From: Phycisphaerae bacterium
Lineage (GTDB): Bacteria; Planctomycetota; Phycisphaerae; Sedimentisphaerales; SM23-30
Length of the DNA stretch: 64,000 nucleotides
Direction of reading: 5' to 3'
Assembly: GCA_016342495.1 (NCBI GenBank)
Contig: JAEIOG010000015.1
Coordinates: 1-64,000 of the forward strand
How positions within the stretch are numbered: position 1 is the stretch's first letter; the number at the start of each line of letters is the position of its first letter. Of this stretch, positions 1 to 64,000 are shown one piece after another. Position numbers and translations under genes: made by a program. The notes beneath the pieces were generated by a model that saw nothing but the letters and a program-made list of their open reading frames with translations, was not told the origin of the DNA and ran no database searches.

Positions 1-75
1 TAACTTTCTTTGAAATTATATGAGATAAATCAAAATAATAATAATTTTAAGATTGACAAAAGTCGTTCCATATCA

Positions 76-229
76 GGATGGGTAAAACTTGTTTTGCCCA
101 TGCTGTTTAAAATTCTCATGAGCGCAGCGAATACTTTGCCAATTTGAAATCTGCAAAATAAATTCAATTTTTGCCGGGTGCCCGCAACCTGAAAATGATA
201 GTAAATAAACGGGGTGGCAGCGCCCTGCG
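76..229 (-). repeat. Dispersed repeat A, copy 1 (partial, inverted)
   Basis: This 154-bp stretch is the reverse complement of the left part of the near-identical repeats at 6071-6287 and 8708-8924. It carries the same order of blocks (CGGGGTGGCAG end, GCCGGGTGC block, ATGAGCGCAGCGAATACTTTG block, GATGGGTAAAACTTG block) with a few substitutions, and lacks the far end that finishes in CCTACCTGGCT. It lies immediately upstream of a 5'-truncated RHS fragment, the same arrangement seen around 8620-8924. Confidence 0.9.
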
Positions 230-247
230 GCGGGTGGCAGCGGTTAA

Positions 248-871
248 CTTGTTAACCGATGGCGACGTAGCCACAAACTTCAAATTGCATTTGATGCCAC
301 AATTTATGTTGACGGCTATACAGAAACATGGTATTACTATTTACAGGACAGTTTAGGAAATGTAATCGCTCTTATAGATGATAGCGGTGCTATCGTCGAG
401 ACATACAAATATACGCCGTTTGGCACGCCAACGATCAAGAATGCCAGCGGAACCGAGATAGCCACCAGCTCTGTCGATAACCCCTATATGTTCACCGGCA
501 GAAGATGGGACGCCGAAACTTCAACCTATTATTATCGCTTCCGCAATTATTGTCCTATGCTGGGTAGATTCATGCAAAATGACCCGCTGGGTTATGTCGA
601 TGGCATGAACCAGTATGCTTATTGTGGTAAAAACAATAGTTCGTGCACGAAATTTTTAGGTGCAAATTATAATGTAAACGCTGTTGATAAGCCATATATT
701 GTTCCTTTTGACAATTTTTTTCTTATGGGCGATAATATTTCCGAGAGCGTTGATAGCAGGTTTTTTGGTCCTTTATCAAAAAATAAAATATTAGGAAAAG
801 TGACAAAAATATTATGGCCGCCTAGCAGGGCAGCAGTTTTTGATTTCAAATCATTACCAGCAAGACAGTAA
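248..871 (+). pseudogene. RHS-core fragment fused in frame to a signal peptidase I tail
   Basis: The frame is open from 248 after an in-frame TAA at 245-247, but has no start codon before ATG 488, so it is a 5'-truncated remnant. Residues from about 15 to 125 are classic RHS repeat-associated core: DSLGNVIALIDDSG, YKYTPFGTP, FTGRRWDAE, YYYRFRNYCPMLGRF, NDPLGYVDGMNQYAYCG. After NNSSC the sequence changes to VPFDNFFLMGDNISESVDSR, followed by FGPLSKNKILGK and ILWPPSR, which matches the C-terminal boxes of S26 leader peptidases (GDN..S.DSR..G). The catalytic Ser and Lys boxes of S26 are absent, so this half cannot be an active peptidase. It is either a recombinational chimera or an RHS tip that captured the segment. 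Dispersed repeats lie directly upstream; a small membrane protein follows 13 bases after the stop. Confidence 0.8.
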
Positions 872-884
872 ACGAGGTAGGATT

Positions 885-1043
885 ATGGCAACTTGGTTCG
901 TAGCTATTATTATTTTTATGATTATTGGTATATTTAAACTTAAATTACATAAAGCCCAAATACCCTTGGGACAAAAAATACTATATTTGTTGTTTTTTGT
1001 TATTATTGCCTTTTTGTTGGGTATGATACGAAATGCAAATTGA
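885..1043 (+). CDS. Small two-helix membrane protein
   Basis: A 52-residue ORF starts at ATG 885 behind a good ribosome site (ACGAGGTAGGATT). An upstream in-frame ATG at 840 lies inside the RHS/S26 frame and lacks a Shine-Dalgarno sequence. The product is almost entirely two hydrophobic segments (residues 3-17, FVAIIIFMIIGIF-like, and 31-46, ILYLLFFVIIAFLLG) joined by a basic loop, so an inner-membrane hairpin is likely. It follows the RHS-signal peptidase chimera by 13 bases. It could be an original neighbour of the captured signal peptidase gene or an immunity-type protein; the sequence does not decide. I do not recognise a family. Confidence 0.55.
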   Translation: MATWFVAIIIFMIIGIFKLKLHKAQIPLGQKILYLLFFVIIAFLLGMIRNAN

Positions 1044-1142
1044 ATATATTTGTAAGCCAGGTTGGGCACATTAATTTTACAATTTTGTTACAGCCGTCAA
1101 CATGAGGCAACCGGAACATTGAATAAGACATACGACTTTTCC

Positions 1143-1196
1143 GGTAGGGTGGGCCATGCCCACGCTGATATTAAAGCCATGAGCAAAGCGAATGCC
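1143..1196 (-). repeat. Dispersed repeat D, partial copy
   Basis: The block GGTAGGGTGGGCCATGCCCA followed by CGCTGATATTAAAGCCATGA and GCAAAGCGAATGCC is the reverse complement of the blocks at 5917-5997 and 19894-19973 (TTCGCTTTGCTCAT, TTTTATCAGCGTGGG, CCACCCTT). The GTGGGCCATGCCCAC centre is palindromic. The rest of 1044-1286 shows no supported gene. Confidence 0.75.
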
Positions 1197-1267
1197 TCAA
1201 ACAACCATCGCCAGCAAACACCATCCCATCACCCCAAAATACCAACATTCAAAATCGTCACAAAACC

Positions 1268-1282
1268 ATACCCTTTGGGTAT
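1268..1282. repeat. Palindrome ATACCCTTTGGGTAT
   Basis: A 15-bp palindrome just past the hflX stop codon. The same palindrome (ATACCCAAAGGGTAT) occurs at 25898-25912 upstream of pyrF. It could form a short hairpin but has no T-run on the hflX side, so I do not call it a terminator. Confidence 0.6.
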
Positions 1283-1286
1283 AAAA

Positions 1287-2579
1287 TCAAATTTTCTCCA
1301 CCGACAATGGCTTCAAACTTTCCAGACCATGTATCTGCTTGGCCCCCAGAAAAGCTTCCATCTCCACATAATCATCTTTATATTCTTCATTGACAATTGT
1401 CCCATGAGCCCGGATAAACGCTGACACCTTGCCATTATCATAGCCATAGCGAATCATTAACCGCCGTTGCCTGCCAGTTACACGATTCAGCACAATATCA
1501 ACCAGCTCATCAATACCAAAACCCGTCTTAGCCGAAATCAAAATTGCATCCGGGTTCAAAGCCTTAAATCCTGCCGCTCTGTTTTCCGCTTCTTCGCAAT
1601 CAACTTTATTAACCACCAGAAGAATATCTTTGTCGGCACAACCCAGCTCTTCCAAAACATTATTGACAGCGTCAACCTGCTGAGTCATATGGCTATGGGA
1701 AGCATCCACCACATGCAAAAGCAAATCAGCATGAATCGCTTCTTCCAGTGTCGCCCGAAACGAAGCAACCAGATGATGTGGCAAATCTCGAACAAAGCCA
1801 ACTGTATCACTCAATAAAACATAATTATCTTTAGACAAATCCCAGCGGCTCGTCTTTGTGTCAAGGGTGGCAAATAACTGGTCGGCAGCATAAGTAGCAG
1901 TCCCAGCTACGGTATTCATCAGCGTGCTCTTGCCGGCATTGGTATAGCCCACCAGCGAAACCGTAAAATGATTGCTGCGGCTTTTGACCTGCCGGGTTTT
2001 ACGCTGATCTATTTCTTTTATCTGCCGGGTAAGCTGAGTTACCCGTTTGCTTACTAGCCGCCGGTCAATTTCCAGCTGCGATTCTCCAGTACCACGAGTA
2101 CCCACCCCTCCAGATGCGGCACTACCGGTAACAGTGTCCAGATGGCTCCACATCCGAGTCAGCCGTGGATAAGTATATTCTAATTGAGCCAACTCAACCT
2201 GCATCCGTGCTTCGGCAGAATTTGCCCGGGCGGCGAAAATATCCAAAATTAATTCGCTACGGTCCAGAACCTTTCTTTCGATGATTTTTTCCAACTCACG
2301 AATCTGGGCTGGCGATAAATCGTTGTCGAAAATCACCGCATCGGCTTCCAAACGCAGGGCAATATCCGCTATTTCTTCCACTTTTCCCTTACCAATATAC
2401 AAAGCAGGGTCGATTTTTTGCCTTTTTTGCTTAATATATGCCAAAGGTTCAACATTTGCGGCCTTTATTAGCGACTCCAGCTCGGCTATTGATTCTTTGG
2501 GGGGAAGGGTATTATCGGGCAACTGAATATGAACCATCAATGCAGTCTCAGTTTTTTGTCTTGTTAAATCGTTTTCCAA
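1287..2579 (-). CDS. hflX: GTPase HflX
   Basis: HflX is a ribosome-associated GTPase that splits stalled or stress-inactivated 70S ribosomes. All signatures are visible: the N-terminal HflX domain with IGKGKVEEI and a coiled segment around LDRSELILDIFAARA; the glycine-rich linker SGGVGTRGTGESQLE; then the G domain with G1 GYTNAGKST, G3 DTVGFVRDLP, G4 NKVD and G5 SAKTG. At 430 residues it has normal length. The TTG start at 2579 gives the N-terminus expected by comparison with other HflX proteins (about a dozen residues before the MVHIQL strand), although the ribosome site is weak; ATG 2537 is the alternative and would begin inside that strand. It is a single-gene unit. Confidence 0.95.
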   Translation of the reverse strand: MENDLTRQKTETALMVHIQLPDNTLPPKESIAELESLIKAANVEPLAYIKQKRQKIDPALYIGKGKVEEIADIALRLEADAVIFDNDLSPAQIRELEKIIERKVLDRSELILDIFAARANSAEARMQVELAQLEYTYPRLTRMWSHLDTVTGSAASGGVGTRGTGESQLEIDRRLVSKRVTQLTRQIKEIDQRKTRQVKSRSNHFTVSLVGYTNAGKSTLMNTVAGTATYAADQLFATLDTKTSRWDLSKDNYVLLSDTVGFVRDLPHHLVASFRATLEEAIHADLLLHVVDASHSHMTQQVDAVNNVLEELGCADKDILLVVNKVDCEEAENRAAGFKALNPDAILISAKTGFGIDELVDIVLNRVTGRQRRLMIRYGYDNGKVSAFIRAHGTIVNEEYKDDYVEMEAFLGAKQIHGLESLKPLSVEKI

Positions 2580-3043
2580 ATTGTTTTTTCTTATATAAGT
2601 TGTTATTATTAAAACATTTACATGTAATAATTGTATTATGACAATAAATGAAGGTTATTATTCAAAGGCCAATGACAGATAAATATTATAATTGAGTTGG
2701 CCTGATTTTGCAATAACAGCCTTTTTTCAATCCGATTATTATATTAAAATATTGGCACGCTTGACATAAAATAACGCTATGGGCCCACCTCTTTGGAGTT
2801 TGTTAGGGATAACAAAGGGTACCGAAATCGACACTTTAAAGCACTTTTTACACTTTTGGGTATGAAAATGAACAAAATTTACTTTTTTTTAGGGACTGCC
2901 CCACTCACAAAGGCCACTAGTATAGTGAACATGCAGGACACGACTGTGCCTTGCGTTTCGGGCTCTGAATGTACAGTCAGGCCCATAAAAAGTGCAAATG
3001 TGCCATTGGAAAGTACCGATTTTGTTTTGTCGGAGGTGACGTT
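2580..3043. other. Intergenic region, hflX to sigma factor
   Basis: This 464-base gap lies between two divergently transcribed genes and must hold both promoters. A TTGACA hexamer is present at 2761-2766, but I see no convincing -10 at 17 bases from it. ORFs that cross the region lack ribosome sites and protein-like composition. The end (3031-3043) holds the Shine-Dalgarno of the sigma gene. Confidence 0.4.
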
Positions 3044-3574
3044 TTGAGCATTTCCGATGCTGATTTAGTAAAAAAGGTGCTTCAGGGCGATCAAAATGCC
3101 TTTGGCCAGCTATATGACAAATATGCCCGATTAGTTCGAGCAATTTGCTATGATACTACCGGAGACGTCACTCAGGCTCAGGATCTGGGCCAGGAAGTGT
3201 TTTTGCGAGCTTATAATAAGCTTGAAGTATTGCAGGACCATGATCGCTTTAGTCCCTGGCTGGTTTCGATGGCCCGGAATGTCTGCCGTGAATTTCGCCG
3301 CAGTAAATTCCGCGACAAACATGTTCTTATGGGTTTTGACACACCCGAAGAAACAACTGAATATGAAACTGTATCGCAGCATGATATTTCCGATGAAGTA
3401 CATGATGCAATGATGCAGCTGGACGAAGATGAACGGATGGCTTTGCATGTTTATTATCTGCAAGGTAATGATCCGAAAAAAGCCCAGGAGATTCTGGGTA
3501 TCTCACGTAGCAGCTTCTATCGATTATTAGAAAAAGCCCGTGAGAATTTACATAAATTGTTAACCGAAGAATAA
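3044..3574 (+). CDS. ECF-type RNA polymerase sigma factor
   Basis: The predicted 176-residue protein has sigma region 2 (QGDQNAFGQLYDKYARLVRA, then DLGQEVFLRAY and PWLVSMARNVCREFRR) and a region 4 helix-turn-helix near the C-terminus (LGISRSSFYRLLEKARENLH). I place the start at TTG 3044 because a strong Shine-Dalgarno, GGAGGTGA, lies at 3032-3039, five to six bases upstream; the longer ORF from 2969 adds an implausible cysteine/lysine-rich leader that runs through this ribosome site. It is followed after 30 bases by a membrane-anchored protein that is a plausible anti-sigma or co-regulated partner. Region 3 is absent, as usual for ECF factors. Which ECF subgroup it belongs to cannot be decided here. 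Confidence 0.88.
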   Translation: MSISDADLVKKVLQGDQNAFGQLYDKYARLVRAICYDTTGDVTQAQDLGQEVFLRAYNKLEVLQDHDRFSPWLVSMARNVCREFRRSKFRDKHVLMGFDTPEETTEYETVSQHDISDEVHDAMMQLDEDERMALHVYYLQGNDPKKAQEILGISRSSFYRLLEKARENLHKLLTEE

Positions 3575-3604
3575 CAGTAAAACTCGATAAAAAACGAGAC
3601 GACT

Positions 3605-4441
3605 ATGAAATTCGATGATAAACTTAAAAATTATTACAACCAGCTGAACAACAATCATGATCAGCTTCGCGACGAGCTTTTAGCGAAGTTACCTGATGAT
3701 GTTTATACCGGACGACTGGAATTTATTCGCAGTCCGCTTCGGATCGCGGCAAAATTCATTAGTGCCGCCGCGGCGGTATTGCTCGTGGCTGCCGGGTTGT
3801 CAATGCTTTCTACTGACGACTTCAATTTGAACAATTACAGTTCAACAAATGAGGTTGCGACTATACAGTCAGCAGAAAACCTGGCCTGGGCAGAAATTAC
3901 CGAATTGATTAGCCGACCAGAAAGTCTGCATTGTAAGATGACAACTTTCAGCGGTCGTAATGAGTCCAGTATGTTGTTCTGGTGGCAGCAGCCCAATGAT
4001 CATCGGATGGAATTTACCAATGGCATGATTAATGCCGCCAGCGATGGGAAGTATTATACTTATAATCCAGAAACCAAGAAAAAAGATAAATATAATGTTA
4101 AGAATGCAGGCTATGATGCTGTTAACCCCAGTCAGTTTATTCTTGGCTTGATGGGAATGCCAAGCATGTTCCCAGGCTGGATTGAAAGTTCTGCTGAGAA
4201 GTTTATTGACCAGAGCCAGATTGTCAGCTCGAAAGAAATCACTTTCAAAGAACGTCTCTGTTATGAAATAGTGGCCAACCGCGACAGTAGCAAAGTCGAA
4301 TACATCATAGACCAGTTCGAGCCAACAATTTATAAAGCTACCCAATATGAAACTCGTAATGGGAAAGAAATCAAAGTATCTGAAATTGAGATATTGGAAC
4401 TTAACAAAGTTTATCCCGAAACATTATTCAAACTTCCATAA
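3605..4441 (+). CDS. Membrane-anchored LolA-like protein, possible anti-sigma partner
   Basis: The 278-residue product has a charged cytoplasmic N-terminus (1-46), one transmembrane helix (about 50-70, FISAAAAVLLVAAGLSML) and an extracytoplasmic domain of about 200 residues. That domain reads as an outer-membrane lipoprotein carrier (LolA/LppX-like) beta fold: alternating strands such as LHCKMTTFSGRNESSMLFWW, HRMEFTNG and DGKYYTYNPETKK. Topology and position directly after the ECF sigma gene (30-base gap) suggest that it senses an envelope signal and controls the sigma factor, but no zinc-binding anti-sigma motif is visible, so the role is inferred from context. A strong terminator ends the two-gene unit. 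Confidence 0.7.
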   Translation: MKFDDKLKNYYNQLNNNHDQLRDELLAKLPDDVYTGRLEFIRSPLRIAAKFISAAAAVLLVAAGLSMLSTDDFNLNNYSSTNEVATIQSAENLAWAEITELISRPESLHCKMTTFSGRNESSMLFWWQQPNDHRMEFTNGMINAASDGKYYTYNPETKKKDKYNVKNAGYDAVNPSQFILGLMGMPSMFPGWIESSAEKFIDQSQIVSSKEITFKERLCYEIVANRDSSKVEYIIDQFEPTIYKATQYETRNGKEIKVSEIEILELNKVYPETLFKLP

Positions 4442-4473
4442 AACAAACACACACTACAATAATTTTTTCCGCC

Positions 4474-4498
4474 AAAGCAGCTTTCGGGCTGCTTTTTT
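4474..4498 (+). terminator. Rho-independent terminator after sigma operon
   Basis: The stem AAAGCAGC / GCTGCTTT with loop TTTCGG is followed by a run of T residues, 33 bases after the stop codon at 4441. Confidence 0.85.
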
Positions 4499-4893
4499 CT
4501 TGGCAGATTTTATACTGAAAGTGATCAAGTCTGTAAGCGAGAAAATGTGCGATATTGCTCATGCCCGGTCAAAGACAGGGTATGCATTGCTATTTACCAA
4601 GGGATCGCTTTTGCGTGGATTCTTGTCACCCTGGATGCATAACGAGATGCTGGTAGATGATTTTAAATACCATGCTGATCATAAATAATTAGCTAACAGC
4701 AACTTATGGATGGCCCATTGTTCGTGAGGCAGTTTATTCATATTTTTTTCTATACATTAGCCATTTTATAGGAATATAATCTTATACAGGGCTAAACATG
4801 CCGTTAGTCAACTAGATAATAATAATAATTGGTTTCTATTACAGATGTTTTTTCTCGAACTGCATATTTTATGTGAGATAAATAAGGAAACAA
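4499..4893. other. Intergenic region before prepilin-like gene
   Basis: No gene can be supported here. An open frame continues to 4688 (ending VDDFKYHADHK) but has no ribosome site and overlaps the upstream gene and its terminator. The region presumably holds the promoter of the prepilin-like gene; the sequence just before ATG 4894 (ATAAGGAAACAA) is its ribosome site. Confidence 0.4.
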
Positions 4894-5733
4894 ATGATGG
4901 TTAATAAAAAATTAGCAACAAAATCCGGTTTTACCTTAATTGAGCTTCTGGTCGTAATATCTATCATCGCTTTGCTGGTGTCGATTCTTATGCCAGCATT
5001 GGCCAAAGCACGTAAAGCAGCCAGAACCACGGTATGCCAGAGTCGCCTGCGCCAAATAGCCTTTGGCATGATCTATTATGCAGATGCCAATAATGATACA
5101 GTTCTGACTGTTGGCGGTAATAATCCCAACGGGGCGATTTCATATTACTGGTATGATGAGCTGGCTGAACATATGGGAGTTAAGGGCTATAAAGAAGATC
5201 CCGCAAAGCACCGTGACGGTATCATGAAAATCATCAATTGCCCTGAAGTCAAAAAGGAACCTATAGAATCCAAATATTGGGGATCATTCGACAGGCCATG
5301 GTATGTAAGCTTCAGCGCGGGTTTGGGATCGTTAAGCAAATCGGCAGGATCTTACACTATCAATGGATGGGTCGAACAGCGAGGCTATTATGGCAGTACA
5401 ATTAAAGAGAATTATTTCAGTAAGAAATTTACAGTCATTCCCGGAGAAGTGCCAATTTTTTCTGATGGGATGTGGGTAGATACCTGGGTATTATCAACCG
5501 ATGCACCACCAGTTTCAATTGATGACCCAGATGGCTATTCTAATTTTAACGTTGGAATGCAAAGAATATGCATCGACCGCCACGATAAGAAAATTAATAT
5601 CGCTCATATCGATGGTCATGTGGAAAAATTTGGTCTGGCCGAACTGTGGCAACAGAAATGGCACAAGGGTTATGGACGTAGATCATCGGATTCGATATTA
5701 AAAGCTTATCCCAATTTTGCTAAATTGTTATAA
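4894..5733 (+). CDS. Prepilin-like protein with H-X9-DG motif
   Basis: The N-terminus is a type IV/type II prepilin signal: basic MMVNKKLATKS, then the cleavage site G|FTLIELLVVISIIALLV with Glu at +5, and a long hydrophobic helix. The 279-residue length and the tail HIDGHVEKF within a H-(X)n-DG context match the very abundant planctomycete pseudopilin family annotated as prepilin-type N-terminal cleavage/methylation with H-X9-DG processing motif (DUF1559-related). Such proteins are thought to be processed by a prepilin peptidase and exported by a type II-like machine; the ligand or role of this copy is unknown. The start follows AAGGAAACAA. It stands alone, with no secretion machinery genes nearby. 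Confidence 0.88.
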   Translation: MMVNKKLATKSGFTLIELLVVISIIALLVSILMPALAKARKAARTTVCQSRLRQIAFGMIYYADANNDTVLTVGGNNPNGAISYYWYDELAEHMGVKGYKEDPAKHRDGIMKIINCPEVKKEPIESKYWGSFDRPWYVSFSAGLGSLSKSAGSYTINGWVEQRGYYGSTIKENYFSKKFTVIPGEVPIFSDGMWVDTWVLSTDAPPVSIDDPDGYSNFNVGMQRICIDRHDKKINIAHIDGHVEKFGLAELWQQKWHKGYGRRSSDSILKAYPNFAKLL

Positions 5734-5916
5734 ATACCAGAGCTTATACCAGCATAGCTATCGGCTGTGGAGATATTGTGGGCGATGTTTCTTTGGAGAG
5801 GTAGCGGATGGTATTAATTTTGTTGTTTGGCGTCGGCGCGATGGAGGCGGTGTCGCAATTGAAAATTTTATAAATTTTGTGACATTTTAGCCAAGTTAAG
5901 CAATACGCAACAATGG

Positions 5917-5997
5917 GTATTCGCTTTGCTCATGTGATTTTATCAGCGTGGGCATGGCCACCCTTGTCGCTGGTAGATGTATTTGTAGATCCGGCTG
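5917..5997 (+). repeat. Dispersed repeat D, copy 2
   Basis: The blocks TATTCGCTTTGCTCATG, TTTTATCAGCGTGGGCATGG, CCACCCTTGTCGCTGGTAGA and TGTATTTGTAGATCCGG recur at 19894-19973, in a partial inverted copy at 1143-1196, and in a more diverged form at 22800-22877. The preceding stretch 5734-5916 shows no gene. Confidence 0.85.
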
Positions 5998-6070
5998 TTT
6001 CGTATTTACGATTGGGACAAAACATGATAGCGAAATAGGTAAATGATTTACCCAACCTGGCTGCCACCCC

Positions 6071-6287
6071 GTTTATTTATTATCATTTTCAGGTTGCGTG
6101 CACCCGGCAAAAATTGAATTTATTTTGCAGATTTCAAATAGGCAAAGTATTCGCTGCGCTCATGAGAATTTTAAACAGCATGGGCAAAACAAGTTTTACC
6201 CATCCTACCATTTCGCTGGTGCCGTTTGCTTCATGTTTGCGATTGTGCCAGAGTCAGCAAAATGAATTTGCCCGTCCTACCTGGCTA
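6071..6287 (+). repeat. Dispersed repeat A, copy 2 (full length)
   Basis: This 217-bp unit matches 8708-8924 with a single visible difference (GTTTGCGATTG against GTTTACGATTG), and an inverted partial copy lies at 76-229. It runs from GTTTATTTATTATCATTTTC to CCTACCTGGCT. It is preceded by CTGCCACCCC, a block found at other repeat borders in this window. No ORF of its own is convincing, so it behaves like a non-coding mobile or recombinogenic element. Its last bases supply the stop codon of the gene on the opposite strand. Confidence 0.95.
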
Positions 6288-6734
6288 CCCCATAGGTGTG
6301 TTTGAATTTTTAGGTTGCAGCACGCAAGTAAAATAATATAGCCCTCCACCATATTGACGATCATTACACTCTATAATACCTTTGTCAATTAATTGAGAGA
6401 ATTCTTGTTCGACATCACAAACTTTCCATTTATCAGGAATTTCAAGCTTCCCATTCTCAACATACTTCTGAATAAACCACAAGTTAAACGCATCGAATCT
6501 ACACTCTGGAGCTGGACCAAAGTCAAAGTCAAAATAATGTTCATCATCTAATTCTATACAGCACCCAATGCCATGCAAGGAGAAGCTGCTTCCATCGGGC
6601 AAAATGCCATTTTTCGGCATCTGCTTTTGATGATATGCAAGCATTATATTATCGACAGAATATTTATCTTTAATGGCACCAACATAAAATGCAACAGTTT
6701 TTATGTAATCTTTTATTATTGTTACTAAAATCAT
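6285..6734 (-). CDS. DUF6896-like protein, possible immunity protein
   Basis: The 149-residue protein contains LHGIGCCIELDDEHYFDFDF followed by FDAFNLWFI, a pattern I associate with the DUF6896 family; this is memory-based and moderate in certainty. Proteins of this type often sit behind RHS or other polymorphic toxins. Here it is the second gene downstream of the RHS tip at 7550-8620, on the same strand, which favours an immunity or orphan-immunity role. The stop codon TAG (6287-6285) falls in the terminal bases of repeat A copy 2, so the C-terminus may have been cut or re-terminated by that repeat. No clear Shine-Dalgarno is seen before ATG 6734. Confidence 0.6.
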   Translation of the reverse strand: MILVTIIKDYIKTVAFYVGAIKDKYSVDNIMLAYHQKQMPKNGILPDGSSFSLHGIGCCIELDDEHYFDFDFGPAPECRFDAFNLWFIQKYVENGKLEIPDKWKVCDVEQEFSQLIDKGIIECNDRQYGGGLYYFTCVLQPKNSNTPMG

Positions 6735-6837
6735 ATATATCCTTATCTAATCCTATTTGGAGCAACACCTGCCCCTTGAATCATCACTTCTTCAAGAGAT
6801 TTGTAGTTATAACGCTTCAATTCTTCAATGCCACCCC

Positions 6838-6933
6838 GTACGTGTTTTTATCCCGGTTGCGGGCACCCGGCGCTGCCACCCGTCGGTCTAGCCTGCGCCC
6901 GGCCCACATCCGCGTGGGCATGGCTCACTAGCA
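6838..6933. repeat. Dispersed repeat B with adjoining GC-rich block
   Basis: CGTACGTGTTTTTATCCCGG followed by TTGCGGGCACCCGGCG (6838-6872) is repeated at 8674-8708, with a shorter relative near 19117-19133. It continues into a GC-rich block with CGCGTGGGCATGGCTCAC, related to repeat D. It separates the two immunity-like genes. Confidence 0.8.
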
Positions 6934-6962
6934 GGTTTGAAAAGTACAGTCTGCCTCAACGA

Positions 6963-7475
6963 TTACTCGAAAGGATCAATTTCATCGATAACGCCAAAAA
7001 AATTACCTTTACACAATAATATATCCTCTGGCGATAGTTCCTCAGGTTCTTTGCTAATTTCATATATTTTTAATTGATACTCAATGTTAAATATTGAACC
7101 TTGGCATTTTTTGAAATCCATTAATATTTCATAATATTCGTACCACTGTCCTTCACCATTGATCTCAACAGAAACATGATTCGTTTCTGACATTTCATTA
7201 TAGCCTTCAATATCTGTGCCTAAAGTATCATCAGCAAATCTTCTGTTGGCAAAGTCAATATGTATCCGGCCGCCATCAAGTTTATCTAAGCTTTCGAATA
7301 AAGGCACCTCAATGTCTGCAATTTTTATGCCTTGGCAACCTGTTTTATCATAAGCAGCCATATACATAATTCTGTAACCATTTTGAAGATAGAAATGAAA
7401 CTCCATTTCTGTCTCATCTAATATCACAGTATGGTCTTGAACAACCAAGTAATTTTTTAATCTATCAATCATCAA
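6963..7475 (-). CDS. Uncharacterised protein behind RHS tip, likely immunity
   Basis: The 170-residue acidic, soluble protein has no signal peptide or membrane segment. I recognise no family. Visible features are a beta-rich middle (VILDETEMEFHFYLQNGYRI) and conserved-looking aromatic clusters (GEGQWYEYYEILMDF). It begins 75 bases downstream of the RHS toxin-end stop codon on the same strand, the position normally taken by the cognate immunity gene of an RHS/polymorphic toxin, and its acidity fits that role. The function is inferred from position only. Confidence 0.55.
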   Translation of the reverse strand: MMIDRLKNYLVVQDHTVILDETEMEFHFYLQNGYRIMYMAAYDKTGCQGIKIADIEVPLFESLDKLDGGRIHIDFANRRFADDTLGTDIEGYNEMSETNHVSVEINGEGQWYEYYEILMDFKKCQGSIFNIEYQLKIYEISKEPEELSPEDILLCKGNFFGVIDEIDPFE

Positions 7476-7549
7476 TATATTCCATATCCTGTATTATTTA
7501 TAATTTTCATTGTTGCTCACATTATTAGTCAATTGAAAAATCATATTAA

Positions 7550-8620
7550 TCAAAAAGCACTATGAATCTTATTTAGCCAGTTATCCCAAAAAGCTCCTAC
7601 CAGCTTGGTGCCATGCTCCTGATCAAAATCCCTATAAATATCAACCAGTTTATTTAATGTATCTTGTTGCAAATTGGGGTTTTCTGCCATCTTTCTAGCA
7701 ATATCCTGGGCAGCACCTCCACGGCCACCAATTTGTATACCAAGGTCTTTCATTTCACGTCTAATTTTACTTTCTAGTTTTGTATGAAGCTTATCAGATA
7801 ACCCATCTGCTTTGCCCACCAAATCCTGTATGGGATTGCCGCCTGCCCACATAGGCGCCGCATGATGGCCCTTGCCTGCTTTGCGAGCTAGTTTTCTCCT
7901 AAATTTACCTAAACCTTTTGCTGCATCAACAAAGGAGTCGAGCATTTTACCGCCAACTTTATCGGCAGCAATATCTATTGCAACTCCCAATAAGATATTA
8001 TGCATTGAAACGCCTTGGACAAGCTGCCTAGCCATCCCAAGCACTCTATCGCCAATATCATATGCATTTGCTACTCTACTTGCCCCATTAGCCATGGAAG
8101 ACATCGTGTCAGCCATACTGAATTCACCGGTCAAATCAGTTCGATCAATCGGATCATTCAAGCAATAGAGATAGCTATGGAGGGTCAGGGGTTCGCCATA
8201 GCCACCTAAGACCGAGTCTCTGCCGGTGAATCTTGCGATTTCGGGGTCGTATTGTCTTGCACGGAGGTAGTATTGGGATATTTCATTGTCAAAGAACTGG
8301 CCAGTGAAGCGGAACGGGTTTCCCGGAGCGAGCCCGCTGGCGTAAGCTTCCAATGTTTTACCAAAAGGTCCATAGTTGTACAAGTGTTTTATCGAGCCAT
8401 TGACATCGATAACCTGACGGACGCTGCCGATTCGGTCGTGAATATAGTAATATTTGGCTGCTGCGGCCTGCGGACCATCATATTGGGCTATTACCAAATC
8501 ATTGGCATAAACATAAGATTTGACAATATTGCCGGTGGAATCATCGATTTCCAGCAATAGCTGGGATAAACCAACGGTGTCGTCGATGGGATGGCGATTG
8601 ACGATTGGAGAATGTGGTTT
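7550..8620 (-). pseudogene. Orphan RHS tip with HNH-like toxin end
   Basis: The frame is open from 8620 (an in-frame TAA sits at 8623-8621) and has no ATG; the longest called start is a TTG at 8557, so this is the 3' end of a much larger RHS gene. It encodes the RHS core (YYYIHDRIGSVRQVIDVNGS, YNYGPFG, PFRFTGQFFDNEI, YYLRARQYDPEIARFTGRD, YLYCLNDPIDRTDLTG), then a variable region of about 190 residues. That region contains KAGKGHHAAPMWAGGNPIQD followed by a KLHTKLESKIRREM helix, a layout like the GHH/HNH-EndoVII nuclease toxins of RHS proteins; the assignment is tentative. Two immunity-like genes follow. The core is cut at its 5' end exactly where repeat C begins (about 8627), so it may be a silent toxin-tip cassette or a decayed gene. 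Confidence 0.8.
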
Positions 8621-8626
8621 TTATGG

Positions 8627-8707
8627 TTGTGACGGATTGGCCATCGGGCTGCTGCGCAGACCAATGTCACCCTGTACGTGTTTTTATCCCGGTTGCGGGC
8701 ACCCGGC
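8627..8707 (+). repeat. Dispersed repeats C and B in tandem
   Basis: Repeat C (GTGACGGATTGGCCATCGGG then CTGCTGCGCAGACCA, 8629-8663) recurs at 18952-18986 with one or two changes. It is followed directly by repeat B (CGTACGTG-like to CACCCGGCG), also at 6838-6872. The end of the RHS homology coincides with the start of repeat C. Confidence 0.85.
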
Positions 8708-8924
8708 GTTTATTTATTATCATTTTCAGGTTGCGTGCACCCGGCAAAAATTGAATTTATTTTGCAGATTTCAAATAGGCAAAGTATTCGCTGCGCTCAT
8801 GAGAATTTTAAACAGCATGGGCAAAACAAGTTTTACCCATCCTACCATTTCGCTGGTGCCGTTTGCTTCATGTTTACGATTGTGCCAGAGTCAGCAAAAT
8901 GAATTTGCCCGTCCTACCTGGCTG
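8708..8924 (+). repeat. Dispersed repeat A, copy 3 (full length)
   Basis: The 217 bp are identical by eye to 6071-6287 apart from one G/A change. It is immediately downstream of repeat B. The near identity over the whole unit, including third positions of any possible frame, points to recent copying or gene conversion. Confidence 0.95.
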
Positions 8925-9592
8925 TCGTCAGCGAAAATTAATCTAAACAAGAAAATGAAGCGAGATATAAAATTTATTGATGGTAATATATTGAGTTTTG
9001 TTGGAGGTCATGGAGGCTGGCGGCATAATGCTGTATTAGGGGAAATGTTATGAAATAGGCACGGTTTTTTTGTGTTACCCTTTCAGGGTGCTATGAAATG
9101 AGTGGGGGGGTGACCCAAGGCGATGCCCTGGGCTGTGATATGCTAGCCCTTTGGGCTGATAATTGCATTGGCTTGGGGTTAGACGTCGGGTGCAGGTGGT
9201 CTATAAATGATTTTGGAAGTCAGCTTGCTGGTGAATTTGTCTCAAGTCATAAAATTGTATTCCAGTTTATTAGATTCAAAATGATAAACCTATGTACTTT
9301 CAGTATCCAGCATGATTTTCATACAATTCTTTTAATCGGCTGAAAATGTCACATCTATAAAACTCAGAAATCAATCAGAGGCCGATAATTGTTTTTCATA
9401 TCAAGAAAAATTCAGATTAAAGTGTTATTATAGCTGTTTTTTATGCTGATAAAGAACTTTGGGTTAAACTTTGATTGAAATCGGGACAAGATTGGTCGAT
9501 ATGAACTATGGTGAAGTCGGCTATGAGTGGCATGATTGTGTACTGATTGTACCATAGGTCGGCAAATGAATTATCTTGAAAGGCAGATACTT
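8925..9592. other. Non-coding stretch with three short hairpins
   Basis: No supported gene. A short frame at 8955-9053 (MKRDIKFIDGNIL onward, 32 residues) is too weak to call. At 9077-9157 lie three hairpin-forming segments in a row: ACCCTTTCAGGGT (9077-9089), CCCAAGGCGATGCCCTGGG (9114-9132) and AGCCCTTTGGGCT (9145-9157), resembling REP-type palindromic elements. The ribosome site of the next gene (GAAAGGCAG) is at 9577-9585. Confidence 0.55.
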
Positions 9593-10507
9593 ATGAGTCA
9601 TACAATTAATGATAATCTTGCAGTAGAACGTGACCCCCATGAGCTGTTACATATTTTCGAGAACGCAGAAGATCTGCCAACTTTGCCGGAAGTGGCTGTC
9701 AGGCTTCAGGAAACGGTCAATGACCCAAGAAGTGGCGCTAAAGATGTCGCTAAAATCATTGAAAATGATCCGGCAATTGCCACCAAGGTTTTGCGTATGG
9801 TCAATTCAGTCTTTTATGCTCCAGCTCATGGCGAAGAAATCACCCAGCTGACCCCGGCAATCGCCCGGCTTGGTTTCCTCACTGTTACAAATATAGCTTT
9901 GAGTACCAGTGTATTTCAGGCTTTTTCACCAATTAATAATCCAGCCTTTAATCGAAGACATTTCTGGAAACATTCTATATGTGTCGGAATCGTTACTTCG
10001 ATCCTATATGATTATTGCGCCAATTCTCTTACCCAAAGAGTCAGCCGCGATGTCGCCCATCTAAGTGGAATAGTCCATGATATGGGAAAAATCTTGTTTG
10101 AACGTTATGCCAACCCAGAATTTCATAAAGCTATTGAAAGTGCCCGCCAGCAGGATCTTCCCGTTATTAAGGAAGAAGCACGTTTTATCGGAATGGGACA
10201 TGATGAAGCCGGGGCCTGGTTGGCTGCAAAATGGCATTTAGGCAAAGAAATTCAATCGGTTGTCCGTTATCACCATAATCCATTAGATTGCCCAGATAAA
10301 GATTCTCATGCATTACTTAAACTGGTTCATATGGCTGATTATATCTGCCACATGCAAGGTCTTGGCGACTCGGGTAATTGCAATGCTTTCTATGATCAGC
10401 ATATTCGTGAAGAATTGAATCTGAACCCAGATAAGATTGCAGAGATTATGGATATGGTAGAACTGGAAGCAGCCAATTCTGATATTCTACTATCACTTTC
10501 TGAATAA
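9593..10507 (+). CDS. HDOD domain protein
   Basis: The 304-residue protein starts at ATG 9593 behind AAAGGCAG; the longer frame from GTG 9536 lacks a ribosome site. It is a single HDOD domain (about residues 15-225), recognisable from DLPTLPEVAVRLQETVNDP, ENDPAIATKVLRMVNSVFYA, AIARLGFLTVTNIALSTSVF, HFWKHSICVGI and the HD-like segment HLSGIVHDMGKILFERYA, then GHDEAGAWLAAKWHL and VRYHHNP. HDOD proteins act as output or adaptor modules in signalling (often linked to c-di-GMP, stress or motility) and usually lack catalytic metal-binding completeness. No receiver or GGDEF/EAL domain is attached, and there is no obvious operon partner. Confidence 0.9.
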   Translation: MSHTINDNLAVERDPHELLHIFENAEDLPTLPEVAVRLQETVNDPRSGAKDVAKIIENDPAIATKVLRMVNSVFYAPAHGEEITQLTPAIARLGFLTVTNIALSTSVFQAFSPINNPAFNRRHFWKHSICVGIVTSILYDYCANSLTQRVSRDVAHLSGIVHDMGKILFERYANPEFHKAIESARQQDLPVIKEEARFIGMGHDEAGAWLAAKWHLGKEIQSVVRYHHNPLDCPDKDSHALLKLVHMADYICHMQGLGDSGNCNAFYDQHIREELNLNPDKIAEIMDMVELEAANSDILLSLSE

Positions 10508-10971
10508 ATAACTAAAAAGGGAAGAATTTTTTGAGGCTTATAATGCTAAATTTGAGCTGACAGGAAATTCTATAAATAGATATGTATAGCTATCAAATTC
10601 GTGGCTTTTGATAGCCAGATATTAATGACCGGGGCCGGAGGGGTCCCAGTCTTAATATCAATAAAATCCAAATTTGTGAGTACTGTCAGTTTTGGTATGC
10701 CAGAAGTAGAGATAAATTTATTTTTAGCAGTAGAAATTACAGTAAACTTGATTTTTTAAAATGGATATTGTATAATGCATTCATAAGGTTGATTTCTGGA
10801 CAGGGCCATATCTTAAAGCCTTGTTATGTCAGGTACGGAGGCAAACAGGATTTCAGCAGGTCAGTATTAAAATATCCGGCTTTTTTGTGCAATCATTATT
10901 GTAGCAGTGACGTTATTATAAGAGTGTAATTGTATCAAAAGAAGCATTATTACTCGTCCTGAAGGTTTATT
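10508..10971. other. Intergenic region with long leader
   Basis: A 464-base gap with no supported gene. It holds a good promoter (10748-10776) whose start point would give a leader of about 185 bases before the gene at 10972. No known riboswitch pattern is recognised in the leader. Confidence 0.5.
10748..10776 (+). promoter_or_regulatory. Sigma-70-type promoter
   Basis: TTGATT (10748-10753), a 17-base spacer, and a perfect TATAAT (10771-10776). It points toward the membrane protein gene at 10972, about 190 bases downstream. Confidence 0.65.
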
Positions 10972-11418
10972 ATGCAGGAAAATGTAACTAATAATCAGGT
11001 AATGGATATGCCGGAAGGTCTGCTTAGGCGGCCTTCGATTGCGATCTTTGATCGGGCAAAAACTAATAGTATCGGCTTTTGGGATCGTAACAGGTGGTAT
11101 TTGATAATTTTCACAGTAGCTATCCTATGCGATGCGGTAAGCACCATGTGCTTTATGGTACAGCCTAATGGGACTGAATTTGAAATTCATCCAGTCATTC
11201 GCTGGGCAGGCCAGAATTTCGGGCCTTATATTGGGCCTTTAATGGGATTTTTTGGAAAAGTTTTAGCGGCTCTTGTAGTTGCATTTTTTATCCGCCCATG
11301 GGAGCGTTATCTCTTTGTTACAGCATCAATTATATCTTTTTGGGCCTGCTGGTATAATCTTATTGGCAGTAGTCTGGAATGGTATCATCCCAATATTTTG
11401 AATTGGGGAATATGGTAA
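10972..11418 (+). CDS. Small polytopic membrane protein
   Basis: The 148-residue protein has a soluble N-terminus of about 40 residues and three hydrophobic segments (about 45-63 YLIIFTVAILCDAVSTMCFM, 84-107 PYIGPLMGFFGKVLAALVVA, 113-135 LFVTASIISFWACWYN). The spacing of D..ST..M, EIHPVIR and GP..G..GK resembles small DUF5658-type membrane proteins, but I am not certain. It starts behind CTGAAGGTTTATT and is followed by a shared bidirectional terminator. Function unknown. Confidence 0.6.
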   Translation: MQENVTNNQVMDMPEGLLRRPSIAIFDRAKTNSIGFWDRNRWYLIIFTVAILCDAVSTMCFMVQPNGTEFEIHPVIRWAGQNFGPYIGPLMGFFGKVLAALVVAFFIRPWERYLFVTASIISFWACWYNLIGSSLEWYHPNILNWGIW

Positions 11419-11440
11419 GAATTGCGTTAAAAAGTTAAAA

Positions 11441-11478
11441 AAAAGAGGTTCCAAAAGTTAGTTTTGGAGCCTCTTTTT
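11441..11478. terminator. Bidirectional terminator
   Basis: AAAAGAGGTTCCAAAA, loop GTTA, TTTTGGAGCCTCTTTT: a long near-perfect stem with A-run on one side and T-run on the other, lying between convergent genes (membrane protein at 10972 and folD). Confidence 0.9.
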
Positions 11479-11521
11479 ACTTTAAAGTACAGTTTTTTCC
11501 CGGAAATGTCCTGTTTTTTTA

Positions 11522-12397
11522 CTATTTTCTCTTCTGAGCGGCCTCTAAGGTGTTTTGCATAAGCATAGTAATTGTCATTGGGCCTACGCCACCAGGAACG
11601 GGGGTGATTTTGGAAGCTATTTCGCTAACGGGGCCAAAATCGACATCGCCTACCAGTTTTCTTTTGCCGGATTCGGTCATACCAATTTGATTAACACCGA
11701 CATCGATAACGACAGCGCCGGGTTTGACCATATCAGCGGTAACGGCATTTATCACCCCAGCTGCGACGATGAGAATGTCGGCATCACGGGTATGTTTAGC
11801 CATATCTTTAGTTCTTGTATGGCATACGGTTACTGTTGCATTTGCGCCGGCGGCTTTCTGGATTAGGATATTAGCGACAGGTTTGCCAACAATATTACTG
11901 CGGCCAACAACAACTACATGGGCACCTTCGGTTTGTACGCCACTGCGAATCAGCATTTGCTGGACAGCATAAGGGGTGCAAGGCAAAAATGCCGGTTGTC
12001 CAGTAACCATACGGCCCACATTGACCGGATGGAAGCCATCGACATCTTTGTCGGGATTGATTGCGATGAGTACTTTTGATTCGTCGATATGTTTTGGCAG
12101 GGGCAACTGGACTAATATGCCATCGATAGTTGGATCATTATTGTATTTTTCTACCAGAGCCAACAGGTCAGCTTCGCTGATTGAAGCGTCGATATTTTCC
12201 TGAATGGAATGGAAGCCCAGTTCGTGGGCAGCTTTTTGTTTGGCCCGTACATAGCTTTCAGAAGCGGGGTCTGCTCCAACCAGAATAGTAACCAGTCCGG
12301 GAATGATGTTTTTAGTTTTAAGTTTATCGACTTCGGTTTTGATTTCCTGACGGATTAGAGCAGCGATGTCTTTGCCTTTGATTAATTCTGCGGTCAT
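11522..12397 (-). CDS. folD: Bifunctional methylenetetrahydrofolate dehydrogenase / cyclohydrolase
   Basis: FolD interconverts 5,10-methylene-THF, methenyl-THF and 10-formyl-THF in cytosolic one-carbon metabolism. The signatures are SYVRAKQKAAHELGF with the catalytic Tyr-x3-Lys, DGILVQLPLPKHI, the NADP-binding GRSNIVGKPVANIL, and the C-terminal TPVPGGVGPMTI. I choose ATG 12397 (291 residues) because CAGGAGGCATAT lies immediately upstream; a TTG at 12415 is in frame but sits upstream of this ribosome site. The length is normal for the family. It is transcribed alone and ends at a shared terminator. Confidence 0.97.
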   Translation of the reverse strand: MTAELIKGKDIAALIRQEIKTEVDKLKTKNIIPGLVTILVGADPASESYVRAKQKAAHELGFHSIQENIDASISEADLLALVEKYNNDPTIDGILVQLPLPKHIDESKVLIAINPDKDVDGFHPVNVGRMVTGQPAFLPCTPYAVQQMLIRSGVQTEGAHVVVVGRSNIVGKPVANILIQKAAGANATVTVCHTRTKDMAKHTRDADILIVAAGVINAVTADMVKPGAVVIDVGVNQIGMTESGKRKLVGDVDFGPVSEIASKITPVPGGVGPMTITMLMQNTLEAAQKRK

Positions 12398-12635
12398 ATA
12401 TGCCTCCTGGGACAAGAGTAATCGTTATTTATTTCACAAGGTGACATTATAGCGAATAGGTTTGATATTGCCAGTGGAAATTTGGCTAATCGGTAATATG
12501 AATTTTGTCAATAGCGGATGGATACTGATTTTGACAGCGTGTAAAGATAAGTACAAAATTTTTACCCGCAGAAAGACGTAAATATAGATTAGTAAATTGT
12601 GCGAGTACGGAGATATATTGTTTGTATTATGGTTT

Positions 12636-12741
12636 GAAATGATTATTGTGTTTTATGTATTTTTTGTTATAGTTGTTTAAGGTTTTGATGATTGATACAA
12701 AATCGTCGTCGAGCCACCTTTAATATATTGAAATTATGGAT
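12636..12741 (+). repeat. Direct repeat with promoter, left copy
   Basis: About 106 bp, clearly homologous to 16200-16304: both begin GAAATGATTATTGTGTTTT, share TGTTATAGT, TTTGATG, GAGCCACC/GGGCCACC and end ATTATGGAT. Both copies keep TTGTGT - 16 bases - TATAGT (here 12646-12651 and 12668-12673), a plausible -35/-10 pair. The left copy lies 38 bases upstream of the membrane protein gene at 12780; the region 12398-12635 before it shows nothing else. Confidence 0.85.
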
Positions 12742-12779
12742 AGATTGTGGGCACTTGACATTTTATCAAGGAAGATTGA

Positions 12780-14633
12780 ATGCAAAAAATAGGAAAAAGT
12801 TATATTGTAGGCCTGTCAGTGGCAAGGAAATCTATTTTCTGGGGTGTATTTTTTTTCTATTTTCTACTGATTATACGCCCAGAGTTATTGTATCACAGCC
12901 TTGGTAGAATGAATTCCTGGCCAAGATTCATGGTCAGTAAAGAATTTTTTTGGGAGACGATATGTAACTGTGGCGGCTTACTGGTATATCTATCGGCATT
13001 ATTTTCCCTGTGTATGTCGCTACCCTGGCTAGGGACATTATTTATTACATTAATCGGATTGGCCTGCTGGTGGGTGGGAAAAACTGTTCTAGGCAAATCG
13101 ATTTTCAAGGGCATATGGATATTAGCATATCTGCCATCATTAAGTATAATTTTTCTATATAACCGATATTCAAATTTAATGACAGAGCTATTAGGTCTAG
13201 CAATTTCTTTAGTATTTTTGGCGATATATACAAAATGTTTATTTGCAAAACAATACAAACGCATCTGTATATTTGGCGGTATATTTGTTCTTATGATGAT
13301 TATCGCAAAAGAATATTGTATATATTTCGCGATATTAGCAGGGATATTTGAGATGCTGCACAGTAAAAATCGTATAGTGGGTTTTTGTTATTGTATAATC
13401 GGCATGATAATATATGGGGCAGGATACAATTTCTATGGATGGTCAGCAAATTTTCTCGATATTAATTATCTATCAACAAAAACAGATAGGGCTTTACTTT
13501 ATTTGATATACAGTTTGTATATTTATTTTCTTGTGCTGATTGGTTTGGGCAGTGTATCTATAAGAAAGACGGGTGAAGATAAAAAAAAGAGCAAATATGT
13601 TTCAGGCAAGATAGTTTTATATTTTTGTGAGTTCATTGTATTAGCTGGGCTAAGCTGGATAATTCATAATCAACAATACATCTCCCAAAAAGCATTGCTG
13701 GAAAGCGGGTATATGAGCTGGAATAGAGACTGGGAAGGGATTTTACTGACAGCTAAAGAGCGGCCTCCTGTTTTATATAATATTTTGCGTTATTATGATA
13801 TAAATAAGGCTCTATATGAAACAAATCGTCTTCCAGAAGAGATGTTTAATTATCCCCAGGACAAACAATCTTTGGTTTTGATAGAAGAAGAAGGAATATT
13901 TCAAGAAGTTAAAAATGAGATATATTTTCGTCGAATAGAATTATTAATAGAATTGGGCAATATTGGGGTGGCCGAGAAATTAGCATACGAATTACTGGTA
14001 AATGTCGGCGAACATCCTTTAATATTGTCACAACTGGCTTTAATTCATTTGGCTAAGGGCGAAGAAGAAACAGCCAGTTACTTTTTGAACAAATATAAAT
14101 ATGTCTGGAAACTAGGAACAGAAATGGAATATGTCGGATTAAAAGAATGGCATATTTGCGAAGAAGAAGGAATAGAAGTATTAACCAAGAGTGACATAGT
14201 GCAACAAGCGCAAAAGAATCGATATCCAATAAATGATGTTTTTGGCAAGTACTCATTAAGTAATTATTATTCGGAGCTATTAAAAAAGAATCCATGTAAT
14301 CGCAAAGCGTATGACTATATGATGGCAAGTTTATTGCTAGATAAGAAACTGGATGAGTTTGCTGGATGTTTACCAGATTTAACAAGATTCGGTGTAAAGC
14401 AACTCCCCCGACATTACCAAGAAGCATTAGCTATATATCTACAAAGCCGCGGTATGAAAGATATTAAGCGATGGGGAATTCAACCGGAATACTTACATCA
14501 GGCAAATACATTTCTTCAAAGTTTTGTGAAATGTAAGAAAGACAGAGACCTAGCCGGACAGATGTTGTTAAAAGATTTTGGCAATACATATTATTACTAT
14601 TTCATGTTTGCCACGGTTGGAGAGCAAAAATGA
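12780..14633 (+). CDS. DUF6057-like polytopic membrane protein with repeat-like C-terminal half
   Basis: The 617-residue protein starts at ATG 12780 behind AAGGAAGATTGA. The first 310 residues form about eight or nine transmembrane helices. After SWIIHNQQYISQKALLESGY the remainder is soluble and helical, with TPR-like pairs such as RIELLIELGNIGVAEKLAYE and PLILSQLALIHLAKGEEETA. This architecture matches what I recall as the DUF6057 family, common in Bacteroidetes. It overlaps the next gene by four bases (ATGA), so the two are translationally coupled. The cassette is AT-rich, with many ATA codons compared with the neighbouring folD and pepA, suggesting horizontal acquisition. The biochemical role is unknown. 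Confidence 0.7.
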   Translation: MQKIGKSYIVGLSVARKSIFWGVFFFYFLLIIRPELLYHSLGRMNSWPRFMVSKEFFWETICNCGGLLVYLSALFSLCMSLPWLGTLFITLIGLACWWVGKTVLGKSIFKGIWILAYLPSLSIIFLYNRYSNLMTELLGLAISLVFLAIYTKCLFAKQYKRICIFGGIFVLMMIIAKEYCIYFAILAGIFEMLHSKNRIVGFCYCIIGMIIYGAGYNFYGWSANFLDINYLSTKTDRALLYLIYSLYIYFLVLIGLGSVSIRKTGEDKKKSKYVSGKIVLYFCEFIVLAGLSWIIHNQQYISQKALLESGYMSWNRDWEGILLTAKERPPVLYNILRYYDINKALYETNRLPEEMFNYPQDKQSLVLIEEEGIFQEVKNEIYFRRIELLIELGNIGVAEKLAYELLVNVGEHPLILSQLALIHLAKGEEETASYFLNKYKYVWKLGTEMEYVGLKEWHICEEEGIEVLTKSDIVQQAQKNRYPINDVFGKYSLSNYYSELLKKNPCNRKAYDYMMASLLLDKKLDEFAGCLPDLTRFGVKQLPRHYQEALAIYLQSRGMKDIKRWGIQPEYLHQANTFLQSFVKCKKDRDLAGQMLLKDFGNTYYYYFMFATVGEQK

Positions 14634-16177
14634 AAAATAAAGTATTAAAGATATTGTTTTTCCTAATAGTGGGTGGTGTTGTACTATTAATGTATTCATG
14701 CAGTCAATCACCTGAGATTCAAACTTATGAGACATCCAAGGAAGCGGCAAAAGTTAAGCCTGACTATACGGGTTTAACAATACCGCCAAACATTGCGCCA
14801 TTGAATTTTTCAGTTATGGAAGACGGAGAAAAATACACAGTAAGGATATCACAAAAAGATAAAGAAGAAAACAAGATTGAAATAGTCAGCAAAAGCAAAG
14901 ATATTTTAATTCCCCATAAACAATGGAGCAAGTTACTAAAACAAGCAAACGGTTCAACAATACAATACGAGATACTGGTTAAAAATGATAATCAGAAATG
15001 GATACAATATCAAAAATTCAGTAATACTGTAGCTAAAGAAATGATTGATCCTTATATAGCCTATCGATTTATGAAGCCGATATATACCTGGTGGAAAGAC
15101 ATCAGTATTCAGCAAAAGAATCTGGAGAATCACGAAACGCGATTGCTTATGAGTGGAATGGATTTTAAGAACGGATGCATAAATTGTCATAGTTTTATTA
15201 ATAATAAGCCTGAGACATTTGCTTTAGGGTATCGTTCAACACATTATGGAGTGGGGACATTGTATATAAAAGATAAGCATATCGAAAAAATCGGTAATAA
15301 GTGGGGGTATACCGCATGGCATCCCAGTGGGAAGCTGGCGGCTTATTCTTTAAATAAGGTTTTTCAGTTTTTCCACACAGCCGGCATTGAGATACGTGAT
15401 GTAATTGATCTGGATTCGGCAATTGCCTATTATGATGTAGAGACAAGACAGACAGAGACAGTTCCTGCATTATCAGATAAAAATCGGATGGAGACATATC
15501 CCTGTTGGACACCAGACGGAAAGTATTTATATTTCTGCAGTGGAGAGATTCTGTGGGAAAATCGCAACATTGTTCCACCAAAGGAATATGCCCAAGTAAG
15601 ATATGACCTGATGCGGGTAGGATATGATCTGGAAAATAATTGTTGGGGTCAGGCAGAGATTGTCATCAGCAGCAAAGAAACCGGCAAAAGCATCATGTTA
15701 CCACGTATTTCACCGGATGGTAAATATCTTTTGTTCTGCATGTGTGATTATGGATGTTTTCCAATATTTCAACCCAGTAGTGACCTATATCTTTTGGAAA
15801 TCTCAAGCGGTCAGTATAAGCATCTGGATATAAACAGTGATTATTCTGAATCATGGCATAGCTGGAGCAGTAACAGCCATTGGGTGGCATTCAGCAGCAA
15901 GCGAAATGGTGGAAATTTTACACGTACTTTTTTAAGTTATGTAGATGAAGAAGGTAAATTTTCCAAGCCTTTTATTATGCCACAGCAAGATCCGAGCTGG
16001 TATGATCGTACACTGGAGACATTTAGTGTGCCCGAATTTATCACAGGAGCGGTAGAGGTTTGTCCTGAGGCATTGGCCATGGCGGCAATGAAAAAAGACA
16101 AAATTGAAAGTCAAACACCGATTTCCGGTGCGACACCTAAAACAAAACCACAAGACTGGGAACAAATCCGGGAGTGA
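14630..16177 (+). CDS. Lipoprotein with CxxCH heme motif and PD40 beta-propeller
   Basis: The 515-residue protein has a lipoprotein signal (hydrophobic 6-20, lipobox LMYSC with Cys24). An N-terminal beta domain (about 40-135) is followed by a short helical part with a cytochrome c-type heme site C183-I-N-C186-H187. The C-terminal half is a TolB/PD40-like propeller with blades at about 225 (WHPSGKLAAYS), 288 (CWTPDGKYLYFC), 357 (PRISPDGKYLLFC) and 408 (WSSNSHWVAFSSKRNGG). It should be exported, lipid-anchored and able to bind heme covalently if a cytochrome maturation system is present. The start overlaps the upstream gene. The partnership with a DUF6057-like protein suggests one membrane-associated complex; substrate unknown. 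Confidence 0.8.
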   Translation: MKNKVLKILFFLIVGGVVLLMYSCSQSPEIQTYETSKEAAKVKPDYTGLTIPPNIAPLNFSVMEDGEKYTVRISQKDKEENKIEIVSKSKDILIPHKQWSKLLKQANGSTIQYEILVKNDNQKWIQYQKFSNTVAKEMIDPYIAYRFMKPIYTWWKDISIQQKNLENHETRLLMSGMDFKNGCINCHSFINNKPETFALGYRSTHYGVGTLYIKDKHIEKIGNKWGYTAWHPSGKLAAYSLNKVFQFFHTAGIEIRDVIDLDSAIAYYDVETRQTETVPALSDKNRMETYPCWTPDGKYLYFCSGEILWENRNIVPPKEYAQVRYDLMRVGYDLENNCWGQAEIVISSKETGKSIMLPRISPDGKYLLFCMCDYGCFPIFQPSSDLYLLEISSGQYKHLDINSDYSESWHSWSSNSHWVAFSSKRNGGNFTRTFLSYVDEEGKFSKPFIMPQQDPSWYDRTLETFSVPEFITGAVEVCPEALAMAAMKKDKIESQTPISGATPKTKPQDWEQIRE

Positions 16178-16199
16178 TGTTATTATTAGATACCCTTAA

Positions 16200-16304
16200 G
16201 AAATGATTATTGTGTTTTTGTTTTTTTTTGTTATAGTGGTTTTGAGTTTGATGGTTGAGATAGAATCACTATCGGGCCACCCCTTACATATTGAGATTAT
16301 GGAT
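16200..16304 (+). repeat. Direct repeat with promoter, right copy
   Basis: About 105 bp homologous to 12636-12741. TTGTGT (16210-16215), 16-base spacer, TATAGT (16232-16237). It lies upstream of pepA and would give it a leader of about 185 bases. The stretch 16305-16429 shows only the pepA ribosome site AGGAGG. Confidence 0.85.
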
Positions 16305-16429
16305 CCTTGTTTTTACGAAATGTCATTAATTTAATGTCATTTGCAGTATCTAAAGCAGGTATTAATTTTCATGAAGTTGTTCTGTCAAAATGAATATAAA
16401 TATAAAGTAATTAAATCACAGGAGGCCTT

Positions 16430-17938
16430 ATGGCAACAAAATTAAAAAAAATCACAGTTTCGGCCCAATGTGTGGCTCCAGAGCAGAACAAATCTGATTT
16501 ACTGGTAATATCATTTTTTAAAGATAGCAAGACCCTGCCGAATTGCTATAAAGCTATTGATAAAGTAGCTGGCGGTCAGATATCGACTATGATCGAACTG
16601 GGTGACTTTAAAGCTTCTCTGAATGAAACGACAACGCTATATACAGCCAAGGCTCCTTTTGCCCGGGTGATGCTGGTTGGTCTGGGCGATCCGGACGCAC
16701 TTACACTGAATAATCTTCGTTTGGCTGCCGGCACTGCTGTAAGGGTTGCAAGTAAGCTGAATACTGCCAAAGTTACTATGGCTATTCATGCTATTGCTGA
16801 CGATGTCGATGCCGAACATGTCGGACAGGCTATCACTGAAGGTGTAAATATTGGCCGCTATGACTATCAGGATTTTCTGACCAAAGACAAAGTTGATACC
16901 ACTACAATGAAAGTTATCATCGCTGATACTAAAGAAGCCAATGTTAAGGCCATACGTAAAGGCATTAAAGTTGGAGCCGCATTAGCTGATGGGCAACTAC
17001 AAGCCCGCATCCTGGGTAATACTCATGGTGGTGAAATTAATCCTGGCACACTGGCTGCTGCTGCTGGAAAGCTGGCTCGGGCCAATGGCCTCCAATGTAA
17101 AGTATTTAATGATAAACAGCTTAAGGATATGAAGATGAATGGGATACTGGCTGTTGGTCAGGGTTCTGCTAATAAATCCCGGCTTATCATGCTTACCCAT
17201 AAAGGTCGCAAAGCCGCCGGTACCGATATTGTGCTGGTTGGCAAGGCAGTAACTTTTGATTCCGGTGGATTGAGTTTGAAACCTTCTGCTGGTATGGAAA
17301 CCATGAAGCATGATAAATGCGGTGGTTGCTCGGTTATTGGCGCTATAATCGCTGCGGCTCAGCTTGGTATCAAAAAGAATATTGTTGCTCTTATCCCGTC
17401 GGCTGAAAATATGCCTGATGGCAATAGCTATCGGCCTGGCGATGTATTTACCAGCTATTCCGGTAAAACTGTTGAAGTGCTCAATACTGATGCTGAAGGG
17501 CGTCTGATTCTTTGTGATGCACTTACTTATGGCGCACAAATGAAACCTGCGGCAATGATCGACATGGCTACGCTTACCGGTGCTGCTGTTGTGGCCCTTG
17601 GCACACATTATGCAGCTTTGCTGGGTAATGATCAGGAACTTGTCGATGCGATTAAACAGGGGGCTAAAGTTGCCGGTGAACCTATGTGGCAGCTTCCATG
17701 CGATGAAGGTTATCTCGAACAAATGAAGTCCAGAATTGCCGATTTGAAAAACACTGGTGGCCGTCAGGGTGGGACATGTTCTGCTGCGGCGTTCTTAGGT
17801 GAATTCGTAGGCGATACCAAATGGGCTCATATCGATATTGCCGCTGTCGCTGACACCGATAAAGAACAGCCATACCGTACACATGGCGCTACCGGCTATG
17901 CGGTTCGTGCAGTGGTTGAATATCTTCGTTCATTATAA
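16430..17938 (+). CDS. pepA: Leucyl (cytosol) aminopeptidase, M17 family
   Basis: PepA removes N-terminal residues from peptides using two metal ions; some homologues also bind DNA. The 502-residue protein has the usual N-terminal domain and the M17 catalytic domain: LVGKAVTFDSGGLSLKP carries the metal/catalytic Lys (about residue 272) and Asp, MKHDKCGG follows, and the signature NTDAEGRL lies near residues 351-358. A strong ribosome site (ACAGGAGGCCTT) precedes ATG 16430. The upstream region is the right copy of the promoter-bearing direct repeat. A clear terminator follows the stop. Confidence 0.97.
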   Translation: MATKLKKITVSAQCVAPEQNKSDLLVISFFKDSKTLPNCYKAIDKVAGGQISTMIELGDFKASLNETTTLYTAKAPFARVMLVGLGDPDALTLNNLRLAAGTAVRVASKLNTAKVTMAIHAIADDVDAEHVGQAITEGVNIGRYDYQDFLTKDKVDTTTMKVIIADTKEANVKAIRKGIKVGAALADGQLQARILGNTHGGEINPGTLAAAAGKLARANGLQCKVFNDKQLKDMKMNGILAVGQGSANKSRLIMLTHKGRKAAGTDIVLVGKAVTFDSGGLSLKPSAGMETMKHDKCGGCSVIGAIIAAAQLGIKKNIVALIPSAENMPDGNSYRPGDVFTSYSGKTVEVLNTDAEGRLILCDALTYGAQMKPAAMIDMATLTGAAVVALGTHYAALLGNDQELVDAIKQGAKVAGEPMWQLPCDEGYLEQMKSRIADLKNTGGRQGGTCSAAAFLGEFVGDTKWAHIDIAAVADTDKEQPYRTHGATGYAVRAVVEYLRSL

Positions 17939-17948
17939 AAAAATGATT

Positions 17949-17981
17949 AGCCCCCAAGTGTGAAAGCCTGGGGGCTTTTTT
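17949..17981 (+). terminator. Terminator after pepA
   Basis: Stem AGCCCCCAAG / CCTGGGGGCT followed by TTTTT, ten bases after the pepA stop. Confidence 0.85.
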
Positions 17982-18003
17982 GAAAGCAATAAATGGAGAA
18001 AAA

Positions 18004-18402
18004 ATGAAATTACTTGGACTCATACTTACAGCAGTTTCATTAATTCTATCTGCGTGGGTGATACAACAGTGTTCGCTTTGGTCACATGTCTCAAATCAAA
18101 CGATTCCCTGGTTTGCCAGTGCAATTGCGATTTCTATGCTGATTGTTGGTGCGACATGTTTATTGTCAGGGAATAGTTTGGCAAAACTTCCTTTTAAAAT
18201 TGCAGCTATTACCTGGGCGGTCATCAGTATTGTATCAGGGGCTGGGATTTTTGTTGATAATCAGACCTATGGTAATCAAATGTACCAACCAAAAACATCG
18301 TCGCTATTGGGCCAAGCTGTGTTCTGGGAATGGTTGGGGTTTATTGTTATTCTTGCGGGCTGCTATTGTCTGACGACAAAGAAACGTAAGAAAAAGGTGT
18401 AA
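18004..18402 (+). CDS. Small four-helix membrane protein
   Basis: The 132-residue protein starts at ATG 18004 behind TGGAGAAAAA; the in-frame ATG at 17980 overlaps the pepA terminator and is unlikely. It has four hydrophobic segments (about 4-21, 36-56, 67-85, 104-122) and a basic tail TTKKRKKKV, so the C-terminus is probably cytoplasmic. No family is recognised. It lies just after pepA but past its terminator. The broken phosphodiesterase copy begins 11 bases after it. Confidence 0.6.
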   Translation: MKLLGLILTAVSLILSAWVIQQCSLWSHVSNQTIPWFASAIAISMLIVGATCLLSGNSLAKLPFKIAAITWAVISIVSGAGIFVDNQTYGNQMYQPKTSSLLGQAVFWEWLGFIVILAGCYCLTTKKRKKKV

Positions 18403-18413
18403 TACAAATTATC

Positions 18414-18572
18414 ATGAAACGAATATTGTTTTTTTATTTAATTGTCTGTGTATTAGTTATGGGTGGGTGCAACAAGGGGTGTCCTGAAGGATCGCTGCTT
18501 GAATGCCCATTCGCATAATGATTATGAGCATAAACGCCCATTGCTGGATGCTTTGGATTGTGGTTTTTGCAG
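18414..18572 (+). pseudogene. Truncated, frameshifted copy of the phosphodiesterase-like lipoprotein gene
   Basis: From ATG 18414 the sequence encodes a lipoprotein signal ending GGCNKGCPEGSLL and then meets a stop. One extra base near 18500 shifts the frame: read in the next frame it continues NAHSHNDYEHKRPLLDALDC then GFC, which matches NAHSHNDYEQGRPLLDALDY then GFC of the gene at 20023-20832. The similarity ends abruptly at 18572, where a GGGTGGGCCATGCCCACGC repeat block begins. It is thus a 5' fragment of a paralogue, cut off by a dispersed repeat. Confidence 0.9.
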
Positions 18573-18603
18573 TCCGGGGTGGGCCATGCCCACGCCCACG
18601 CTG
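18573..18603. repeat. Repeat D fragment at pseudogene breakpoint
   Basis: GGGGTGGGCCATGCCCACGC followed by CCACGCTG is the palindromic core of repeat D (compare 1147-1167). It lies exactly at the 3' breakpoint of the pseudogene. Confidence 0.75.
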
Positions 18604-18714
18604 TTTGTGGATGTTTGTTTTTGAGTGTTTGTATGTGTTTGATTTTTCAACAAAAACAAGATGAAATTTCTATTGTTGATAAAGATAAATACAATGAGAT
18701 ATTGAGGTATAAAA

Positions 18715-18888
18715 ATGGAAAATAAATCCTCCTGTGACCAGGCAGCTGATTCATTAAGCAAAGCTGTTCGGGAAGAGCTAGAGAAGAAAGCCAAACTTGG
18801 CCAAGATGCTGTAGTAAATGTGAATGGCAAGCCTGTAAGAGTAAAAGCGTCAGAATTGATTAAAGAAAAATTGACGGAATTGCCGTAA
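18715..18888 (+). CDS. Small soluble protein, 57 residues
   Basis: ATG 18715 follows ATTGAGGTATAAAA and encodes a charged, helical 57-residue protein (MENKSSCDQAADSLSKAVRE at the N-terminus, NVNGKPVRVKASELIKEKL near the C-terminus). Another short open frame ends at 18724 (DKDKYNEILRYKNGK), overlapping this start, and may be the 3' remnant of a lost upstream gene. The location among repeats and small orphan genes fits an accessory or antitoxin/immunity type protein, but no family is recognised. Confidence 0.45.
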   Translation: MENKSSCDQAADSLSKAVREELEKKAKLGQDAVVNVNGKPVRVKASELIKEKLTELP

Positions 18889-18951
18889 CCAGGTAGGCAA
18901 TAGATAAGGATTCGTGACCGAGATAGTTAGTTTAAGGCAGTTTTAAGTTTG

Positions 18952-19146
18952 TGACGGATTCGCCATCGGGCTGCTGCGCAGACCACTGCCACCCCAGCGC
19001 TGAAAAAAGATAAAGATTTGTGGCTGAGGTAGTTATTTCAAGACTGAGACGACTGCTCCATCGACCCACCTGCGGCGGGTCAATGCCACCCCGGATGTTT
19101 TTTGAGATTTTCAAGTTGCGGGCACCCGGCGGGCTACCTGGCTATT
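18952..19146 (+). repeat. Mosaic of repeats C, B and A-end blocks
   Basis: Repeat C (GTGACGGATTCGCCATCGGG, CTGCTGCGCAGACCA) at 18952-18986 is followed by GCCACCCC. Further along come CGGGTCAATGCCACCCCGGA (19078-19097), TTGCGGGCACCCGGCG (19117-19132) and CTACCTGGCT (19135-19144), which are the borders of repeats B and A. The internal parts seen at 8627-8924 are missing or rearranged. No gene is supported in 18889-19165. Confidence 0.75.
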
Positions 19147-19165
19147 TGATAATAGAAAGTTTGTA

Positions 19166-19480
19166 ATGAAAGTGAAAATTACACAACCAAAATTTCATCT
19201 TACACTTGAAGAAACATATATAGTTGTTGGTATAGATCAGGATTGTCTTAGAATCGTAAATGATAATGGAAATCCGGTATTGTACCCTTCGTTCCTTTTT
19301 GATATAATTGATGACAAGATCCCCGATGATTGGATAGTAAGTATAGAAGAAGATGGTAAAATGTATTGTGACCCTCCATGTCTTAGTGGTCGTGATTTTT
19401 ATGTAGATTGGTTTAATGGAGTGTTAGAGGCTAGAAGTATATTTGATGAATTTTATCGTGAACTGATAAATAAATGTTAG
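19166..19480 (+). CDS. Small acidic protein, first of a tandem paralogous pair
   Basis: A 104-residue acidic protein with no signal or membrane segment. It is a clear paralogue of the next gene: KITQPKFHLTLEETYIVVGI against KIVKPKSHLTLDKIYIVVGI, then LRIVNDNGNPVLYP against LRIVDDDGEPILYP, and IPDDWIV against IPSDWEV. I do not recognise the family. Small size, acidity, tandem duplication and location in a repeat island with toxin/immunity-like fragments are typical of immunity proteins, which is inference. The ribosome site is weak (AGAAAGTTTGTA). Repeats end about 20 bases upstream. Confidence 0.65.
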   Translation: MKVKITQPKFHLTLEETYIVVGIDQDCLRIVNDNGNPVLYPSFLFDIIDDKIPDDWIVSIEEDGKMYCDPPCLSGRDFYVDWFNGVLEARSIFDEFYRELINKC

Positions 19481-19492
19481 AAAATTAATATC

Positions 19493-19807
19493 ATGGAAGT
19501 GAAAATTGTAAAACCTAAATCCCATCTTACACTTGATAAAATATACATTGTTGTTGGGATTTCTCAGAGTGATTTGAGAATCGTTGATGACGATGGTGAA
19601 CCAATATTGTATCCAATTTCACTTTTTGAGATTGTTGATAAAGCAATACCTAGTGATTGGGAAGTAGTGATGGGTGATGAAGGAGAGACGTATTGGAATC
19701 CTGATTTCGTCAAGCCTGGATTCTATGAGGATTGGCACGATGGAGACTTAGAAGTTAGGTATGTCTTTGCTGAGTATTATCAAAAGCTATTGAATGAGAG
19801 GGCGTGA
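19493..19807 (+). CDS. Small acidic protein, second of a tandem paralogous pair
   Basis: Also 104 residues, beginning 12 bases after the preceding stop, and alignable with it along its full length. The two differ by roughly half their residues, mostly conservatively, so the duplication is not recent or has diversified under selection. The N-terminal half reads as beta strands (IYIVVGISQSDLRIVDDDGE) and the C-terminal half as a tryptophan-rich helix (YEDWHDGDLEVRYVFAEYY). No cognate toxin is visible next to the pair. Function unknown. Confidence 0.65.
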   Translation: MEVKIVKPKSHLTLDKIYIVVGISQSDLRIVDDDGEPILYPISLFEIVDKAIPSDWEVVMGDEGETYWNPDFVKPGFYEDWHDGDLEVRYVFAEYYQKLLNERA

Positions 19808-19893
19808 TGTGTATGTTTTCATCAAAAAATAATCTGAATGTAAAAATCAACAATGCTGGTGATAAGTTGGTATTTGGATCGCTGGTTGGTTCG

Positions 19894-19973
19894 GTATTCG
19901 CTTTGCTCATTTAATTTTATCAGCGTGGGGGTGGTCCACCCTTGATCGCTGGTAGATGTGTTTGTTGTTCCGG
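19894..19973 (+). repeat. Dispersed repeat D, copy 3
   Basis: TATTCGCTTTGCTCATTTAA, TTTTATCAGCGTGGG, CCACCCTTGATCGCTGGTAG and ATGTGTTTGTTGTTCCGG follow the same order as 5917-5997. It ends 49 bases before the start codon of the phosphodiesterase-like gene, so part of that gene's upstream region derives from the repeat. Confidence 0.85.
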
Positions 19974-20022
19974 TAGCTGCGGGATTAAACAATCTTACCC
20001 TTATATAAGAAAAGGTATTATT

Positions 20023-20832
20023 TTGAAACTGGTATCATTATTGATTTTAATCGTTTTTCTAACTATCACCGCTGGCTGCAATAATAGCTGTCCTGAAACT
20101 ACACTGTTGAACGCTCATTCACATAATGACTATGAACAGGGAAGACCATTGCTTGACGCTTTGGATTATGGTTTTTGCAGCGTTGAAGCGGATGTGTTTT
20201 TTGATGGTAATGATTTAATGGTCGCCCATGACAAAGATGATATTCAACCAGGACGAACATTAGAAAATTTATATCTTAAACCACTTTGGCAGCGTTATGA
20301 AGAAAATGGTGCTATCCAGCCAGGCTGTGATGAATTCATGCTTTTAATCGACTTCAAACATGGCGGCAAAGACATTTACAATTGTCTCAAAAGGCAGCTG
20401 GACAAATACCAGAAAATGCTGACCAGGCTTGAAGATGGCAAAATTATGCCGGGGAAAGTTATTATCTGCATAAGCGGGGCAAGACCAATATCTATAATGC
20501 AAAATGAAAATGACAGGCCCTGTTTTTTAGATGGCCGCCCTGACCAGCTTAATGACCCGGGGAAATACCCGCTGAGTCTGATGCCATTAGTCAGCGATGC
20601 AATTTATAATTATATTAAACTCAATAAAAATGCCAATACGCCCTCAGATTTGCTTGATGAAGACAGGATCATGAAAGTCATTGAACAATGCCATCAGCAA
20701 GGGCGAAAAATAAGATTCTGGGCTTTGCCAAACGCCACAGGCTCCTGGGCCAAGGCACTGCAACTTAATATCGATTATATCAATACGGACGATCTAAAAG
20801 GTTTGAATGCCTTTTTGATTGAACAGAAATAG
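20023..20832 (+). CDS. Glycerophosphodiesterase-like (AIM6-type) lipoprotein
   Basis: I start the protein at TTG 20023 (269 residues), behind AAAAGG, because it then begins with a clean lipoprotein signal, LKLVSLLILIVFLTITAGC; the longer frame from 19942 is translated repeat D. The mature part opens with HSHNDYEQGRPLLDALDYGF followed by VEADVFF and LMVAHD, the pattern of PLC-like phosphodiesterase TIM barrels close to AIM6/GDPD, with His-Asn and Glu-x-Asp candidates for metal and phosphate binding. Later segments (FMLLIDFKHGG, RKIRFWALPN, INTDDLKGL) complete a barrel. It is probably a lipid-anchored extracytoplasmic phosphodiesterase; substrate unknown. A broken paralogue lies at 18414-18572. 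Confidence 0.8.
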   Translation: MKLVSLLILIVFLTITAGCNNSCPETTLLNAHSHNDYEQGRPLLDALDYGFCSVEADVFFDGNDLMVAHDKDDIQPGRTLENLYLKPLWQRYEENGAIQPGCDEFMLLIDFKHGGKDIYNCLKRQLDKYQKMLTRLEDGKIMPGKVIICISGARPISIMQNENDRPCFLDGRPDQLNDPGKYPLSLMPLVSDAIYNYIKLNKNANTPSDLLDEDRIMKVIEQCHQQGRKIRFWALPNATGSWAKALQLNIDYINTDDLKGLNAFLIEQK

Positions 20833-21018
20833 TTGTCGGAAAATGGGGCTGGTTCAGTGTTTTGTTGACGGAATATGGCTGATTGCTTTTAGTTGAATTT
20901 GACAGGTCAAAAACTTTGCGCAGAATCAGGTAAATAATGCTTTGCTATTGCTTTTTACTGGCATTTGAGCTATAAAAATATGAGTCGATTAGGTTTCAAA
21001 CTTATAGAGGAATAAAAA

Positions 21019-22662
21019 ATGAAAAGAAAAAGTATTTATACTTTAGCAAGTATTTGGCTGGGATGTTTACTGGTTTTATTTTCTGGTTGTGCGACGATAC
21101 CGACAGAATATATCACCTCAAATGAAATAGCGATTATTCCGCAGCCCCAGAAAATGGTTGTGGGTGATGGTCAATTCAATATTTCTGCTAAAGCTGGAAT
21201 TTCATATAATGATGCTGAACTTGTGGATTGTGCTGAATTTCTGGCTGAATATGTAAATGTCTCAAATAAAAATATTTCCAGTAAATTCAACCCTGAAGCG
21301 GACATCGTTTTAAAGGTCAATGAACAAAATGACCAATATCTGGGCGATGAAGGTTATACCCTGAAAATAAGTAAGGACCAGGTTGTAATTAACGCTAATA
21401 GTGTGGCTGGTGTTTTCTATGGGGTTCAGACTATCCGGCAAATGCTGCCAATCAGTATAGAGCAAAAAGATGGTATTGATGTAAGAGCCGCATTGAAATG
21501 TGTAGAGATCATGGATCAACCCCGCTATGGCTGGCGCGGGTTTATGCTGGATGAATCCCGACATTTCTTTGGTCAGGAACAAGTTGAAAAAACACTGGAT
21601 ATGATGGCATTGTATAAAATGAATCGTTTTCACTGGCATTTAACCGACATGAATGGCTGGCGTATCGAAATTAAGAAATATCCCAAGCTGACAGAGGTTG
21701 GCGGTAAAGGCGACTGGACCAGCGGCGAAAATGCCGGTGGGTTTTATACTCAGGAACAAATTAAACAAGTCGTTGAATTTGCCCGTAAACGCAATATTGT
21801 AATCATTCCGGAAATTGATATGCCCGGCCATGCAACCGCAGCTAATAAAGCTTATCCGGAATTTTCTGGTGGCGGCACAGACAGGCATCCTGAATTTACA
21901 TTTAATATTGGTAAAGAGGAAACCTACAGCTATCTGAGCGATATATTAAAAGAGACTACAGAATTATTCCCAGGCCCATGGATTCACTTTGGCGGCGATG
22001 AAGTGCACTTTGCTAATAAACAATGGAAAGATATTCCTGAAATACAGGAATTAATGGAAAAGGAAAATCTTAAAACTCTGTATGAAGTTGAAACTTATTT
22101 CAATCGAAGGATGGCAGGAGTTATTGACAGCTTAGGCAAAACAACTGCAGGTTGGGACGAAGTTGTCGATGCTGGTCTTGACCCTGAAAAAACTGTGGTG
22201 ATGTGGTGGCGGCATAATATGCCAACCCAACTGGCCAAAGCCCTTGATAAAGATTTTAAAGTTGTGTTGTGCCCACGGATTCCATGTTATTTTGATTTTG
22301 TCCAGCATAAAACACATAAGATGGGTCGGACCTGGTCAGGTTTTGGTTCATTGGAAGGTGTTTATCAGTTCCCAGATATGCCGGAAAGTTACAAAGTAAA
22401 AGACTCCGAACAAATCATGGGGATTCAGGCATGCTTGTGGACTGAACGGGTGCACAATCTTGAAAGGTTTGATTATATGGTTTATCCAAGATTGTCGGCA
22501 CTGGCAGAATCGTGCTGGACTAATCAGGCAAATAAGGATTGGGATAATTATCAGCAGCGTCTGAAAAGTCATATCCAATTATATGATGTTCTGGGTATTG
22601 GCTATTTCGATGCATTTGACCCGGAAAAGACGCCTGAACCAATGTGGCCAATACAAAAGTAG
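21019..22662 (+). CDS. Beta-N-acetylhexosaminidase, GH20, lipoprotein
   Basis: The 547-residue protein has a lipoprotein signal (LGCLLVLFSGC), an N-terminal GH20b-like alpha/beta domain (about 35-165, IIPQPQKMVVGDGQFNI) and the GH20 barrel. Key segments: PRYGWRGFMLDESRHFF, HWHLTDMNGWRIEIKKYP, IIPEIDMPGHATAA, and the catalytic Asp-Glu pair in IHFGGDEVHF at about residues 327-328 for substrate-assisted hydrolysis. Trp-rich ends (AGWDEV, MWWRHNM, CLWTERV) fit the GlcNAc pocket. It removes terminal beta-GlcNAc/GalNAc outside the cytoplasm. The ribosome site is GAGGAAT, and a terminator follows. Confidence 0.95.
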   Translation: MKRKSIYTLASIWLGCLLVLFSGCATIPTEYITSNEIAIIPQPQKMVVGDGQFNISAKAGISYNDAELVDCAEFLAEYVNVSNKNISSKFNPEADIVLKVNEQNDQYLGDEGYTLKISKDQVVINANSVAGVFYGVQTIRQMLPISIEQKDGIDVRAALKCVEIMDQPRYGWRGFMLDESRHFFGQEQVEKTLDMMALYKMNRFHWHLTDMNGWRIEIKKYPKLTEVGGKGDWTSGENAGGFYTQEQIKQVVEFARKRNIVIIPEIDMPGHATAANKAYPEFSGGGTDRHPEFTFNIGKEETYSYLSDILKETTELFPGPWIHFGGDEVHFANKQWKDIPEIQELMEKENLKTLYEVETYFNRRMAGVIDSLGKTTAGWDEVVDAGLDPEKTVVMWWRHNMPTQLAKALDKDFKVVLCPRIPCYFDFVQHKTHKMGRTWSGFGSLEGVYQFPDMPESYKVKDSEQIMGIQACLWTERVHNLERFDYMVYPRLSALAESCWTNQANKDWDNYQQRLKSHIQLYDVLGIGYFDAFDPEKTPEPMWPIQK

Positions 22663-22690
22663 GTTAAAGTCAAATATTACCGATATCAAC

Positions 22691-22720
22691 AAAGGCACCA
22701 GCAAGTAACTGGTGCCTTTT
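22691..22720 (+). terminator. Terminator after GH20 gene
   Basis: AAAGGCACCAG, loop CAAGTAA, CTGGTGCCTTTT: a perfect 11-base stem with short T-run. Confidence 0.85.
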
Positions 22721-22799
22721 ATTATAAATTTGTGCAATTCAATATTTTACTGAGCTATAATTAACTATAAATATGGAAATTTGAGTTAATTTTAGCTCA

Positions 22800-22877
22800 A
22801 TGAAGCGATATGCAACAATCGGTATCGCCAAGGCGATGTGATTTTTATCCGCATGGGCGTAGCCCATCCTACCGCGA
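22800..22877 (+). repeat. Dispersed repeat D, diverged copy
   Basis: GATATGCAACAATCGGTATC, GCGATGTGATTTTTATCCGC and ATGGGCGTAGCCCATCCTAC follow the order of 5906-5970 (ATACGCAACAATGGGTATTC, CATGTGATTTTATCAGCG, TGGGCATGGCCACCC) with many substitutions. The central GTGGGC..GCCCAC palindrome is kept in altered form. Confidence 0.6.
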
Positions 22878-22918
22878 CTTGCACATATAGCTGAAATTTA
22901 TGAAAATTTGGAGATAAT

Positions 22919-23443
22919 ATGATGGAAAACAATGATATATTTGAAAAAAAAGATGATCAAACACCTCAGGGGCAATGTAGTACCAATACCAGCGGTTGTG
23001 GCTGCGGCTGTGGTTTGCCAAAAGGGTGGATATTTATGATGTTTGGTATCGTTTTAGTGGTCATCTTATTCAATCAGAGTTCCAGTTCACCTGGGGTTCA
23101 ATGGCAAAATGACCTGAAGGCAGGGCTGGAGCAGGCAAAAGCGGAAGATAAACCTGTTCTGTTATCATTTTCGGCCAGCTGGTGTGGCTATTGTGATAAA
23201 ATGAAAAAAAAGGTCTATAATAATGAAGAAGTCCTAAAACTCAGCGAGAATTTCATCCCTGTTCAGCTGGACTATGATATTAATAAAGAGGAAGTTCAGA
23301 ATTATAAGGTCGACGGGGTGCCTGATTATTTTGTGCTAGGGGCCGACGGTACCGTTGTAAGTCATTTTACGGGATATCGAGAAGCACAAGATTTCGCCGA
23401 TAAACTCAAAAATGCTTTAACGAAGTCAGAAAAAAAAGAGTAA
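22919..23443 (+). CDS. Membrane-anchored thioredoxin-like protein
   Basis: The 174-residue protein has a short cytoplasmic tail with an unusual cysteine/glycine cluster (CSTNTSGCGCGCGLP, residues about 21-35), a single transmembrane helix (about 39-54, IFMMFGIVLVVILF) and an extracytoplasmic thioredoxin fold (about 62-170) with the redox site WCGYC (SFSASWCGYCDKMKKKV), the cis-Pro region DGVPDYFVL and HFTGYR. This is the DsbD-gamma/Thioredoxin_7 style and suggests an extracytoplasmic disulfide reductase or chaperone. It starts at ATG 22919 (a second ATG follows) behind TTGGAGATAAT. murD converges on it with a 7-base gap. Confidence 0.88.
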   Translation: MMENNDIFEKKDDQTPQGQCSTNTSGCGCGCGLPKGWIFMMFGIVLVVILFNQSSSSPGVQWQNDLKAGLEQAKAEDKPVLLSFSASWCGYCDKMKKKVYNNEEVLKLSENFIPVQLDYDINKEEVQNYKVDGVPDYFVLGADGTVVSHFTGYREAQDFADKLKNALTKSEKKE

Positions 23444-23450
23444 GTTCGAC

Positions 23451-24776
23451 CTACCGTTTTTTATATAATTCATTGGTAAGATTTTGGACGGCTTTGGTAA
23501 AGGCTTTGCCGCGTTCGGTGAAGTTATTGAACATGCCATAGCTGGCGCAGGCAGGGGAGAGCAAAACTACATCGCCGGGTTCGGCGAGTTTGTTTGCCAT
23601 TATGACGGCCTGATCCATATTTTCAGCTTTGACTATGGGAATTTTCGCTTTTCTATCGTGGAGTAATTTGGCGATTTTGTCGGCGGTCTGGCCGATAAGG
23701 ACTACGGCCTTGGCATAGTCGGCGACTTTGTCGGCTAAGAGTTCCATGGAAATCTGTTTGTCATAGCCACCCATGATTAAAATTTTATGTTCATCAAATG
23801 AATCGATAGCGGCGATGGTGCTTTCCGGGGTGGTCGCAATTGAATCATTATAATATCGGATATCATCATATTCTTCGATGAGCTGCAGTCGATGCGGCAG
23901 TGAACGATAATTCAGCAGGGCGTTGCGAATTTGATTTTCCGGGACCCGCAGGAGTTTACCAACGGTCCAGGCGGCTGCGGCATTAAGTCGGTTGTGGTAG
24001 CCCGGGATGCCAAGTTCGATATCGATATCGGTCGCGGAATAAAATATTTTCTGGCCATTGCCCAGATGCTTCCACTGTTGAAGCTGGGGGGCTTCACTGC
24101 AAAGCACCGCGGCATCGGTAGATTCCTGAAAACGCATAATGTTCTGCTTGGCTTCGATATAGTGGGCCATATTGCCATGCCAGTCCAGATGATTTGGCGA
24201 GATATTGGTAACGACTGCGACATTGGGGCGGAAATTGTTTAAGCCCAGCCAATAAAGCTGGAAACTGCTGAGTTCCAGGACGATAAGATGATCGGACTTA
24301 ATAGCGGGCATTTCATTGAGCAGTGAGCCATGGCCGATGTTGCCGCCCAGCCATACATTATGATCTTGTTGGAGAACCGCCGCAATCATCGCTGCTGTGG
24401 TGCTTTTGCCATTGGAACCGGTGACTGCGATAATCGGGTTGCGGCAAAGCTGGCAGAAAAGGTCGATTTCGGTAGTAAGGATAGCGCCATTTTCCCAGGC
24501 CAGTTCCAGTAGAGGAGAATCATATTTCACTGCCGGGTTGACTATGACAATATCGGCATTGATGAAATCCGCTTCGAGATGGCCACCGAGATGCCAGTTT
24601 ATATCAAGATGGGAAAGCTGTTCGATGCTGGATTGCAAGGCTTTCTGGCTGGCCAGGTCAGTTACGGTTACCCGGGCGCCATTGGCGACCATGAAACGGG
24701 CAGCACCGATGCCACCACCAAAACGACCTAAGCCCATAATAAGCACATTGCTGTTTTCTAATTTTAATCCTGACAT
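23451..24776 (-). CDS. murD: UDP-N-acetylmuramoylalanine--D-glutamate ligase
   Basis: MurD adds D-Glu to UDP-MurNAc-L-Ala in cytosolic peptidoglycan precursor synthesis. Visible motifs: N-terminal Rossmann-like VLIMGLGRFGGGIGAARF, the ATP loop AVTGSNGKSTTAAM, NISPNHLDWHGNMAHY, YNDSIATTPESTIAA and the C-terminal LLSPACASYGMF. I start at ATG 24776 (441 residues), since the extra residues from TTG 24809 are hydrophobic and unlike the family. It is not in a mur cluster here; murA lies about 23 kb away. A carbamylated Lys is expected but cannot be pinpointed. Confidence 0.96.
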   Translation of the reverse strand: MSGLKLENSNVLIMGLGRFGGGIGAARFMVANGARVTVTDLASQKALQSSIEQLSHLDINWHLGGHLEADFINADIVIVNPAVKYDSPLLELAWENGAILTTEIDLFCQLCRNPIIAVTGSNGKSTTAAMIAAVLQQDHNVWLGGNIGHGSLLNEMPAIKSDHLIVLELSSFQLYWLGLNNFRPNVAVVTNISPNHLDWHGNMAHYIEAKQNIMRFQESTDAAVLCSEAPQLQQWKHLGNGQKIFYSATDIDIELGIPGYHNRLNAAAAWTVGKLLRVPENQIRNALLNYRSLPHRLQLIEEYDDIRYYNDSIATTPESTIAAIDSFDEHKILIMGGYDKQISMELLADKVADYAKAVVLIGQTADKIAKLLHDRKAKIPIVKAENMDQAVIMANKLAEPGDVVLLSPACASYGMFNNFTERGKAFTKAVQNLTNELYKKR

Positions 24777-24868
24777 ATCAACCCACAATAAAAAGAAATA
24801 AATTTTCAATGACTGTATAGCTTAGCAAAGACCAGCACGGAAATAAAGAGATTTTGTTTTATCAAGCC

Positions 24869-24903
24869 ATAAAAAAAAGCCTTGCTTTTTGAGGGCAAGG
24901 CTT
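24869..24903 (-). terminator. Terminator after pyrF
   Basis: On the minus strand AAGCCTTGC, loop CCTCAAAAA, GCAAGGCTT, then a run of eight T residues (A-run at 24871-24878 on the plus strand). It lies 22 bases past the pyrF stop. Confidence 0.88.
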
Positions 24904-24925
24904 GGATATATTAATAAATTTTGAC

Positions 24926-25879
24926 TTATGCTCTTTCTGCCAATGCCTGATTGACCTGGGCTATCATATCGACAGTTGCCTGCTCAATACATTTTTCCCA
25001 TTCTTCACCAAATTGATCTTTATAAACTGGATTATCGAAAGCATAAAGAATCGAACGGGAAGCAGGAATCAAAGCACCTGTGCCATCGGCTTTGCAGAAT
25101 TTGACACAGCTTTGAGCATCCGCGCCCTGAGCACCAAAACCAGGAACCAGGAAGTTAATATGGGGATACTGATCACGAAGATTCTGAGTCTGTTCGGCGG
25201 TGGTTCCACCGATAACCATACCAATATTACTCATACCGGTAACAGCACCAATATATTGTTTTTCACAAGCTAATGTTGCGACTTGTTCGGCCAGGTGTTC
25301 ATAGTATTTTTTGCCATTAGCATCAGCGAAATCCTGAATTATACCAGCGGAAGGATTGCTGGCCCGTACCCAGACATAAATGCCCTTGCCATCAGCTAAG
25401 GCAGCATCCGCGAAAGGACGTATGCCATCAACCCCGGCAAAACCATTAACTGTAATAGCATCGGGAGCTACGATATGTTCCATATCAAGGAATTCGCAAT
25501 TGCGGATATGGCCAGCGGCGTAGGCTTCGGCAGTGGAGCCAATATCGCCACGTTTGACATCACCAATAATTTCCAGGCCTAAAGCTTCGGCTTCCTGGAC
25601 AAGGGAATAATAGTTTTCAACGCCTTCCCAGTAATATCTTTCGAAAAAACCACTGTTGATTTTGACGGCAGGTACAAGGGGCGCAACAACACGCATAACT
25701 CTGGTACAAAATTCAAAAATAGCATCCATTGCAACCGGAAGGTCGGTTTCGTCATTTAAGTCTTTATGTTCAATGATTGCTTTGGGTAATTTACTGTAAA
25801 CCGGGTCAATACCCACGCAAACACAATTACCTTTGATTTTAATAGCATCAGCTAAACGGTCAGCGAAATGAGCTGTCAT
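24926..25879 (-). CDS. pyrF: Orotidine 5'-phosphate decarboxylase, type 2
   Basis: PyrF decarboxylates OMP to UMP in pyrimidine synthesis. The 317-residue length and motif GDVKRGDIGSTAEAYA (catalytic Lys109 in the D-x-K-R-x-D-I pattern) identify the longer, type 2 form found in planctomycetes, actinobacteria and others, rather than the short E. coli form. CVGIDPVYSKLP and VPGFGAQGADAQ bind the phosphate/ribose region. The start at ATG 25879 follows CGAGGTTCTCCAG. It is transcribed as a single gene with its own terminator. Confidence 0.95.
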   Translation of the reverse strand: MTAHFADRLADAIKIKGNCVCVGIDPVYSKLPKAIIEHKDLNDETDLPVAMDAIFEFCTRVMRVVAPLVPAVKINSGFFERYYWEGVENYYSLVQEAEALGLEIIGDVKRGDIGSTAEAYAAGHIRNCEFLDMEHIVAPDAITVNGFAGVDGIRPFADAALADGKGIYVWVRASNPSAGIIQDFADANGKKYYEHLAEQVATLACEKQYIGAVTGMSNIGMVIGGTTAEQTQNLRDQYPHINFLVPGFGAQGADAQSCVKFCKADGTGALIPASRSILYAFDNPVYKDQFGEEWEKCIEQATVDMIAQVNQALAERA

Positions 25880-25897
25880 CTGGAGAACCTCGTTTCT

Positions 25898-25912
25898 ATA
25901 CCCAAAGGGTAT
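25898..25912. repeat. Palindrome ATACCCAAAGGGTAT
   Basis: The same 15-bp palindrome as at 1268-1282, here 18 bases upstream of the pyrF start codon on the template for its leader. The rest of 25880-26171 shows no gene; GGTGTTGGGCCTTCCTTTTTT at 26132-26152 is a weak hairpin candidate beyond folE. Confidence 0.55.
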
Positions 25913-26171
25913 CTTTCTTGCGGGTCAGACTAAATCTGCCCCGATAATATCTTTGTCTATGCATTTGCCAGTTATATTCTGGTCTGCACTTATTCATAGG
26001 CTATAGACTATAGTCGCTTATGAGGAATATTCAAGAGCAAAATTGATGATTTGAAAGTGAAATATTGCCAATTGGATTTACCATAATACCTATAGCTATG
26101 GGCCTGTGATGGATTAAACGCAAAAAGACAGGTGTTGGGCCTTCCTTTTTTGAGATAGTCTTATAATATCA

Positions 26172-26753
26172 TTATTTACGGTTCAATAATGCCATTATTT
26201 CAGCCCTGGTACGGGCATCACTGCGGCAAGTGCCCAGCATAGCTGAGGTGACCATAGTTGATCCGGGTTTTTTGACTCCACGAATTGTCATGCAGGTATG
26301 AGTAGCTTCCATAACCACGGCGACGCCACGGGCATCAATTTCATTCATCAGGAAATTAGCAATTTGATTTGTTAAGCGTTCCTGAACCTGGGGCCTTTGG
26401 GCAAAATGAGTTACAATTCGGGCTAATTTGCTGACACCAATGACTTTGCCGCGGGGCAGGTAGCCAACATGAGCTGTTCCCATAAAGGGTAGCAGATGAT
26501 GTTCGCACATGCTGTGGAATGGGATATCCTTTAGTAGTACAATTTCATCATAATTTTCGGTAAAAACCTTGGAAACATGCTTGTGCGGGTCGGATTCTAG
26601 CCCGGCAAACAGCTCGGTATACATTCGGCCAACCCTTTCAGGGGTCTGGGCCAGGCCTTCGCGGTCTGGATCTTCGCCGATGGCTAATAAGATTTCGCGG
26701 ACTGCCCTTTGGATTCTCTCCTGATCGATTGTGTTTTTAGGTTGTTCTGGCAT
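26172..26753 (-). CDS. folE: GTP cyclohydrolase I
   Basis: FolE converts GTP to 7,8-dihydroneopterin triphosphate, the entry to folate (and to some modified-nucleoside) synthesis. The 193-residue protein has [13 protein letters not shown] with zinc ligands Cys83 and His86, the second zinc Cys in [11 protein letters not shown], and the family segments [18 protein letters not shown] and [10 protein letters not shown]. Length is normal. A GAGATAAT ribosome site precedes ATG 26753. It is a single-gene unit upstream (in its own direction) of pyrF with a 290-base gap. Confidence 0.97.
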
Positions 26754-26807
26754 ATTATTATCTCTAAATTAAATTTGAATTAAATAGTAAGACAGAATCC
26801 TAAAGGT

Positions 26808-29408
26808 TTAGGGCTTCTTTGTCAAACAAATATAGCCAAAGGAATCATTGCCGCCATCGCTTCGTACTTTAGCCCTAATTTCATACTTGGTACCAAAAGC
26901 AACTTCTTTCAATTGCAATTGATAATCATTATTAACATGATCGTTGCCAGTAGCACCTTTATGTTTATCTACTGCGACCACTTCACCATTTTTCAGCAGT
27001 TCAACTGATTCAATATCCAGTCTACAACGGCCTTTACTGTATAAAAAAGTTACCGTATATTCGCCAGCCTGATCAAAATATTTAGTAACATCAATTGTCA
27101 TTTGTCGCCAAGTGGTGCTGACCTTATTGGGATTCCAACTGGCCATAACCGTACCCAACTGGTCTTTCAGCTTTGCAAGTTCTGCGTTTTTAATTTCATC
27201 TTTACGTTGCTGGGAATACATATAATTAATATCTTCTTCATATTTAATCATCAATTCTTTAGCAATCGTGCCGGTATCGCCAGCAACACCTGCTTTTATT
27301 GTATGCTGAGCTTTGGTCCATGCGATTTCCCATGCAGCCATCTTACGGTAAAAATCACTTGCGCGGAATGCTTCGCGGCCATGAGTCTGGGTTTTAGGGT
27401 CTTGGTAGCTTTTACCTTCAACTAGTAAGCCATCCAGATGATCGATGAACATTTCCCATCGCGGTATGTAGAACAGTTCAATTAATCCCGCCCATTCGCG
27501 CCATGAATAATCGATAATCACCGGGTTATCCTGTGGCCCCCAGATACTGACCAACATTGATGCATTCCATTCATAATAATCTTTAAGCTCTTTGGTTTGG
27601 CCCCAATGTCGTGCAGACCGAACCCAGCGATGGAAATTATATTCATCACGGGTAGCTAACAATCTATCCACATCTTTTAGAATTTCAATAAATCGTTTTG
27701 ATTTTTCATTAAAAATTTTGCGGTCCTTATTTTCAAATGCCCGTGTGGCATCCTTATTATATTCCTGGGCCAGATTGGATAATACCTGCCGACCGATATC
27801 CATAATATCAAACTGATAACCTTGAGAATTTTTTAGCTTATCATAATCGCTTAAGAGTAGCTGCCAGGCTTTTACCAACTCTTGGGGGTTATAAGGCATA
27901 TTGAAGCCAGCATTAGGGCCTGACTTTTTGACATGCAATGCCGGGCGAGCCGCTATTATTGAACTGCTTTCAACTCCATTAGTGCCACGGCGATATGGGC
28001 CTTCAAGTAGGATTTCCCAGGCCTTAGTGGCATTTTCAGACTTTGCACCATAGCGGCGTCGGGCATAATCATTTAACCATTCTTCGGGGGCAACTGGTTC
28101 GCTGCGCCAGATCATGTCAAACACCATATCATAAAAGACCGGGTTCTGCTCGATACCTTCCATAAACAAGCCCATACCCGCGCAAAGCTTATTATTCTTA
28201 GCTGTTGAGGCAAATGGATTTGCTGCCACATGCCTCAAGTCACCATGCATATTAATTCGACCGCCAAAATTATGCAATTGGCCTTTGATATATTCATAAC
28301 CCCAAAAATCATTTCTGCCACCGCCGAGGTCCAACACCAGCAATCTATCTTTCGGTGCGGCACTTGCGATAGGCTTGCGAATAGACCATGCCTGCATAGC
28401 CCACCTGGCTTGTGGGTCAACCGATTCCATTAAATTCCAGATTTCTGAGCCGACCTTTTCCAGGTATTCATCGCCGGGTTTGGGTGGATGGCCTTCATGG
28501 AACGGATCAGCGGCATATATATGGCTAGTGCCAAATAATTCAATTTCCGTTTCTAAAAATATTTTTCCGAACTTCTTGAACAAAGGGTCCAGTGGGTCTA
28601 ATTGGCAAGTCCCTTCAAAACCACACCATAATCCTTCTTTGGCAATTGAGGCATCGGGAAATTTTTTCATAAATTCGCGTGGCACACAACCACTAAAGCC
28701 TTGCTGAATTGGTGTCATTCCTAATTCACGTTCACGTTCCAGAATCTGCCTGCCTAAAACGATATGGCTGTCAATCCATTTTTTGGGTAATGGCCCGCCA
28801 TGACTTTGAATATTTGTCATCCACTGCCATGCAAAATAGCAAGGGCCGACAAGATATCCCCGCGCTTCTTCATCAGTGAAACCAATCTTTAATAGAGCAT
28901 GATACCAAACCGCTTCCAGCCCGATAGGCGCCAGTGGCATATTGATTCCATTTAAGGCCATGATGTCAATTTCACGCTGCCAGCGCTGCCAGTCCCACCA
29001 GCTGGCGGTATAATTCAATGTACAATAATTAAAATAAACCCGATGTTTATGCAGGCAAACTGTACGAATTTTCTTTTGGATCGCTGGCCAGGTTTCAGGA
29101 AGATTCAGCTGGTCGCCACACCATGAAATATGACAATTACAATAATGTTTCAGATACCAGTTATAGCCACTGCAAATAGCTACGCCTGATGAACCTTTGA
29201 TTACCAGTTTGTCATCGACGGTTTCCAGTTCAAATACATCTTTGCCATCTTCTTTATCGATAAGAGATAAAATGATTCTGGCTTGGATTCCAGGGGTTGT
29301 CCTAGAAATCACTCCAGCAGCAGCTGAGACCTGGTCGGCACAAACCTTGTTAGTCTGGGAGATAACAGTTATACAAATCAAAAGTAATAATAGCTTTTTA
29401 ATCATCAT
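26808..29408 (-). CDS. Alpha-N-acetylglucosaminidase, GH89 (NAGLU family)
   Basis: The enzyme releases terminal alpha-linked GlcNAc, as from heparan sulfate or mucin glycans. I start at ATG 29408 (866 residues) behind AAAGGCATTT; it then begins with a signal peptide, MMIKKLLLLLICITVISQTN. Family hallmarks: IMALNGINMPLAPIGLEAVW, GPCYFAWQWMTNI, HGGPLPKKWID, ERELGMTPIQQGFSGCVP, GLFMEGIEQNP and VAPEEWLNDYARRRYG. A C-terminal beta domain of about 120 residues (STTWRQMTIDVTKYF, RLDIESVELL) is added and may bind carbohydrate. Together with the GH20 enzyme it suggests use of GlcNAc-containing glycans. Confidence 0.93.
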   Translation of the reverse strand: MMIKKLLLLLICITVISQTNKVCADQVSAAAGVISRTTPGIQARIILSLIDKEDGKDVFELETVDDKLVIKGSSGVAICSGYNWYLKHYCNCHISWCGDQLNLPETWPAIQKKIRTVCLHKHRVYFNYCTLNYTASWWDWQRWQREIDIMALNGINMPLAPIGLEAVWYHALLKIGFTDEEARGYLVGPCYFAWQWMTNIQSHGGPLPKKWIDSHIVLGRQILERERELGMTPIQQGFSGCVPREFMKKFPDASIAKEGLWCGFEGTCQLDPLDPLFKKFGKIFLETEIELFGTSHIYAADPFHEGHPPKPGDEYLEKVGSEIWNLMESVDPQARWAMQAWSIRKPIASAAPKDRLLVLDLGGGRNDFWGYEYIKGQLHNFGGRINMHGDLRHVAANPFASTAKNNKLCAGMGLFMEGIEQNPVFYDMVFDMIWRSEPVAPEEWLNDYARRRYGAKSENATKAWEILLEGPYRRGTNGVESSSIIAARPALHVKKSGPNAGFNMPYNPQELVKAWQLLLSDYDKLKNSQGYQFDIMDIGRQVLSNLAQEYNKDATRAFENKDRKIFNEKSKRFIEILKDVDRLLATRDEYNFHRWVRSARHWGQTKELKDYYEWNASMLVSIWGPQDNPVIIDYSWREWAGLIELFYIPRWEMFIDHLDGLLVEGKSYQDPKTQTHGREAFRASDFYRKMAAWEIAWTKAQHTIKAGVAGDTGTIAKELMIKYEEDINYMYSQQRKDEIKNAELAKLKDQLGTVMASWNPNKVSTTWRQMTIDVTKYFDQAGEYTVTFLYSKGRCRLDIESVELLKNGEVVAVDKHKGATGNDHVNNDYQLQLKEVAFGTKYEIRAKVRSDGGNDSFGYICLTKKP

Positions 29409-29603
29409 AAATGCCTTTCGTATCGAATAATTATATTGATTACATGGTCTTATTAATATAACCACCGTAAATCATCTAATGTGCATAAGAAAACTGTTTT
29501 TTTTAAGATAAAACTATATTTCTACTCAGAAAACAAGCAGGTATTTACCTATAGACAAAATATAGCTATTGATTAATGCTGAGACACTACTATAATAGCT
29601 AAT

Positions 29604-29985
29604 ATGGTGTATTCATTAGAAACAAGTAAATTTCTCTATAATCGACTGTTCGGTCATAATGATCCGCAAGATTATTTTGATTGGGCTGAACATTTGATAA
29701 GCACAGGCCCATCAAAAAGAAATATGCCTAAACTATGAAAAATATCTTATTAAACAATATTTGCATAACAAGATTGGAGCAGTTGATTTAATCAGTCAAG
29801 GATATCAACTTTTTTTATCCTGTTACTACAAAGAATTATCGGTTTGGATTGAGTTGGAAGATGATCTTCATCTAGTATTGAATGAGGGTTTACCAGCATT
29901 TTTAACAGGGCTGGAAGTTGATAATATTGATGATTCCCTGAAATCAATCTTAACCGAAGAAGGTAAACTGCCACTGGCCAGCTAG
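29604..29985 (+). pseudogene. Small gene broken by a frameshift
   Basis: From ATG 29604 the frame encodes MVYSLETSKFLYNRLFGHND and QDYFDWAEHLIS, then diverges and stops at 29738. The next frame is open from about 29700 without a start: HQKEICLNYEKYLIKQYL, LISQGYQLFLSCYYKELSVW, and ends LTEEGKLPLAS at 29985. A change of one base near 29695-29703 would join both parts into one soluble protein of about 126 residues. It could be a decayed gene or an assembly error. No family recognised. Confidence 0.6.
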
Positions 29986-30087
29986 CTATATATTTCCTTG
30001 GGATATTCAGGGGGTAGGGCCGACGCATCTAATATTATTACCGTTGTTTTGGGAATAAAATGAGGTTCGTATTGTAAAAGAGCAAGT

Positions 30088-30201
30088 TGTTGTCCCTGTG
30101 AAAACGTGGACCCAGGAAATGTAAACCATGATTTTGACTTGAAAACTGGATTCGGCGCCTACGCGAGAATGACATAATTAAATTTCATGCGTTAGCCCTG
30201 A
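30088..30201 (+). repeat. Dispersed repeat E, copy 1
   Basis: About 112 bp shared with 62253-62364: CAGGAAATG.AAACCATGAT, TTTTGACT.GAAAACTGGAT, CCTACGCG.GAATGACATAAT and TAAATTTCATGCGTTAGCCC. This copy has lost part of the terminal inverted repeat. It fills most of the gap between the frameshifted gene and holA. Confidence 0.85.
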
Positions 30202-30246
30202 TTCAGGGGTTCTAAAACTTGATTAAGACTTTATTTATGCTAGAAT

Positions 30247-31236
30247 GTGGCTATGACTAAAAAAGTTAAAATATACCCGATATACGTTTTAGCCGGCAAA
30301 GACCGGCGGTTGGCTATTGACAAGCTTGATGAGTTGACCGATTTTCTTCTGGGTGATGCTGACCCGCAGTTGGCTTTGGAAATATATGAAGGTGACAGAG
30401 CCGAGTTGGCAATGGTTCTGGATGCTTTGCGTACGCTTCCATTTCTGGCTGAAAGAAGAATTGTAGTGATCAAACAAGCCGACAGTTTTATTACTAAATA
30501 TCGTGGGGAGTTGGAGCAATATCTGGAAAAACCAGCTGAAACTGGGGTTTTGGTGATGTTAGCTGACAGTTTTCCGGCGACAACTCGATTAGCCAAAGCA
30601 ACAAAGAAAATCGGCAAAATCATCAAAACCGCACCGGCCAGTATGAGAGAATTGCCCGGTTTTTTAGCTCAATATGCCACCGAAAAGCATGAATTGTCAC
30701 TAAGCAGTAATTGTGCCAGTATGTTAATCGAGCTGGTGGGCCAGGATAGTGGGGTTTTGCTAAGCGAAATCGACAAGATAGCAGCTTTTGTTAAAGGTCC
30801 TGGCAGTCATATTAATATGATCAAGCCCAAAGATATTCAGGAAATTGTCGGGGATAATAAACTGCATACCGTTTTTAATGTTATTGATGCCATGACAGTT
30901 GGCAAAACCGGATTGGCTTTGGAACATTTAGATAAAATGCTGAACCAGAATAAGGACGCGGAATTTTCAGCGGTAGGGGCGTTGGCGTGGCATTTTCGCA
31001 GGCTTTATGATGCCCGTGTGTTGCTGGATCAGGGCCATCCGGCAGGGGAAATCATCCAGAAACTGCGGATATGGAATCAGAAAGAGCAATTTATAGGTCA
31101 GGTACGTGGAATGAAAATAACTGATGCCGCTAAAGCAATTACCATGTTAGCTGACATTGATTATCACAGCAAAATTGGTAAAACGACACCGGGCGATGGG
31201 CTGGAAAAAATGATAATTACATTTTGCAATAGATAA
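30247..31236 (+). CDS. holA: DNA polymerase III delta subunit
   Basis: HolA is the delta subunit that opens the beta clamp in the clamp-loader complex. The 329-residue protein shows the family layout: N-terminal IYVLAGKDRRLAIDKLDEL, LRTLPFLAERRIVVIKQADS, LEKPAETGVLVMLADSFP, then GQDSGVLLSEIDKIAAF and VGDNKLHTVFNVIDAM, and the C-terminal helical collar with ALAWHFRRLYDARVLLDQGH. GTG 30247 and ATG 30253 are both possible starts; neither has a strong Shine-Dalgarno. It has no operon partner in the window. Confidence 0.93.
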   Translation: MAMTKKVKIYPIYVLAGKDRRLAIDKLDELTDFLLGDADPQLALEIYEGDRAELAMVLDALRTLPFLAERRIVVIKQADSFITKYRGELEQYLEKPAETGVLVMLADSFPATTRLAKATKKIGKIIKTAPASMRELPGFLAQYATEKHELSLSSNCASMLIELVGQDSGVLLSEIDKIAAFVKGPGSHINMIKPKDIQEIVGDNKLHTVFNVIDAMTVGKTGLALEHLDKMLNQNKDAEFSAVGALAWHFRRLYDARVLLDQGHPAGEIIQKLRIWNQKEQFIGQVRGMKITDAAKAITMLADIDYHSKIGKTTPGDGLEKMIITFCNR

Positions 31237-31302
31237 AAAACTTTGGCATAATATACTAAAGGCTTACTCTTAATGAATTTAGACGCCAGCGTCAAAACCT
31301 TC

Positions 31303-31339
31303 TGCCCCCTCTGAAATTGGAGTTTGAGGGTGGTTTTTT
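31303..31339 (+). terminator. Probable terminator after holA
   Basis: GCCCCCTC ... GAGGGTGG with an imperfect stem and then TTTTTT, about 70 bases past the holA stop. Confidence 0.45.
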
Positions 31340-31484
31340 CAGCATAATTTTGACTTTTGTCGTGGCCATCAATTTACATCTGGACAATTTTACCTTTTGC
31401 TAATAAAATATATTATTAGATTTTAAGGGTAATGGATTGCCCGGCTAAATTAACTGGATAGTTTTGTCAAGCATGGAGGCTTGT

Positions 31485-32918
31485 ATGATTTTCAAGCACA
31501 AAAAAAATACACATCTGCAAATACATCTGGCGATCTGCTTAATCTTTTCTTTATTGATATTGGCAGGCTGCCCGAAATATCCTGACTATAGACCAAATCC
31601 AGCATCACCTGACGCTGGCACCGAAGATGTGTATAATAATCCTGTTACTGCAAATAAGCAAAACCCTGGCAGGCCCATTTTGCAAAATCCAGCACAAGTG
31701 AAATCCACTGCCAAAAGTGGTGAATATTGGATATTAGACCCATCCAACCCTGAAGCAAACGCTCAAGGATATGTATTGGTAAGCACTAACAGCAGCAATC
31801 ATGGTAATGTTGATACTACCGCTGCCGGTAAAGAACCGGTAAAGACTATTCGTACACAACCGGGTGATTTTCAGCAGGCTAGTCAGGCTTTAAAAATTTA
31901 TCAAGAAAAACAGGGTGTAATATCTAAACCAAATGAAACGCCGACAAATATTAATGTTACTGCAAATACTAATGAGCCTGATGTAAATAAAACGCAATAT
32001 CAGCCAAATAGGCCTATAGTGGCCTATCAAGGGGCCTCGGCAGCTGGCAACGATAAACTGATGGCTAACAATGCCGACATGCAAACAAACAGCACTCAAG
32101 CCGATAAAACTGTGGAGTCCGAAGCTTTCAGTCAACGAGTGCAACCGGTACTGATACGCGACACATCGATACATCAGGTAATAGCTGACCTGGAAAGATT
32201 GCTGAAAGATGACCCGAAAAATTCCTACTGTCAGACAGCGTTACGCACGCTGTATTCTTCGGTAGGGCAAAAGGCCAAGGCCCTGGAATTAAGCCAGGCA
32301 GTTCCGGGCAAAGATGACCCTGCTCTAGTTGATTTGGCTACAGCGGTGGTATTGACCCTGGAAAGCGAAAAGCCCGGTGCTACTGCCAGCGAAGCTACCA
32401 AAGCATTAAAAGCGGTAGAAAAACTTTCAGAGCAACTGGCCAAACAGGCAGATCTGGAAATTACTGAATTGAAAATTTGCGGGCCAGACAGCCATGGCAA
32501 TAGCTCAATTAAAGGTTTTGGCAAATATGATGAGCAGCGTAAAGAATATCTGGAGACCGGTAGTGCCCAAACCGTATGGGTTTATTGTCAACTGGATAAT
32601 TTTACCAGTCAACTGGATAACAGTGGCTTATATTTTACGAAATTAAATGCATCCATCACGCTTTATGACGCAAATTACAATCCGATAGCCAAACTTGATG
32701 GCGAAGTGCCTGACAGTCCTATTTCTTCGGTCCGCAAAGACTTTTTTATTCAAGGACGATTAAATATTCCTAAACTATCGCCAGGCAAATATGAAATAAA
32801 AGTTGAAATCGGCGATAAATTAGCTAATAAGAAAGCTAAACCTGAGTATTATTCTTTTACTGTTGGTGCCGATGAGTCTACCAGAACCGCTACAGAATCA
32901 ACGATAAGACAGCAATAA
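31485..32918 (+). CDS. Lipoprotein with disordered N-terminal half and beta-rich C-terminal domain
   Basis: I start at ATG 31485 (477 residues), directly behind GGAGGCTTGT; the frame's earlier GTG/TTG codons precede this ribosome site. A lipoprotein signal ends LLILAGC. Residues 30-235 are low-complexity and rich in Asn, Pro, Thr and Gln. A short helical TPR-like part follows (HQVIADLERLLKDDPKNSYC, YSSVGQKAKALELSQAV). The last 150 residues form a beta sandwich-like domain (TVWVYCQLDNFTSQ, YFTKLNASITLYDANYNPIA, GKYEIKVEIGD). It is probably an outer-membrane or periplasmic surface lipoprotein. No family recognised. Confidence 0.75.
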   Translation: MIFKHKKNTHLQIHLAICLIFSLLILAGCPKYPDYRPNPASPDAGTEDVYNNPVTANKQNPGRPILQNPAQVKSTAKSGEYWILDPSNPEANAQGYVLVSTNSSNHGNVDTTAAGKEPVKTIRTQPGDFQQASQALKIYQEKQGVISKPNETPTNINVTANTNEPDVNKTQYQPNRPIVAYQGASAAGNDKLMANNADMQTNSTQADKTVESEAFSQRVQPVLIRDTSIHQVIADLERLLKDDPKNSYCQTALRTLYSSVGQKAKALELSQAVPGKDDPALVDLATAVVLTLESEKPGATASEATKALKAVEKLSEQLAKQADLEITELKICGPDSHGNSSIKGFGKYDEQRKEYLETGSAQTVWVYCQLDNFTSQLDNSGLYFTKLNASITLYDANYNPIAKLDGEVPDSPISSVRKDFFIQGRLNIPKLSPGKYEIKVEIGDKLANKKAKPEYYSFTVGADESTRTATESTIRQQ

Positions 32919-33333
32919 TATATCTAAACTGACCGATATGTCCGCCTTGGTGATATCAATGGGGATAATTGTAAATCTGTGATTCATAAGGTATTAATTA
33001 GCAATGGTTTATGCTGAAAAAATTGGTTTTAGGTTGTTGTTTTTTACTTTTAAATCTTCCCTGTAGCAAACTCATGGCACAATAAAGTTCAAAATACTTA
33101 AGTTCATCATTTATCTTTCCGATGATAATAGCATAAGCTCAACAGGGAAAAAGAGAACACTGGTATCACACGCCTGTAAGTTAAGCGGCCTGTCAAAAGC
33201 CAAGGCCGGCTTGACAAGGGTGAAGCTATTTGGTAATCTAGGGTATTAATGACGATTGTACCTCCGGGCAGGGAAATTCTGTTAAAACCAACTCCCGCCA
33301 AGTAAAAACAAATAAGCACAAGGACGAATAATT
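32919..33333. other. Intergenic region without visible gene
   Basis: A 415-base gap. I see no convincing ORF, hairpin terminator or repeat of the families above. The last bases (AAGGACGAATAATT) are the ribosome site of the STAS gene. Confidence 0.4.
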
Positions 33334-33663
33334 ATGGTAATGCAAGAATGGTCTGAAAATATTGTCATGGTGGATTTGGCTGATGATCCTGAACTTACCG
33401 ATGAGCTGACCGCTTTGACTGAAAGAATGGAAAAACTGGCAAAAAATGTTGTTTTAAACTTCAGCGAAGTGAAATTTATCAATTCATCCAATATTTCCAG
33501 GTTACTGAAGCTGCGAAAAGCCCTTATCAGCCAAGACAAAGAACTTCGCCTTTGCGGAATCGCAGTGCAGGTTTGGGGTGTTTTCCTTTTAACTGGGCTG
33601 GATTCTTTATTTGATGTAGCTGAAGACACACCATCAGCACTTGCATCTATTCAAATGAAATAA
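33334..33663 (+). CDS. STAS domain protein, anti-sigma factor antagonist-like
   Basis: The 109-residue protein is a single STAS domain: a strand NIVMVDLADD, the central VVLNFSEVKFINSSNISRLL, where the paired Ser residues align with the phosphorylatable Ser of SpoIIAA/RsbV (normally D-S-S-G), and a helix LRKALISQDKELRLCGI. It can be expected to be switched by phosphorylation and to bind a serine kinase/anti-sigma partner, but no kinase or phosphatase gene is adjacent. The start is ATG 33334 behind AAGGACG. A terminator follows, so it is monocistronic. Confidence 0.88.
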   Translation: MVMQEWSENIVMVDLADDPELTDELTALTERMEKLAKNVVLNFSEVKFINSSNISRLLKLRKALISQDKELRLCGIAVQVWGVFLLTGLDSLFDVAEDTPSALASIQMK

Positions 33664-33683
33664 AGAGCTTTCTAATAACAAAG

Positions 33684-33720
33684 AAAAGGCTCAGTCGGTA
33701 TGACTGGGCCTTGGCTTTTT
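33684..33720 (+). terminator. Terminator after STAS gene
   Basis: AAGGCTCAGTC, loop GGTAT, GACTGGGCCTTGGC and TTTTT; strong stem 22 bases past the stop. The following 33721-33893 holds nothing recognised. Confidence 0.8.
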
Positions 33721-33893
33721 ATATCGTGTTGCAATGGTTAGTATGGCCTGGTCATAATTTATAAAGCAATTCTCCCTTTTTTGTGGGTATTAATTCCCAT
33801 TATTTAAGAAAATCACAAGCTGGAAGCTTGTGCTACATATCCAAATAACTTTCATTAATCGAATTTTGAGATGAGGGGCTTTCATTTTCCTCG

Positions 33894-34784
33894 ATGAATG
33901 GGTATTATACAGGCATGAAAAATGAAAAAGACAAAATTCTCAATGCCCATCGTCAACATGGCCGGCAATTTATGGGAACCCAAATCGTTTACCCGGTTTT
34001 GTCACGCCGTAGCGGTGGCATAAGTATAGGGGTCAATCTCAATATCGACAAAGTCTGTAATTTTAATTGTGCATATTGTCAGGTTGATAGAAGCTGTCAG
34101 GTGAAAGTTGATTTTTCAATTGAAACATTGGAAAAGGAATTGACTGAAATGATTCAGTTGGTTTTGGATGGCGGTCTTTTTGAATATGAGCCTTTTGACC
34201 AGGCACCTGAAAAACTTAGACGATTAAATGACATCGCCCTTAGTGGCGATGGCGAGCCTACCGCTTCACCATATTTTCTGGAAGCCTGTCAAGAAATTGT
34301 TAAAATTAAAGAACAATTAAAACTCAATGATATAAAAATTATCGTTATTACCAACTCGACGATGTTCAACAAAGAAAAGGTTCAGCTGGGGTTGGAATTA
34401 CTCGATAAACATAATGGTGAGATCTGGGCTAAGCTTGATGCCGGTTCGGAAGAATATTATAAAAAAGTCAATCAAAGTAAAATCAGCTTTGAAAGAATTC
34501 TGGATAATTTGTTGTTGGTATCACAGAAAAGACCTATCGTCATTCAGACTCTTATGTCAAATATCGACAATGAAGCACCCAGCGAAAGTGAAATCCAAAA
34601 TTATATTCAGCGGCTGGAATACATCATTGCTAATGGCGGTAAAATCAAGCATATTCAGCTGCATACCATCGTCAGAAAAACCCGTCAAAGTAATTTGACG
34701 AAACTAAGCGATGAGCAGCTTGACAATATCGCCAGGATGATCTCAAATAAAATTGATGTACCACTCAGCAAGCATTATGGCTAA
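33894..34784 (+). CDS. Radical SAM protein, uncharacterised
   Basis: The 296-residue protein carries the radical SAM cluster motif C-x3-C-x2-C in DKVCNFNCAYCQVDR, the glycine-rich GDGEPTASPY strand for SAM binding, and IIVITNSTMFN, as in wybutosine/MoaA-like radical SAM domains. The N-terminal segment TQIVYPVLSRRSGGISIGVN is characteristic of a planctomycete/deltaproteobacterial subgroup I have seen only as hypothetical radical SAM proteins. No SPASM domain or additional cysteine cluster is present. The reaction is unknown. ATG 33894 is used; ATG 33915 is an alternative. The alpha/beta hydrolase follows after 19 bases, suggesting an operon. Confidence 0.85.
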   Translation: MNGYYTGMKNEKDKILNAHRQHGRQFMGTQIVYPVLSRRSGGISIGVNLNIDKVCNFNCAYCQVDRSCQVKVDFSIETLEKELTEMIQLVLDGGLFEYEPFDQAPEKLRRLNDIALSGDGEPTASPYFLEACQEIVKIKEQLKLNDIKIIVITNSTMFNKEKVQLGLELLDKHNGEIWAKLDAGSEEYYKKVNQSKISFERILDNLLLVSQKRPIVIQTLMSNIDNEAPSESEIQNYIQRLEYIIANGGKIKHIQLHTIVRKTRQSNLTKLSDEQLDNIARMISNKIDVPLSKHYG

Positions 34785-34803
34785 ACAACTAAATGGAGTT
34801 CCT

Positions 34804-35691
34804 ATGAAAACATTCTTAACATTAGCATTATCAATATTGACATTTGTTGGCTGCGATAATTCAGCTAAGATGGCTAAAACGCCGCTGGAAGTCGCTTCTA
34901 TGCGAACAATGGAATACAAAACTGTTAAAGCTAAAGATGGCAGCGAAGACAAACTTGAACTGCATATTTTTGAACCGGCAGGGCATGATTCAGATGAAAA
35001 GCTGCCAGCGATTGTGATGTATTTCGGTGGCGGTTGGCGCGGTGGTCATCCCAGACAGTTTTATCCGCAGGCTAAATATTTCGCTTCGCTTAATATGGTA
35101 GTCATTTCAGTGGAATATCGCACATTTGGCTCCAATGGCACGACGCCTTTTGATTGCGTGGAAGATGGCAAGTCGGCAATTCGTTTCGTTCGTGAAAACG
35201 CTGACGCTATGGGCATCGATCCGGACAGAATTATTGCCGCCGGCGGTTCAGCTGGTGGCCATGTAGCAGCTTGTACGGGTGTGCTAAAAGAATTCGATAA
35301 TAAAGATGAAAATCTCCAGATTAGCTCTATACCCGATGCGATGATTCTTTTTAATCCGGTAGCCGACACCAGCCCGAAAGGCTATGGCTATAATCAACTC
35401 AAAGAAAAATTTGCCGCAATTTCACCTTGTGATAATATAAGTAAAGATGTACCGCCAACACTTATCTTGCATGGCACAGCTGATACCACCGTGCCTTTTG
35501 AAAATGTTCAACGGTTTACAAAGTTGATGCTGGAAAATGGTAACTATTGCCAACTGGAAAGTTTCGACGGCAAAGGTCATGGTTTTTTTAACAGCCCGGA
35601 ATTCAATAAAGCAGGTTCTCAGGAAATTTTTGATAAGACAATGGAATTGTCGAAAATATTCTTATTAGAACATGGAATGCTGATAGAATAA
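34804..35691 (+). CDS. Alpha/beta hydrolase lipoprotein, esterase-like
   Basis: The protein (295 residues) starts at ATG 34804 behind GGAGTTCCT and opens with a lipoprotein signal ending TFVGC; the longer frame from 34753 overlaps the radical SAM gene. It has the oxyanion-hole segment YFGGGWRGGHP, the nucleophile elbow AAGGSAGGH, the acid region LHGTADTTVPFENVQ and the catalytic His in DGKGHGFFN. This is the layout of carboxylesterases of the BD-FAE/Axe1-like group acting on acetyl or feruloyl esters of polysaccharides; the substrate is not deducible. It should act outside the cytoplasm. Confidence 0.88.
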   Translation: MKTFLTLALSILTFVGCDNSAKMAKTPLEVASMRTMEYKTVKAKDGSEDKLELHIFEPAGHDSDEKLPAIVMYFGGGWRGGHPRQFYPQAKYFASLNMVVISVEYRTFGSNGTTPFDCVEDGKSAIRFVRENADAMGIDPDRIIAAGGSAGGHVAACTGVLKEFDNKDENLQISSIPDAMILFNPVADTSPKGYGYNQLKEKFAAISPCDNISKDVPPTLILHGTADTTVPFENVQRFTKLMLENGNYCQLESFDGKGHGFFNSPEFNKAGSQEIFDKTMELSKIFLLEHGMLIE

Positions 35692-35692
35692 A

Positions 35693-35731
35693 AAAAAGCC
35701 CGGCAATATTTGAGATTGTCGGGCTTTTTTC
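35693..35731. terminator. Bidirectional terminator
   Basis: AAAAAAGCCCGGCAAT, loop, ATTGTCGGGCTTTTTT: a long stem with A- and T-runs on both sides, between the convergent hydrolase and PEP-CTERM genes. Confidence 0.9.
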
Positions 35732-35745
35732 AAAGAGTTAAATAT

Positions 35746-36387
35746 TTAACGTCGACGCCGTATGGCTAACCCACCAATTCCAATAAGTATAATTGAAATC
35801 GGTTCTGGAATAGCGATAATGCTACCTGAGGACATTTGGTCGCCTCCACTTTGATTGCCAACCATTCCCATGCCATTGGTGGGGTTCCAGCTACCCAAAG
35901 CCGAGGCCGGCATGCCTATGCCATTGACATATTCCTGAATGATAAACTGCCAGGTTTCACCCGGTTCAAAAACGCAATTGGTGGTCATGCTTTCAGACAG
36001 CAATGGAGTGTTGACACCCATTCTGTCAATATAAAAGGCTTGTTGGCCATTAACCAGGAATTTATCATGATTAGTGATAGTAGTTTCTGGGTCAGCGACA
36101 TAAGCCAGATTTGTCCATGCCATATTGGTTTGATTGGTGATTGAGACCAGGAAGTTTTGGCCACCGCCATATTGAATCTGACATGAAATCTCTGGTGTCA
36201 TCTGGTCATCTGCGGTGATCAATTCATCTGGAGGAAAGTCCACGCCCAATTCATGGCTCCAGCCCAACATAAATGGATCCTGCTGAGAATCGGGGTTGTC
36301 GACGACCTCATAAGAAATTGGTGCGGCAACAGCCCAGCCCGATATGCACAATAGCAATACCAACGTTACAAGTAATACCTTTTTCAT
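35746..36387 (-). CDS. PEP-CTERM sorting domain protein
   Basis: The 213-residue protein has a signal peptide (MKKVLLVTLVLLLCISGWAV, cleavage near AAP) and a C-terminal sorting signal: IPEPISIILIGIGGLAI followed by RRRR, the PEP-CTERM pattern recognised by an exosortase, which removes the tail and transfers the protein to the cell surface or matrix. The middle is a beta-rich domain without recognised family (VSITNQTNMAWTNLAYVADP). A ribosome site AAGGATG precedes ATG 36387. No exosortase gene is present in this window. Confidence 0.92.
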   Translation of the reverse strand: MKKVLLVTLVLLLCISGWAVAAPISYEVVDNPDSQQDPFMLGWSHELGVDFPPDELITADDQMTPEISCQIQYGGGQNFLVSITNQTNMAWTNLAYVADPETTITNHDKFLVNGQQAFYIDRMGVNTPLLSESMTTNCVFEPGETWQFIIQEYVNGIGMPASALGSWNPTNGMGMVGNQSGGDQMSSGSIIAIPEPISIILIGIGGLAIRRRR

Positions 36388-36756
36388 AGCTCACATCCTT
36401 CTCTTAAAGGAATAGTTTTATTTGAAGCACTAAGCTTCAGTTAAAGGCAAGAAGCTTGAAGATAAAACGATGATGTAAATGCCTTACAATACCCAATTAA
36501 ATAAAAACAAGAGAAAATGTATGGCCAGCCGAGAAAAGGATAGCAAGATGAAAAGAGCCACAATTTTATCTTATCGGAGAAAATTGAATTTTCAAGGTGT
36601 AAAATTATTTTATATATAAAAAATATTTGGCCCCAGATGCAAGCTGTGAATGCCATCGAACCATTTTTTTAGTTTTATATATTTATGTAAATATCTGGAA
36701 TTTCGTTATTAAAGTAATGAAAACAGCTTTAGAATACTTTTTTTGAGAGAAATTGT

Positions 36757-36785
36757 TTGACTTAATTTTATTTAGATGGTAATAT
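36757..36785 (+). promoter_or_regulatory. Promoter of the RND efflux operon
   Basis: TTGACT (36757-36762), a 17-base spacer, TAATAT (36780-36785): a near-consensus sigma-70-type promoter. Transcription would begin about 36792, roughly 60 bases before the adaptor start codon. The region 36388-36756 upstream shows no gene. Confidence 0.8.
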
Positions 36786-36805
36786 TTGGTCATGCGACCA
36801 ATTAA

Positions 36806-36826
36806 AACATCGGTCGACCGACTGTT
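36806..36826. promoter_or_regulatory. Palindromic operator, likely for the TetR regulator
   Basis: AACATCGGTCGACCGACTGTT: a perfect 12-bp core TCGGTCGACCGA with AACA/TGTT arms offset by one base. It lies about 15-35 bases downstream of the predicted transcription start, where a bound repressor would block the operon. The operon itself encodes a TetR-family protein, so autoregulation is the simplest reading. Confidence 0.75.
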
Positions 36827-36853
36827 AAAAGCAATAATATTAGGAGTTTGTAT

Positions 36854-38173
36854 ATGATTTTTAACAAAAAACTTATAATTTCTACTGTCGCAATTATTTT
36901 GATAATAAGCGGCTTAGGCATTCTTTCAAATCAGGTTTATGCTACATTAGGCGATAAAGAAGCCCCGAAAACCGAAAATACTGCAGCGCAAAGGCCTATT
37001 CTTATCGCCCAGCCTGGTTCGGTGGCCCAAAATGGTAATACCACTTTCCCGGGCACAGTTCAGGCATCGCAGCAGGCGGTTTTATTTTTTCGGGTTTCCG
37101 GACCAGTCATCACAGTTAATATTAAACCAGGTGATTCTGTCAAACAAGGTCAGGTTCTGATGCAAATTGACCCGCGCGACTATCAAAGGCAGTTATCGAC
37201 TATACAAAGCCAGATTGCCGCGGCTAATGCATCATTGGCAGCTATGAAAAAAGGGGCCAGAACCGAAGATATTAACATATTGGAACAAACCTTAATCGCT
37301 GCCAAATCCACATTGGGTTTAGCAAAAACCGAATTTGACCGCTATAGATTACTAATCGAAAAAGATGCGGTATCTAAAGAATATTTTGATCGAGCTAACA
37401 CTGCCTATCAGGTAGCCAACGCAAATTATAATAAATTAGAGCAGGAATTGCTAAAAGCCCAGCGTGGTTCCCGAGCGGAAGATATCGATGCGGCCCAGGC
37501 GAACCTTGACACCTTGAAAGTTTCACTTCAAATTGCTCAGGACAAGCTAAATGATACAAAGCTCTGCGCTCCTTTTGATGGGGTAATCACCAGGCAAATG
37601 CTGGAAAATTATGAGATGGCTCAATCAGGTCAACCAGTTTTAGAAATACAGGATATTTCCACTGTTGAAGTTGCCGTAGACTTGCCTGAAAAGAATATTG
37701 GCAGCTTAATTCAAAATAAAGAGTCAATATGTCATGCAAAATTCTTTGCTATCGGGCCAAAGACTTTTGATGCTGAATTTTATGAATGGTCCAGCAAAGC
37801 AGACCAGGCAACTCGAACCTTTCGCATAGTTTTTCGAGTTCAGCAAACCAGCAAAAATGAAATATTACCGGGGATGAGTGCTGAAATTGCAATTGCATCT
37901 AATAAGAAAAATCAAAATGGTTCAGTTTTGGTGCCGATGAGTTCTCTGACTGAAACCAATGGCAAGACTGCTAAATTATGGGTAGTTGATACCGAAACTA
38001 AAACAGCTAAAATTCGTGAAGTAGCCATCGGTAGCCGTAACGGTGATAGCAACATAATCATAACTGCCGGTTTGGATGCCAATGATTGGATTGTGACAGC
38101 TGGCGGTGACTTTATACGTGAAGATCAGCCCCTGAATCTCAATAAAACCATACTTTCCACTATTATCAATTAA
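36854..38173 (+). CDS. RND efflux periplasmic adaptor (membrane fusion protein)
   Basis: The 439-residue protein starts at ATG 36854 behind TTAGGAGTTTG. It has an N-terminal membrane anchor/signal (LIISTVAIILIISGLGIL), a lipoyl/barrel-sandwich half-motif (VSGPVITVNIKPGDSVKQGQ, VLMQIDP), a long alpha-hairpin (residues about 115-225; two similar KKGARTEDINI / QRGSRAEDIDA segments), the second lipoyl half (TKLCAPFDGVITRQMLENYE) and beta-barrel and membrane-proximal domains. This HlyD/MexA-type adaptor links the inner-membrane pump to the outer-membrane channel encoded downstream. First gene of a four-gene operon with promoter and operator upstream. Confidence 0.93.
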   Translation: MIFNKKLIISTVAIILIISGLGILSNQVYATLGDKEAPKTENTAAQRPILIAQPGSVAQNGNTTFPGTVQASQQAVLFFRVSGPVITVNIKPGDSVKQGQVLMQIDPRDYQRQLSTIQSQIAAANASLAAMKKGARTEDINILEQTLIAAKSTLGLAKTEFDRYRLLIEKDAVSKEYFDRANTAYQVANANYNKLEQELLKAQRGSRAEDIDAAQANLDTLKVSLQIAQDKLNDTKLCAPFDGVITRQMLENYEMAQSGQPVLEIQDISTVEVAVDLPEKNIGSLIQNKESICHAKFFAIGPKTFDAEFYEWSSKADQATRTFRIVFRVQQTSKNEILPGMSAEIAIASNKKNQNGSVLVPMSSLTETNGKTAKLWVVDTETKTAKIREVAIGSRNGDSNIIITAGLDANDWIVTAGGDFIREDQPLNLNKTILSTIIN

Positions 38174-38228
38174 TCCAAAACAGATAACTTGAACCACTAA
38201 CCTTCAAATTTAAAGGTTTATTAAATAT

Positions 38229-41200
38229 ATGTCTATAGCAAAATACTCTCTCAAGCACCGAGTGATAATAGTAGTGCTGACCATCATCATGGTGATGTTT
38301 GGCATTAAGTCCTATCAGAATCTGGGTAGACTGTCTTATCCGGATTTTACGATTAAGACCGCATTGATTACCACCGCATATCCGGGAGGCAGCCCTGCCG
38401 AGGTTGCCGAAGAAGTTACCGATGTCATCGAAGAAGCGGTTCAGCAACTGGGTCAACTGGATTATGTAACATCGACCACTCAGGATGGCCTGTCGGTTGT
38501 TACCGTAGAAATAAAAGATACTTATAAATCTCATCAGATCCCCCAGATTTGGGATGAGCTGCGGCGAAAGATCAATGATGCCCAGTCGCAACTTCCACCG
38601 GGGGCGGGTCCCTCAACTGTCCATGATGACTTTGGTGATGTCTATGGCGTATTTTTCGCTATTACTGGTGATGATTATTCTTATGCTCAGCTAAAAGATT
38701 TTGCTGAATCTCTGAAAAAAGATTTATTACAGGTTAACGATGTAGCTAAAATCAATTACTGGGGCACGAGAACTGAAGTTATCTATGTAGAATTCAATCG
38801 GGCCAAGATGGCTTTGTTGGGATTGTCTCCCCAGCAGATAGCCCAGGCTATCAATATGCAAAACATGGTCGAACCATCCGGGAAAATCAAAGTCGGGCCG
38901 GAATATATCCGTTTCAGCCCATCGGGTGAATTAGCTGGCGAAGAAGCTATCGCAAATATTTATATTGCTAAAGGCAATGATGGTTTGGTACAGCTACGCG
39001 ATGTCGCAACAGTGTCCAGAGGTTATATCGACCCGCCACGCAATATGATGTATTTCAATGGCAAGCGTGCTATCGGTTTTGGTATATCAACGGAGAAGGG
39101 CGCTAATGTTGTAGACATGAGCGATGCTATTTTGAATCGTATCGAAGAATTAAAGCCATCATTTCCAGCTGGGATTAAACTTGATATTGTTAATTTGCAA
39201 GGCGCAGATGTTACCGATTCATTGAATAACTTTTTGATTAATCTGGCGGAATCTATTGCTATTGTGGTTGTCCTGCTATTATTATTTATGGGTCTGAAAT
39301 CCGGGTTGCTTATTGGCGGAATTTTATTGCTGACCATCATCGGTACATTTATTGGCATGGATATTATGGGTATAGACCTGCATTTGTTGTCATTGGGTGC
39401 ATTGGTGTTGGCTTTGGGTATGCTGGTGGATAATGCCATCGTGGTTACTGATTCATACCTGATAAAGATTCAACGCGGCACCGAACGCAAACAGGCTGCT
39501 ACCGAAGCGGTTAATGAAACGATTTGGCCATTATTTGGAGCGACCGTTGTGGCGGTATTTGCTTTCGTGCCAATTGGTTTTAATCCATCGTCGGCTGGTG
39601 AATTCTGTAAATCACTGTTTTTTGTTTTAGCGATTTCTCTTATGCTTAGCTGGGTGTTGGCTATTACGGTAACACCTATGTTGTGTGCATCGACACTGGC
39701 AAGGGCCAAGAAAGCCAAAGATGATCCGTTTGACACTAAAACCTATCATTTCTATCGCAGGTTTCTGCATAGATGTATCCGCTTTCGTTGGTTAACTTTG
39801 TTGCTGATGTTTTTATTATTGATAACTGCGATGTATGGTTTTACTAAGATACCGAACTCATTTTTCCCTGCATCAACCCGCAGTCAGTTTATTGTCGATT
39901 ACTGGCGCAGTCAGGGCGACCACATTGACCAGACCAGTGATGATTTGGCACAAATTCAGGGATTTTTAAGCGAAAATGAACATGTCAAAAATGTAACTAC
40001 ATTTGTGGGTGAAGGCGCTTTGCGATTTGTGCTGACATATAATTATCATTCGCCCAATACCAGTTATGGTCAACTAATTGTCGAAGTTGATGATTATCAT
40101 GAAATTCCTGCGTTGAAAGCGGCCACCGAAAAATTCATGTTGAAACAATTCCCTGATGCCGAACCAAAAATTTCGCTGTTTCAGGAAGGGCCACCGATGG
40201 AATTTACTGTTGAGGCCAGATTCCGCGGGCCCGATACAGTTGTGCTACGTGAGCTTGCCAGGAAGGCCAAAGAGATACTGTATGCCGATGGCAAAGTGAT
40301 TGATATTCGCGATAATTGGCGACAAAAAGCCAAAGTTTTCCGTCCTCAATATTCATTTGAGCAAGGTTCGCGGGCTGGCATTAGTCGTTTGGACCTTAGC
40401 AAAACTCTGCAATGGTCTTTTAATGGATTGGCCGTTGGCTTGTATCGTGAAAATGATGAACTTCTCCCGATTATATCCAGGCCCCCGGCAGAAGAAAGAG
40501 GTTCAATAGCAGATTTTGAAAATATCCAGATATGGAGCAATCCTCTGGGTAGATTTCTGCCTATTGGTCAGGTTGTCCAGAATTTGGAAATCACCCAGGA
40601 AGATGCTATCATTAATCGTCGGGATCGTATGCCAACTATTACGGTTCAGTGCAATCCTGCTGAAGGGGTTGCCTCAAAACTGGTTGAACGTATCAAAGAC
40701 AAAATAGAAGCAATTGAAATTCCTTCTGGTTATTCGATGGAATGGGGTGGCGAACATGAAGAATCTGTCAAAAGTCAGGCGCCAATCCAGAAGCTATTTC
40801 CGGTTTGTCTACTGGGGATGTTTATCACGGTGGTATTTATGTTCAATACTTTGCGTGACCCGATAATTATTTTCCTTTGTATACCGCTGGCGATAATCGG
40901 GGTTGCCGCAGCGCTGTTGCCTTTAGGTATTTCTTTTGGTTTTATGGCTATCCTGGGCTTTTTGGGCTTAACTGGGATGCTGGTGAAAAATTCGATAGTG
41001 CTGATTGAACAGGTTAAGTTAGACTTAGCTGACGGCAAGGCACCTTATCAGGCAGTCATGGATTCTTCTGTCAGTCGCCTGAGACCGGTAACTATGGCAG
41101 CAGGAACGACCATTTTGGGCATGGGGCCACTATTGTGGCATCCATTCTTCCAGGGAATGGCCGCTACCATTATGGGCGGACTGATGGCCGCTACCGCCTT

Positions 41201-41297
41201 GACTTTGGTCGTGGTTCCGTTACTATATACCTTATTCTACAGGATTAAACCAGATATTGCTTTGGTAGATTTGCCAAAAGCAAAAGCTAAGGAATAA
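38229..41297 (+). CDS. RND efflux pump, AcrB/MdtB family
   Basis: The 1022-residue length, the N-terminal KYSLKHRVIIVVLTIIMVMF helix followed by a large porter loop (YPDFTIKTALITTAYPGGSP), a helix bundle with GALVLALGMLVDNAIVVTD, where the Asp of the VDNAIV motif belongs to the proton relay, a second porter loop, and the C-terminal bundle (AILGFLGLTGMLVKNSIVLI) define a proton-driven RND exporter. The LVDNAIV and LVKNSIV halves reflect the internal duplication. Substrates (drugs, bile-like or lipid compounds) cannot be told. It lies between adaptor and regulator in the operon. Confidence 0.95.
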   Translation: MSIAKYSLKHRVIIVVLTIIMVMFGIKSYQNLGRLSYPDFTIKTALITTAYPGGSPAEVAEEVTDVIEEAVQQLGQLDYVTSTTQDGLSVVTVEIKDTYKSHQIPQIWDELRRKINDAQSQLPPGAGPSTVHDDFGDVYGVFFAITGDDYSYAQLKDFAESLKKDLLQVNDVAKINYWGTRTEVIYVEFNRAKMALLGLSPQQIAQAINMQNMVEPSGKIKVGPEYIRFSPSGELAGEEAIANIYIAKGNDGLVQLRDVATVSRGYIDPPRNMMYFNGKRAIGFGISTEKGANVVDMSDAILNRIEELKPSFPAGIKLDIVNLQGADVTDSLNNFLINLAESIAIVVVLLLLFMGLKSGLLIGGILLLTIIGTFIGMDIMGIDLHLLSLGALVLALGMLVDNAIVVTDSYLIKIQRGTERKQAATEAVNETIWPLFGATVVAVFAFVPIGFNPSSAGEFCKSLFFVLAISLMLSWVLAITVTPMLCASTLARAKKAKDDPFDTKTYHFYRRFLHRCIRFRWLTLLLMFLLLITAMYGFTKIPNSFFPASTRSQFIVDYWRSQGDHIDQTSDDLAQIQGFLSENEHVKNVTTFVGEGALRFVLTYNYHSPNTSYGQLIVEVDDYHEIPALKAATEKFMLKQFPDAEPKISLFQEGPPMEFTVEARFRGPDTVVLRELARKAKEILYADGKVIDIRDNWRQKAKVFRPQYSFEQGSRAGISRLDLSKTLQWSFNGLAVGLYRENDELLPIISRPPAEERGSIADFENIQIWSNPLGRFLPIGQVVQNLEITQEDAIINRRDRMPTITVQCNPAEGVASKLVERIKDKIEAIEIPSGYSMEWGGEHEESVKSQAPIQKLFPVCLLGMFITVVFMFNTLRDPIIIFLCIPLAIIGVAAALLPLGISFGFMAILGFLGLTGMLVKNSIVLIEQVKLDLADGKAPYQAVMDSSVSRLRPVTMAAGTTILGMGPLLWHPFFQGMAATIMGGLMAATALTLVVVPLLYTLFYRIKPDIALVDLPKAKAKE

Positions 41298-41299
41298 TT

Positions 41300-41953
41300 A
41301 TGAGAGATTATGAAGCACCAAATACCAAATTGAAAATTGTTTTAGCTGCAGGTGAACTTTTCGCCGAGCATGGCTTCGATGGTGTCACTACCAGGAGTAT
41401 AGCAAGAAAAGCGGAAATTACCCTTGGGTCACTGCATTATCATTTTAAGAGTAAAAATGAATTATATCTGGAAACCATACAATATATAGCTGACAAAAAA
41501 GAACATAAAGAAATCGATGACTATTTAGCTGAAGACCCCGATATTTTGAACAGGCCGCAAGATATCAGTAATATGATCTGCCGGAACATCAAAGATCATT
41601 TTTATCATGCGATGGTGCAAAGTAATCCAGAATGGGGGCCAAAGCTGATTCATCGGGAAGCGATAATGCCTTCGGCTGGATGGCGAATATTTCATGAAAA
41701 ATTACTGAAACCATTTCATGAAAATTATTTCAAAATATTCAGACACTTAAATTCGCAGGCAACTGATAACGAAGCTCATTTCTGGGTATTTATTGTTCAG
41801 TCGCAGATGGCTATGCACTGTTTATTCAAGCATGCTACCGCCGAAATTGTTGGCCCGGAAAATGTTACAGAAGATTTCTATGCCGAGATGGCTTATCGCA
41901 CCGCGCAGACTATGACTAGTTATCTTGGCCTGCCTGATCCAATAATCAAGTGA
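41300..41953 (+). CDS. TetR family repressor, CecR/DUF1956-like
   Basis: The 217-residue protein has an N-terminal TetR helix-turn-helix (LAAGELFAEHGFDGVTTRSI, ITLGSLHYHFKSKNELYLET) and a C-terminal ligand domain that resembles the CecR (YbiH/DUF1956) group: long helices with REAIMPSAGWRIFHEKLLKP. It begins two bases after the pump stop codon, with AAGGAATAATT as ribosome site formed by the end of the pump gene, so it is co-transcribed. It probably binds the palindrome at 36806-36826 and releases it on binding a pump substrate. Confidence 0.9.
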   Translation: MRDYEAPNTKLKIVLAAGELFAEHGFDGVTTRSIARKAEITLGSLHYHFKSKNELYLETIQYIADKKEHKEIDDYLAEDPDILNRPQDISNMICRNIKDHFYHAMVQSNPEWGPKLIHREAIMPSAGWRIFHEKLLKPFHENYFKIFRHLNSQATDNEAHFWVFIVQSQMAMHCLFKHATAEIVGPENVTEDFYAEMAYRTAQTMTSYLGLPDPIIK

Positions 41954-42020
41954 GATGACTCTGTCTAAGTTGATGAAACAATATCGCAATAGCGACACCA
42001 ATATTAAAAGAGAAACAATA

Positions 42021-43472
42021 ATGAATAACCAAAATCAGAATAAAATATTATTAGCTTCCATATTAAGTTTGGTTTTTATAGCCACCGGATGCATGGTTGG
42101 TCCTGACTTCCAAAAGCCCCAGCTAAAGCCCGACAATAGCTGGAGTGAATCGGTTGCCAATAATCAAATAGATAGCTCCACTCAGGCCTCCACAGAAAAC
42201 TGGTGGAAACTTTTCAATGATACGACTCTGAATACCCTTATCGAAAAAGCTGGAAAAGATAATTTATCATTGCAGGTTGCCGGTCTGCGTATACTGGAAG
42301 CCCAGGCACTTCGCGGAATCGCCAAAGGTTATCAACTACCGCAAATGCAGCAAATTAATGCCAGCTATGCCAAACGCAACAATAGCGAAAAAGATGCTAA
42401 TCAAATGCCCGTCAGCGAATACAGTGATTATCGTGCCAGCTTTGATGTCGCCTGGGAACTGGATGTCTGGGGTAAATATCGTCGCAGTATTCAGGCCGCC
42501 GACGCTCAACTGGGCACAACTATTATGACCTATAATGATGCATGGGTTTCGATGACTTCTGAAATCGCATTGGCTTATACTGAACTTTGCGCTTTTGATA
42601 AAAGGATTGAACTGCTGGAAAAAAATATTGAAATTCACGCTGGAACTTTGAAACTGGTGCAGGCTAAATATGATGCTGGCACATCAACAGAGCTGGACCT
42701 CCAGCAAGCCAAAAGTGTCTTAGCTTCAGTGAAATCATCTTTGCCAATGCTTCAGTCCGGTCGCTATGGAACTATCAGTCGGCTGTGTGTCCTGCTTAGC
42801 GTTGCCCCGGGAAAATTAGATGAACTGTTGGCCCAAAGTAAGGCTATTCCGCAGGTGCCCACGAAAATTTCTGTTGGCATGCCTGCGGACCTGTTACGCC
42901 GTCGTGCCGATATTCGTATCGCCGAGCATAATGCTATCGCTCAATGTGCCAGAATTGGCATCGAAAAAACTGAACTGCTCCCTCAATTTTATTTGACAGG
43001 TTCTATTGGCTACTCGGCTGAAAAGGCCAAAGACCTCTTTAGCGATAATAGTGAAACTCTGGGCTTTGGGCCTTCATTCAAATGGAATGTCCTTAATTAT
43101 GGCCGTATCACTAATCGTGTTAAAGCCGCTGACATTCGCTATCAACAGGCATTGACTGCCTATGACTTAACTGTTATCGGGGCAATGAATGAAGTGGAAA
43201 TTTCCATCTTCAAATATTTGCAATCCCAACTGCAAGTCAAAAGTCTCGCCGAATCTGAAGCCGCATCCCAGCGGGCTTTGGATCTGGCTTTACAGCAATA
43301 CAATCACGGGTTGGTCAGTTTTGATCGGGTGCTGGATTCCCAGGCATTTCTGGTACAGCAACAGGATAAATTAACTACCGCCCGCCGCGATGTCGTCCAA
43401 AACCTTATCGTCCTGTATAAATCCCTCGGTGGTGGCTGGGACATGATAGAAAAAACTAACAGTGAAAAGTGA
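42021..43472 (+). CDS. Outer-membrane efflux channel lipoprotein, NodT family
   Basis: I start at ATG 42021 (483 residues), which gives a lipoprotein signal ending IATGC followed by MVGPDFQKP, the standard N-terminus of NodT-type outer-membrane factors; the longer frame from 41955 adds unlikely residues. Two TolC-like repeats are visible (WWKLFNDTTLNTLIEKAGKD, ASFDVAWELDVWGKYRRSIQ, MPADLLRRRADIRIAEHNAI, FKWNVLNYGRITNRVKAADI). It forms the trimeric channel that completes the tripartite pump with the adaptor and RND protein. Last gene of the operon; a bidirectional terminator follows. Confidence 0.94.
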   Translation: MNNQNQNKILLASILSLVFIATGCMVGPDFQKPQLKPDNSWSESVANNQIDSSTQASTENWWKLFNDTTLNTLIEKAGKDNLSLQVAGLRILEAQALRGIAKGYQLPQMQQINASYAKRNNSEKDANQMPVSEYSDYRASFDVAWELDVWGKYRRSIQAADAQLGTTIMTYNDAWVSMTSEIALAYTELCAFDKRIELLEKNIEIHAGTLKLVQAKYDAGTSTELDLQQAKSVLASVKSSLPMLQSGRYGTISRLCVLLSVAPGKLDELLAQSKAIPQVPTKISVGMPADLLRRRADIRIAEHNAIAQCARIGIEKTELLPQFYLTGSIGYSAEKAKDLFSDNSETLGFGPSFKWNVLNYGRITNRVKAADIRYQQALTAYDLTVIGAMNEVEISIFKYLQSQLQVKSLAESEAASQRALDLALQQYNHGLVSFDRVLDSQAFLVQQQDKLTTARRDVVQNLIVLYKSLGGGWDMIEKTNSEK

Positions 43473-43544
43473 AAAGTGAAAAGTTGCGGTATTTACCTGC
43501 GGTAAATGTTATTTTAAAAGAATACTTTAGTTTTTTACCAATTA

Positions 43545-43579
43545 AAAAGCCCACAGACTTTGACGGGTCTGCGGGCTTT
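43545..43579. terminator. Bidirectional terminator
   Basis: AAAGCCCACAGACTT, loop TGAC, GGGTCTGCGGGCTTT: a near-perfect stem between the efflux operon and the convergent gene ending at 43601. Confidence 0.85.
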
Positions 43580-43600
43580 AAGTTTATTTATGTGATTCTT

Positions 43601-44656
43601 TTATTCTTTTGCCATTTCTTTCAAAGCCTGATCAATCATAGGTTTGAACATTGAAACAACTTTTTCCTTGGGCATATCCAGCTTAATTGTCAAATCTTTA
43701 TCCTGGGCGGCAAACTTAACTGCGCCTAATAAATCCATGAGACTCATGCCGGCTTCCATTTGTTTTTTTTGAACCTGTAATTCTTTCAGATCGGCGAGGG
43801 CTTCTTTATCGCCATCGGCGATTTGTTTTTTTATGGCACTTTCCTGCTGAGCCAGCATTGCTGGGGCGCCCTGCATTTGCATCTTGAACATGCTTACCAT
43901 ACCCGGAATCATCATAGCCATTTGGCTTGCTTGTTCTGGGTTCTCTGTTCCTATCACACCATTTAATGAGAGTTTATCAGCTATGGCAAAACTGAATGAT
44001 GCAACATCCATGCTGAAGTCCATACCCATCTGGGCCAGACCAGCTGATGCATCTTTTGGGATTTCCATTGCAAAGAAATTCTTTTGGCTATTGAGACTGG
44101 CAAAGGTTTTTTTCATTTTATCACTGCATTTGACCGTTGTACCTTTTTTGCCTTGGAAACCATCAATAGCTGCCTTGACAGAATCATCCTGGCCCATAAG
44201 CACTATTGTACCGCTGAGCATAGCCGCTACCGGGCCATCTGCGAATTCCTGGCAATCCACCCCTTTGTATTTAGAAGACTTACTGACTTTTTTGCTGTCG
44301 GCAATGTCTTTTAGGCTCTTGATAGCTTTGTTCATTTCAAAATACGCAACGGGCTCATTTTCATAATCAGTTGCTACCATAACGATACGTTTAATATCCT
44401 GAACCTGGATATTAATACCTTCAGCCTTCATATTCTTGTTAGCTACTGCCAGTAAATTGTTAACATCTAATGCCTTGGCAATCGGGCTACCCAATATGGC
44501 TTTAGCATCAATAAGGCCAACTAATACCGCATTATCTGGGACACATTTTTCTAATCCCTTCAAGTTCGTCGGCAATTTACTGTCAGCTGCCTGAGAAATA
44601 CTTACACCGATAATTAACATCAAAACACTTAATAATACCAAAGCTTTGCGACTCAT
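43601..44656 (-). CDS. Secreted protein of unknown function
   Basis: The 351-residue protein has a signal peptide (ALVLLSVLMLIIGVSISQAA, cleavage before ADSK). The mature part alternates beta strands and helices (CVPDNAVLVGLIDAKAILGS, IKRIVMVATDYENEPVAYFE, VAAMLSGTIVLMGQDDSVKA) and ends in Lys/Glu-rich helices (QKKQMEAGMSLMDLLG, PKEKVVSMFKPMIDQ). This is a pattern I associate with planctomycete periplasmic hypothetical proteins; no catalytic motif is visible. A ribosome site GAAGGAG precedes ATG 44656. It is monocistronic. Confidence 0.7.
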   Translation of the reverse strand: MSRKALVLLSVLMLIIGVSISQAADSKLPTNLKGLEKCVPDNAVLVGLIDAKAILGSPIAKALDVNNLLAVANKNMKAEGINIQVQDIKRIVMVATDYENEPVAYFEMNKAIKSLKDIADSKKVSKSSKYKGVDCQEFADGPVAAMLSGTIVLMGQDDSVKAAIDGFQGKKGTTVKCSDKMKKTFASLNSQKNFFAMEIPKDASAGLAQMGMDFSMDVASFSFAIADKLSLNGVIGTENPEQASQMAMMIPGMVSMFKMQMQGAPAMLAQQESAIKKQIADGDKEALADLKELQVQKKQMEAGMSLMDLLGAVKFAAQDKDLTIKLDMPKEKVVSMFKPMIDQALKEMAKE

Positions 44657-44790
44657 AATTTACTCCTTCACAGTAAAATAATCACAATATTGAACCCGGA
44701 TCAACATAATCAGGATTTTTATCTATTTTAATAGCGACGCTATAATAAGACAGCTATCTTACCATTATGTTACCGAAATAAAACATTTTT

Positions 44791-46689
44791 TTACTTTTTC
44801 TCTGCTAATAGTCTTTCCTGGGCTGCCTGTAAAATCATTTCCAGCAGTTCTTTATATGATAAACCGGCATATCCAGCCATAAAGTTAAGTTTGCCATCCC
44901 AGCACCAGCCCGGATTAGGATTAACCTCCAATAGCTTGATTTCACCATCGTCATCGGTTCTGAAATCAAAACGGGCATAGTCACGGCAGCCACAACGCTC
45001 GAACAAAATATTGGAATAATCATAGAGTTTAGCTCGATTTTCTTCGCTGAGCCGGGCTTCATGATAAGAAATACTCGTCCAGTAAGGCGAATTTGGGTCC
45101 CATTTGGATTCATAACCCAGAATATGTGGTAAGCCCTTTGGCAGGTTGCTGTAATCTACCTCCAGTGGTGGCAAGACTTTATAGCTCAAACCGGAATTGC
45201 CTATCACCCCGACACTGTATTCTGGCCCGGATAGATATTCTTCCACCAGCACCGGACAGCCCGGCAGCATCTCCCTTAGCTTCGCCAGATATTCGACCAG
45301 TTCCTCGGGATTGTGCACTACCGCGTCTTTGGTTATGCCAATGCTGGAATCACCGAAATTGGGCTTGACTAATGCCGGAAAAATCGAGGGTAAATTAGCC
45401 GAAGTATCACTGGGGTTAAAATAAGTTTCCAATGGCACCGGAATATCTACCGAACGGGCGATGGCATTGATCAGCGATTTATTATAACAGAAACCCAGGC
45501 TCGCCGGCCCGGCTCCGCTATAAGGGATATTAAACATCTCCAGTAATGCCGGCACATGCAATTCCTTAAAGGGATCATTATTATAACCTTCATCGCATAA
45601 ATTAAAGACAAAGCCCGGAGGCGACTTCTTCAGCTCAGCTATCAGTGAATTATGATTATTGATATATTTAAAGTCATAACCTGGCAATTCCGCTAATGCA
45701 CTTTTTAAGCGATTGATGGTCTCAAAATCTTCTGAGTTAAACTGGCCATCGAGTTTGACTGCATCTGGCAGCGATGGGTCGCCCATCAATACCGTTACAT
45801 TGGGGAAAGCCGGTCCTTTGCGGACTACGGTTTTTTTCTTATGCGGGGCAATTGCAGTGATAAATATCCGATGGGCCATCATCCCTAAGTCCTGGTCCCG
45901 GTCGGACATGGCACTTACCCGGCCATGATGACGAATATTTAAGAAACCGGCACTGGTGAGCAACTTTGAGATTCTTTCCCAGTTATAAAGTCTTTCAGCA
46001 TAAAACTGGTCGGCGATGATACCACGTTCGGCATGGGTGATAACTTCGCGGGAGATCAGGCGAAAGCCATCGGCGGCCATCGAACGTTCCCGGCAGACAA
46101 AGTGGTTTTTATCAATCCATTCCCAGCTGCGTTTCTCGAAATTATCCCGCATCCAGTCGCCATCGACCAGATCCATCACCAGAACTCCACCGGAGACCAT
46201 AACCCGCTTGACGGCCTTTAATACTTCCAGATCATCTTCTTCCTGGTCGAAATAGCCAAAGGAATTGCCCATCAGCGTTACGCAGCGGAATTGACTTTCC
46301 GGCAGACGGAATTTACGGGCATCGCCTTCGTGGAAATTAATATTGAACTTATCGCGAGCGGCCCTTTTTCTTGCCAGACGAATCAGATAGCGCGAGCGGT
46401 CTACCCCGGTGACCTTTTCAAAGCCGCGTCGGGCCAGTTCCAGGCAATGCCTGCCCTGGCCACAGCATAAATCCAGCACCGCATCAGCTTTATCCAGCCC
46501 GGCGGCCTGAATGATCATATCAACTTCCGGGATGGTATTGCCATCATTTTCGACCACATCGCCATCGGTTTTCAGATAAAGGGAGTTAAAAAGAGTCTGC
46601 CACCAATCCGAGGGCAAATGCCTTTCCAGATCGGAAATGGGCCCCAGGGTCTTTGCACCATTATTAGAAGCTGTTTTTTTCTTTGCCAT
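44791..46689 (-). CDS. Fusion of SAM methyltransferase and ATP-grasp (D-Ala-D-Ala ligase-like) domains
   Basis: The 632-residue protein has two parts. Residues about 30-290 are a class I methyltransferase with motif I VLDLCCGQGRHCLELARRGF, motif II TGVDRS, INFHEGDARKFRLPE and LMGNSFGYF. Residues about 305-632 are an ATP-grasp ligase related to D-alanine--D-alanine ligase: FVFNLCDEGYNNDPFKELHV, IPYSGAGPASLGFCYNKSL, ALVKPNFGDSSIGITKDAVV, CPVLVEEYLSGPEYSVGVIG and the metal-binding DGEIKLLEVNPNPGW. Such a fusion suggests methylation and amide/peptide ligation on one substrate, for example a peptide-like or siderophore-like metabolite. A ribosome site GAGGAT precedes ATG 46689. It stands alone. 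Confidence 0.88.
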   Translation of the reverse strand: MAKKKTASNNGAKTLGPISDLERHLPSDWWQTLFNSLYLKTDGDVVENDGNTIPEVDMIIQAAGLDKADAVLDLCCGQGRHCLELARRGFEKVTGVDRSRYLIRLARKRAARDKFNINFHEGDARKFRLPESQFRCVTLMGNSFGYFDQEEDDLEVLKAVKRVMVSGGVLVMDLVDGDWMRDNFEKRSWEWIDKNHFVCRERSMAADGFRLISREVITHAERGIIADQFYAERLYNWERISKLLTSAGFLNIRHHGRVSAMSDRDQDLGMMAHRIFITAIAPHKKKTVVRKGPAFPNVTVLMGDPSLPDAVKLDGQFNSEDFETINRLKSALAELPGYDFKYINNHNSLIAELKKSPPGFVFNLCDEGYNNDPFKELHVPALLEMFNIPYSGAGPASLGFCYNKSLINAIARSVDIPVPLETYFNPSDTSANLPSIFPALVKPNFGDSSIGITKDAVVHNPEELVEYLAKLREMLPGCPVLVEEYLSGPEYSVGVIGNSGLSYKVLPPLEVDYSNLPKGLPHILGYESKWDPNSPYWTSISYHEARLSEENRAKLYDYSNILFERCGCRDYARFDFRTDDDGEIKLLEVNPNPGWCWDGKLNFMAGYAGLSYKELLEMILQAAQERLLAEKK

Positions 46690-47066
46690 ATTAAATCCTC
46701 AAAAGTTAATGGCTTGTTCTGGTCAGACAAAACCAATGCCTGATTTGCGTAGTAATAACGTTTTTTAACACAAAATCAAAACAAATTTTCAAAATTATTT
46801 CATTTTAATCTTTTGTATGGATGGAAGCCCGAAAAGTCGGGTTTTGGCAATGATCCTCCCGGCGGGCTGAGGACAGATTTCGCATCGATGGAGACCAAGA
46901 GAGTTGCCAGGTAAGTGGACTTCTGGCAGCTCAGGGCCGTATCTCAGCCCAGCCGGGGCTGACTTTTGCGATTTGCCCCACAGCCGGACGGGATGGTCTG
47001 GTTTTTCGCATAAGTAATGCACCATTTATATCGGACCTGTGCCACATCGGCCAGGCGGGGAGGGAT
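46690..47066. other. GC-rich stretch without supported gene
   Basis: Open frames exist on the minus strand (ending at 46795 and 46944) but have no ribosome site or recognisable domains. The composition (46800-47060) is GC-richer than its surroundings. CTGAGATACGGCCC on the minus strand resembles a short 16S rRNA stretch, but the flanks do not. Confidence 0.35.
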
Positions 47067-47138
47067 TTGCTCTTGATGGGCTTTGTTTGCCCTAAAAAGC
47101 GGGATAAATGGCTTAAAAACCCACTTGCAATCCTGGAA

Positions 47139-47348
47139 TTCAAATTTACATCTCACAAATGTAAACTTACATCTGGCAGATGTAAGTTTGAATTTTATGG
47201 ATGTAAAATTGAATTTAACCCATGCAAGTTTGTTTTTAATGAATGTAAAATTGAATCTGTTAAATGTAAATTCACATCCGATAAATGCAAATTCGCATTT
47301 ATGGATTGCAAAATCACATCGGACCGATGTAAATCCACTTTACTCCAC
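47139..47348. repeat. Ten-unit 21-bp tandem array encoding a degenerate heptapeptide repeat
   Basis: Ten consecutive 21-base units, nine of them starting TGT/TGC-AAA/AAG at 47160, 47181, 47202, 47223, 47244, 47265, 47286, 47307 and 47328 (the first, at 47139, starts TTC-AAA). In the plus frame each unit reads CK[F/I/L]x[S/F]xx: CKLTSGR, CKFEFYG, CKIEFNP, CKFVFNE, CKIESVK, CKFTSDK, CKFAFMD, CKITSDR, CKSTLLH. The ORF spans 47067-47375 (ATG 47076). A second plus frame and one minus-strand frame (47350 to 46944, reading CKFTFVR, CKFEFQD) are also free of stops. Unit length is exact but bases vary, so this is not a recent slippage product. No ribosome site is seen. Confidence 0.85.
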
Positions 47349-47408
47349 ATAAACGGCTCTTGCAACAAAACCTAAAGCATTTAAGCCAGATTTTAACCTC
47401 TTTAGCTC

Positions 47409-47438
47409 CATCGGTTAACTTGTTAACCGATGCCACCC
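47409..47438. repeat. Palindromic repeat CATCGGTTAAC..GTTAACCGATG with GCCACCC border
   Basis: CGGTTAACTTGTTAACCG is an inverted repeat followed by ATGCCACCC. The same unit in the opposite orientation lies at 232-261, directly 5' of the truncated RHS fragment. The remaining 47349-47531 holds no gene. Confidence 0.75.
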
Positions 47439-47531
47439 AGAATAGATTGAGATTTAAGCGGCGGGCACCTGCCGGCGCAATCTTCAATCTGCATTCTCGT
47501 AGATATAATTGAACTATTGGAATTCGGGATA

Positions 47532-48797
47532 TTATTCTTTTACTCGTTTGATATTGGCGCCGACGGCATTTAGTTTTTCTTCGATTTTTTCATAGCCACG
47601 GTCGATATGATAGACGCGGAGGATGCGGGTTGTGCCTTTGGCGACCATGCCGGCTAATACTAAGGCGGCTGAGGCACGCAGGTCTGAAGCCATCACCGGG
47701 GCTCCGATGAGTTCTTTGACACCTTCGACGATCACGGTTGCACCTTCTTTGTGAAGTTTTGCTCCCATACGATTCAGTTCAGCGATGTGCATAAAACGGT
47801 CAGGGAAGATTTTTTCGGTGATGATACTGTTGCCATCGGCCAGGCATAACAGAGCCATCAGTTGGGCCTGCAGATCAGTGGGGAAACCGGGGTAGGGCTG
47901 GGTGACGACATGAACCGGGTTAAGCCGGCGAGCGGAACTGACCCGGACCTGGCCGGCGATTTCTTCGACATGGATGCCGATATGTTTCATGCGGTCGGTT
48001 AAAGCCATCAAATGTTCTAATTTGCAATTGTTCAGGGTCAGCTCGCCATTGGTAATAGCTGCGGCTATCATGAAAGTTCCCGCTTCGATGCGGTCGGGGA
48101 TGACCGTGTGTTCGGTGCCATGTAAGGTTTCGACACCTTTGATCGTGATGCGGGGTGAGCCGTGACCAGTGATTTTAGCTCCCATGGAGTTGAGGAAATT
48201 CCCCAGATCGGTAATCTCTGGTTCACATGCGGCAGCTTCGATGACGGTTGTGCCCTTAGCTAAGGTAGCGGCGGACATGATGTTGGCCGTGCCTAAAACG
48301 GTAGAGCCAAAAGCTCCACCCATAAAGATATCATCGCCAATGAGTGAGTCGGTTTTGGCGGTGATATTGCCGCCGTCGAGATGGATTTTAGCGCCGAGTG
48401 CTCCCATCCCGCGGAGGTGGATATCGATAGGCCGATCGCCAATAGCACAGCCACCGGGCATGGAAACTTCGGCTAATCCGCGTTTGGCGAGCATAGGGCC
48501 AAGTACACAGATACTGGCACGCATACGCCGAACACTTTCATAGTCAGCTAAACAATTGGATTCATCTTCGACTTTGACATGTAAAGAGTTCTTGTCATCG
48601 CGCCAGACTTTGGCTCCGAGAGATTCCAGCAGGGTGCAGAGATGGCGGATGTCGGCTAAGTCCGGGACATTATGGATGACAGTTTCTTCATCGGTCAGCA
48701 GGGCCGCTGCGATAATGGGTAGAGCGGCGTTTTTTGAGCCGGAGATATTCATTTCGCCACGCAGGCGGGTGCCACCTTGAATTTCAAATGCATCCAT
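47532..48797 (-). CDS. murA: UDP-N-acetylglucosamine 1-carboxyvinyltransferase
   Basis: MurA transfers enolpyruvate from PEP to UDP-GlcNAc, the first committed peptidoglycan step and the fosfomycin target. The 421-residue protein begins FEIQGGTRLRGEMNISGSKN and AALPIIAAALLT as in the family; the active-site loop is MPGGCAIGDRPIDIHLRGMG with the catalytic Cys retained (so fosfomycin sensitivity is possible), and PGFPTDLQAQLMALLCLADG and DLRASAALVLAGM follow. It is downstream of prmC and the phosphatase-like gene on the same strand; prmC-murA linkage (often with prfA) is common in bacteria. A ribosome site AAGGAATC precedes ATG 48797. Confidence 0.97.
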   Translation of the reverse strand: MDAFEIQGGTRLRGEMNISGSKNAALPIIAAALLTDEETVIHNVPDLADIRHLCTLLESLGAKVWRDDKNSLHVKVEDESNCLADYESVRRMRASICVLGPMLAKRGLAEVSMPGGCAIGDRPIDIHLRGMGALGAKIHLDGGNITAKTDSLIGDDIFMGGAFGSTVLGTANIMSAATLAKGTTVIEAAACEPEITDLGNFLNSMGAKITGHGSPRITIKGVETLHGTEHTVIPDRIEAGTFMIAAAITNGELTLNNCKLEHLMALTDRMKHIGIHVEEIAGQVRVSSARRLNPVHVVTQPYPGFPTDLQAQLMALLCLADGNSIITEKIFPDRFMHIAELNRMGAKLHKEGATVIVEGVKELIGAPVMASDLRASAALVLAGMVAKGTTRILRVYHIDRGYEKIEEKLNAVGANIKRVKE

Positions 48798-48843
48798 GAT
48801 TTTGATTCCTTGTATTAAACAGGGTGATTAAATTATTTTGTGA

Positions 48844-49437
48844 TCAGTTGAGGGTGTTGATAGATTCCAGCATTTGAAAATCTTCTTTGAGGCATCCACC
48901 CAGTCGGCCAAATTCGACAGTTGCTTTGTCGATGGGCCAGTTTTCCTGATGAATCCGATAAGCGCAGCAGATGATACCGCCACGATGGCAGCCGCTATGG
49001 CAATGAATATAAACAGGGCCTTGAGTTTGTTCGATAAAAGCCAGGGCGTTTTGTACTAATTTTTTATCTAATGGTTTTTTCTCGAATTCAGCTTCGAATA
49101 TTTCAATTTCATATTGTTTAGCCAGATTTCTTTCCAGGTCAGTTGGAGAAACAGAAACTATGCCTGTTATGCCCTGATCCTTAAGGTATTTCATACCATC
49201 TTCAGAGAGGATATCACCACCTCGATAGATTTTGTCACTGTATTTTATTATATAACCTTTGATACCTGAGATTTCACCGAGAACATCGTAGGTGTCAGTT
49301 TCAGGGGGTAATACTACATCGGCTAGGAGTGTGGCGCCGGTCATGGCTATGGGTTGTTCTTTTTTACAGCCAACAATATTCAGAACGGCAATAAGTGAAA
49401 TAAGTATAATAAGCGGGATGGAGTTTTTCGATTTCAT
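48844..49437 (-). CDS. Dual-specificity protein phosphatase-like lipoprotein
   Basis: The 197-residue protein has a lipoprotein signal (LISLIAVLNIVGC) and a cysteine-dependent phosphatase domain: IYRGGDILSEDGMKYLKDQG, TGIVSVSP, and the P-loop YIHCHSGCHRGG (HC-x5-R, about residue 150). The general-acid loop is not obvious. Its extracytoplasmic lipid anchor is unusual for a protein phosphatase; lipid or sugar phosphates are possible substrates. A ribosome site AAGGAATCC precedes ATG 49437. It lies 14 bases from prmC and 46 from murA, so it is probably co-transcribed with both. Confidence 0.85.
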   Translation of the reverse strand: MKSKNSIPLIILISLIAVLNIVGCKKEQPIAMTGATLLADVVLPPETDTYDVLGEISGIKGYIIKYSDKIYRGGDILSEDGMKYLKDQGITGIVSVSPTDLERNLAKQYEIEIFEAEFEKKPLDKKLVQNALAFIEQTQGPVYIHCHSGCHRGGIICCAYRIHQENWPIDKATVEFGRLGGCLKEDFQMLESINTLN

Positions 49438-49451
49438 GCAGGATTCCTTAT

Positions 49452-50336
49452 CTAACTTGTTTTCTGGGCGAGCATAATTCTTTCATGATTATTATGGTCG
49501 CGGAGGATTTTTATATTTTCATATTGTTGGGTGGCTTCCAGCATTTCGGTGATAGCACCACTTTGGTCGTGATCGATTTCGATTATGAGTTGGCCGCCGG
49601 GATTGATTTTGCTGGTTCCTTCATTGATAATGATTTTATAGAAGTCCAGGCCATCGTCGCCGCCATGCAGAGCGCTGCGAGGTTCATGTTTGACATTGGC
49701 TGGCAGTTCATTCATACGTTTATCATTGACATAAGGCGGATTGGATAATAGCAAGTCAAAGGTCTGGTCGGCGGGGATATTGCTGAACATGTCGCTTTGG
49801 ATCAGGGTGATGCGGTCATCAAGATTGTGAGACTCTATATTTCGGGAAGCTGTTTCCAGAGCATCGACGCTGATGTCGATAGCGATGATTTTGACATCAG
49901 GATTATTTTTTGCCAGAGCACAGGCGATACAACTAGATCCGGTGCATAGATCCAGTGCTGTGGGAGATTCGATATTATTTGATCGTAAATAGTCTATTGC
50001 AGCGGTAACGATAGCTTCGGTTTCGGGTCGGGGTATAAGTACTGATGAGTTAACGATGAAATCCAGACTGTAAAAGCCCGCCGAGCCAATAAGGTATTGC
50101 ACCGGTTCATGATTGATACAGCGTTTGATAAGTTTTTTGAATTCAGCTAACTTATCCGGTTCCGGTATGAAGTCAAAACGGGTATAAAGTTCAAGCCTTT
50201 TGCATTTGAGGACATGACTCAATAATATTTCTGCGCAGAGACGTGGGCTTTCAATTGAAGCTTTTTGGAAATGTTCCGTGGTCCATTGTAATAAAGCCTT
50301 GATGGTCCATTCGGTTTCTTGTCGTCCTTGACTCAT
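49452..50336 (-). CDS. prmC: Release factor glutamine methyltransferase
   Basis: PrmC (HemK) methylates the GGQ glutamine of peptide-chain release factors. The 294-residue protein has the helical N-terminal domain (PRLCAEILLSHVLKCKRLEL) and the methyltransferase domain with IPRPETEAIV, ALDLCTGSSCIACALAKNNP, VKIIAIDISVDAL and the substrate motif LLSNPPYVND. prfA is not next to it; an HEPN/MNT pair is instead immediately upstream (12-base gap). No strong ribosome site is visible before ATG 50336, which suggests translational coupling to the upstream gene. Confidence 0.95.
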   Translation of the reverse strand: MSQGRQETEWTIKALLQWTTEHFQKASIESPRLCAEILLSHVLKCKRLELYTRFDFIPEPDKLAEFKKLIKRCINHEPVQYLIGSAGFYSLDFIVNSSVLIPRPETEAIVTAAIDYLRSNNIESPTALDLCTGSSCIACALAKNNPDVKIIAIDISVDALETASRNIESHNLDDRITLIQSDMFSNIPADQTFDLLLSNPPYVNDKRMNELPANVKHEPRSALHGGDDGLDFYKIIINEGTSKINPGGQLIIEIDHDQSGAITEMLEATQQYENIKILRDHNNHERIMLAQKTS

Positions 50337-50348
50337 TTTGTACTCAGA

Positions 50349-50657
50349 TCATTTTGTATGGTATAAAGTTTTGCCAACCCGCTGAATGTGTGCGGTCAGG
50401 TCGGTATTATTGATTTTGGAGTAAGCTATTATATCAAATCTATAAGGCAAAGGAATATCATTTTCCAAAATTCCCTGCAAGGCAATGATTGTATTGTCTG
50501 AAATATTATTTCCTTTGATTGCAATGTCGATATCACTGGCAGTTTTATAGTTACCAATTGCCCGGGATCCAAAAATTACTGCTTCGGTGATTTCAGGGAA
50601 CTGGCTCATGCAGTTACAAATCATATCAATGTCTTTTTGCGTCAAGCCAAATTGCAT
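50349..50657 (-). CDS. MNT-type minimal nucleotidyltransferase
   Basis: I place the start at ATG 50657, which overlaps the HEPN stop codon by one base (TAATG); the longer frame from 50705 would overlap the HEPN gene. The 102-residue protein has the nucleotidyltransferase signature VIFGSRAIGNYKTASDIDIA with G-S-x(n)-D-x-D. Such small MNT proteins are antitoxins of HEPN toxins, acting by AMPylating the HEPN RX4-6H motif (known for MntA/HepT) or by binding. With the upstream HEPN gene it forms a toxin-antitoxin style pair located between dapL and prmC. Confidence 0.9.
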   Translation of the reverse strand: MQFGLTQKDIDMICNCMSQFPEITEAVIFGSRAIGNYKTASDIDIAIKGNNISDNTIIALQGILENDIPLPYRFDIIAYSKINNTDLTAHIQRVGKTLYHTK

Positions 50658-51061
50658 TATTTTTTGCACCTGAAGAAAAGATAAAGTTGTTTTAGGATGG
50701 GGCAATATTCATTTTTAATTTTATTTGTAACATCAATAGATATTTGTTCATCATAAGTATGGGTTGTGATATTCCTGTCATCTAAAGCTTGTATCCAGCA
50801 ATGTCCATCAAGAATGATTTCAGTCTGAAATGCCTGCTTGATAGTTTCTCTGGGGCTTTTGACATCAAAGCCTTGTATCTGGAGATAGTCTTTCAATAGT
50901 TTCCAACTTAATTCAAAAGCCATCTCAAAAAATTGGATAATCCCTGCCCGTTCCAGAACGGTTGGGTTTTCCAAATTAATATTATTGGCTAAGAGCAGGT
51001 AAGCTTTTTCGAAATTATCAAAACGCTGCTGCCAACGAATATCTTTTTTAGAATCATTCAT
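50657..51061 (-). CDS. HEPN domain protein (HI0074 type), HepT-like toxin
   Basis: The 134-residue helical protein belongs to the HI0074-type nucleotidyltransferase substrate-binding family: RWQQRFDNFEKAYLLLANNI, GIIQFFEMAFELSWKLLKDY and SPRETIKQAF. The RX4H motif of HEPN ribonucleases is present in DDRNITTHTYDE (Arg-x4-His followed by a Tyr, the AMPylation target in HepT). As the partner of the MNT gene it overlaps, it is a likely toxin, cleaving RNA when unmodified. It is the first gene on the minus strand before MNT, prmC, phosphatase and murA. Confidence 0.9.
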   Translation of the reverse strand: MNDSKKDIRWQQRFDNFEKAYLLLANNINLENPTVLERAGIIQFFEMAFELSWKLLKDYLQIQGFDVKSPRETIKQAFQTEIILDGHCWIQALDDRNITTHTYDEQISIDVTNKIKNEYCPILKQLYLFFRCKK

Positions 51062-51080
51062 GAATTACGCTCTTTGAATT

Positions 51081-51111
51081 ACTCAGCCCCACTATAATGT
51101 TAGGGCTGAGT
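51081..51111. terminator. Hairpin between dapL and the HEPN gene
   Basis: ACTCAGCCCC ... GGGCTGAGT forms a nine-base stem with a loop of about 11 bases, 12 bases past the dapL stop. The T-run is weak, so it may be an attenuating or processing hairpin rather than a full terminator. Confidence 0.5.
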
Positions 51112-51122
51112 ATGAATATTAT

Positions 51123-52349
51123 TTACATTTTTTCGATTCTGGCCATGGCTTCGATGACATTTTCTCTGCTGCCAAAGGCGCTGATTCTAAAGAAACCTTC
51201 GCCGGCGGCGCCAAAGCCAGCCCCAGGGGTGCCAACGATATGAGCATTATTGAGCAGTTTATCGAAGAAGTCCCAGCTGGTCAGACCTTCCGGGGTTTTC
51301 AGCCAGATATAGGGGGCATTTACGCCACCAAAGACAGTATAGCCAAAGCTTGCCATCTTTTCACGAATAATACGGGCATTTTCCATATAGTAATCGATTA
51401 ATTCGCGAATCTGCTTTTTGCCTTCGGGGCTGTAGGTTGCCAGAGTCGCTTTTTGAACCGGGTAACTTACGCCATTGAACTTGGTGCATTGGCGACGATT
51501 CCAGATGGGGTTGACCGCGACAGTTTCACCTGAGGCGGTATAAGCTTGTAATTCTTTCGGTACGACAGTGAATGCACAGCGGGTCCCGGTAAAGCCGGCG
51601 GTTTTGCTGAAGCTTCTGAATTCGATAGCACATTGTCTGGCACCTTCAATTTCGAAGATAGAATGCGGGATTTCAGGATCGCTGATAAATGCTTCATATG
51701 CGGCATCAAAAAGGATGATGGCTTTGTTAGCGATGGCATAATCAACCCATTTCTTTAGATCGGCTTTGGATGCAACCGCTCCGGTGGGATTATTCGGATA
51801 GCAAAGGTAAATCAGATCTACAGGCTCGGTTGGTGGTGCCGGTGAGAAATTATTTTCAGGGGTACAAGGCAGGTAAACCAGACCTTCATATTGGCCTTTG
51901 TCATTGGCCTGACCAGTTCTGCCAGCCATCACATTGGTATCAACATAAACTGGATAAACCGGGTCGGTAACAGCGATTACATTATCAATGCCAAAGATTT
52001 CCTGAATATTACCAGTGTCGCATTTTGAACCATCTGAGATAAATACTTCAGAAGTATCCAGTTGAACGCCACGGGTGGTATAATCATTATCAATGATGGC
52101 TTTGGCCAGAAATTCATAACCCTGTTCGGGGCCATAGCCTTTGAAGGTTCCGGCATCTGCCATCTCGTCGACACCAGCGTGGAAGCCTTCGATGATAGCA
52201 GGCGGTAGCGGCATAGTTACATCGCCAATACCCAGACGGATAATGTTGGCATCGGGATTAGCTTTTTTGAAAGCGGCGGTACGTCGCCCGATTTCCGGGA
52301 AAAGGTAGCCAGCTTTTAATTTCAGGTAATTTTCGTTTATTTTGATCAT
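51123..52349 (-). CDS. dapL: LL-diaminopimelate aminotransferase
   Basis: DapL converts tetrahydrodipicolinate directly to LL-diaminopimelate, the short route to lysine and peptidoglycan used by plants, chlamydiae and planctomycetes. The 408-residue PLP enzyme has the N-terminal segment [66 protein letters not shown], and the PLP lysine in [20 protein letters not shown]. Length and motifs fit DapL rather than other class I aminotransferases. No dapA/dapB genes are nearby. Confidence 0.96.
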
Positions 52350-52568
52350 GGTACAACTTTCTTTTTTTGCAAATAAGACAAATAGATGTCTTTTAATAGT
52401 AATAACGCCAGTATGAGTCTCTGGATAATGGTTTGGTTCGCAATTAAATTGGCTAAACAGGCCAATTTCTTATATCAAAAACCAAAATACTGGTAACTAA
52501 CCCCAATAAAATAGCGTTTTTACTCATAATAAGCAAGTAATTTGCCGCTTGAAGCTAAATAGTATTTA

Positions 52569-54296
52569 CTAGTATCCTATGGCACAGCCATCTTTACGAG
52601 ATTCAGAGGCGCCATAATATACTTTATTGACTGGATCATATCGAATCGCCTGGTATCCGCCATATCCGCCTTTAGATTGTTTAATTGTATGGCCTGCTTT
52701 TTCGAGTTTTTCTATTACATCTTTTGAAAAGCCATTTTCCAGATATAGCACGCCCCCGTCGGACATTATTTCACCGGTAGGCTGAGATGAACCTGAGTGT
52801 CTAATACGTGCAGCATCACCGGCGGCCTGAAGATCCATATCGAAATCGATCATATTGATAACAATCTGGGTATGGCCCTGAGGCTGCATGGCACCACCCA
52901 TGACGCCAAAGCTCATATATGGCTTATTGTCCTTTGTGATAAAAGCCGGGATAATGGTATGAAACGGTCTTTTGCCGGGTGCATAGGTGTTGAACTGGCC
53001 TGGCGTCAGGCTAAAGAGTTCGCCACGGTCCTGCAGGATAAAACCAAGGCCAACGGGTGTCATCCCTGAACCCATTCCCCGGTAATTACTTTGGATCAGT
53101 GATACCATATTGCCAGCTTTATCAGCTACGGTGAGATAAACCGTATCGCCATGTTCTAATGCCGGGTTGCCAGCTGGGTAAGACCTGCCAGCTTTTGCCG
53201 GTTCAATCAGCTGTTGTCGCTGTTTACCATATTCTGGGGAGATAAGTTCTTTAACGGGTATTTTATTAAAATCTGTATCACAATAGAATTTGGCCCGATC
53301 TTCGAAGGCCAGCTTTTTTGCTTCGGTAAGAAGATGCAGATGTTCAAAACTGCCAAAGCCTTTGCTTTTTAGGTCATAGTTTTTCAGGATGTTCAGCATT
53401 TCCAAGGCTGCTATGCCCTGACCATTGGGGGGCAGTTCCCAGATGTCATAGCCGCGGTAATTAGCTGAAACCGGCTGTATCCATTGACTGGTATGTTCGG
53501 CCATATCTTCATAGGAAAGAAAGCCACCATTGTCCTTGACATGTTTAGCGATGACTTTAGCGATTTTGCCTTTATAAAAGACATCTCGGCCTTCTTTGGC
53601 GATGGTTTCTAAGGTGTCAGCTAAATATGGATTGCGAAAGATTTCTCCTTTGGCTGGTGCTTTACCTCCGGGCATGAATATATCAGCGAAGTTGGGATAA
53701 TCTTTTAAGCTGTTTGCATTGATCTGCCAGTAATAGGCGATTAGTTCAGTAACTGGGAATCCTTTGCGGCCATAATCTATTGTTGGGGCTAAAATCTTAT
53801 CCATAGGCAGTTTACCAAAACGGTTATGGAGTTGGAACCAGCCATCGACACAGCCCGGTACGCTTACTGGTAATGGGCCCAGAGCTGGAATCTTTTCGAT
53901 ATTATGGTCTTTGAAGTATTTGAGGGTCAATGATTTTGGCGAACGACCGCTGGCATTTAGGCCATAGAGTTTTTGGGTTTTTGCATCCCAGACAATGGCA
54001 AACAGGTCACCACCAATGCCAGAGCCAGTTGGCTCAACCAAGCCCAGCATTGCATTAGCGGCGATAGCAGCATCGATGGCATTGCCGCCTTGTTTGAGAA
54101 TGTCAATTGCGACCTGGCTGGCTAGCGGATGGCTGGTTGCTGCTATGCCATTTTGGGCTATCACTTCTGAGCGGGTGGCAAAGGGTGCTCCGGTAATGCG
54201 ATCCGCTGCCAGAACTGGGCTTGCCATACTTAATAAGCTTAGAATTAGAAAAAAATATAGCATTTTCGATTGATTTTGGCATTTTTTAAGATTCAT
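52569..54296 (-). CDS. ggt: Gamma-glutamyltransferase
   Basis: GGT is an Ntn hydrolase that cleaves gamma-glutamyl bonds such as glutathione in the periplasm. The 575-residue preprotein has a signal peptide (MLYFFLILSLLSMASPVLAA), the large-subunit segments ATSHPLASQVAIDILKQGGN and GLVEPTGSGIGGD, and the autocleavage/nucleophile Thr in ALEHGDTVYLTVADKAGNMV (position of the family T[TS]H-SVVD motif, here T-V-Y, slightly divergent). The small subunit continues SLIQSNYRGMGSGM and ends GASESRKDGCAIGY. A ribosome site AGGAAAAACC precedes ATG 54296. Confidence 0.94.
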   Translation of the reverse strand: MNLKKCQNQSKMLYFFLILSLLSMASPVLAADRITGAPFATRSEVIAQNGIAATSHPLASQVAIDILKQGGNAIDAAIAANAMLGLVEPTGSGIGGDLFAIVWDAKTQKLYGLNASGRSPKSLTLKYFKDHNIEKIPALGPLPVSVPGCVDGWFQLHNRFGKLPMDKILAPTIDYGRKGFPVTELIAYYWQINANSLKDYPNFADIFMPGGKAPAKGEIFRNPYLADTLETIAKEGRDVFYKGKIAKVIAKHVKDNGGFLSYEDMAEHTSQWIQPVSANYRGYDIWELPPNGQGIAALEMLNILKNYDLKSKGFGSFEHLHLLTEAKKLAFEDRAKFYCDTDFNKIPVKELISPEYGKQRQQLIEPAKAGRSYPAGNPALEHGDTVYLTVADKAGNMVSLIQSNYRGMGSGMTPVGLGFILQDRGELFSLTPGQFNTYAPGKRPFHTIIPAFITKDNKPYMSFGVMGGAMQPQGHTQIVINMIDFDMDLQAAGDAARIRHSGSSQPTGEIMSDGGVLYLENGFSKDVIEKLEKAGHTIKQSKGGYGGYQAIRYDPVNKVYYGASESRKDGCAIGY

Positions 54297-54496
54297 TGTT
54301 CTGGTTTTTCCTGATCTGGTGAGTTGAAAACTTATATTTAGATACCTAAGGAATTTGGGCTGACCTTATCTGGCGATAAAACGGGAATATTTCAAGTTGG
54401 AATCAGTATAACTAATCTTTTTATATATTTCCATGGGTATTTATCAGCTTTATTTTGTCTGATTTCAGTCATTTTTATCTTTTTTTCTATATTTAT

Positions 54497-54525
54497 TTGA
54501 CTATTCGACAAGTGTAGAGTAAAGT
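54497..54525 (+). promoter_or_regulatory. Promoter with BlaI-type operator in the spacer
   Basis: TTGACT (54497-54502), 17-base spacer, TAAAGT (54520-54525). The spacer contains GACAAGTGTA (54507-54516), which resembles the TACAnnTGTA half-site core of BlaI/MecI operators, and TCGACA (54505-54510) is mirrored by TGTCGA at 54532-54537. This suggests autoregulation of the BlaI-M56 operon. Confidence 0.6.
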
Positions 54526-54560
54526 TAATGTGTGTCGAAAACAATCTACGAGGGTAAATC

Positions 54561-54977
54561 ATGGAAAAAATAGAAACAGAACAGAAAAATGATCTGGAAT
54601 TAACCGATGCTCAGTGGGCAATTATCAAGGTTGTATGGGATAATGAGCCCTGTGCCGCCGGTACGGTTCAGGAAAATCTGGAAAGCGAGAAGGGTTGGGC
54701 ATATAGCACTGTCAAGACTACTATGGACCGCATGGTAAAAAAAGGGCTGCTGAAAATCACCAAAATCCGCAATTTACAGCTGTTTAGCTCATGTATCAGT
54801 AGGGATCAGGCTTGTAAAGGGGAATTTCAGCGGATGCTAAAGCGGGCTTTTGATGGTGCGATGAATCCGATGCTGCAATTTTTAATTGGAAATGATCATT
54901 TTAGTGATAATGATCTTAATGAGCTTAGAAAACTGGTAGCAAGTAAAGATAAAGATGGGGCAGACGCAAATAAATAG
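54561..54977 (+). CDS. BlaI/MecI family transcriptional repressor
   Basis: The 138-residue protein has the winged-helix domain of the penicillinase repressor family: LTDAQWAIIKVVWDNEPCAA, EKGWAYSTVKTTMDRMVKKG and LLKITKIRNLQLFS, followed by a dimerisation helix region. In BlaI systems it represses its own operon and is inactivated after the partner M56 metallopeptidase senses a signal. Here it precedes the M56 gene by 32 bases and has a promoter/operator-like element upstream. It starts at ATG 54561 behind ACGAGGGTAAATC. No beta-lactamase gene is in the window, so its regulon is unknown. Confidence 0.92.
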   Translation: MEKIETEQKNDLELTDAQWAIIKVVWDNEPCAAGTVQENLESEKGWAYSTVKTTMDRMVKKGLLKITKIRNLQLFSSCISRDQACKGEFQRMLKRAFDGAMNPMLQFLIGNDHFSDNDLNELRKLVASKDKDGADANK

Positions 54978-55009
54978 AGTTTTAGGGATTAACTTTAAGG
55001 GATAAGAAG

Positions 55010-58000
55010 ATGATTAATATTATTGATCAATTAAACAGGTTTTCGGGTGAATTTGTTCGGTTTGGTTTTTTGATGCTGGTGCAGGTGACAGCTTTGATTG
55101 TTTTGCTGTGGCTGGTGGATCTGGTGGTCAGGAAAAAGGTGCGGGCGATATTTCGGTATTGGCTGTGGATGTTGTTGCTGGCTAAATTGATTTTACCGCC
55201 AACACTTTGTATGCCAACGGGGATTGGATACTGGTGTAGTTTTGATGGGAAGCTTGCATTTCTGGCCAGCCCGACTGTGAATGAAGGAGCTGTGGAGCTG
55301 GAAAGACCTGTTGAAGATTTTTCGGTGGCTGTTGATGACTCATTGGCGGTTAAAACTGAAGTTGATTCTGAAATTTTAGATGATTATCCATTGCCAGTTA
55401 TTAATTCGGTTGTGAATGTGGATGGGCAGCCTGTTGCGGTTGTGGATGAAGCTGAGGTAGTACAGCGGCAAGAGGAAAAGGGTCCGGAAACGATTATTGT
55501 AGAAGCGAATGCAGCCCTAAGTTGGCAGGCTTTTGTGTTTTTGGCCTGGTTGGTGGGGCTGATGATTTTAGCGGTTATTATTATTCAGCGATTATTGTTT
55601 GTAAAAGCTATATTGGCTCAATGTCAGCCAGCGAATCCAAAATTACAGGAAAGACTGGAAGCCTGTCGTGAGATGGTGGGTTTGAAACATGAAGTCCCGC
55701 TGGTAATATCGCCAACGATGATGAGTCCGGCGGCATGTGGTTTATTTAACCCGGTGATTATTATTCCGGCTAATATTATAATAAAAGTCACAGGGGCCAA
55801 GCTAGACGCGATTTTGCTGCATGAGCTGGTGCATATCAAACGTGGAGATTTATGGGTGAATTTTGCTCAGACGATTTTGCAGATCGTCAATTTCTTTAAT
55901 CCATTGCTATGGCTGGCAAATTCTCATATTCGTAACTTGCGTGAAAAAGCAGTTGACGAAACTGTGTTGACAAAAATGGGTGATAAGGCAGACAGCTATA
56001 GCTCGACTTTGATAGATATAGCCGAGATAGCATTTTCCAAGCCCCATCTTAGTTTAAGAATGGTTGGCGTGGTAGAGTCGAAGAAGGCTTTAAAGGATAG
56101 AATTAAACATATTATCATGCGGCCTGTGCCGAAGAGTTCGAGGTTGGGGATAGCTGGCTTGGCAGTGATTATTGCAATAGCTGCGGTTTTGTTGCCGATG
56201 GCACAAGGTAATGCAAAATCAGAGAAAACAGTGGAAGGTTATAGTGTAACTCTAGCTAATGGGATGAAAATAAAATTGCTTGGGGTATGCGAACATCCAA
56301 TTGAAGGCAAGCAATGGTGGGGGCCAGATGGTCAGGCTTTAGCTGATGCCCCAATTGACTATGATAAAGGAGACAGGGTGTATGCCTATGGTGATGATCG
56401 GGCATATGAGTTTGCTGTACGATATGAAAATATCCCTGTTGGAGCTTACAGTATATTTCATGCAGAACCTACTAACAGCAGGCTGGGTGGTAATATGCAT
56501 TCTTCTGCTAACAAGAACGGTGAAAGAACTGCAATATATGAAAAAACAAATATGGTTTCGACAACAGCGAAATGTGCAACGCTTTTTAATAAAGACCGGA
56601 AATCGTGTGATTTTAAGATTGGTGTTGCAGATGGTTTATGGTTGAAGGGTTTTGAATCTATAAAGCCTAAAAAAACTGGAACATGGGGAACGAGGTCTAC
56701 GGGCCAGAGTTCTGAAATTGGCGGAGTAGTTTTTGGTAAGCCAATAGAAGAAAATGGAAAAACCTGGATAGCTATTACAGATACAATTGATAGACAAATA
56801 TATCAAGTTCGTATTATAGCTTTGGATGCGAATGGTAATGAATTTACAGGTATGAATTTAGACAGCAGTGGCGTAGGTGATGCAACTCAGACAACTATTA
56901 GCATCGACAGACCATTAAATGGAATCGAAACAGTTCAGGTGCAAACCCGGAAATATGAATGGTTTATCTTTGAAGGTGTTTCATTGAAGAAAGATAGGAG
57001 TGGAACTTCTGCTGTTGAATTAGGGGGTGTGCCAGAAAACAGTATAGAAGCTGAAGATAGCGATTATGCAAACTGGACATATACTTATCCGGATAAAGCT
57101 TATTTGAAAGTTGTTGCGATATTTGATCCGCATGCCCAGCCGATACGTTACTGGGACGCAGAAGGTAATATTGTTGCCGGGATGGATGAATGGTATATTC
57201 AAGGTGTTTTACGGTCGAAGAATAATTTTGGTGTGGTTATGGAATATGTTCCTGAGCAGGAAGGGATTGTTCCTGCTTCTGATGGGAAATATTATAAAGT
57301 TTCTTCGATATCAAAAGATAAGCCATATATACGGTATAGCCGAGGCTGGGGTGAATGGCAGGATGTAGTAAAAATTAATAAAGGTGAAGTTGTTGTCAAG
57401 GACGAGAATTGGTACAAGCTGGATAAGACGCAGGCGTTTGGTAAGGGTTTAACTGCGACTATGGATTTTAGTTTTGACCCGGCTTTTGGGATAAGGCTTG
57501 TTGCGGTAGATGAAAATGGTAAACAATATCCGATGGGTGGCAAGGCAGCTCATGTTGGAGATTTCCAAAAAGATGGCTTGAGTATGTATCATGAAGCAAC
57601 TCAAGATATTGCCTTGGAAAAGGTCGATCATTTTATCATTCAAAAACAGAAAATGGATTGGGCTGAAATTGGCGGTTTTGCAGTGAAGCCGGGCGGGAAG
57701 GTTAATCATGATTTTGTCGCACCGAAACTCAGCACCGCTGACTATTTAGCTGAACAAAGTGAAGATTGGAAAACTGTTGGTGTTACGAAAAAGAAATCCA
57801 CAGTGTCATTGGGATATCATGACAAAGGGGAATTTACCATTGATTTGCCAAAAAGGGGTGATTTCAATAAGACGGTCAGCATAGAAACTGTTCATTCAAT
57901 TGACCTGAAAAAATATGAAGTGCGGATGGTAGCACTGAAAAAGAATGGTAATATTGTTCTAGGTTCAGCATCAGGCGGCGGCGGTAATACTTTTGTGCGG

Positions 58001-61000
58001 ATGTCATATATTTTCCAATATGGTCCGCTAGAATGTTATGATGAATTTCGTTTCCAGGTGCGTGAGAAAAGTGGATCTAATGTTTTAACTGGCCAAGACA
58101 TGGATGATATTACCCAAATGCTGCAAAAATTTTATAAGGTTATTGCATCTGACGATAAGTCGGCAGCTTTGGGTATGATGTATTATGCTGATGAGAATGA
58201 CAGGGAGCTGGCGAAAGGGTTGCTGAAGGAATTTTCATCTATAAATCCAGATATGCCTGTGTATGTTATGGATATTGATTCTGTTGTCAATGGGCGGACG
58301 AAGGTGTATTCTTTGATACCATTGAAGGAAGGTAAATATAGTTTAGGAATAGTGCGGGTGGCTAAGGATTTGGGAGTTTGGAAGCTTAATTTTGAATATA
58401 AGAAGATAGCTGAAACCTATAAAATGGCTAAGATTTTGTCAGCTGAGGAAATGGGCAGGCATATTATTTTGGAACAGCTACAGCAGTGGCAAAATGCATC
58501 GCCAGCTGAACTTGAAAAGTTATGCCAGGAGAAACTTGTTGAAGCCAAACGCAATATTGAGGCCATCGAATTTGCTAAGACTAAAAATGTGGAGTTGGTA
58601 GTTGACAATACTGAGCATTGGCAAAAACAGGTGAGGCTGCTGAGCGGTGATCCGGAAGAAGTGCGAGAAGCTATGTTTGAGCAGTTTTCGCATTATATTA
58701 AATCACGTGAAGTTTTTGATATTAAAGGTGTAGTTAAACTTTGGGTTAATAATTGTAGAGATAATGATAAGGAAAAAGCTGATGGTTTATGGTATAGTCC
58801 GCCAAGTCCGAGTTTTAATGATACACGGGAATTTTTGCAGGCTTTTCCTGATGCGCCTTTGGCTGAGATTGTATCGGTGCATTATACTGATGCGAATGCG
58901 ATAGCAGTTACAAAACTAGTTATGAGTAAGCGTGGTAAGGAAGTGGTTTTACTATACACTTTGAAAAAACGTGCTGGAAAATGGCTTATTTCAGATATTG
59001 ATATGGAGCAGATTGAGGGTTTGCAGGTTGAAAATTCCCGATTTTTAAAGAAGTATCCAGGTGCTAAGGTTTGGGTTGATGACCCAGATGACAGGGTTCG
59101 GGTGATAGGTTCGAAGCCTGAAGAGACGAGTAGATCTTTTTCTAAGGCAATATATGACCGGACTATGTATTTTATGCTACCTGATGTTGAGTTTCGGCCA
59201 ACGCTGGTGGATATTAGTCAAGGGAGGTTGTACGCATTTGATGGAGATATGAATGATCAGAAAGCATCTGAAGAATGGGTGAAAAATATCAGACGCAGTA
59301 ATCCGGGGGCATGTATTGGATTTGATGATGCCAAAGGAGGAGGATTGTTTGCCGACAATGGTGCCAGGATGTTGCTTTTAGATTGTGCTGGCAGTTGGAT
59401 TGAGATGGTAAAGGCTTATGGTAATATAGATGCCGATAGAATCAGAGAGCAGGGCAGCAGGGTTGTGCCGCTAAAAGGTGTTTTTGGTGATGATGGTAAA
59501 TTTGATAGTGATAAACGTTACATTGCAGTGTTGGCACCGGATGGCAAGGTTGGTTTTGTTAAATTGATTGCTATGATTAAAAATGAATCTACCGGTCACG
59601 TTCAATTAGAGGTTGGTCTATATAATAAGGATTTTGAGCCGTCCTCTCCGGCGGTTGCGGATGTGTCGGCAGCTAAGGTTGAAGCAAAGAGTGTAAAGGT
59701 TGAACCTAAAACGCAAAAGATTTATTTACCAGACATTAATGCAGATGGCGATAATAAGTTTTTGAGTATTGTTGATGGCCAGATATTGTCTGTTCCAAAG
59801 GAGTATCAGTCTAATTCCAAGCAGAAGCTGAAAGAGTTGGTCAAGGGGCATGATTATATCATGGCATATCATTATGTCAGGGATACGGGGACTTTGGTGT
59901 TTGGGTCGAATGTCGCAATGTTTGATTTAGGGGAGTTGGTTGAAAATCCTGAGTTTGTAAAGCTGCCAAAGGATTTGCCTTATAAAACGACGTTCAGGGT
60001 TGGCCAGCAGCGTTATGAAATCGAGATTACCGAAGCGGATGAGAAAGGCTGTTGTTTTGAGTATCGGTATATTGGGGACCGCAATAGTAAGGCTACTTCA
60101 AAGGAAAATGTAAAGCCAACGGAAGCTGCCACTGGGAAGCTGGAGTTTAGAGTTTTAGTGGACAGTGTTTATTCCAGTGGCGAATACATATGTACTACAA
60201 TAAAGGAAGGTGAATATAAAAAGGCTCTGGAATCAGAAGGTCCAGCTTCAGCTGCGTTAATTGGGAGCGATTTTGTCTGGGTTGAGGCTGCTATAGGAGA
60301 TGAGATTAGCCTTAAAGTTAAAGGTCAATACCAGGGAAAGACTTATTACCTTGCTGCTAATACCCCGGATAAAACTATGCTGGCCAACGATAGCTGGTCT
60401 ATCGTAAAAGCTTATGTCACTATGGATGCAATTAATAAATTTGCGATTGGAATAGATTTCAATGAAGCCGCTGGCGATAAATTCTATGAATTTACCAGTA
60501 ATAACAAAGGGCTGGCAGTTGCAATTATTATTGATGATAAGATTTATTCGGCACCGATGATTCAGTCAGGAATACGAAGTCGCTGTATTATTACGGGTGA
60601 TTTTACCCGACAGGAAGTTGAAAGTCTTGTAGATGTTTTACGCAGTGGGATGAAAACTCCAGATGTTTCAAAAGAGGTAGGTTTTGGTCCGGTTGATTTT
60701 GAAGGTTTTTTCCCTGATAGCGTCGAAGGGGGAAAAGCACTGGATGAGATGATGGCTGATCGGAATAAAGATTTGCGTGATGCAGATGAGATTATTGCAA
60801 CTGTTCGTAATGGTCTGCGGAATTATAAAGGTAGAGATGTTGTGCTGCGTTGGTTTGGCAATATGTTTATTTGGGGTAAGCAACCACAGAATCTCAAGGC
60901 GATAGAGGTGATGTATCATGCCAGCGGTTCGGAAAAGTTATATGGCAATGCGATATATTTTGGCTTGTCGGTTACTAAAAATAAGACATCGGAGATTTTG

Positions 61001-62140
61001 CAGGCGATGGCAGCGGTAGCGATGAAAACCGATGATTATTATAATATTACCGGCAGGATAAACTGGGGTTGTCGTGGGCAAACCAAAGAACTGATCGCCT
61101 GTCTGGACCCTTATTTGAAATCAAATGATGCGACAATTGCTAAGAAAGCACGCGATGTAAAGGATTATTTTACCGACAGTGATGCTTTTATGGCAAAACG
61201 TGCCCAGGAACATAAAACAAAAATTCAGCAGGAATATGGTCCGCAGCTTGCCGGGTTCAAGGAAAAGCTTATCGAAGGTGATTCCAAAACCCGTAAGGAA
61301 ATAATGAAAATTTTGCAGGGCAAAGGCGTTATGTCGATAGTAGATGAATCATTTATGGATGCATTTGCAGCTTGTGCTAAAGATCCAGATGCTGGGGTTC
61401 GAGCTGATGCGGCCCGGTTGTTTGGTGGACATTTTGTATGGAGCGGAAAAGAGCAAAGCCTTCGTGCGATAGAGATTTTGACTGGTTTGCTGGGTGATGG
61501 CAATAGAGAAGTGCGCTATGCTGCGGTTTATTATGGTTTGTCGACTGTACGCAGTCCTGATGAGAAACTTGTCGAGAAAATGCTTTTGACAGTTCTGGAT
61601 GATCGTGAAGTAAATTATTATGGTCGGGTTATCTGGGGTATTGGTCGCAATCGGCAGGTTTGTATCGATGTTCTGACTGGTTGGCTCGAACAAAGCGCCC
61701 AAGATAGCAAGCGGGCGGTTAAAGCCTATGAAATATATGAAGATATAACCGGGCAGATGCTGCCTGAGAAATACGCAAAGCAATTTGCCGGCCAGAAATC
61801 AGATGCCCATGATGGGTTGGTTGCGATGGTGGTTGGCAAGGGAAATATCAGTAAAGATGAATTGAAAACAGAGTTTGTCGATGTGATTAAAACTGCGGGT
61901 TTATTAACTAAAGTTTCTGATTTTTATATTAAACAGACTCCCCAAGGGGCTTATGGTTTATTTATCTGTGAAAATCTTGACGATCGTAATGCCATCCGGG
62001 CCGCGATTAATAAAGGGTCAAAGATTCAGTTTCTTGGCTATCAAAGCGGAAAAATCGGTATCGGTGGCAGTGGATGGTTGAGTTCAAGGAAGAATTTCCA
62101 AAGGAGTATGCAGCCGGATAGGGTGGCAATTGATAATTAG
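55010..62140 (+). CDS. Giant M56 (BlaR1-like) metallopeptidase with SecD-P1-head-like and HEAT-like C-terminal domains
   Basis: The 2376-residue protein is about four times the length of BlaR1. Residues 1-400 are a canonical M56 module: membrane helices at about 16-36, 45-62, 171-195 and 379-397, and the zinc site LLHELVHIKRGDLWVN (HExxH at about 271-275). The C-terminal extension has several beta-rich repeats (similar segments at about 560-670, 810-900), NTF2-like parts near 1040-1150 and 1220-1330, and a segment at about 1807-1884 (VAIIIDDKIYSAPMIQSGI then GDFTRQEVESLVDVLRSG) that resembles the SecD P1 head. Residues about 1920-2260 form HEAT-like repeats (DPDAGVRADAARLFGG, DGNREVRYAAVYYGL). 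It is presumably an extracytoplasmic sensor linked to the BlaI repressor upstream. Confidence 0.88.
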   Translation: MINIIDQLNRFSGEFVRFGFLMLVQVTALIVLLWLVDLVVRKKVRAIFRYWLWMLLLAKLILPPTLCMPTGIGYWCSFDGKLAFLASPTVNEGAVELERPVEDFSVAVDDSLAVKTEVDSEILDDYPLPVINSVVNVDGQPVAVVDEAEVVQRQEEKGPETIIVEANAALSWQAFVFLAWLVGLMILAVIIIQRLLFVKAILAQCQPANPKLQERLEACREMVGLKHEVPLVISPTMMSPAACGLFNPVIIIPANIIIKVTGAKLDAILLHELVHIKRGDLWVNFAQTILQIVNFFNPLLWLANSHIRNLREKAVDETVLTKMGDKADSYSSTLIDIAEIAFSKPHLSLRMVGVVESKKALKDRIKHIIMRPVPKSSRLGIAGLAVIIAIAAVLLPMAQGNAKSEKTVEGYSVTLANGMKIKLLGVCEHPIEGKQWWGPDGQALADAPIDYDKGDRVYAYGDDRAYEFAVRYENIPVGAYSIFHAEPTNSRLGGNMHSSANKNGERTAIYEKTNMVSTTAKCATLFNKDRKSCDFKIGVADGLWLKGFESIKPKKTGTWGTRSTGQSSEIGGVVFGKPIEENGKTWIAITDTIDRQIYQVRIIALDANGNEFTGMNLDSSGVGDATQTTISIDRPLNGIETVQVQTRKYEWFIFEGVSLKKDRSGTSAVELGGVPENSIEAEDSDYANWTYTYPDKAYLKVVAIFDPHAQPIRYWDAEGNIVAGMDEWYIQGVLRSKNNFGVVMEYVPEQEGIVPASDGKYYKVSSISKDKPYIRYSRGWGEWQDVVKINKGEVVVKDENWYKLDKTQAFGKGLTATMDFSFDPAFGIRLVAVDENGKQYPMGGKAAHVGDFQKDGLSMYHEATQDIALEKVDHFIIQKQKMDWAEIGGFAVKPGGKVNHDFVAPKLSTADYLAEQSEDWKTVGVTKKKSTVSLGYHDKGEFTIDLPKRGDFNKTVSIETVHSIDLKKYEVRMVALKKNGNIVLGSASGGGGNTFVRMSYIFQYGPLECYDEFRFQVREKSGSNVLTGQDMDDITQMLQKFYKVIASDDKSAALGMMYYADENDRELAKGLLKEFSSINPDMPVYVMDIDSVVNGRTKVYSLIPLKEGKYSLGIVRVAKDLGVWKLNFEYKKIAETYKMAKILSAEEMGRHIILEQLQQWQNASPAELEKLCQEKLVEAKRNIEAIEFAKTKNVELVVDNTEHWQKQVRLLSGDPEEVREAMFEQFSHYIKSREVFDIKGVVKLWVNNCRDNDKEKADGLWYSPPSPSFNDTREFLQAFPDAPLAEIVSVHYTDANAIAVTKLVMSKRGKEVVLLYTLKKRAGKWLISDIDMEQIEGLQVENSRFLKKYPGAKVWVDDPDDRVRVIGSKPEETSRSFSKAIYDRTMYFMLPDVEFRPTLVDISQGRLYAFDGDMNDQKASEEWVKNIRRSNPGACIGFDDAKGGGLFADNGARMLLLDCAGSWIEMVKAYGNIDADRIREQGSRVVPLKGVFGDDGKFDSDKRYIAVLAPDGKVGFVKLIAMIKNESTGHVQLEVGLYNKDFEPSSPAVADVSAAKVEAKSVKVEPKTQKIYLPDINADGDNKFLSIVDGQILSVPKEYQSNSKQKLKELVKGHDYIMAYHYVRDTGTLVFGSNVAMFDLGELVENPEFVKLPKDLPYKTTFRVGQQRYEIEITEADEKGCCFEYRYIGDRNSKATSKENVKPTEAATGKLEFRVLVDSVYSSGEYICTTIKEGEYKKALESEGPASAALIGSDFVWVEAAIGDEISLKVKGQYQGKTYYLAANTPDKTMLANDSWSIVKAYVTMDAINKFAIGIDFNEAAGDKFYEFTSNNKGLAVAIIIDDKIYSAPMIQSGIRSRCIITGDFTRQEVESLVDVLRSGMKTPDVSKEVGFGPVDFEGFFPDSVEGGKALDEMMADRNKDLRDADEIIATVRNGLRNYKGRDVVLRWFGNMFIWGKQPQNLKAIEVMYHASGSEKLYGNAIYFGLSVTKNKTSEILQAMAAVAMKTDDYYNITGRINWGCRGQTKELIACLDPYLKSNDATIAKKARDVKDYFTDSDAFMAKRAQEHKTKIQQEYGPQLAGFKEKLIEGDSKTRKEIMKILQGKGVMSIVDESFMDAFAACAKDPDAGVRADAARLFGGHFVWSGKEQSLRAIEILTGLLGDGNREVRYAAVYYGLSTVRSPDEKLVEKMLLTVLDDREVNYYGRVIWGIGRNRQVCIDVLTGWLEQSAQDSKRAVKAYEIYEDITGQMLPEKYAKQFAGQKSDAHDGLVAMVVGKGNISKDELKTEFVDVIKTAGLLTKVSDFYIKQTPQGAYGLFICENLDDRNAIRAAINKGSKIQFLGYQSGKIGIGGSGWLSSRKNFQRSMQPDRVAIDN

Positions 62141-62252
62141 CAAGTTATTGCTGATTTCTTGCTGAGTATTTGGCTATGCCAAGCAGGGCAATTGCATGAA
62201 ATTTCCATTCTTGTTTTTGGCTCAAAATCGATGCTAAATCAAAAAAGTTGAT

Positions 62253-62364
62253 CTTGTCATCCCCGCGCAGACTCCGGATCAGGAAATGCAAACCATGATT
62301 TTGACTCGAAAACTGGATTCCCGCCTACGCGGGAATGACATAATTAAATTTCATGCGTTAGCCC
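62253..62364 (+). repeat. Dispersed repeat E, copy 2, with terminal inverted repeats
   Basis: The unit has GTCATCCCCGCG at 62256-62267 and CGCGGGAATGAC at 62328-62339, inverted repeats matching at 11 of 12 bases, enclosing about 60 bases including GAAAACTGGATTCCCGCC. It is about 112 bp similar to 30088-30201. This resembles a MITE or REP-type element. The rest of 62141-62471 shows no gene. Confidence 0.85.
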
Positions 62365-62471
62365 CGCTGTGCTAAGTTTTTTTTGTTTGCTTCTAAGATT
62401 CATTTGATTTATTATTCAGACGGTTCGATGTGATATATAAATGTGATATTATTCTTTTACGGAGAAAGGTT

Positions 62472-63017
62472 ATGGCAGAAACGAATAATGAAGTTTACGC
62501 TGAATTTGATGAAGTAGTGAAGACCTATGATTTCGTTTTAACACTAATAATATTATGTGTTGTTCCATTTCTGGGTTGGGTATTTTTGCCATTATGGCTG
62601 TTGGGTTTTGGCAAATGGTTTTGTGCCGAGTCGTTGCGCAGGTTGTCTTGCAGGCTGGACAGTAATTCGCTGAAAATCAAAAAAGGCATTTTTTTCCGAA
62701 GCGAAAAGAATATCCCATTAGATAAGATCACTGATATTACGGTTTCGCAAGGTCCTTTGATGCGTCATTATGGAGTCTATACCCTGAAAATTGAGACCGC
62801 TGGTCAGAACGCCGGCACTCAAGGCAGTGAAGGGGCACTTTGTGGAATAAAAGATGCAAAAGAGTTTAGGAATCTGGTTCTGCAATATCGTGATCGTCTT
62901 TCGCTGGATAATTCATCTGAATCAATCGACCAAAATCCCATAAGTCTAATTCAAGTGCTACAGGAAATCTCTGCTACATTAAAAATAATCGAAAATAAAA
63001 TCTCTAATAATGATTAA
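62472..63017 (+). CDS. bPH2 (YdbS-like) membrane protein
   Basis: The 181-residue protein starts at ATG 62472, with ribosome site ACGGAGAAAGGTT; the upstream ATG at 62430 is unlikely. Two adjacent hydrophobic segments (about 19-50, TLIILCVVPFLGWVFLPLWL) are followed by a bacterial PH-like domain: SLKIKKGIFFRSEKNIPLDK and ITDITVSQGPLMRHYGVYTL, the conserved hallmark of the YdbS/bPH2 family, then a linker and a C-terminal helix (LIQVLQEISATLKIIENKI). Function in this family is largely unknown; envelope or signalling roles are proposed. It is monocistronic. Confidence 0.85.
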   Translation: MAETNNEVYAEFDEVVKTYDFVLTLIILCVVPFLGWVFLPLWLLGFGKWFCAESLRRLSCRLDSNSLKIKKGIFFRSEKNIPLDKITDITVSQGPLMRHYGVYTLKIETAGQNAGTQGSEGALCGIKDAKEFRNLVLQYRDRLSLDNSSESIDQNPISLIQVLQEISATLKIIENKISNND

Positions 63018-63081
63018 TTGTTGTTTGCAGGGTTTTTGTTCGGGGTTGTTTATCTTCTAAATAATTGTTATAATACCCCCC

Positions 63082-64000
63082 ATGTGTGGCATAGCAGGTA
63101 TAATTAATTTCGACACAACCAATCCGGTGACTGCATCGCAGCTTCAGGCGATGGCTGATTCATTAGAACATCGCGGCCCCGATGAATTGAGTTTTTATCT
63201 GGCTGATGATAATAGCTGGGGGTTGGCTCATAGCAGGTTGGCTATTATTGATATTGCTGGTGGCTCTCAGCCAATGGTCAGCGATGATGGACGTTATTAT
63301 ATCAGTTATAATGGCGAATGTTATAATTTTCGGCAATTACGCGATGAATTGCAACAGGAAGGTTTCAGTTTTAAGACTGATTGTGATACTGAAGTGGTTC
63401 TGGCGGCTTATATCGCCTGGGGGCCAGATTGTGTCCAGCGTTTCAATGGGATGTTTGCTATAGCCATCTGGGACTCAATTGAACGCAGGTTGTTTATCGC
63501 TCGCGATCGTCTGGGGCAAAAACCATTATATTATGCCAACCACGATGGTCAGTTTATCTTCGCATCTGAATGTAAAGCTATCCTGACGCTACCTGATTTC
63601 CCGCGGCGATTAGATAAATCAGCCTTGGGCCAATATCTTCTTTTACAATATACCGATGGTGATTCCACTGGTTTTGCCGATATTAAACAGTTACCACCGG
63701 CTCATTGTGCTTTCATCACCGAATCGGCGATCAAAATAAAAAAATACTGGCAAATTCCTCAGCAGCCCACATTTCAGGGTACAATCGAGGAAGCTGCCAA
63801 GCTATTGCGAGAAAAACTCGAACAGGCCGTCCGGCTCCGCATGATAAGCGATGTTCCGCTGGGGGCATTCCTTTCCGGGGGGCTGGATTCCACTATTATC
63901 GTGGGGCTGATGTCCCAATTAAGCGATGGTCCGGTAAAAACCTGTTCGATTGGCTTTGAAGATGAACTTTATAATGAATTACCCTTTGCCCGGAGGGTTG
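63082..64000 (+). CDS. asnB: Asparagine synthase (glutamine-hydrolysing), 5' part
   Basis: The gene starts at ATG 63082 and runs off the end of the window with 306 codons visible. The N-terminus MCGIAGIINF exposes the catalytic Cys2 of the class II glutaminase domain; LEHRGPDELSFYLAD, SRLAIIDIAGGSQPM and ISYNGECYNFRQLRDEL follow. The synthetase domain begins near residue 215 and shows the ATP pyrophosphatase loop FLSGGLDSTII. It transfers ammonia from Gln to Asp, or in exosortase/exopolysaccharide clusters to other acids; with the 3' part missing the subtype is open. No Shine-Dalgarno is obvious (ATACCCCCC before ATG). Confidence 0.93.
   Translation, partial: MCGIAGIINFDTTNPVTASQLQAMADSLEHRGPDELSFYLADDNSWGLAHSRLAIIDIAGGSQPMVSDDGRYYISYNGECYNFRQLRDELQQEGFSFKTDCDTEVVLAAYIAWGPDCVQRFNGMFAIAIWDSIERRLFIARDRLGQKPLYYANHDGQFIFASECKAILTLPDFPRRLDKSALGQYLLLQYTDGDSTGFADIKQLPPAHCAFITESAIKIKKYWQIPQQPTFQGTIEEAAKLLREKLEQAVRLRMISDVPLGAFLSGGLDSTIIVGLMSQLSDGPVKTCSIGFEDELYNELPFARRV

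Follow-up and report, generated by a model that had tools for sequence, protein, structure and literature searches.

The 21-bp repeat array at about positions 47118 to 47357 of the window, i.e., the whole 64,000-nucleotide stretch of DNA that was analyzed, belongs to a class of non-coding arrays whose home position is immediately upstream of FN3-like family genes, often in their leader. We think it fairly probable that such an array and the FN3-like protein make up an undescribed two-part module found in Planctomycetota and Thermodesulfobacteriota. The array would be a series of helically phased, degenerate 21-bp dyads whose spacing is held far more strictly than their sequence, and the array of the window would be an orphan of that system.

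The earlier note had proposed ten exact-length 21-bp units at 47139-47348, and this description was borne out: the core consists of ten gap-free units, TRF also reports a period of 21 at these coordinates, and identity at lag 21 is 0.62 over 189 bp, compared with a window mean of 0.284 (SD 0.043) and 0.41 at the next-best place in the window. Repetition continues beyond the core for about one degenerate unit leftward, to 47118, and for a few bases rightward, and the reverse-complement self-match of the array extends to 47113. The features of the locus are as follows.

44791 to 46689, minus strand: methyltransferase/D-Ala-D-Ala-ligase-like ATP-grasp fusion (Pfam), starting ~430 bp from the array and outside the element
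46690 to 47117, no strand: single-copy intergenic DNA that separates the array from the methyltransferase gene and has no FN3-family remnant
47118 to 47138, no strand: degenerate left-edge unit with half-site TTGCAATCC..., in register with the array by eye
47139 to 47348, no strand: core of the array, ten dyad units of 21 bp that combine the consensus TGYAAATTTRCAT with an 8-bp spacer, variable and semi-palindromic (for example, CTGGCAGA or CGGACCGA)
47349 to 47357, no strand: ragged right edge of the array, from inspection of the sequence
47532 to 48797, minus strand: gene that we read as murA (UDP-GlcNAc enolpyruvyl transferase) from its membership in the EPSP_synthase family (E = 5e-104), ending ~180 bp from the array and outside the element

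The array matches its own reverse complement at 60% identity, compared with 43% (SD 3%) for column-permuted arrays, and its palindromicity was reached by none of 300 permutations. The spacer of the unit is often palindromic itself (CTGGCAG, CGGACCG). Across the class, dyad symmetry was significant (P < 0.05 relative to column-permuted arrays) in 22 of 34 arrays. Each 21-bp unit is a degenerate dyad. Its symmetry centers recur at intervals of 10.5 bp, the length of a single turn of B-DNA, so that successive units present one face of the helix. A helical signal was also found in the composition of the units: at 10.5 bp, spectral power was 1.77 for variability (null, 1.06) and 1.69 for A+T content (null, 1.05). 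Of the two natures suggested earlier for the array, a nucleic acid element with selected symmetry and a coding repeat, the former is upheld by the significant dyad symmetry and the helical pattern of A+T and variability, and the latter is not. We also considered curved DNA and rejected it, as no curvature was common to the arrays (mean z of -0.12, standard error 0.14, relative to composition- and period-matched controls, in a wedge model).

Circular alignment of the unit profiles gave an information content of 6.1 bits, compared with 3.6 (SD 0.2) by permutation. In a common register, the consensus of Desulfobulbales arrays is about GCATTTGAAGCTTCAAATGAG. Arrays of the Planctomycetota core scored z = 2.66 (standard error 0.43) against it and the window array 1.7. 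We therefore rejected the view that different loci have unrelated units, since a degenerate consensus carries across both phyla. Such a pattern fits dyad half-sites arranged along one face of the DNA. Two observations count against phased dyads as the recognized feature: arrays of the distant set, most of them GC-rich, fail to match the Desulfobulbales consensus (z = 0.08), and for a site of specific binding the consensus is very loose. Conservation of spacing rather than of sequence is unusual, and it suggests that what is recognized is a phased dyad lattice on the DNA.

The link to the FN3-like family was established on members gathered from the order (where 79 of 161 genomes have them), from the phylum Planctomycetota and from Desulfobulbales, the last reached via Candidatus Electronema aureum, with members in 9 of 194 genomes at E <= 1e-20. 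When the search was widened to Thermodesulfobacteriota, members turned up only in the genome already known. No part of the family alignment was sufficiently conserved to scan collections with, and a single protein served as the query instead. Arrays were called throughout by a best lag of 21, 42 or 63, z > 4 and a lag-21 identity of at least 0.55. By this definition, an array was present upstream of 54 of 111 family genes (26 of 65 in the Planctomycetota core, 8 of 20 among distant members and 20 of 26 in Desulfobulbales) and downstream of 2 of 112 (1 of 66, 1 of 20 and 0 of 26, respectively), one of the two downstream arrays (L029) being located between two tandem family genes. A background sample contained arrays in 3 of 684 stretches of 1.1 kb (2 of 324 and 1 of 360), and one of the two matches among the 324 is the window array itself. 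The difference between upstream and downstream regions (Fisher test, P = 5e-18) and that from background (P = 1.5e-48) are to be read with the fact that the loci are kin by descent and not independent events. When the best lag was sought between 15 and 28 bp in upstream regions, it was 21 in 60 of them, 20 in four and 22 in none; one array has a 41-bp period. The arrays comprise 7 to 17 units, and some end 24 to 30 bp before the ATG, near an AGGAGG-type ribosome-binding site. Half of the family genes, mostly those of Planctomycetota, have no array by the definition used, which counts against the two elements being one module.

The genome that contains the window (5.4 Mb in 221 contigs) carries related arrays on contigs C13, C80, C82 and C139, and a genome of the same order, G040, has one on another contig. 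Those of C13, C80 and G040 lie roughly 230 to 470 bp upstream of a gene for a ~200-residue protein, MAxFPxTEAxI..., with a sub-threshold FN3 match, and the FN3-linked array of C13 shares 77% identity over 145 bp with that of the window. The FN3-like family has 12 copies in this genome; several are preceded by arrays whose unit sequences are quite different and whose 21-bp period is constant. Arrays without an FN3 gene, namely those of the window, C82 and C139 and two of the background matches, argue against a module of array and gene. By eye, an orphan array on C139 of this genome (L183:150-310 in G000) lies upstream of a probable lipoprotein gene, and another in genome G604 (L198:19552-19640) lies upstream of a putative C5 cytosine methyltransferase gene, both without an FN3-family gene.

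The array of the window is an orphan copy between murA and the methyltransferase/ATP-grasp gene, its partner gene lost or never present. The DNA between 46700 and 47117 is single copy in the genome, and a decayed FN3 gene beside the array was rejected because a search of the window in six frames yielded neither a family gene nor a remnant. In the 1.5 kb upstream of the methyltransferase/ATP-grasp orthologues of six relatives, there is no array and no murA. Taken with the lack of an FN3 gene or remnant, this indicates an orphan array at a site whose gene order varies among relatives. The same comparison led us to reject the array as a regulator of the adjoining methyltransferase gene, as the orthologues lack it. 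The fusion itself was present in 7 of 40 genomes searched, that of the window counted.

The family protein is ~200 residues long and composed of N-terminal helices and one FN3 domain. An AlphaFold model made with 56 family sequences shows helices at residues 8 to 24 and 36 to 88 followed by the FN3 domain (mean pLDDT of 93, pTM of 0.49). The top 50 structural matches of the model in the PDB are FN3 proteins, and most of those in a viral library are FN3 domains. The only Pfam match of the protein is fn3, below its cut-off; no NCBIfam family was assigned above its cut-off, no toxin family matched, and no DNA-binding fold was recognized in the protein. With 12 gene copies and such sparse assignments, the array represents the best handle on the role of the family. 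C-terminal fragments of the gene (about residues 139-202, 152-202 and 166-202), some with stops, are scattered in genomes of the order, e.g., G018, G066, G067 and G107, and look like debris of a multicopy unit.

We favor, at somewhat better than an even chance, the reading that array and FN3-like gene form one module in which the arrays are helically phased dyad sites on DNA. We infer that such an array may offer a platform for cooperative binding by a dimeric or oligomeric DNA-binding protein, and that binding would control or mark the adjoining gene. In pairs of related loci, homology is often confined to a block that begins near the outer edge of the array and reaches as far as the stop codon, the DNA on either side being unrelated; this indicates that array and gene form one unit.

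An unlikely though serious alternative is that the array acts as RNA. Since some arrays end so close to the start codon, beside the ribosome-binding site, they are probably transcribed, and a chain of hairpins made ahead of the FN3-like gene might be a regulatory 5' leader or a repeat RNA that neutralizes the protein, as ToxI does ToxN. Consistent with this, arrays fold strongly relative to column-permuted controls, with mean z of -2.45 and -2.61 on the two strands; better folding on both strands is, however, what dyad symmetry itself requires. The units mostly have one orientation relative to the gene (19 of 20 arrays in Desulfobulbales and 19 of 26 in the Planctomycetota core), which fits an RNA, and so does a strand bias among mismatches in Desulfobulbales, where A-C outnumber G-T (242 and 145, in gene orientation), a bias not expected if the arrays acted purely as double-stranded DNA. 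Yet the bias is inconsistent between groups, favoring the antisense strand in Desulfobulbales, the sense strand in distant families and neither in the core set. In addition, units of 55 arrays showed no base-pair covariation (2745 Watson-Crick pairs observed, 2765 expected; z = 1.1 with G-U pairs included), and no terminator was seen by eye between array and gene in the Desulfobulbales leaders inspected, some of which are 24 to 30 bp long. An Rfam scan gave nothing at the gathering score, its weak matches being mostly microRNA models hit by palindromic, low-complexity sequence. Separately, two c-di-GMP-I-like riboswitch matches below the Rfam gathering score were found at L149:724-802 and L149:1124-1205, on the strand opposite to the FN3-like gene.

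The layout that the RNA explanation calls to mind is that of type III toxin-antitoxin systems (ToxIN, TenpIN, CptIN), in which a tandem repeat array that differs by locus directly precedes a small gene of about 200 codons. The arrays described here also lie directly upstream of a single small gene and seldom downstream, and their repeat sequence likewise varies by locus. However, they are palindromic, helix-phased and built of 7 to 17 copies of 21 bp, and the gene encodes helices and an FN3 domain and not a ToxN-fold RNase, as judged from Pfam, AlphaFold and PDB matches. The window locus departs from this layout further, as it has no FN3 gene.

Rather less probable is that array and FN3-like gene constitute a non-autonomous mobile or gene-converting cassette, with the array as a site of recombination or mobilization, and orphan arrays and gene fragments as its debris. 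The homologous blocks are 88 to 93% identical, are set in unrelated flanks and terminate at, or close to, the edge of the array and the stop codon, and the gene is multicopy (12 per genome), with many truncated C-terminal fragments, some interrupted by stops. An exchange of arrays was also observed between close relatives: L214 (G604:C1:3560000-3577000) and L215 (G600) are about 98 to 99% identical around the locus and share the same gene, with 98% identity over the gene and the DNA downstream of it, yet their upstream arrays are of different types, and a roughly 1.1-kb insertion, possibly an IS element, separates the remnant of the old array from the new one. Set against this, the blocks may simply end where functional constraint does. 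Beside the modules, no family of mobility or regulatory genes recurs, transposases and recombinases included; the main recurrent neighbors are further FN3-family copies. Searches of phage, plasmid and viral collections found none of the modules.

A chance tandem duplication tract without function is a very improbable account of the class. Copy number between relatives does change mostly in 21-bp steps, as it would in a minisatellite, but the period, the dyad symmetry and the degenerate consensus are common to two phyla and the arrays are concentrated upstream of one gene family. For the copy in the window alone, which has no conserved neighbor, neutrality is possible.

The least probable explanation, that the array encodes a protein of Cys-Lys heptapeptide repeats, agrees with a unit length divisible by 3 and with two open plus frames across the ten units of the window but is contradicted by homologous arrays, reading-frame statistics and periods of 20 and 41 bp among related arrays, which do not allow a reading frame. 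The second plus frame noted earlier is indeed open (0, 0 and 14 stops in the three plus frames). In contrast, the array is not stop-free on both strands as had been thought, the minus frames containing 1, 2 and 9 stops over the ten units; the minus-strand heptads that had been quoted come from an ORF at 46944-47156, which covers only the left edge of the array. An open frame across all units was found at a frequency of 0.45 on the forward and 0.42 on the reverse strand of 55 arrays, matching the 0.43 of column-permuted arrays; open frames are uninformative because 43% of permuted arrays have one by chance, and in 30 of the 55 arrays every forward frame is interrupted. At 3 bp, the variability of the units had a spectral power of 0.81 (null, 1.06), i.e., there is no three-base periodicity. 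The Cys-Lys frame, for which a beta-helix or metal-binding repeat had been envisaged, is broken in the closest same-genome relatives of the window array (4 stops in L016, 7 in L017). The other frame (DVKLNLA) is intact in L016 and L017, and the G040 array (L035) has a stop in every forward frame. In Pfam, plus-strand ORFs of the window array had no match, and those on the minus strand had none that exceeded the curated cut-off. Several frames look open, with similar peptides, because each unit is a degenerate dyad. The array class also explains open frames that automated gene prediction may label as heptad-repeat proteins, and what appeared to be a peptide-coding tract is a member of a class tied to one uncharacterized gene family in two phyla.

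Other known repeats resemble the arrays in part. Plasmid iterons are sequence-conserved direct repeats bound by a Rep protein at the origin. Like iterons and phased operator arrays, the arrays consist of direct repeats that each span about two turns of the helix, and they adjoin a gene whose product might be the cognate protein; unlike iterons, they are built of dyads that are strongly degenerate, and rep genes are not among the recurrent neighbors of the modules. The FN3-like family had no match in the plasmid collection. CRISPR arrays differ as well, as the 21-bp units are gap-free, without unique spacers, and no cas gene is among the recurrent neighbors. TAACTGA and other heptanucleotide repeats of Beggiatoaceae and Geobacter are direct, tandem and abundant, and a regulatory role has been suggested for them (PMC4679880, PMC2700814). 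The unit described here is three times 7 bp long, but those repeats are direct 7-mers and not 21-bp dyads with centers 10.5 bp apart that are tied to one gene family. REP elements are intergenic palindromic repeats of 20 to 40 bp, dispersed as single palindromes with a GTAG or CGTC tag (PMC3733652), whereas the present arrays are gap-free tandems of fixed period with no transposase recurring alongside. We found no published description of the array class in the open-access literature, subscription papers lying outside this coverage, and since it matched none of the known kinds we hold it to be new as far as that literature goes.

Further repeats accompany some of these loci. On C82, a 63-bp repeat with an inverted repeat (GGGGACAGTCACCTATT...AATAGGTGACTGTCC) is present on both sides of the gene and array (L011:124-186 and L011:1992-2054). 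Five loci of G000 (L019, L021, L022, L023 and L012) are repeat-rich islands around FN3-like genes that have dispersed repeats of roughly 70 to 110 bp in common, and L023:921-1461 contains 188-bp tandem copies of about 99% identity. Short tandem tracts with a 14-bp, heptamer-like period are common on both sides of FN3-like genes (L046, L050, L057, L063 and others).
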